From contig NC_087377.1 of the NCBI RefSeq assembly GCF_963675165.1, positions 807,501 to 837,500 on the forward strand: a DNA stretch of 30,000 bases, in the 5' to 3' direction. This document shows positions 1-30,000 of the stretch, piece by piece. The notes beneath the pieces were generated by a model. The model saw nothing but the letters and a program-made list of their open reading frames with translations. It was not told the DNA's origin and ran no database searches. The position numbers and the translations under genes were made by a program. Position 1 is the stretch's first letter. Each line of letters starts with the position of its first letter. This stretch comes from Halichondria panicea (Eukaryota; Porifera; Demospongiae; Suberitida; Halichondriidae).

Positions 1-1563
1 ACAGGTATTATTGGGGTCTACAAAACGTGTAATTGTACCACAACCATTTGTCTTACGAAAACATTGAAGGTATCAATGGAACCAGCATAGCTTGCTCTAT
101 TGATGTGCAAAATTTGACCTTGATACACCATATGAACTCGAATATATGCACTAGCAAACAAGTTTGGCTACGTGCTCTTCTGAAAAGGCATTCCAAGTAA
201 GCAAAACTAGGCATAACTCGAGAACCAAGCATTATTTTGCAAATTCACAAATTAAAATCCAAGAAAACATGACTAGACGCCTATAGAAACTCTTACTTGC
301 ACACCTAGAGCAGCTGTAGCGATCCACACACACACACACACACACACACTACCGCATACCTCGCTTGCGCATGCGCACCGAGGCATAATAATTATGTCAT
401 GTAACACATAAAGTACATTATAATATATTGCAATAGTGATTCAGAAAACTCTCCGATTTATATAACAGTAGACGCACCCACACAAGTGCTAGTGATCGAT
501 GTATTTATAGGCCAAGAAGTAGAATGGAATGTGCGTGGGAGCTACTAACATTCCAGGTATTATTGGGGTCTACAAAACGTGTAATTGTACCACAACCAAT
601 TGTCCTACAAAAACATTGAAGGTATCAATGGAACCGGCATGGCTTGCTCTATTGGTGTGCCAAGTTTGAACTTGCTATACCAATATTTGTGGAAATTAGG
701 TATGGGATTTCTAGTGACACATACCTGGTTCAGGAGTGGAGACTACAGACTTGAGATAGTCAGCAACTTCAGTGCGACCAAACTGTACTGCCCAGTCAAA
801 AGGAGTCCTGCCATCATCACCAGTCACATCTGGACAGGTAAGGGATAGAGATTTGTAGTAGTACTGATAGCATTGACCATTACCATGCAGGATGACTACA
901 TTATTTTATTATCATGTACCAACAGTGTATTGTATTGCAGTTGCCATGACGATACAACTGCAGGTACACTGATTGTTTCATTACATGCACATTGAACCAC
1001 ATTAATATATTCACGGGTTGTCTATCAGAGGATCTAATGAAACAGTACCCACTACGGAAATCACTCACCAACATCACACTTTAGTTCCTCCACTAGGTAT
1101 TTCACTAGTTGTATATGTCCTCTCCCACAAGCACTGTGCAGTGGTGTGCTGCCCCACTTGTCCCTCACATCTGTGTGTGGTGATCCTCAATATACTCAAT
1201 AATTAAGTGAGATATGTTATTATAGACTATAGACTCAAAATTGCGGAAAAATAAAACAAGCCTATACAAATAGAAATAGTTGGTCTTATTAATATTGGTA
1301 TACAAAGTTTGAACGTGATACACGTCTGTGTGCGGAAGTTAGGTATGGGATTTCTAGTGACGAGTTTAACTTTAGCCATGTATACGTAAGTGTATAGTGG
1401 TCAAGATGGACCAAACATGTCATTGTACCACAACCACTTGTCGTACAGAGAAAGTAAAGGTAACATAGGAAAGGGCATGCCTTGTTCTATTGGTGCGCCA
1501 AATTCGAGCTTGATACACCACTGTTTGTGGAAATTAGGTATGGGATTTCTAAAGCGCATACAG
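1..1563. repeat. Intronic ~165 bp repeat family, four copies
   Basis: Related segments lie at about 1-135, 553-720, 1285-1372 (partial) and 1391-1563. They share blocks such as 'attgtaccacaaccan ttgtc', 'catngcttgctctattg' and 'ggaaattaggtatgggattt'. Three of them (553-720, 1285-1372, 1391-1563) end next to a live or dead ankyrin exon donor. The copies are diverged and of unequal length, as expected for old duplications of an intron-exon unit. A (CA)n microsatellite of about 24 bp lies at 326-349, and an NRF1-like palindrome at 366-377. Confidence 0.7.
366..377. promoter_or_regulatory. NRF1-like palindrome TGCGCATGCGCA
   Basis: An exact match to the consensus NRF1 palindrome, inside a larger imperfect inverted repeat (cctcgc...gcaccgagg, about 357-384). 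In my gene model it falls 3' of the last visible ankyrin exon. It could mark a promoter pointing left or be chance. Confidence 0.35.
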
Positions 1564-2303
1564 AAATGCCTGAGTCCTATTACTATTATCCCTCACATCT
1601 GTTGTGGAACAAAGTTCAACTATCACATATATTTTTAACAGATATTACTATGGCAACCGTATAGCAAATGTTTATGTATTTCAAACAAGTGTACGTACAT
1701 TGAAAATAATTATTCGAAATTGAAATGTAACACTATTAAACTTTCCGCTGTATGCATGGTATGAAAACTTCACATACACAACGACTACTTACCAGTGCTA
1801 CGACTACTACATCGCAAATAATTATTATACTACGCGAAATTACTGACACAATTGATATTGCTACACAGTACATGTATATAATTCAGATACCATAATGATA
1901 TGGAGAAACAATTACAATACACAAATAATTATAATGACTACTTACCAGTGCTGCATCCGACTTCCTCCTTCAAGTACTGCACCACCTCTTTATGACCTCG
2001 CATGCATGCCCAGTGAAGTGGAGTACTGTTGTTCGTCCTATCACCTTTATCAGTACGAGCTCCATGAGTAACAAGTGTCTTCACAATCTCAAGGTAGCCC
2101 CTCCAGCAAGCCCAGTGTAATGGAGGAATACCCTCCCAATCATCCGCCCACTCGTTACTCCAGTAGAGCTGGTGGTTGGGGTCTGCCCCCTGTCCCAACA
2201 GGGACCTAACTTTGGTGACGCCATTATTGTCTACAGCCTGCCATAAGTCCTCGGCTAGCTTCTTTTGAGCACTGTACAAAATAGATGGTTGGGGGTCAGT
2301 CAT
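725..2303 (-). CDS. Ankyrin-repeat protein, 5' part (three exons; continues left of the window)
   Basis: Exon 1 is 2303-1946. It starts at an ATG with an in-frame TAA 33 bases upstream, encodes 119 codons plus one base, and ends at a GTAAGT donor. It carries a helical N-terminus and two ankyrin repeats with the motifs IPPLHWACWRGYLEIVKTL and STPLHWACMRGHKEVVQYL. Exon 2 (1170-1069, 102 bp) encodes one repeat, GSTPLHSACGRGHIQLVKYL, between ..CACACAG and GTGAGT. Exon 3 (829-725, 105 bp) encodes a weaker repeat, GRTPFDWAVQFGRTEVADYL, between ..TGTCCAG and GTATGT. All junctions are phase 1 (G|AT, giving Asp), so the three exons join in frame. Ankyrin repeats are protein-binding scaffolds; the partner cannot be told. 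No stop was found after exon 3, so the gene probably continues beyond base 1. One-repeat, phase 1-1 exons with repeat-bearing introns fit growth by exon duplication. The ankyrin identity is firm; the exact gene model is inference. Confidence 0.82.
1564..1605 (-). pseudogene. Relic of an ankyrin exon (5' end only)
   Basis: On the minus strand an acceptor-like AACAG is followed by ATGTGAGGG. This matches the first bases of the live exon that starts at 1170 (CACACAG then ATGTGAGGG). After DVRD the ankyrin core (TPLH..A...GH) is absent and the sequence runs straight into the intronic repeat. I read it as a duplicated ankyrin exon with its body deleted. It is short, so chance similarity is possible. 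Confidence 0.4.
1784..1815 (-). pseudogene. Relic of the 3' end of ankyrin exon 1
   Basis: The plus-strand block 'cgactacttaccagtgct' at about 1786-1803 matches 'tgactacttaccagtgct' at 1936-1953, which spans the live exon 1 donor. The flanking (c/t)gacta also matches. This suggests that a duplicate of the exon end plus donor was left in the intron. No open ankyrin frame goes with it. Confidence 0.35.
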
Positions 2304-2902
2304 ACAGAGAATTACTTGATATGTGTATATAGTTTATACAAGTGACACCATGCACATATCCAGCTGTCACTTTGCTGTACAGTGTTCCACCTCTGATCAT
2401 AGCCTGCTCTGATTCTACTAATGGAATGAGCCTCCCTCCATGCAATCACAAGGTGCTACCATGAGTAGTAATTATAGTCTACATGTTCACTCACTCTGAA
2501 TCTTGTTCAGCCATTGAAGCTTTGTTCAAACTCTGTCCTGGCAAATTCTCCCCTTGTTTCTCGAACTGACACACAACGTATTGCTCAACCCTCTGGCTCT
2601 GTCACTAATTTCGCCCCTTTCCTATAAACATAATCATTGCTCAGATCCTCCCCTTTTTCAGAGGTGTCACATTCCAGCCGGGGCTTTCTTAGTAAACAAA
2701 GCAAAGCTAATTAAGCACTGCACAAATCCATTTATTTTTGACCTTCTTTCAACAAGATAATTATTGCAATTGCATATGAAGTAAAAACACAAATCCATTT
2801 ATAATTATATGCACACAGTCAATAGTGGAGTCATGTGATCCTACTACACACAAAACAACACTTATAATAATACTAAACACACAGAAAAATAAATATTAAA
2901 AT
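2304..2902. other. Intergenic stretch between the ankyrin gene and the kinase 3' end
   Basis: No gene is recognised here. It holds the upstream region of the ankyrin gene, one copy of a dispersed repeat (2607-2706), and a minus-strand AATAAA at 2731-2736 that could serve as the kinase poly(A) signal. I could not recognise a core promoter. Confidence 0.5.
2607..2706. repeat. Dispersed ~100 bp repeat, copy 1
   Basis: This segment runs 'aatttcgcccctttcc', 'aaacataatcattgctcaga' and 'gaggtgtcacattcca', ending near 'agtaaacaaagcaa'. It matches 6426-6535 almost base for base over several blocks, with small indels. No terminal inverted repeat or coding capacity is obvious. It is probably a short non-autonomous mobile element. 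Confidence 0.65.
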
Positions 2903-3094
2903 TCAGCTAAAAGAAACTGCTCCAAATTGATCTACAGTTGTCATTGTCTTCGTAACCTTTGAACCCTCTCCAAAGGGGGGTGCTCCAAACAAATCTCGTC
3001 TTGCATTGTCAGCAGTAGTATGAGTGGGCGGGGTAGAGGAACGTCCGTCAAATGAACTGCTACCAAAGTCATCCGTAGGAAATGGACTGCCAGT
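2903..3094 (-). CDS. C-terminal exon of the NAK-like kinase
   Basis: The exon has 64 codons including TGA, after a CACACACAG acceptor made from the end of a CA microsatellite, and starts in phase 0. The peptide begins TGSPFPTDDFGSSSFDGRSS, contains DLFGAPPFGEGSK, and ends DQFGAVSFS. The repeated F-G and D-x-F patterns are like adaptor-binding tails. A longer open frame over the same bases encodes poly-HT and is a microsatellite artefact. The coding call rests on composition and splice fit, so it needs transcript support. Confidence 0.6.
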   Translation of the reverse strand, partial: TGSPFPTDDFGSSSFDGRSSTPPTHTTADNARRDLFGAPPFGEGSKVTKTMTTVDQFGAVSFS

Positions 3095-3519
3095 CTGTGT
3101 GTGTGTGGGTGTGTGTGTGTGTGTGGGTGGGTGTGTGGGTGGGGGTGTGTGTGTGGGTGTGGGTGTGTGTGTGGGTGTGTGTGGTGTGTGTGTGTGTGAG
3201 GGTGTGTGTGTGTGAGGGGTGGGAGGTTCAATAAGTAAGCAGTATATAGAGTGGAGTGTCTATTGTGGTCACCCTCTATAATACAGCCAGGTTTAATAAG
3301 GGACCCAGAGTCAGCCTCTGCTCAGCCTAGGGGCAAGTACCGTATTACTAGAATATTTGGAGAAAAACCTTGTGAATGAGCAGAAAATAAATTGACCTTT
3401 TGCTATCTAACTATTACGTTCTGGCAAGGATCGTGTATTTACTAGTAATAATTTAGGTTTTGCAATTTTAATGTAGCAAATTGATCAACCAGCTAGTAGA
3501 AAGTCTATTAAGGAAAACA

Positions 3520-3558
<39 letters not shown>

Positions 3559-6208
3559 ACACCACACACACACTCCACACACACACTCACACACCCACAC
3601 ACACACACACACACACTCCACACACACCCACTCACCACTGTGGTCGTCTGATCCTATTCTTTGTGGAGTGAACGGGACATGACCAAAAGCCCACAGTCCA
3701 CTGTCTTATAGAATCCTGCATTCTGATTGGACGGTTTCAGGTTTGATACTCGTTGTTGCCGTGGCGACTTAGACCCGTTACCTCTTCCGCGAGGTCGATC
3801 TCGAGATGAAATGGTTGTCGTGGTAACCGCTGTGGCAATAGCTCTCGTAGCGTTGATGGGGGTGATAGTCACGGAGGGTTTTGATTGGTTTCTTAGCAAC
3901 AGGACGAGTTTTTTTCGGAGAAGGGAGGGGATTGGGTGGACCAGGGGAACGCTGTGTGGACATGTATAATTATATAATGGTGAAATAAAATTTAACACTC
4001 AAGGTCACCAATGTATAATCAATAAGCACCCTCTGTAATACAGCCAGGTTAATGGGTCCCAAAGTCTCCATAGCATGTGTTTGGACCTGTGTTAGCAGAC
4101 CACCCTCTATAATACAGCCAGGTTAATGGGTCCCAAAGTCTCCATAGCATGTGTTTGGACCTGTGTTAGCAGACCACCCTCTATAATACAGCCAGGTTAA
4201 TGGGTCCCAAAGTCTCCATAGCATGTGTTTGGACCTGTGTTAGCAGACCACCCTCTATAATACAGCCAGGTTAATGGGTCCCAAAGTCTCCATAGCATGT
4301 GTTTGGACCTGTGTTAGCAGGCCACCCTCTATAATACAGCCAGGTTAATGGTCCCCAAAGTCTCCATAGCATGTGTTTGGACCTGTGTTAGCAGGCCACC
4401 CTCTATAACACAGCCAGGTTAATGGGCCCCAAAGTCTCCATAGCATGTGTTTGGACCTGTGTTAGCAGACCACCCTCTATAATACAGCCAGGTTAATGGG
4501 TCCCAAAGTCTCCATAGCATGTGTTTGGACCTGTGTTAGCAGGCCACCCTCTATAATACAGCCAGGTTAATGGTCCCCAAAGTCTCCATAGCATGTGTTT
4601 GGACCTGTGTTAGCAGGCCACCCTCTATAACACAGCCAGGTTAATGGGCCCCAAAGTCTCCATAGCATGTGTTTGGACCTGTGTTAGCAGACCACCCTCT
4701 ATAATACAGCCAGGTTAATGGGTCCCAAAGTCTCCATAGCATGTGTTTGGACCTGTGTTAGCAGGCCACCCTCTATAATACAGCCAGGTTAATGGTCCCC
4801 AAAGTCTCCATAGCATGTGTTTGGACCTGTGTTAGCAGGCCACCCTCTATAACACAGCCAGGTTAATGGGCCCCAAAGTCTCCATAGCATGTGTTTGGAC
4901 CTGTGTTAGCAGACCACCCTCTATAATACAGCCAGGTTAATGGGTCCCAAAGTCTCCATAGCATGTGTTTGGACCTGTGTTAGCAGGCCACCCTCTATAA
5001 TACAGCCAGGTTAATGGTCCCCAAAGTCTCCATAGCATGTGTTTGGACCTGTGTTAGCAGGCCACCCTCTATAACACAGCCAGGTTAATGGGCCCCAAAG
5101 TCTCCATAGCATGTGTTTGGACCTGTGTTAGCAGACCACCCTCTATAATACAGCCAGGTTAATGGGTCCCAAAGTCTCCATAGCATGTGTTTGGACCTGT
5201 GTTAGCAGGCCACCCTCTATAATACAGCCAGGTTAATGGGCCCCAGGGTCTCCATAGCATGTGTTTGGACCTGTGTTAGCAGACCACCCTCTATAATACA
5301 GCCAGGTTAATGGGTCCCAAAGTCTCCATAGCATGTGTTTGGACCTGTGTTAGCAGACCACCCTCTATAATACAGCCAGGTTAATGGGTCCCAAAGTCTC
5401 CATAGCATGTGTTTGGACCTGTGTTAGCACACCACCCTCTATAATACAGCCAGGTTAATGGGTCCCAAAGTCTCCATAGCATGTGTTTGGACCTGTGTTA
5501 GCAGACCACCCTCTATAATACAGCCAGGTTAATGGGTCCCAAAGTCTCCATAGCATGTGTTTGGACCTGTGTTAGCAGACCACCCTCTATAATACAGCCA
5601 GGTTAATGGGTCCCAAAGTCTCCATAGCATGTGTTTGGACCTGTGTTAGCAGACCACCCTCTATAATACAGCCACTGTTGGTCTACCCACCACTATACAT
5701 ATACAGGGTATACTAATAGTAAGGTACTCACAAAGACATTAGTGACATGGTTGGTGGTTCCTGTGATCCTGGACACCACCTCACACACTTGCCAGATACT
5801 GGGACGAAGCTTAGGGTCAGAGGTCAACAGATAGCCTACAAAGGGGACAATGATATACGTATCATTATAATAATAGAGCAATACACTTGAGGCTGGCAGA
5901 ATATCATAGCACCTGTAGCTAGTGTGTGTTCTCAAAGTTAGCTCTGAAAACAGGTTCATTTCACAAAGAAAAAACTCACTATCAATAGTCTTTATAATTA
6001 AAGGCTTAAAGTTAACATAATCATGTGTAAACCTGGCTACATTTCACTAGGATGTGTGTGTGTGGGTGTGGTCTCACCTCTCAAGTTGCAGGTCTTGTGT
6101 GTAGGGAGAGTCTTCAGGAATGCTGTACTGAGCACTGACTATGGCTAGAGGGTTGTCACCAAATGGAGTATCCATGAAGCACAGCTTGAACAGTAGTACA
6201 CCCAGTGC
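2903..6208 (-). CDS. NAK-family (AAK1/BIKE/GAK-like) protein kinase, 3' part; possibly broken
   Basis: There are four exon-like segments on the minus strand. Exon a (6208-6078) encodes ALGVLLFKLC..DTPFGDNPLAIVS..YSIPEDSPYTQDL, the kinase helix F to G region, which closely resembles AAK1-type kinases (ALG.LLYKLC...PFG). Exon b (5835-5732) encodes LTSDPKLRPSIWQVCEVV, the conserved kinase Arg of subdomain XI (P..RP). Exon c (3951-3782 or longer) encodes a basic, Pro-rich linker. Exon d (3094-2903) encodes a tail with DLFGAPPF and ends at TGA. Kinases of this family phosphorylate clathrin-adaptor subunits and carry short endocytic motifs in the tail, so DLFGAPPF fits. No VAIK, HRD or DFG exon is visible upstream, so the gene is 5' truncated here. 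Exon a as written ends in phase 2 while exon b needs phase 1, giving a stop soon after the joint; a 2-base loss is likely. Confidence 0.65.
3096..3225. repeat. (GT)n-rich microsatellite
   Basis: This is an impure GT run with GG interruptions, lying directly at the acceptor of the kinase C-terminal exon. Read on the minus strand it supplies the CA-rich tract and the acceptor AG. The open frames over it (VCVC or HTHT) are artefacts. Confidence 0.9.
3268..3310. repeat. Diverged single copy of the 74-bp satellite unit
   Basis: 'caccctctataatacagcca' followed by 'ggtttaataagggaccca' matches the first half of the 74-bp unit at 4027-5673, but lies about 700 bp outside the array. It could be an ancestral copy or an escaped monomer. 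Confidence 0.6.
3523..3633. repeat. (CA)n microsatellite with ACTC interruptions
   Basis: A long CA run is broken by CACCACAC and ACACTC steps. It lies in the last intron of the kinase model. No coding content. Confidence 0.9.
3654..3951 (-). CDS. Basic linker exon of the NAK-like kinase; frame uncertain
   Basis: After a TCCACACAG acceptor the phase-0 frame reads RSPGPPNPLPSPKKTRPVAK then KPIKT. This fits the phase-0 end of the preceding kinase exon and is plausible Pro/Lys-rich linker. That frame stops at 3778. Another frame of the same strand, open across the whole segment, looks more protein-like in the second half (ISSRDRPRGRGNGSKSPRQQ, then NAGFYKTVDCGLL). So either the exon ends at the GTAACG donor (exon end 3782), or one base was gained, for example in the A7 run. 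The coding call is moderate and the exact structure is unsettled. Confidence 0.4.
4027..5673. repeat. 74-bp satellite, 22 units plus a partial one
   Basis: The unit runs from 'caccctctataatacagcca' through 'tgtttggacctgtgttagca' to 'gac'. Starts fall exactly every 74 bases from 4027 to 5655, so all 22 full units have the same length. From 4249 to 5136 a three-unit pattern repeats four times with a 222-bp period: type 1 has gggtccc and ends gcaggc; type 2 has ggtcccc and ends gcaggc; type 3 has aacacag, gggcccc and ends agac. Units on both flanks are plain monomers. Neither strand has a long open frame. The array lies inside a kinase intron in my model. Confidence 0.97.
5732..5835 (-). CDS. 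Kinase exon, subdomain XI of the NAK-like kinase
   Basis: The exon runs from a CCCTTTGTAG acceptor to a GTGAGT donor, 104 bp, starting with two bases of a split codon and ending in phase 0. It encodes YLLTSDPKLRPSIWQV followed by CEVVSRITGTTNHVTN. DPKLRPSIWQV matches the end of kinase domains of the AAK1/GAK group, where (D/N)P..R.(D/S)I.(Q/E)V is the usual pattern. Confidence 0.72.
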
Positions 6209-6220
6209 CTGTGTGTGGGC
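6003..6220. repeat. Segmental duplication, copy 1 (kinase exon plus intron flanks)
   Basis: About 215 bp here match 23476-23712, from the 'ggcttaa..aacataat' block through 'ggctacatttcactaggatg', the GT run and the exon up to 'cgcccacacacag'. Outside these limits the two loci differ. Confidence 0.85.
6078..6208 (-). CDS. Kinase exon, helix F/G region of the NAK-like kinase (frameshift at its end)
   Basis: The exon runs from a CCCACACACAG acceptor to a GTGAGA donor, 131 bp. It encodes ALGVLLFKLCFMDTPFGDN then PLAIVSAQYSIPEDSPYTQD. Near the end it has CTGCAACTTG, where the paralogous exon at 23548-23699 has CTGCACAACTTG (DLHNL). The extra CA restores the phase needed by the exon at 5835. So this copy seems to have lost two bases, unless this is an assembly or allelic difference. 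Confidence 0.68.
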
Positions 6221-7352
6221 GGGTGTGTCTTGTGTGAGGGTGTGAGGGTGTGATGATATGGGTATTATTAGTCATTGAGAGCTTAAGCCTACCACGACTC
6301 ATCCCCCCACATTCCACAGTCTTGATGACTAGACAGACCACATTCACTTCAATTAAAATACAAACCTTATTATAAGTCAACCACTTAGCTACAGTGTACA
6401 CAGTGGGACCACACATAAAAGAGGAAATTTCGCCCCTTTCAGCCTTGTTTCCCAGTAAACATAATCATTGCTCAGATCCTCCCCCTTTTCAGAGAGGTGT
6501 CACATTCCACCCCTTTCACAGTAAACAAAGCAAGTTGGTAGAATGTCATTGAAAGGTCATAATTAGTGAAAGGTCACCTCCAATAGTACTGCCACATGTC
6601 CATACATGCATGGATAAACAATTACACCATACTGTAGTTTAAAATACCATGACAAATGAAATCTCTGAGCCCATGCCAACTCAGCTAGCGTATGGTTGCT
6701 CAATATTGACCTCCCTCCACCAATAAGGTCTAACACATGGGCAAGCAATACTATCGGGAAATATGAACAAAACAATGAACCTCGTGATTATTATCAGTAG
6801 CCTACAACAGGTGCCGTCTCTACAAAGCATCTCCCCTCACCTCCATCCTTTCATGCATTCATCCATTCTTATCCTATAGCACAGCCACTGGACTGGCACA
6901 TGCTGGCAGCAGATCACATTCACGCTGAGTAGGTAATGGCATATGCTAGGCCTCGTCATAGATAGTGGTATGGCCTCATCAACCTCATCTTCAGTGCGGC
7001 CTGAGATCGAGGCTAAAAGATCCAACGTTTGTGACTTGTTGCAGTTCACCCACGTAGCGTGTCGTGCACAGAGTCATGGAGTATGTTCTCAATCTGAATC
7101 AAAATCAATGGAAATAATTATAATTATGTGAGCATGCTTTGTAATTTTGAATAACCGTGATTTCAATGGATTGTACAGGCCTTGAAATACAAAAATACGC
7201 TCGCAAAAATAGCATTAATCATCATTTATTTCTAGCTCTACGGTATCATCAACTATTGGATAGAGCTATTGGATGATACTTTATACTCTAAAATGAGTAT
7301 AATAAATTATGTAACTAGTGAAGGGAGGGGGGCAACACATTGAGAGGCATTA
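6209..7352. other. Region without a recognised gene
   Basis: It holds copy 2 of the dispersed repeat (6426-6535), and 6996-7015, a half-copy of the palindrome core found at 7799-7860. A minus-strand open stretch at about 6563-6775 (contains GGRSILSNHTLAELAWAQRF) was not recognised. No kinase exons with a Lys, HRD or DFG motif were seen. Confidence 0.5.
6426..6535. repeat. Dispersed ~100 bp repeat, copy 2
   Basis: It matches 2607-2706 in the same orientation, with 'aaacataatcattgctcaga', 'gaggtgtcacattcca' and 'agtaaacaaagcaa'. It differs mainly by a short insertion, 'agccttgtttcccag'. Both copies lie near the kinase gene, one on each side. Confidence 0.65.
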
Positions 7353-7766
7353 TCACCTAATCATGATTATACAGTATAGGTAGTTGTCACCTGAGCTGAA
7401 ACGGTACTTGCTGACACAGCAGACACTGGACTGAGTGACATCAGAGTTACACAATTCGTTGAGGTGTCCCTGTACCTGGGGGATAGCAAACACAGGGGTC
7501 AAAGTGCACAGAATTGCAGGAGAGTTTGTAGCCATTTCAGCTTGTTGAGATTCAGTAGCAGTATGCAGTATGCAGTAAGCTGTGCAAATTAATGATAGGC
7601 TTTTCAAAGAATTGCATGAAGTTCTACTGAAAATTAATAAGTCATCAATTATTATTGTCTAGTAATATTAAAGGTAGCGCTCACCTTTCCCCTGAGTCAG
7701 AGTGTTGGTCCATTGTGTCCAGTGCACCGTGCTAGCTAGTAGGACCACTCCAATGGATGTGCTCCA
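7353..7766 (-). CDS. Possible small gene, two exons, unrecognised
   Basis: Segment 1 (about 7766-7685) encodes STSIGVVLLASTVHWTQWTN then TLTQGK, with a hydrophobic stretch, and ends in phase 1 at GTGAGC. Segment 2 starts at 7579 after TTTGCACAG in the matching phase and is open to a TGA at 7353, with several Cys (ELCNSDVTQSSVCCVSKYRF). An internal donor at 7391 is also possible. The 5' end is cut off by a mobile-element-like sequence at about 7766, so no start codon is seen. A small secreted protein is one reading; non-coding is equally possible. Confidence 0.25.
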
Positions 7767-7912
7767 GGGGCGTAGCCAGGATTTGAGATAGGGGGGTGCT
7801 AGCCTCGATTCCAGGCCGATTAAAATACGTATTTTAATGCGGCCTGGAATCGAGGCTAGGGGGGTGCTTGATGAAAGAATTACCAATGGGGGTGGGGCAC
7901 TCCCCCAGACAA
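7766..7912. mobile_element. Decayed element containing a 60-bp palindromic insertion
   Basis: The outer sequence starts 'ggggcgtagccaggatttga' and ends in a G-run followed by 'cactccccc', typical of old invertebrate DNA-transposon debris. Inside, 7799-7860 is a near-perfect hairpin: ctagcctcgattccaggccg, an AT palindrome around acgt, then the reverse complement with one bulged base. It is flanked by direct copies of 'ggggggtgct' at 7791-7800 and 7859-7868, which look like a target-site duplication. Confidence 0.7.
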
Positions 7913-8365
7913 TTTTTGTTGTTACATGCTCTGAGATTGATTCTAACGCAATCTGGCTAAAGAAATGAGGGTACTGCTGCTTTCAGGGTACTGGTGGTTA
8001 AGCCACATCTTCATTTGAAGATGTCCTATAAAACAAATGCTCGCCACGACTCAACAGCAAATGCTTATAACACGACTGTTCCCTGTCTCTCGGGAAGGTA
8101 AACTAATTATTTCATTATCTACAAGTGTGCTGCTGTCGTTTATCATATGAAAATTATCTTTTTCTAGTACGAAAAGAATTGTTGGGTGTTCGACTGTTTC
8201 CAGGCATCTGTGCTCAGACTTGAGAAGTAGCGTGTACTAAGATAGTTCTTCCGGAAGTCATAGATAAAGGTATGTTCAAGCATCAACATTATGAGGTTGT
8301 GTTTATTTTTTTGTGGATATTATGTCTCAGGTCTCAATATTGTTGAAGTAGCACATGATAATTAG

Positions 8366-9332
8366 CCAGTAGTCAAGAGATTTGTCACTGATGATCTCAA
8401 CCTTACAAACTCGTACGACACATGGCATGGTAAGTGTGTAGAATCTCAAATCTCAATTATTACCGTGTCCGTGTATTTTCAGGCACTAAGAATGTAGCGA
8501 AGAAGATGAAGAAAGTAGCAATTGGGACCAAAAAGGCTCAAGGAAAGACGTGGTTTCCAGAGTTATCTGACAAACGTAAGCTTTGATTATAAAAGTGCTC
8601 AGTAACATAAAAATATTTGTCAATAGGTAAAAGTACGAAAGTTCACTTGTACTACTGTATGAAGAACTGTGAGCAGTCAGCAGACAATCTAAGAAAGAAC
8701 ATTCTGAATATCGTTAAACATTATCAGGTGAGTGTGTATGATAACAAGTTGTCCGTACTCTGTACACCAATAACATTTATAATCGTGTTCTCAGTGTCGA
8801 GACACATTCTGGGTGGAGTCTTTCAATCACCAGCTGCTCACATACATCTCGAAACGTGTACACTTTGGGGAAGCTACATTCAACATGAGAATGAACCTTG
8901 CTATTATGGACTGGGTACGTTATGCTGGCTAATAATGTATGTGTGACTGTACATTCATTCATTTGTTTACTTCAGAACGAGAATGTACGTAGAGGGTGTA
9001 CAAGTGAACGACTGGTTCAGGACATGAGAAGACCGGATCGTAGGACTCCCGTAAGAGTGCTGAAGGAAAAATCGTTCAACTTTGCCGGAGAATATGGGAG
9101 AATTACGAGCAGCAGAGAAAAGTTGACCTCAGGTACTGCGTAATATATTTTATGTGCAATCTACATAATTTATTTTACATATAATTTTATAATTTTGCTA
9201 CATGTATATATGTGCAGTGAGTTTGTAGAGGACGTGCAACCTGAGCAATCAGATGAGCCAGTAGATGAAAACGAGGACCTATTAAACGATGGTGTACATG
9301 TACTTGACGAAGATCTTTATGAAGACATATAA
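8366..9332 (+). CDS. Conserved 'CRDTFWVESFN' family, probable transposon-derived protein, partial
   Basis: Six segments join with GT-AG signals: 8366-8429 (TDDLNLTNSYDTWH), 8483-8575 (TKNVAKKMKKVAIGTKKAQG, then KTWFPELSDK), 8627-8727 (VHLYYCMKNCEQSADNLRKN, then ILNIVKHYQ), 8795-8914 (CRDTFWVESFNHQLLTYISK, then RVHFGEATFNMRMNLAIMDW), 8976-9139 (NENVRRGCTSERLVQDMRRP, then DRRTPVRVLK) and 9218-9332 (acidic tail ending YEDI). Phases match, using the donor at 9140 for the last joint. From memory, this is a recurrent uncharacterised family in sponge, cnidarian and fish genomes with a transposase-like look. In the relatives I recall, a segment lies between KHYQ and CRDTFW; here only a 67-bp intron separates them, so this copy seems internally deleted. 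The N-terminus is not found. Function unknown. Confidence 0.55.
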
Positions 9333-9418
9333 AGTAAGTATGTATCCGTGCAAATTTTGACTAGCCAATCAGCATTTTATATTTGCATTTTACATAATTA
9401 AACAATAAAGGAAGTAGA

Positions 9419-9735
9419 AGACTGGAAGTCTGTGTATGGAACTCCATCTGGATTTGGGAATCGTTCACGCACCTCCTGGAAAAGGTATATAGCAATTGAT
9501 CGTACTTGCACTGTAAAGTGGGCATCATTTATAACTTACTCAATTATTGCAGCTCAAGTTGAAATAAAAATGTTTAAGATAATAATTGTTATGGTGGAAT
9601 TATCTACTAGTGAGTGAGTGGTCTGATTGTTCTCTCACTTGTTAGATTCGTGAGAGTCAGTTGTTCACTCTGTTGGATGCTGATGATGATCCAGCCATTG
9701 GACGTCAGAGAAAATACAATCGACCTAAGAAACAG
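9419..9735 (+). CDS. Two further exon-like segments downstream, unrecognised
   Basis: 9412-9485 reads EVEDWKSVYGTPSGFGNRSR then TSWK and ends at a GTATAT donor. About 9646-9734 reads IRESQLFTLLDADDDPAIGR then QRKYNRPKKQ and ends at TGA or a GTGAGT donor. Both look like protein, but their phases do not join cleanly as I read them. They may be the tail of the family member just upstream or belong to a second decayed copy. Confidence 0.3.
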
Positions 9736-9857
9736 TGAGTACTGCCGAGTGCAGAGTGTGACTCTTTCCCTGACCAAACTTTGATCTGAGCATATTCATG
9801 TGATAGGTCTTATCTAACAGTGCTTGGAATAGTTATTCGCTGTACTCCCCCCTAGTG

Positions 9858-12800
9858 TTTACGTTCCCGTGGGTGGGTTCAATTCACTAGCAATAGTTTT
9901 GCGTTCCGTGGGTGGGTTCAATTCACTAGCAATAGTTTTGCGTTCCCGTGAGTGGGTTTAATTCACTAGCAATAGTTTTGCGTTCCCGTGAGTAGGTTCA
10001 ATTCACTATCAATAGTTTTAAGTTCCCGTGAGTGGGTTCAATTAATTCACTAGCAATAGTTTTACGTTCCCGTGAGTGGGTTCAATTCACTAGCAATAGT
10101 TTTGCGTTCCCGTGAGTGGGTTCAATTCACCAGCAATAGTTTTGCGTTCCCGTGAGTGGGTTTAATTCACCAGCAATAGTTTTGCGTTCCCGTGGGTGGG
10201 TTCAATTCACCAGCAATAGTTTTACGTTCCCGTGGGTGGGTTCAATTCACTAGCAATAGTTTTGCGTTCTCGTGAGTGGGTTCAATTCACTAGCAATAGT
10301 TTTGCGTTCCCGTGGGTGGGTTCAATTCACTAGCAATAGTTTTGCGTTCCCGTGGGTGGGTTCAATTCACTAGCAATAGTTTTGCGTTCCCGTGGGTGGG
10401 TTCAATTCACTAGCAATAGTTTTGCGTTCCCGTGGGTGGGTTCAATTCACTAGCAATAGTTTTGCGTTCCCGTGAGTGGGTTCAATTCACTAGCAATAGT
10501 TTTGCGTTCCCGTGAGTGGGTTCAATTCACTAGCAATAGTTTTGCGTTCCCGTGAGTGGGTTCAATTCACTAGCAATAGTTTTGCTTTCCCGTGGGTGGG
10601 TTCAATTCACTAGCAATAGTTTTGCGTTCCCGTGGGTGGGTTCAATTCACCAGCAATAGTTTTACGTTCCCGTGGGTGGTCACTAGCAATAGTTTTGCGT
10701 TCCCGTGAGTGGGTTCAATTCACTAGCAATAGTTTTGCGTTCCCGTTGGTGGGTTCAATTCACTAGCAATAGTTTTGCGTTCCCGTGGGTGGGTTCAATT
10801 CACTAGCAATAGTTTTGCGTTCCCGTGAGTGGGTTCAATTCACTAGCAATAGTTTTGCGTTCCCGTGAGTGGGTTCAATTCACTAGCAATAGTTTTGCGT
10901 TCCCGTGGGTGGGTTCAATTAACCAGCAATAGTTTTACGTTCCCGTGGGTGGGTTCAATTCACTAGCAATAGTTTTGCGTTCCCGTGACTGGGTTCAATT
11001 CACTAACAATAGTTTTGCGTTCCCGTGGGTGGGTTCAATTCACTAGCAATAGTTTTAAGTTGTCGTGAGTGGTCACTAGCAATAGTTTTGCGTTCCCGTG
11101 GGTGGGTTCAATTCACTAGCAATAGTTTTAAGTTCCTGTGAGTGGTCACTAGCAATAGTTTTGCGTTCTTGTGAGTGGGTTCAATTCACTAGTAATAGTT
11201 TTGTGTTCTCGTGAGTGGGTTCAATTCACTAGCAATAGTTTTGCATTCCCTTGAGTGGGTTCAATTCACTAGCAATAGTTTTACGTTCCCGTGAGTGGGT
11301 TCAATTCACTAGCAATAGTTTTGCGTTCCCGTGAGTGGGTTCAATTCACTAGCAATAGTTTTGCGTTCCCGTTGGTGGATTCAATTCACTAGCAATAGTT
11401 TTGCGTTCCCGTGGGTGGGTTCAATTCACTAGCAATAGTTTTGCGTTCCCGTGAGTGGGTTCAATTCACTAGCAATAGTTTTGCGTTCCCGTTGGTGGGT
11501 TCAATTCACTAGCAATAGTTTTGCGTTCCCGTGGGTGGGTTCAATTCACTAGCAATAGTTTTGCGTTCCCGTGAGTGGGTTCAATTCACTAGCAATAGTT
11601 TTGCGTTCCCGTGAGTGGGTTCAATTCACTAGCAATAGTTTTGCGTTCCCGTGAGTGGGTTCAATTCACTAGCAATAGTTTTGCTTTCCCGTGGGTGGGT
11701 TCAATTCACTAGCAATAGTTTTGCGTTCCCGTGGGTGGGTTCAATTCACCAGCAATAGTTTTACGTTCCCGTGGGTGGTCACTAGCAATAGTTTTGCGTT
11801 CCCGTGAGTGGGTTCAATTCACTAGCAATAGTTTTGCGTTCCCGTGACTGGGTTCAATTCACTAGCAATAGTTTTGCGTTCCCGTGACTGGGTTCAATTC
11901 ACTAGCAATAGTTTTGCGTTCCCGTGACTGGGTTCAATTCACTAGCAATAGTTTTGCGTTCCCGTGGGTGGGTTCAATTCACTAGCAATAGTTTTAAGTT
12001 CCTGTGAGTGGTCACTAGCAATAGTTTTGCGTTCTTGTGAGTGGGTTCAATTCACTAGTAATAGTTTTGTGTTCTCGTGAGTGGGTTCAATTCACTAGCA
12101 ATAGTTTTGCATTCCCTTGAGTGGGTTCAATTCACTAGCAATAGTTTTACGTTCCCGTGAGTGGGTTCAATTCACTAGCAATAGTTTTGCGTTCCCGTGA
12201 GTGGGTTCAATTCACTAGCAATAGTTTTGCGTTCCCGTTGGTGGATTCAATTCACTAGCAATAGTTTTGCGTTCCCGTGGGTGGGTTCAATTCACTAGCA
12301 ATAGTTTTGCGTTCCCGTGAGTGGGTTCAATTCACTAGCAATAGTTTTGCGTTCCCGTGAGTGGGTTCAATTCACTAGCAATAGTTTTGCTTTCCCGTGG
12401 GTGGGTTCAATTCACTAGCAATAGTTTTGCGTTCCCGTTGGTGGATTCAATTCACTAGCAATAGTTTTGCGTTCCCGTGGGTGGGTTCAATTCACCAGCA
12501 ATAGTTTTACGTTCCCGTGGGTGGTCACTAGCAATAGTTTTGCGTTCCCGTGAGTGGGTTCAATTCACTAGCAATAGTTTTGCGTTCCCGTTGGTGGGTT
12601 CAATTCACTAGCAATAGTTTTGCGTTCCCGTGGGTGGGTTCAATTCACTAGCAATAGTTTTGCGTTCCCGTGAGTGGGTTCAATTCACTAGCAATAGTTT
12701 TGCGTTCCCGTGAGTGGGTTCAATTCACTAGCAATAGTTTTGCGTTCCCGTGAGTGGGTTCAATTCACTAGCAATAGTTTTGCTTTCCCGTGGGTGGGTT

Positions 12801-15800
12801 CAATTCACTAGCAATAGTTTTGCGTTCCCGTGGGTGGGTTCAATTCACCAGCAATAGTTTTACGTTCCCGTGGGTGGTCACTAGCAATAGTTTTGCGTTC
12901 CCGTGAGTGGGTTCAATTCACTAGCAATAGTTTTGCGTTCCCGTTGGTGGGTTCAATTCACTAGCAATAGTTTTGCGTTCCCGTGGGTGGGTTCAATTCA
13001 CTAGCAATAGTTTTGCGTTCCCGTGAGTGGGTTCAATTCACTAGCAATAGTTTTGCGTTCCCGTGAGTGGGTTCAATTCACTAGCAATAGTTTTGCGTTC
13101 CCGTGGGTGGGTTCAATTAACCAGCAATAGTTTTACGTTCCCGTGGGTGGGTTCAATTCACTAGCAATAGTTTTGCGTTCCCGTGACTGGGTTCAATTCA
13201 CTAACAATAGTTTTGCGTTCCCGTGGGTGGGTTCAATTCACTAGCAATAGTTTTAAGTTGTCGTGAGTGGTCACTAGCAATAGTTTTGCGTTCCCGTGGG
13301 TGGGTTCAATTCACTAGCAATAGTTTTAAGTTCCTGTGAGTGGTCACTAGCAATAGTTTTGCGTTCTTGTGAGTGGGTTCAATTCACTAGTAATAGTTTT
13401 GTGTTCTCGTGAGTGGGTTCAATTCACTAGCAATAGTTTTGCATTCCCTTGAGTGGGTTCAATTCACTAGCAATAGTTTTACGTTCCCGTGAGTGGGTTC
13501 AATTCACTAGCAATAGTTTTGCGTTCCCGTGAGTGGGTTCAATTCACTAGCAATAGTTTTGCGTTCCCGTTGGTGGATTCAATTCACTAGCAATAGTTTT
13601 GCGTTCCCGTGGGTGGGTTCAATTCACTAGCAATAGTTTTGCGTTCCCGTGAGTGGGTTCAATTCACTAGCAATAGTTTTGCGTTCCCGTTGGTGGGTTC
13701 AATTCACTAGCAATAGTTTTGCGTTCCCGTGGGTGGGTTCAATTCACTAGCAATAGTTTTGCGTTCCCGTGAGTGGGTTCAATTCACTAGCAATAGTTTT
13801 GCGTTCCCGTGAGTGGGTTCAATTCACTAGCAATAGTTTTGCGTTCCCGTGAGTGGGTTCAATTCACTAGCAATAGTTTTGCTTTCCCGTGGGTGGGTTC
13901 AATTCACTAGCAATAGTTTTGCGTTCCCGTGGGTGGGTTCAATTCACCAGCAATAGTTTTACGTTCCCGTGGGTGGTCACTAGCAATAGTTTTGCGTTCC
14001 CGTGAGTGGGTTCAATTCACTAGCAATAGTTTTGCGTTCCCGTGACTGGGTTCAATTCACTAGCAATAGTTTTGCGTTCCCGTGACTGGGTTCAATTCAC
14101 TAGCAATAGTTTTGCGTTCCCGTGACTGGGTTCAATTCACTAGCAATAGTTTTGCGTTCCCGTGGGTGGGTTCAATTCACTAGCAATAGTTTTAAGTTCC
14201 TGTGAGTGGTCACTAGCAATAGTTTTGCGTTCTTGTGAGTGGGTTCAATTCACTAGTAATAGTTTTGTGTTCTCGTGAGTGGGTTCAATTCACTAGCAAT
14301 AGTTTTGCATTCCCTTGAGTGGGTTCAATTCACTAGCAATAGTTTTACGTTCCCGTGAGTGGGTTCAATTCACTAGCAATAGTTTTGCGTTCCCGTGAGT
14401 GGGTTCAATTCACTAGCAATAGTTTTGCGTTCCCGTTGGTGGATTCAATTCACTAGCAATAGTTTTGCGTTCCCGTGGGTGGGTTCAATTCACTAGCAAT
14501 AGTTTTGCGTTCCCGTGAGTGGGTTCAATTCACTAGCAATAGTTTTGCGTTCCCGTGAGTGGGTTCAATTCACTAGCAATAGTTTTGCTTTCCCGTGGGT
14601 GGGTTCAATTCACTAGCAATAGTTTTGCGTTCCCGTTGGTGGATTCAATTCACTAGCAATAGTTTTGCGTTCCCGTGGGTGGGTTCAATTCACCAGCAAT
14701 AGTTTTACGTTCCCGTGGGTGGTCACTAGCAATAGTTTTGCGTTCCCGTGAGTGGGTTCAATTCACTAGCAATAGTTTTGCGTTCCCGTTGGTGGGTTCA
14801 ATTCACTAGCAATAGTTTTGCGTTCCCGTGGGTGGGTTCAATTCACTAGCAATAGTTTTGCGTTCCCGTGAGTGGGTTCAATTCACTAGCAATAGTTTTG
14901 CGTTCCCGTGAGTGGGTTCAATTCACTAGCAATAGTTTTGCGTTCCCGTGGGTGGGTTCAATTAACCAGCAATAGTTTTACGTTCCCGTGGGTGGGTTCA
15001 ATTCACTAGCAATAGTTTTGCGTTCCCGTGACTGGGTTCAATTCACTAACAATAGTTTTGCGTTCCCGTTGGTGGGTTCAATTCACTAGCAATAGTTTTA
15101 AGTTGTCGTGAGTGGTCACTAGCAATAGTTTTGCGTTCCCGTGGGTGGGTTCAATTCACTAGCAATAGTTTTAAGTTCCTGTGAGTGGTCACTAGCAATA
15201 GTTTTGCGTTCTTGTGAGTGGGTTCAATTCACTAGTAATAGTTTTGTGTTCTCGTGAGTGGGTTCAATTCACTAGCAATAGTTTTGCATTCCCTTGAGTG
15301 GATTCAATTCACTAGCAATAGTTTTACGTTCCCGTGAGTGGGTTCAATTCACTAGCAATAGTTTTGCGTTCCCGTGAGTGGGTTCAATTCACTAGCAATA
15401 GTTTTGCGTTCCCGTTGGTGGATTCAATTCACTAGCAATAGTTTTGCGTTCCCGTGGGTGGGTTCAATTCACTAGCAATAGTTTTGCGTTCCCGTGAGTG
15501 GGTTCAATTCACTAGCAATAGTTTTGCGTTCCCGTTGGTGGGTTCAATTCACTAGCAATAGTTTTGCGTTCCCGTGGGTGGGTTCAATTCACTAGCAATA
15601 GTTTTGCGTTCCCGTGAGTGGGTTCAATTCACTAGCAATAGTTTTGCGTTCCCGTGAGTGGGTTCAATTCACTAGCAATAGTTTTGCGTTCCCGTGAGTG
15701 GGTTCAATTCACTAGCAATAGTTTTGCTTTCCCGTGGGTGGGTTCAATTCACTAGCAATAGTTTTGCGTTCCCGTGGGTGGGTTCAATTCACCAGCAATA

Positions 15801-16826
15801 GTTTTACGTTCCCGTGGGTGGTCACTAGCAATAGTTTTGCGTTCCCGTGAGTGGGTTCAATTCACTAGCAATAGTTTTGCGTTCCCGTGACTGGGTTCAA
15901 TTCACTAGCAATAGTTTTGCGTTCCCGTGACTGGGTTCAATTCACTAGCAATAGTTTTGCGTTCCCGTGACTGGGTTCAATTCACTAGCAATAGTTTTGC
16001 GTTCCCGTGGGTGGGTTCAATTCACTAGCAATAGTTTTAAGTTTCTGTGAGTGGTCACTAGCAATAGTTTTGCGTTCTTGTGAGTGGGTTCAATTCACTA
16101 GTAATAGTTTTGTGTTCTCGTGAGTGGGTTCAATTCACTAGCAATAGTTTTGCATTCCCTTGAGTGGGTTCAATTCACTAGCAATAGTTTTACGTTCCCG
16201 TGAGTGGGTTCAATTCACTAGCAATAGTTTTGCGTTCCCGTGAGTGGGTTCAATTCACTAGCAATAGTTTTGCGTTCCCGTTGGTGGATTCAATTCACTA
16301 GCAATAGTTTTGCGTTCCCGTGGGTGGGTTCAATTCACTAGCAATAGTTTTGCGTTCCCGTGAGTGGGTTCAATTCACTAGCAATAGTTTTGCGTTCCCG
16401 TGAGTGGGTTCAATTCACTAGCAATAGTTTTGCTTTCCCGTGGGTGGGTTCAATTCACTAGCAATAGTTTTGCGTTCCCGTTGGTGGATTCAATTCACTA
16501 GCAATAGTTTTGCGTTCCCGTGGGTGGGTTCAATTCACTAGCAATAGTTTTGCGTTCCCGTGAGTGGGTTCAATTCACTAGCAATAGTTTTGCGTTCCCG
16601 TTGGTGGGTTCAATTCACTAGCAATAGTTTTGCGTTCCCGTGGGTGGGTTCAATTCACTAGCAATAGTTTTGCTTTCCCGTGGGTGGGTTCAATTCACTA
16701 GCAATAGTTTTGCGTTCCCGTGGGTGGGTTCAATTCACCAGCAATAGTTTTACGTTCCCGTGGGTGGTCACTAGCAATAGTTTTGCGTTCCCGTGAGTGG
16801 GTTTAATTCACTAACAATAGTTTTTG
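9858..16826. repeat. 40-bp satellite array, about 7 kb, with higher-order structure
   Basis: The consensus unit is ttttgcgttcccgtgagtgg, then gttcaattcactagcaatag. There are roughly 175 units. Most are exactly 40 bp; a recurrent 33-bp variant lacks 7 bases (gtgggtggtcactagc instead of gtgggtgggttcaattcactagc). Rare variants recur in the same order: the 'ttgcattccc' unit begins at 11241, 12107, 13439, 14305, 15284 and 16150. All frames are closed by stops. The edges are less regular than the centre. Confidence 0.97.
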
Positions 16827-17205
16827 CTTTTTGCGCTGAACTCCCCCCTTGCATGTGTGACAGTGTTTTGTAATTTGTGCTTTTTTATGCGCTGTACTTC
16901 CCCCTTGCATGTGTGACTGTGTTTTGTAGTTTTGTAGTTTGTGCTTTTTGCGCTGTACTCCCCCCTTGCATGTGTGACTGTGTTTTGTAGTTTGTGCTTT
17001 TTGCGCTGTACTCCCCCCCTACATGTGTGACTGTGTTTTATAGTTTGTGCTTTTTACGCTGTACTCCCCCCTAGCATGTGTGACTGTGTTTTGTAGTTTG
17101 TGCTTTTTACGCTGTACTCCCCCCTTGCATGTGTGACTGTGTTTTGTAGTTTGTGCTTTTTGCGCTGTACTCCCCCCTTGCATGTGTGACTGTGTTTTGC
17201 AGTTT
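16827..17205. repeat. 53-bp tandem repeat, about 7 units
   Basis: The unit is approximately tttttgcgctgtactccccc, cttgcatgtgtgactgtgtt, ttgtagtttgtgc. Individual copies vary in the C-run and in a short tgtagttt duplication. A stray piece of the same unit (gctgtactcccccctag) lies at about 9837-9856, on the other side of the 40-bp satellite. Confidence 0.92.
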
Positions 17206-17553
17206 GCTTACAACTATTGTGGTAAATCACTGCAAACTGCAACATCCTCTTTCTGTATTTCAAGGGCCTTTCCCAGGGACTTCCCCTACTATGAATAGAC
17301 ACACACCCATACAAATTTCTCTCTTAGTAACAGCTTTAAATTTGCCTCTCTGACCTAACAAGGTGTTAGAGTTTTTTTAATTCCCTGTCAGTATTGTAAG
17401 ATCGCTGAACCTAGTGGATTTTTATTGTGGTTTTAGCTCTGTTCTCATCATACAACTAGTACATTTCAGGGGACGAGGCTTTCCCCTGTGTGACCCCCTG
17501 CCTAACCTCTGCACACATGCACGCACACACCCACACCCACACACGCACGCACG

Positions 17554-17593
<40 letters not shown>

Positions 17594-17740
17594 CCTTGTC
17601 TTTCCCAACTATCATACAGCTAACCAATTAAATGTTTAGCAAAAAAGAAAGCCTTGCTAGTAAATTTGGTTTCTTTGAGCCTGTATGTTGCAGTAAAGAT
17701 CTTCTTCCATCACTCACTCCCACCATCCCACACATTCTGG
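17206..17740. other. Spacer with a CA microsatellite, no gene seen
   Basis: The sequence is unique apart from CA/CACG runs at 17518-17590. The open frames here are short, overlap microsatellite, and show no domain motif. Confidence 0.55.
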
Positions 17741-17749
17741 GTCACTTAG

Positions 17750-18390
17750 TGTGTGTGGGTGTTGTACTTGTGTGTGTGTGTGTGTGTGTGTGTGGGTGTT
17801 GTACTTGTGTGTGTGTGTGTGGGTGTTGTACTTGTGTGTGTGTGTTGTACTTGTGTGTGTGGGTGTTGTACTTGTGTGTGTGTGTTGTACTTGTGTGTGT
17901 GTGTGTGTGTTGTACTTGTGTGTGTGGGTGTTGTACTTGTGTGTGTGTGTGTGTTGTACTTGTGTGTGTGTGGGTGTTGTACTTGTGTGTGTGTGTGTGT
18001 GTTGTACTTGTGTGTGTGGGTGTTGTACTTGTGTGTGTGTGTTGTACTTGTGTGTGTGGTACTTGTGTGTGTGTGTTGTACTTGTGTGTGTGGGTGTTGT
18101 ACTTGTGTGTGTGTGTTGTACTTGTGTGTGTGGGTGTTGTACTTGTGTGTGTGTGGGTGTTGTGTGTGTGTTGTACTTGTGTGTGTGTGGGTGTTGTACT
18201 TGTGTGTGTGTGGTGTTGTGTGTGTGTGGGTGTTGTACTTGTGTGTGTGGGTGTTGTACTTGTGTGTGTGTGTGTTGTACTTGTGTGTGTGTGGGTGTTG
18301 TACTTGTGTGGGTGTTGTACTTGTGTGTGTGTGGGTGTTGTACTTGTGTGTGTGTGGGTGTTGTACTTGTGTGTGTGTGTGGGTGTGTTT
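17750..18390. repeat. TGTTGTACTTG(TG)n minisatellite, array 1
   Basis: The core gttgtacttg alternates with (tg)4-10, often with a ggg interruption, giving units of roughly 16-30 bp. Very long open frames on both strands (VCVCCTC or HKYNTHT) come from the absence of stops in the unit and are not genes. Confidence 0.95.
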
Positions 18391-19227
18391 GAGAGATTGA
18401 AATAAAAAATGATAAAAGTTGGGTGTATATCTGTCCACTGAGACCTTGCTGACTCATATAATTTAAAAATTCAAATTTCTCAAACAGGAAGATGCTGATT
18501 TTCAGTTCATAGAATATATACATATATATCATTATGTTATTTGTAAATGTATGCAGTCTAACAACATTATTTTAACTTATGCTGTGTCTTTGATGCTGAG
18601 AAGAAATATTCCTATTATAGCTAACTGGGTTGGATGGAACCGCGCCCGCTGAAGCGTACCATTTTGACTCAAACGGGATGCACATTTATTTTTATGAAAG
18701 ACATTCAATTGACAATTTATATAATTTTTTCCGGTCTTCAGAGGAGCACCAGACCCGTCATTGCCAGTCCACAAGTTTCGGTCCCTTTAATTTCCTGACT
18801 TGTGGATAGCTCGAGGAAAGGCGGGACCACTCCCATACATGCGGAGTCCGGGTGTGACTGTCAAACCATAGACTCTATGGTTAAACACCACAAAACATGC
18901 AGTTGAAAAAGCAAGCTAAATTTTTTTGTTTAGGAAGTACTTCAAATTTGCTACCTTATAGTTATTGTGTACATAAGTAATTAAGTTAAGCAAAATGGAA
19001 CCCACGTGACAATGTCAGTCTCTTTCTTTTCCATTATTGTCAGCTCTTTTATTTCTGTCTCTTTGTTCTCAGTTTTTGTACCAGTTTTGTAGTACCATGA
19101 CGATTATGTTTAGGCTCATGTGATTCCCATATCTGGGTGTATCATCTTACTTTAGGCGTTTTGTGGCTTGTAGCTACATGTATAAGATCTAACCTTGGTT
19201 GGATTTGCCATTAGTCAAAATAATTAG
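18391..19227. other. Spacer between the twin minisatellites, no gene seen
   Basis: Mostly unique and AT-rich. It includes a small palindrome, accatagactctatggt, at about 18866-18882. The GC-richer stretch 18640-18850 looks like element debris, but I could not define ends. Confidence 0.5.
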
Positions 19228-19230
19228 ATG

Positions 19231-19231
<1 letters not shown>

Positions 19232-19286
<55 letters not shown>

Positions 19287-19922
19287 GGTGGGTGAAACCC
19301 CACATGGATGGAGGACCCTACAGAGATGGTGTTGTACTTGTGTGTGTGTGTGTGTGGGTGTTGTACTTGTACTTGTGTGTGTGGGTGTTGTACTTGTGTG
19401 TGTGGGTGTTGTACTTGTGTGTGTGGGTGTTGTACTTGTGTGTGTGTGTTGTACTTGTGTGTGTGTGTGTTGTACTTGTGTGTGTGTGTGTGTGTTGTAC
19501 TTGTGTGTGTGGGTGTTGTACTTGTGTGTGTGGGTGTTGTACTTGTACTTGTGTGTGTGTGTGTTGTACTTGTGTGTGTGGGTGTTGTACTTGTGTGTGT
19601 GTGGGTGTTGTACTTGTGTGTGTGTGTTGTACTTGTGTGTGTGTGTTGTACTTGTGTGTGTGTGTTGTACTTGTGTGTGTGTGTTGTACTTGTGTGTATG
19701 TGTTGTACTTGTGTGTGTGGGTGTTGTACTTGTGTGTGTGTGTTGTACTTGTGTGTGTGGGTGTTGTACTTGTGTGTGTGTGTGTGTTGTACTTGTGTGT
19801 GTGTGTTGTACTTGTGTGTGTGTGTTGTACTTGTGTGTGTGTGTTGTACTTGTGTGTGTGTGTTGTACTTGTGTGTATGTGTTGTACTTGTGTGTGTGGG
19901 TGTTGTACTTGTGTGTGTGTGT
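19232..19922. repeat. TGTTGTACTTG(TG)n minisatellite, array 2
   Basis: The array begins with a pure (GT)n run, then about 50 unique bases (19281-19329), then the same unit as array 1, including gttgtacttgtacttg doublets and tgtatg variants. It has the same orientation as array 1. The long open frames are artefacts. Confidence 0.95.
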
Positions 19923-20311
19923 AACTGTACAATAATTATTATGCTGTGAAATTGTCGTGTACATATAAAATTTAATACGACCACTTTCCCCCATCTCTCT
20001 ATAGGCACGCTGTTTCTAATAATCATGGACACTGATGGGATAAGTTGAAGACATTGTCAAGAAAGTAAACACAAGCAAGCCTGTTACCAAGGAAACATGA
20101 CAACATTGATCTCATCATTGACAATGTTTAGCGTATGCAGTCATAAAAATTTATTGTTGTATTTTTAATTTCTACTGCTAAAAATTAATTATGACCAAGA
20201 GTGCATGCGCTCTTGTTATGACATAATAATAATTATTACAATAAAAGTGGTAAAGATCATTAACTAAATAAGTCATTAAGAATTATGTGTATTTTATAAA
20301 CCTTACAGTCT

Positions 20312-20380
20312 CCATGAGAACCCGTGTCCTCTCACGAGATCTGATCTACTAGCCACACCCTTAACCACTAGGCCACACCC
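20312..20380 (-). repeat. tRNA-derived SINE-like sequence
   Basis: On the minus strand, TGGCCTAGTGGTTAAGG (box A type) lies at about 20359-20375 and GGGTTCTCAT (degenerate box B) at about 20314-20323, with the usual spacing of an internal RNA polymerase III promoter. The acceptor and anticodon arms do not pair well, so this is more likely a SINE head or tRNA pseudogene than a working tRNA. Confidence 0.6.
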
Positions 20381-20659
20381 ATTCTTCACCAATCTGTGTA
20401 TTATCAGGAGCTCATAAATAAGTTTAATTTTGATGACGGCTCTCTTCTGATGCTACACAGTTACAATACATTTATCATTGATAACATAGCTGGCATGTGC
20501 AATTGTGTGGACAGACATTGACTCAACAAAGCATTCACATCAGGTATAATTATGGTGGATAGAGTGCTAGTAGTCACCACACAAACACTTGTAATTGATA
20601 AAGAACAAATTAAAAAATAAATGCCATCAGTCACAGTTTATAATGGCTAGAGGACATTG

Positions 20660-20845
20660 TCAGGCAAGAGTCACTTGCAATCTTCCCTTGAGATCCTCAG
20701 CAATGTCAGCTCTACTGATAACGGGAGACTCTAGAGCTGTCAACAAGTCCTCCAGTTGTGGACCACCTTGCAACCACTCTACGAGCATGTGTGTGAAACA
20801 CTTGGTGACACTGTTGGGTCTTCTGGCATTCTCCTCAGCTATCAC
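20660..20845 (-). CDS. Death-domain C-terminal half, terminal exon
   Basis: After an acceptor CACTGCAG, 61 codons run to a TGA: VIAEENARRPNSVTKCFTHM, LVEWLQGGPQLEDLLTALES, PVISRADIAEDLKGRLQ. The CF..ML.EWL.....LEDLL.AL.SP......IAEDL pattern is the helix 4-6 half of a death domain as seen in many sponge proteins. Death domains pair with other death domains in signalling complexes. The first half of the domain was not found in the adjacent 1.5 kb. The phase-0 start does not accept the phase-1 end of the GTPase gene's death-domain exon at 25044, so it probably belongs to another gene or is an orphan. Confidence 0.6.
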   Translation of the reverse strand: MIAEENARRPNSVTKCFTHMLVEWLQGGPQLEDLLTALESPVISRADIAEDLKGRLQVTLA

Positions 20846-21248
20846 CTGCAGTGTACATTGTTATTATAATGACATCATTCTGCACTATCCAAGTTCTACG
20901 GTTAGCGATGTCAGACCGATTTTCATTTTTGCTATTTCTAACTCCTATGTATTACTATCTCTTTTGAACACTCTAGGCAAACCAGAAAACTTTATTGCAC
21001 TGGATTTGTTCAAGCGAATGCAGAGATACAGCTTTTTGAAGAACACTAGTCAGGGAAAAATTCATACAAAAATTTACCGCATTTTAATGTACTTGGGCGG
21101 GACTTATGAAATTTGTTGTTAATACCGGAAATGATCTTAAAGTATCATAATCTGCTGAACTGCTTGGTCTATTCTCTTTTAAAAAAGTATGAAATGGACA
21201 CTCAGGACTTAATATTGTAACCATTTGATATATATCTATTTTATGAAG
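20846..21248. other. Probable dispersed repeat, no gene
   Basis: The sequence is AT-rich, with one open frame on the plus strand that also spans the antisense of the death-domain exon. The frame has no domain motif. I believe the rest is non-coding repeat-like sequence, but I saw no second copy in the window. Confidence 0.4.
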
Positions 21249-21429
21249 CACAGGGCCAGAAGTGGTAGTTTACAGCTTGTAAACTATGTTTGTACTTGCG
21301 AGTGTACATCATAGTTTACAATGTTGTTGAATTTTAGTTCATCTACAATAGTTTCCTTCATAGTTTACAAAGAAAGTTGATAGTGTACAACGTTGTATAC
21401 TACTGTAAATGAACTCTTTTGGCCCTGTG
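21249..21429. mobile_element. Short inverted-repeat element (MITE-like), ~181 bp
   Basis: The ends are cacagggcca and, inverted, tggccctgtg. The interior carries several copies of atagtttacaa and its complement, so the element can fold. CAGGG-type ends recall hAT-like elements, but no clean 8-bp target duplication is visible (only tgaag is shared at the edges). Confidence 0.65.
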
Positions 21430-22514
21430 AAGTTTATAATGTTTCTGTAATGTATATCTTTATGATGTCCCTATAATAGTATGATGTCTCCTGCTTCAGA
21501 GAGTTCTTTTGGATTTAAAGTAACCATGCTATCTTTTCAGTATAATTTATTGTATCATGTTTCAGAACTCTCATCAATGTCCACCTTACGCTTGTATCTG
21601 TTTCTTGATCTTTATAAGCAACTTTTCTGTCAATTTCATTTGGTCTAAATAATTCATTTTTAGTGTGACGTAGATTTAAGGCCATACAACTATAAATCTA
21701 TGATACAACTCTGACAGCTTCTACAGTAGATTACTCTTGTCTTTTTTGTGTGCAAATTGAATCAGTTCTTGCAATTTAATAGATTACATTGTTGTCCCTG
21801 GAATTCTCTCCAATCTTTCTTGTTTCTTTTCAACAGAGGCTTTCAGATTGCTTCAATAATTACTTTCAGTAACTTCTAAGAAATAAATACATCTATTGGT
21901 ACACTTGGCTTGATTTTACTGCATTTCTATTCTCAGCTCCACCCATCTATCCATGCAATAAAATTATGTGATTCCGCAAGAAATAAAAGCTTATTGTAGC
22001 AACTTTTTGCATAATCTGGAGAGAGTTAGAGATGAAAGACATGCTCACTAGTGTTTTTGTTCATTTTCATGTTTGGTTGCCAAAATGATGATCACCTTTG
22101 AGAAAAAATCACACACAAAACAAGCTAAAATCATAAAAAACTGTTATAAAAATCAAATTCTACGCTATTTTTTACCCTTAGGAACAGCTGTTGTTTGCTA
22201 GACTCTTCCAGGGCTTGCGGAAAGCCCTTCTTGTTCATTCACTTTCTGGTCCCGTTTTTTACTATTGAATTACTGTACGAAAATACCCCCACGCACTACT
22301 TCCGGTCTGACATCTCTACTACGGTATATCGGCGAATCATGTCAAGTTGTTGAAAGGAGTTCAGTTGCCAACCAATTGCAACTAACATGCAATACAGCCA
22401 CCCACACAACTAAAGAAACAAAACTACTAACAGGATTTCGGGATTTCCTACCCCCAGCCAACATATCCCCCCCCCCCTAGAAATCTGAATATTAATGATA
22501 TCATAATAAAAATG
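21430..22514. other. AT-rich region without a recognised gene
   Basis: No open frame with a domain motif was seen on either strand, and no tandem repeat. There is a C9 homopolymer near 22470. Confidence 0.5.
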
Positions 22515-22516
22515 TA

Positions 22517-22645
22517 CACTGTAAAAAAAAAAGTGCGGTGAGCACACTAAAACCGTCGCATATAGCACACTTTTTAAAAAAAGCGTGCTATATGCGACGG
22601 TTTTAGTGTGTCCACCGCACTTTTTTTCAATCATTTTTTACAGTG
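22517..22645. mobile_element. Tc1/mariner-type MITE, 129 bp, near-perfect hairpin
   Basis: The ends are cactgtaaaaa and tttttacagtg, flanked by TA on both sides (22515-22516 and 22646-22647). Almost the whole interior is an inverted repeat around an A/T centre: gcacactaaaaccgtcgcat then atagcac against gtgctatatgcgacggtttt then agtgtg. The TA flank and CACTGTA ends fit the Tc1/mariner superfamily. It carries no transposase. Confidence 0.9.
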
Positions 22646-22647
22646 TA

Positions 22648-23475
22648 TGCTCATTATGCCTCCAGGCGTAGCCGCACGTGGGATACGGTAAAGCTGACTG
22701 TGTGTGTCTGTTCCAGCTGTAACTGCTCAACTGTTGTAATACGACGAAAGCTAACAGCTTGTATAGGCTTCTAGCCACGTTCTCTTGGATTTTGATTCGT
22801 GGATTAGCAAACTAAAGCTTCTTTCTCCAGTTACGGCTAGTTCGACTCACATTGAAGGCTGTTGCAGTCTCTTTCATAACATCATCTGTCCCCACAAACT
22901 TTCTATTCAACATGAGTTAGCCTTGCACTAAAGCTCTAGCTTTTTGTTAGCTACAATCATAGATCTACTATCTATGCTACAATACTCAGAAAATATATGT
23001 TAAAACAGCTAGCTAGCAGTAGCCATTATTTTTGTGAAATTGATCTCTTTGGACACACCCTTTAATTATTCCTGTGGATGTAATGCGCATGCGCGCTCAT
23101 TCCTCATGTGTGAGAAAATAATATCCAAGATCCAAATCCTCCTGGCAGATCCATCTTTGTCTTGAGGGCCTGGTAAGCCACAAAACGCTACCATTAACAA
23201 TATAGATAACAATATGCATGTACACAAGTCTTTTTTCTCAATAGATATTATAATACACTGAACTGATCTTGGAAGAATCAATTTTCTTCTTTCTTGAGGT
23301 CCTGAACAACAATAGATGCATGTAAATAAGTCTTTTCTTCTCAGTGAGTTAATATAGATAAGCTAACTTTAATATAAATTCATTATAGAAACTACTATAA
23401 CACTAATACTTTTTGAGCAAAAGCATAACATGGCGAGAGGCATTAGCAAGCGCACGCTTGCAACACTCGTTTATT
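22648..23475. other. Region without a recognised gene
   Basis: Contains an NRF1-like palindrome (23084-23095) and a short repeated block 'acaagtcttttttctca' / 'aataagtcttttcttctca' (about 23223 and 23325). Otherwise I see nothing definable. Confidence 0.45.
23084..23095. promoter_or_regulatory. NRF1-like palindrome TGCGCATGCGCG
   Basis: It matches the animal NRF1 consensus (TGCGCATGCGCA) except for the last base. No confident transcript start lies next to it, so it is only a candidate. Confidence 0.3.
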
Positions 23476-23547
23476 ATAGGCTTAACATAATTATGCGTAA
23501 ATCTGGCTACATTTCACTAGGATGTGTGTGTGTGGGTGTGGTCTCAC

Positions 23548-23699
23548 CTCTCAAGTTGTGCAGGTCTTGTGTGTAGGGAGAGTCTTCAGGAATGCTGTAC
23601 TGAGCACTGACTATGGCTAGAGGGTTGTCACCAGGCTAGAGGGTTGTCACTAAATGGAGTATCCATGAAGCACAGCTTGAACAGTAGTACTCCCAGTGC
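23548..23699 (-). pseudogene. Second copy of the NAK-like kinase exon, inactivated
   Basis: It is near-identical to 6078-6208 including intron flanks (23476-23712). It keeps the DLHNL reading (CTGCACAACTTG), which gives the phase expected by the family, but holds a 19-base tandem duplication (TGGTGACAACCCTCTAGCC) that puts a TGA in frame straight after DTPFSDNPLAW. No partner kinase exon follows downstream on the minus strand. Confidence 0.8.
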
Positions 23700-23723
23700 C
23701 TGTGTGTGGGCGTATAGTCACCC

Positions 23724-23838
23724 TCAGGGGTAGGCAGTAGAGTGGTCCCAAGCTGGCAGTCCATCCACCAATATCACGTTGATACTGCCCTTGTCATCAG
23801 TCACATTGAACACCTCTTCCCCCAGCGTAACATAGAGG
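23724..23838 (-). CDS. Unrecognised exon-like segment beside the kinase exon copy
   Basis: After GGTCCTCACAG one frame reads LYVTLGEEVFNVTDDKGSIN then VILVDGLPAWDHSTAYP and a stop. The composition is convincingly protein-like, but I do not recognise the family. The acceptor of the kinase exon copy begins only about 25 bp further on, so the kinase segment seems to have been pasted against the end of this exon. Confidence 0.4.
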
Positions 23839-24419
23839 CTGTGAGGACCATATAGATGAGAGGAGGGAAGTTAGCTGTATAGGTTAAAGTTGGCAGTTAG
23901 CAATAAGCATACGCAAGTGGACTATTAGTAGAGAGCAAGTGGTGGTCTTAATTACATTAGAGGGGGCGGTACCTTGACCTTGTATAAGCCCAGGCTATAG
24001 TTATTATACACGTACTTGTATTATAGCCGACAATAACACACATGATTATACGTATCTTCACAGCCCAACACTGCGTATACACTCTACGTATATGGAACAC
24101 ATAACAAACATGCAAGCCTCTTATCAAACTTTATCTTTCTCACAAGTTATGATGCAGGATGATGCTGCCCACCCCCTCACTCAGGGGTACCTGTGTAGGG
24201 CTGAGGAATTGATGGACACAATAATTATGGAGACTATATAGACTACCATCATGCACGCAGGTACACTACCACCCACTCCACTCATCACACACCACACACA
24301 TACACACTCCATTAGTATGAGTAGGCAATGGAGGACCATACATTACAACAAAGGGAGCTAGAGAGCTAGTCTATAGATAGAGTATCTGGGTCCACTCAAT
24401 AAGACCTGACACTACTCAC
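23839..24419. other. Spacer, no gene seen
   Basis: Between two exon-like pieces; no domain motif or repeat was recognised. Probably intron if those pieces are one gene. Confidence 0.4.
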
Positions 24420-24478
24420 CCTAGCATTGTCCAGCTCCCTCTGCAGACTAGCCACCATATCCACTAATACTGGACTGC
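24420..24478 (-). CDS. Exon-like coiled-coil fragment, unrecognised
   Basis: One frame reads PVLVDMVASLQRELDNAR into a GTGAGT donor. An upstream piece in another frame reads RHELEEHAVQY. Together they suggest a heptad-like helix with a possible frameshift. It may belong with the segment at 23724-23838, though the phases do not match. Confidence 0.3.
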
Positions 24479-24756
24479 GTGCTCCTCCAGCTCATGCCTG
24501 CAGACACTAGCTATTAAACTCTAGCTCTGATCATGAGGAGGCCACGTGGTTAACAAGAAGCTGCAACTGAAGTGATCCTGTACCCAACAACAATGGTAAA
24601 GGGTCACTAAACTAGAAAGCTGGAAATGAAATTTTATAAAAATAGAAGGTGGTATAATCAAACACAGAACACAGAGCATTATAATAGTCAGTACTTATAG
24701 TCAACACAGAGTTAGTTCTTTACTTGACATTCTTGCATGCTTCTTTACTTGACATC

Positions 24757-24762
24757 TTTATT
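24757..24762 (-). promoter_or_regulatory. Poly(A) signal AATAAA of the GTPase/death-domain gene
   Basis: AATAAA on the minus strand lies 8 bases after the proposed stop at 24771. The closeness supports a last exon here, but the hexamer is common in AT-rich DNA. Confidence 0.45.
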
Positions 24763-24770
24763 CGTCCCTT

Positions 24771-27700
24771 TCAAGCAACTCCAGTATCTGTATGAAAGCA
24801 TGAGCACAATAAACTAGAGCCTTATAAGCAAAACATTGTGTGCAATGAAAATAGGGATCAGATTTATAATTATTCCAGTAATATTTGTATGAAAACATGA
24901 GTGCATGATACATGATTTAGGAGCCCTCAGGGCTAGTAGAACCCTCAAGTACTTAGAATGCTGTATACTATTATTGCATGGCACTACTGACGAGCAAGTT
25001 CACAAAGGTAATGGTGAAAGTGATGATTCACTAGGTAACTCACTGGTATGCTCCACACAGGCCTTGTGAATGCTGCGAACTGCCTCTCCGTCCTCAATCT
25101 CTGAGGCAATTTCCACTAATCGACCGTAAGTAGCTGTTGAATTCAATGGATTGATTTGAAGAATATTTTTACTCTTCCACTTCTTTAGAGCAGCGTGAAA
25201 TTTCTCTGAAACACCAACAAATATGTGATCGATATTCTCAACTTCAGTCTTGCTGAGGCCCAGCCTGTGCTTGTATGTTTCATAGCCAGCAATCTCGGTA
25301 GACAACTGGAGAAGAGCTCCATTCGAGCACTCTTGACTCAACTGAGCTGTGGTCGCTGTCACTATCGTCTCATGAACTGTAGAGATCAAAATACCTCATC
25401 AATGACATGCAACGCACGTGGTAGCATAATTAGAAATGCAAATACTCCATCACTGTCACATGATATACACAATACAACTGTCAAAGCTACTCGAACCACT
25501 TTAGACTATAATTATACTGAAGATGGTTAGATTGACTATAATTATGTGATGCATAACTATAGTGCATGATCACATTCCCATGAAGTGGTTCCCTAATTAA
25601 GCTTAATCCTTCACACTAATCAATCATGACAACAAATGCTAGGATTGGGCAGGGAAAGCACCAAATAGCACGGAAATAAGCAAGTATAATTATAGGAGAG
25701 AACCAACCAATGACACAATGACATTGACAGTATCACAGTTTAAAATAGCAAACACTTAATGAAAGTACAATTCACTATAAGAAGTAGTATAACTCACTAG
25801 TATGCTCCACACAGGCCTTGTGAATGCTGCGAACTGCCTCTCCGTCCTCAATCTTGGTAGCAATCTCCACAAATCGACCGTAAGTAGCTGTTGAATTCAA
25901 TGGATTGTTAAAAATGATGCTTTTACTCTTCCACTTCTTTAGAGCAACGTGGAATCTCCCAGGGATATTATTAACGGTGGTAGGATTCTGATCGATAGTG
26001 TCTATCTCAGCATCACTGAGGCCCAGCCTGTGCTTGTATCTGTCATAACCAGCAACCTTGGTAGACAACTGGCGAAGAGCTTCATCTGAGCACTCTTGAT
26101 TCAACTGAGCGGCAGTCGCTGCCACTATCATCTGATGTGGTTGAACTGTATAGATAAACATAATTATGTTCTAAAAATAATATAACGCATAATTATTATA
26201 GTCAATCATGTACTTACAGTAGCTGTGAAAATACTATGTGGAGTGGCTAGTTGAGTGTATATATTTGACGAAGATGACAGAATCATTTGTTTCATTATTT
26301 TCAACTGTAATGATAGATCATACCTTGTACAGTGCCATCATTCTTCGGAACCTTTGACAGAGTTTCAACTGATGGCAATGATATTTTGCGCTGGCCTGAG
26401 GCTGCAGGAATATAGATACAGTGCTGTGTCATCTTTTACAAATTAAGTTGTTACACTGACAGCATGTGCTACATTGAGAGACCTACATGCATGTACATGT
26501 ACATGTCCAGTAATATAATAGTTATATAGGTATGTTATAGCATGATCTCACGTACGGTCCACAGAAGTCTCACTGCCCAGTACTGATGGTTGTGATGATG
26601 CCGCACTGGCTACACTCATAGATGGACAACACACCGAGAGCCAATTTTTGTGACCGTTTCCTAACTTATACGTCATCCTGTTGCGTTGAGTACACCTCAT
26701 AGAAGTGCCCTTACCCAGAACACGAGCTGGGTGGTGGGGCACTTGGGGACTTGCACTTGCTTCAGTGGAGGGAAATTCATGGGGACATAAAAATGCAACT
26801 TCAGGATCCTCATACGTGTATTTCAGGGCATTGTAAGCAGATCGAAGACCAGAGTGAACGTTTTCATATATCAAAGACAGCAGTTCTTTTTGATTACTGC
26901 TGGAATGAACTTCAAGGAATGAAAATCCATCAATTAGCGTGATAAAACAATCTTCCTCTCGATGAATCAATTGTACAAAGTTTCTACTCGGCTGGTGATC
27001 CTCTTCAATTTCCCATTCACATTCTTTAATCAGATACACTTGTAGACAGCAAAACACTCCACAGCACTGCCAGTTGCTTTTGAAGTATAAAACGAGTGGG
27101 ATCAAACCGGTCTTAAGCAAATCAGCTCGTTTGTCATTGACTTGAGTTGGTGGCAGCAAGGATAGAAGTGATGGCATATAGAAACACTTATCTTTCCCGA
27201 CTTCTTGTGAGAATAAACGAAATGGGGTGGCTATCAGCAAGTGCTTGAATATTTCAATGAGATGAGTGGGCGCAAAGAGTCCATTGATGTAGTGCTTTTC
27301 AAAATTTTTATCAGATAAAAGTTCAATCGTAATAATTCCTTTATCGGTAAAATCTAACCATGTTCCAAACCCATTACTTCCTCGCATGTATGCAGCATAC
27401 TCGACAAGCTCTGTTACTTTATCGAGAAGCACTTGAGTATCACAGAATACCACATTTGGTAGAATGGCAGGATAATAGTGAAAGATGTGATGCTCATGGA
27501 AAAATTTCAAAGCTTCACAAAGTGCATCTTCGTGAAAATTATGTAGCATTTTTGCAATTTCTACACATTCGGTCTTGCTTAGAACTTTTCTTTTTTCATC
27601 GTTTAAAACCTTCTCAACAATAATTTCCAAAATAAACCACCAAAAAGGGACCAGGATTTCAAATTTATTCAGCTCTTGAGATGCTTTGTAAATACATCCA

Positions 27701-28730
27701 CGAATTTTCTTCGCCAATTCCTCACTGTCAGAATCGCAGTGCTTGCTATCCACAGGAAATATGACATCTCTTTTCCCTAAATTAAAAAACATAGTCAACT
27801 TCTTAATACAGTCTTTCTGCGCAAAGTTCAATAAAGTTTTATTCTTGTCAGACAATGTTTCCTTGCATTTGGATTGATGGTCTTTGTGAGTACCAATGCA
27901 TACCAGCTTGCAGTTTTCACTGTGAGATTGAATGGACTGCACGAGATACTTGAAGTTATCCAAAACTGAGAGATGTGACTTGAAACCTTTACCAACTGGC
28001 TTATCGTCCTTGTAGTATTCAACCAGTGGATGATCGTCAAGGCAGTCAGAGAGACGAAGAATGTACAAAGCTACAGAAATCTTGGGCATGAAGAGTGGCA
28101 GCAGATTATGAAAGTGTGGTTGCCCACCGCTATCGATTATGTAGATCCAATGAGATCCAAACTTTTCTTGAACAGCAGTACGATCAGCATCAGAAAATCG
28201 CTGAATATTCGCCATTACATTTGAAATAGTGCTAAGAAATTTACTCTTTTTTCCTTCTAGCTTACTATGCGTTGCTCCAGCTACTAATGGTTTAGTTGCT
28301 CTTGAAGTTGAAGGAGTTGCATCAACTGGCGTCGTATTTGATGCATTGCTAAGTTTAAGTTGCTTCAAAGCAATGCTGAGTTCTTGTGGGATAGCAGATT
28401 CTTCGCTGGTTACATGAGATTTAATAGCATCAGCAACAATGCGTTGTAAGTCATCACCAGTTACTGGTTTCCATGTTCTAGAGGGATCTTCTTGAGCTTC
28501 CGTTCTCAGCTTTGTAGTGTCACGAATTTGTCGTATCCTCTCTGCTGTGCTAGCTAATGGAGTGCTGTTTCGATCTACAGGAGGAGGCTGTCCCAGAAGG
28601 AGATGCTTAGTGGAGGTTTTACCAGTGCCAGCCATTCCAAAGAATAAGATATTGGTAGTGTTCACACGGACAAATCCAGCCTTCATGGCTTCATTAAGAG
28701 CTTGCTCAGACTTGGATGATTCATTGAGGG
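24771..28730 (-). CDS. Roc-COR-like GTPase with two C-terminal death-domain modules (5' end missing)
   Basis: The exons are 28730-26556 (725 codons), 26401-26324 (26 codons), 26145-25798 (116 codons), 25376-25044 (111 codons) and possibly 24787-24771 (AT ACT GGA GTT GCT TGA). The readable junctions are phase 1 and join without a stop: D-C|CC TCA, CAA-G|TT CAA, ACC-A|TT CAT, ACC-A|AT ACT. The product would be a cytosolic signalling GTPase: the Roc-type domain binds GTP, the following COR-like region usually dimerises, and the death domains recruit partners. No start codon was assigned, because the GTPase exon begins with a split codon after TTATTTCAG and its upstream exon was not found in 28731-30000. 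Close relatives often carry ankyrin or other repeats at that end. Introns are short (154-421 bp). The frame shows no lesions, so the gene looks live. Confidence 0.82.
25044..25376 (-). CDS. Death-domain exon 2 of the GTPase gene
   Basis: A 333-bp exon, phase 1-1, between TCTCTACAG and GTGAGT. It carries the same fold as the exon at 25798-26145 (YETYKHRLGLSKTEVENID, FHAALKKWKSK, NSTATYGRLVEIASEIEDGE, AVRSIHKACVEHT), with variation concentrated in the loop between helices 2 and 4. It arose by tandem exon duplication. Alternative use of one or both copies would keep the frame. Confidence 0.78.
25798..26145 (-). CDS. Death-domain exon 1 of the GTPase gene
   Basis: A 348-bp exon, phase 1-1, between ATCTATACAG and GTGAGT. 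Six-helix death-domain pattern: AATAAQLNQECSDEALRQLS, YDRYKHRLGLSDAEIDTID, FHVALKKWKSK, then NSTATYGRFVEIATKIEDGE and AVRSIHKAC. The W in the central helix and ATY..(L/F)VEI near the end are the usual landmarks. It is about 70% identical by eye to the next exon, with a longer loop after IDTID (QNPTTVNNIPG). Confidence 0.78.
26324..26401 (-). CDS. 26-codon linker exon
   Basis: The exon runs from an ATTCCTGCAG acceptor to a GTATGA donor and encodes PSGQRKISLPSVETLSKVPK then NDGTVQ. It is phase 1 at both ends, so it could be skipped without breaking the frame. It is polar and probably flexible, joining the GTPase part to the death domains. Confidence 0.65.
26556..28730 (-). CDS. GTPase exon: Roc-type G domain, COR-like region, Cys/His tail
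   Basis: Counting from the exon start, G1 is GMAGTGKTS at about 32-40, G3 is DSGGQPHFH at about 200-208 (DxGGQ as in Roc and Gα-like proteins), and G4 is GTHKD at about 280-284. Between G1 and G3 lies an unusually long ~155-residue insert, partly low-complexity Ser/Thr (TTPVDATPSTSRATKPL at about 133-149), instead of a short switch I. After the G domain, about 350-640 is a helical, hydrophobic COR-like region (VPFWWFILEIIVEKVL, GLFAPTHLIEIFKHLL). The end holds FLCPHE at about 647 and MRCTQ at about 678, then GHKNWLS, a Cys/His pattern that may bind metal. This is one uninterrupted 2175-bp exon in a region of small exons. Confidence 0.85.
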
Positions 28731-29066
28731 CTGAAATAATAGGAATAAGAAACACGGAGTGATTCACGCGTATGTCGCTTGAAAAAGTACCCAGTATATA
28801 CGTATGCACAGTAATAGTCACAGTTCATATTCACTTTCAAAAAGAAGTCATGTATAATAATTATATAATTATACCCTCTAGTTATCATCAAATTAACCTC
28901 TACACAACATTTTTTTTTCTTTATGCAAAAAAAAAAAGCATGCAGGGTTTACAACAAATAGCGCTACGCTAATAAAACGTTGTCTACCTGGGAACGAACA
29001 GACGGATAAGGCAGTAAAAAAAAAATGAAATGTTATAATTATAGGTTTGTTCAGAGCATGCAGTAA
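28731..29066. other. Spacer upstream of the GTPase exon, no gene seen
   Basis: The sequence is AT-rich with poly(A/T) runs. No upstream exon (start codon plus phase-1 donor with a convincing peptide) was recognised. Confidence 0.45.
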
Positions 29067-29195
29067 CTACGGAGTGCAGGTATACAAACAGTGCAGGTGG
29101 TTTTTAAAAATGAGCGGGGTCTGTGCCGAGACAATTTCATCAGGCAAGGCATTCCAATGTTTGATGACATCTATGAAATATGAAAATTTGTGTGC
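29067..29195 (-). mobile_element. LINE reverse-transcriptase ORF, C-terminal fragment
   Basis: The minus-strand frame reads KFSYFIDVIKHWNALPDEIV, SAQTPLIFKNHLHCL and ends at a TAG. The pattern (V.KHWN.LP..IV.A.....FK..L) is the usual C-terminal end of non-LTR retrotransposon ORF2 proteins of the CR1/jockey/L2 type. Only about 43 codons remain; the rest is cut off by the inverted-repeat element that begins at 29199. Confidence 0.75.
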
Positions 29196-29198
29196 TAT

Positions 29199-29461
29199 AC
29201 CGTATATGCTCGATCAGAGGCCGCTCTCAATAGTATAGCCTCCTTTACTAGCAAAATGAGTAGCCATTCTCAAATAGTAGCCTCATGCATACAGTGAACT
29301 AGCATTTCTGGACGAGGCAGCAAACAAATTATTAATACTATAGCAGCTAGATACATGTACGTAGCTACTAGGTACAGGTAGCAGCTCAGAGCAGAAGTTT
29401 TGATAACAAAACCAGCAAAATGTATATAGCCGCAGCCTCTGATCAAGCATATAATACGGTG
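29199..29461. mobile_element. Inverted-repeat element (MITE-like), ~263 bp, abutting the LINE fragment
   Basis: The left end is accgtatatgctcgatcaga (29199) and the right end, inverted, is accgtattatatgcttgatc aga, differing by a 3-base gap and one change. The interior has no long frame that looks coding. The target duplication is unclear. Confidence 0.65.
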
Positions 29462-29726
29462 TGCAATAATTATTCACATCTAAATGACCATCATCAACAC
29501 CACACATCCACTGCATGACACGTTATGTGAAGTCTCAATTAATACCAGCTATAACTAGCGTACGTTGCATTTACACATGGCTTGACATAATGATAGCGCA
29601 GTTCATATTTATATTGAGGCATGACACACACACACAGAGACTTGATGCTGAGGATTAATATTTTGGGTGTAAAATGTTTTTATCATTGTAAAGTGAGGTA
29701 TTACAATAATCGCAATCTGATTACCG

Positions 29727-29866
29727 TACATGCAGAGGGTAATTTTCGTAGGGTAAATATTTTCGTTGGCAAGCTGACCTCCACGAAAAAATTGTTACTC
29801 ACAAAAATCACCGTTTTTCAGATAAACGAATTTTTTACCTCACGAAAATTACCCGCTATACAACAG
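29727..29866. mobile_element. Inverted-repeat element (MITE-like), ~140 bp
   Basis: Left arm gagggtaattttcg (29735-29748) plus gggtaaat.ttttcgt; right arm acgaattttttacct plus cgaaaattacccgc (29843-29856). The arms pair as inverted repeats with a short loop. A plus-strand open frame (29621-29992) crosses it but shows no domain, so I do not call it a gene. Confidence 0.6.
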
Positions 29867-30000
29867 GTTGCCACGAAGCAACAAATTCACAACGGAGGCA
29901 GCACTAACCCTCAGGAATTCATATCACAAAATACCACAAATAAGTTAAAAGTGAGAGCAATGCCACCAATAGGGAGGTGGGTGGTGCTTTAAGGTTACGC

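Follow-up and report, generated by a model that had tools for sequence, protein, structure and literature searches.

A putative ROCO-type protein with tandem death domains in the sponge Halichondria panicea, and a family of copies that differ in their death-domain exons

The 30,000-nucleotide stretch of Halichondria panicea DNA analysed here (the window) encodes a GTPase-like exon followed by two exons that resemble death domains (DDs). This arrangement raises the question of whether these exons form one gene, to which class of protein such a gene would belong, and whether its DDs are fixed or vary from copy to copy. A sequence-only reading of the locus had proposed a ROCO-like GTPase with two DD exons, all in phase 1.

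Gene model and Roc-COR region

The gene lies on the minus strand at 28730-24771, where five exons (E1 to E5) were placed by AG/GT signals. The exon coordinates of the sequence-only reading proved exact: acceptors are AG and donors GT, every junction is in phase 1, and the five exons join into 982 amino acids plus a stop, with no internal stop. The exons, and the motifs and region within E1, are as follows.

E1, 28730-26556, minus strand: 2175 bp, phase 1-1, 724 whole codons; Roc GTPase domain and COR
G1/P-loop GMAGTGKT, 28615..28638, minus strand: from sequence; G31, G34, G36 and K37 invariant in 21/21 aligned relatives
G3/switch II DSGGQ, 28120..28134, minus strand: from sequence; D199, G201, G202 and Q203 invariant in 21/21
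G4 THKD, 27880..27891, minus strand: from sequence; T280 and D283 invariant in 21/21
COR region, residues 356-645, 26794..27663, minus strand: from structural alignment; limits approximate, drawn by eye
E2, 26401-26324, minus strand: 78 bp, phase 1-1; 26-residue linker, based on AG/GT sites and frame
E3 (DD1), 26145-25798, minus strand: 348 bp, phase 1-1; death domain 1
E4 (DD2), 25376-25044, minus strand: 333 bp, phase 1-1; death domain 2, 69% identical to DD1 in alignment
E5, 24787-24771, minus strand: 17 bp; 3' coding end with stop TGA

The 36-base start region of E2 has exact copies 3' of E1 in two other copies of the gene, L011 and L023, and E5 recurs 3' of E1, unchanged or with one mismatch, in 8 of the 17 other close paralogs. 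The gene is incomplete at its 5' end: E1 opens at an acceptor, and past the edge of the window the next 5 kb consist of N (L009:1-5000). Comparison of 5' flanks by tblastx gave mainly recent-copy similarity with many stops, and no assignable exon, start codon or N-terminal domain. The run of N may be an assembly gap. Scans of the window with Rfam (at the gathering cut-off) and for tRNAs were empty.

The Roc-COR GTPase switch is the central module of LRRK2, the Parkinson's protein. In E1, the G1, G3 and G4 motifs of a Ras-like G domain are present as residues and in the predicted fold, and they are intact, as had been claimed. A33 and G279 are likewise invariant in the 21 aligned relatives, while G4 is variable among them at its two middle positions; in an LRRK-like gene of this genome G4 reads THLD. 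The sequence-only reading also placed a COR-like region after Roc, and the predicted fold bears this out, with COR directly following Roc in one tandem. Residues 17-704 of the model align to the Roc-COR of LRRK2, LRRK1 and C. tepidum Roco, and the top 25 entries in a Foldseek search with the Roc-COR model were all ROCO proteins. The Roc-COR fold thus appears, in the model, to be common to these three proteins and E1. They differ from the present protein in that no LRR or kinase occurs in its readable part, and in some 110 residues inserted between G1 and G3 (their number taken relative to the LRRK-like sequence of the same genome), which are partly predicted at low confidence. Roc-COR is under purifying selection, as computed over all aligned rows except L036.

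Profile searches were also conducted with this region. E1 of the window has no Pfam match at E<=1, NACHT included, and Pfam Roc is found at E<=1 in 13 of the 21 relatives (best 6.7e-4) and COR-A in none of them. Searching the PDB with single protein sequences gave nothing at E<=5; a profile built from the Roc-COR alignment gave weak matches, mostly to small GTPases (best E 0.37, with LRRK2 Roc at 0.62). Neither the single protein nor the Roc-COR alignment found confirmed relatives in viral or bacterial/archaeal contig collections, a result that is uninformative on spread among animals. In one copy, L028, a frame that starts with NACHT continues into E1.

Two death domains and the comparison with DAPK1

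The DD1 model is a six-helix antiparallel death fold, and the best 22 Foldseek entries and best 25 VIA entries are death domains. The fold was assigned from this model, and DD2 was assigned by its identity to DD1. Both match Pfam PF00531 below its curated cut-off of 22.6 bits (DD1 E=1.1e-3, 19.4 bits; DD2 E=1.3e-3, 19.2 bits). Pfam Death is found at E<=0.1 in 23 of 26 aligned DDs (best E=2.1e-7), and a profile of these 26 DDs matches the RIPK1 DD at E=4.2e-5. The claim of two diverged death domains on symmetric phase 1-1 exons stands by the DD1 fold and the 69% identity of DD2 to it, with a weak signal in sequence profiles. An HMM search and structure prediction had been proposed as checks: the prediction returned Roc-COR and death folds rather than other folds, and the search matched the DDs below cut-off and gave no match for E1.

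It had further been claimed that the divergence between the two DDs is concentrated in one loop. Columns 52-63 differ at 12/12 positions, against 27/103 elsewhere (Fisher p = 6e-7, an optimistic value, as the limits of the loop were set after the model and alignment were seen). This alpha3-alpha4 loop is part of a DD interface that is already known. The suggestion that loop divergence reflects different partners is weakened, since no other part of the domain varies as much within the DD family (mean entropy 1.81 for the loop; the eight other segments range over 0.66-1.29) and the loop's pooled dN/dS among class-I DDs (the class of the window's DDs, see below) is 0.45, against 0.42 for the rest. 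Synonymous changes are also raised in the loop, and a role for it as a positively selected partner site is unsupported by these ratios. The ROCO-like reading is thus sustained as to Roc-COR (by predicted fold), the two DDs and their symmetric exons, and weakened as to partners. Nor do the data support a simple early separation of all DD1s from all DD2s, because each label needs two changes (with 18 rows unlabelled and weak branch support).

DAPK1, a metazoan ROCO protein, likewise carries a C-terminal death domain after Roc-COR. It might be supposed that the present gene is of the same type, comprising kinase, ankyrin repeats, Roc-COR and death domain, and that its N-terminal half lies in unread sequence; the 5 kb of N and the unassigned 5' exons leave room for this. 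However, DAPK1 is described, in the part of PMC6337361 available, with one additional death domain, whereas the present gene has two and belongs to a set of many copies whose DDs differ. The N-terminal kinase and ankyrin repeats of DAPK1 were also not found in the readable part of the gene, whose 5' end is unread, and no kinase-like frame was noticed by eye among frames of at least 75 amino acids in the 12.9 kb upstream of the near-identical copy L011. We consider a DAPK1-type protein very improbable. Because the single C-terminal DD of DAPK1 is replaced in our gene model by two tandem DD exons, we class the protein apart from DAPK1: by its predicted fold it is a ROCO protein, and among these a variant that is new in architecture and evolution.

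A gene family with differing death-domain exons

We searched the genome (131.5 Mb, 39 contigs) for further copies. E1 has at least 69 matches (68 of 324 candidates scored), which become 67 places after split matches are joined. Besides the window's own, the genome thus contains no fewer than 66 Roc-COR exons of this clade (clade A), and a second clade as well. At 78% identity or more, 22 of the 67 places, including the window, are full-length, and one of these is interrupted by a stop; near-identical E1 copies share one contig. The second clade (clade B) is represented by L043, a divergent Roc-COR exon with an open frame of 794 amino acids that matches COR-A (24.2 bits) and Roc (20.5 bits), both below cut-off, and that is followed by the same DD-DD pair. 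A search with L043 gave at least 64 matches (57 of 336 candidates scored), none of which overlaps a clade-A place. COR-A (PF16095) itself occurs at 64 genome places; 10 of these belong to clade B, and no clade-A place is among them.

To characterise the DDs of close copies, we read the window and 17 of the other full-length copies, 18 of 22 in all, each with 4.9-5.1 kb of 3' flank. A DD exon lies 3' of Roc-COR in 15 of the 18, and the DDs fall into two sequence classes, as follows.

Two class-I DDs, 4 copies: window, L011, L015, L023
One class-I DD, 2 copies: L019, L020
One class-II DD, 7 copies: L013, L018, L021, L022, L024, L025, L026
Two class-II-like DDs, 2 copies: L014, L027
No DD within about 5 kb 3', 3 copies: L016, L017, L028

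The sequence-only reading had proposed isoforms with zero, one or two DDs, which symmetric exons would permit; what can be seen in the DNA is a difference from one gene copy to another, with two DDs, one DD, a DD of the other class, or none within about 5 kb. Of the twelve copies that lack class-I DDs, and that class-I queries alone would make appear DD-less, 9 carry class-II DDs. The E1 proteins of L016 and L017 are identical. The similarity of class II to Pfam Death is weak (E<=0.1 for 6 of the 8 sequences, none above cut-off), and the class has at least 150 matches in the genome, scored among 471 candidates. The phase-1 acceptor and GTGAGT donor are kept in all 15 class-I DD exons examined, while nine class-II exons have a phase-1 AG before them and a stop at their end (TGA in eight, TAA in L025). 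E5 is retained in class-I copies (L011, L020, L023) and in class-II copies (L013, L014, L018, L021, L027); in the latter it would stay unread, beyond the class-II stop.

The DDs were also surveyed genome-wide. A search with DD1 gave 116 matches (148 of 148 candidates scored), and the 99 strongest form 76 clusters, namely 56 single, 17 double and 3 triple. Against all 188 listed Roc-COR and COR-A places, 24 of the 76 clusters have one no more than 6 kb away on their 5' side and on the same strand, compared with 1 on the 3' side and none on the opposite strand on either side. Within 10 kb the numbers are 27 (5', same strand), 7 (3', same strand) and 0 and 0 (opposite strand). The zeros for the opposite strand are a weak control because the copies sit in same-strand arrays. 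Among the 17 DD pairs, 4 adjoin clade A and 7 adjoin clade B.

These data bear on the possibility that the DD exons are separate downstream genes or decayed duplicates, and that the Roc-COR protein ends before them. In favour of this, 52 of the 76 DD clusters have no listed Roc-COR match within 6 kb, 3 of the 18 copies read have no DD in the flank, and the joined exons are predicted from DNA alone. Two of the unlinked DD loci were inspected, and no Roc-COR frame was found upstream; one has a minisatellite there. The unlinked clusters are perhaps partly due to most Roc-COR candidates being unscored. Separate genes, however, would not account for a phase-1 GT donor in E1 that precedes its stop and fits the phase of the DD acceptor, for the one-sided linkage, or for the same order in clade B (L043). 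Moreover, a distant relative (C8:6013514-6015808) has a DD and Roc-COR in one open frame of 860 amino acids; this DD is above the Pfam cut-off and lies on the N-terminal side of Roc-COR. Given the splice signals (15/15) and the linkage (24/76 against 1/76), the association of Roc-COR and DDs is not due to chance, and we give separate genes hardly any credence.

Probable exchange of cassettes and its possible role

If the DDs are part of the protein, it can be asked whether their class follows the ancestry of Roc-COR. On a tree of 18 E1 proteins and one outgroup, with 8 of its 15 inner branches open and with the three DD-less copies left uncounted, DD class requires 5 changes, at least 4 of which are forced by starred branches. 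Shuffled labels gave values as low in 335 of 500 (class II) and 353 of 500 (class I) cases, and therefore DD class is not clustered on the E1 tree; in this computation cassette class is independent of Roc-COR ancestry. L020 (class I) and L021 (class II), for example, are a starred sister pair separated by 0.026 changes per site, and a starred branch unites the window and L011 (class I) with L013 and L014 (class II).

Nucleotide mosaics agree with this scrambling of cassettes. The window and L011 are 99.5% identical in E1 and 92.2% in DD2, where 26 of 333 positions mismatch, against 13 of 650 in the flanking introns (p 3.6e-5). Conversely, the window and L023 are 92.6% identical in E1, 97.9% in DD2 and 97.5-98.4% in introns. 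The introns flanking DD2 are thus near 98% in both comparisons. Misassembly of near-identical copies may lie behind cassette differences or mosaics.

A different explanation is that these are ordinary placozoan-like ROCO-death proteins in a heavily duplicating genome, whose cassettes differ through neutral unequal crossing-over and gene conversion, with no selection on output. The unraised dN/dS of the loop, the conversion-like mosaics and the presence of near-identical copies on one contig are all as this explanation would have it. It sits less well with two distinct DD classes that stand behind Roc-COR at a phase-1 boundary with their frames open, and with the dN/dS of class-I DDs (about 0.42-0.45), which indicates that the proteins are maintained. 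We regard purely neutral divergence as rather unlikely.

We consider it fairly probable, instead, that the window encodes a ROCO-type protein with Roc-COR, a 26-residue linker and two tandem DDs, and that it is one of a large family with swappable 3' DD cassettes. We infer that the joined exons are transcribed and that the protein binds GTP, dimerises and assembles through its DDs. In bacterial Roco, the change from monomer to dimer and back follows the nucleotide state (according to the available part of PMC6337361). By analogy, Roc-COR might sense GTP state, or an upstream partner at the N-terminus, and toggle between monomer and dimer; a dimer would gather four DDs and could then seed a death-fold assembly with adaptors that match their class. 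A swap of cassettes between Roc-COR copies would connect a given switch to another adaptor pathway.

The combination of Roc-COR with a death domain is already known from DAPK1 and placozoan ROCO genes (PMC6337361, PMC4104024, each as far as available). Trichoplax has at least 17 ROCO genes, and these, like the present family, have multiplied in an early animal and place Roc-COR amid further domains, CARD and death among them; the portion of that source at hand (PMC4104024) describes neither tandem DDs nor cassette swapping nor exon phase. In brown algae, LRR-ROCO genes are proposed immune receptors that likewise combine Roc-COR with diversification by in-phase exon shuffling, but there phase-2 LRR repeats are shuffled, and here phase-1 C-terminal death domains (PMC11378527, in the part available). 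Among sponges, the DD/TRADD-N proteins of Amphimedon show a similarly large expansion, with 1-3 death-like domains per protein and variable partner domains, but their DDs lie at the N-terminus with TRADD-N after them, and Roc-COR is undescribed in the available text (PMC8195603). For Dysidea avara, the available text gives the number of DEATH genes as 128, and the legend to an NLR figure contains a COR label (PMC12909245). In the open-licence literature we found no account of closely related Roc-COR copies within one genome with differing DD cassettes, and did not meet tandem DDs or interchangeable DD cassettes on Roc-COR.

A broader hypothesis, which we hold only tentatively, is that these proteins are germline-diversified intracellular receptors of an early animal, in which a conserved Roc-COR is combinatorially wired to DD outputs by ongoing exchange of phase-1 exons. 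Judging from the families involved, a role in immunity or cell death is plausible. If the hypothesis is true, the receptor family would parallel, on the output side, the shuffling of LRR exons in brown-algal ROCO genes. The closely related copies with differing cassettes constitute a natural experiment, in which nearly the same switch is joined to different outputs, and would allow one to ask directly whether the nucleotide state of Roc-COR gates death-fold assembly. They would also bear on how early animals diversify intracellular sensing without adaptive immunity.

Domain order and composition around Roc-COR

Arrangements elsewhere in the same genome (contigs C1, C8 and C15 of G000; DD, death domain) include:

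G000:C8:6013000-6015830 (L030/L044, a distant relative): DD N-terminal to Roc-COR in a single open frame
G000:C1:5420915-5424434: DD match; COR-A is matched 2.9 kb further 3' on the same strand
G000:C15:4176100-4186099 (L028, a close E1 copy): start of NACHT (PF05729, Pfam E 1.6e-9) in a 307-aa open frame, 5' of and into E1
G000:C15:725500-735499 (L024, another close copy): open frame encoding a protein kinase (PF00069, Pfam E 6.9e-32), ~2.5 kb upstream of the Roc-COR exon
G000:C1:1579300-1585300 (L062): class-I DD exon adjoining a large minisatellite

In comparison with the window gene, the domain order of L030/L044 is reversed, with the DD preceding Roc-COR. The DD at G000:C1:5420915-5424434 is the sole one that has a Roc-COR or COR-A place 3' of it on the same strand, among the listed places and within 6 kb; judged by this layout, it is perhaps another N-terminal DD arrangement. 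At L028, the frame that holds the beginning of NACHT continues in frame into the Roc-COR exon, and it is possible that this represents either a NACHT/Roc-COR fusion or a retained intron. The kinase frame of L024 may be part of the Roc-COR gene or may belong to a separate neighbour. A Roc-COR frame was sought upstream of the L062 DD exon and none was found; this is possibly an orphan exon.

The E1 tail and other Roc-COR genes

Window 26787-26626, minus strand: conserved Cys/His tail after COR (E1 residues ~648-701)
G000:C15:5137632 (L037): LRR-Roc-COR-kinase (LRRK-like) gene, LRR and kinase by eye
G000:C1:4707000-4716999 (L016): start of a GTPase frame, clade-B-like by eye, ~3.4 kb downstream of a Roc-COR exon from clade A

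The E1 tail has the pattern CP...HHPA...RC...GHKxWLS.C, and by eye the tail of L043, a member of the divergent clade B, resembles it (CPCPDH...). The last 48 codons of E1 have no Pfam match. The Cys/His tail looks metal-binding. Both Roc and COR-A of L037 exceed the Pfam cut-offs. At L016, clades A (the family of E1) and B appear, by eye, to be adjacent at one locus.

Repeats, runs of N and a duplicated segment

Window 29180-29060 (minus strand): the peptide WNALPDEIVSAQTPLIFKNHL..., which precedes E1
Window 9853-16824, 4027-5674, 17744-18381 and 19329-19922: large minisatellites
L009:1-5000, L014:8302-10000 and L018:8402-10000: runs of N next to family members
Window 1938-2333: open frame with ankyrin repeats (Ank E 1.3e-17)
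L009 5906-6259: ankyrin frame, recognized by eye

The peptide before E1 looks similar to the tail of a reverse transcriptase from a retrotransposon. The minisatellites include a 40-bp unit repeated 177 times, a 74-bp unit repeated 22 times and TG-rich arrays. The runs of N may be assembly gaps. Ankyrin frames lie on either side of the window gene, L009 being the stretch just beyond the window on the gene's 5' side, and another lies upstream of the copy at L011 (the L009 and L011 frames were recognized by eye). The ankyrin frame is read as a duplicated segment.
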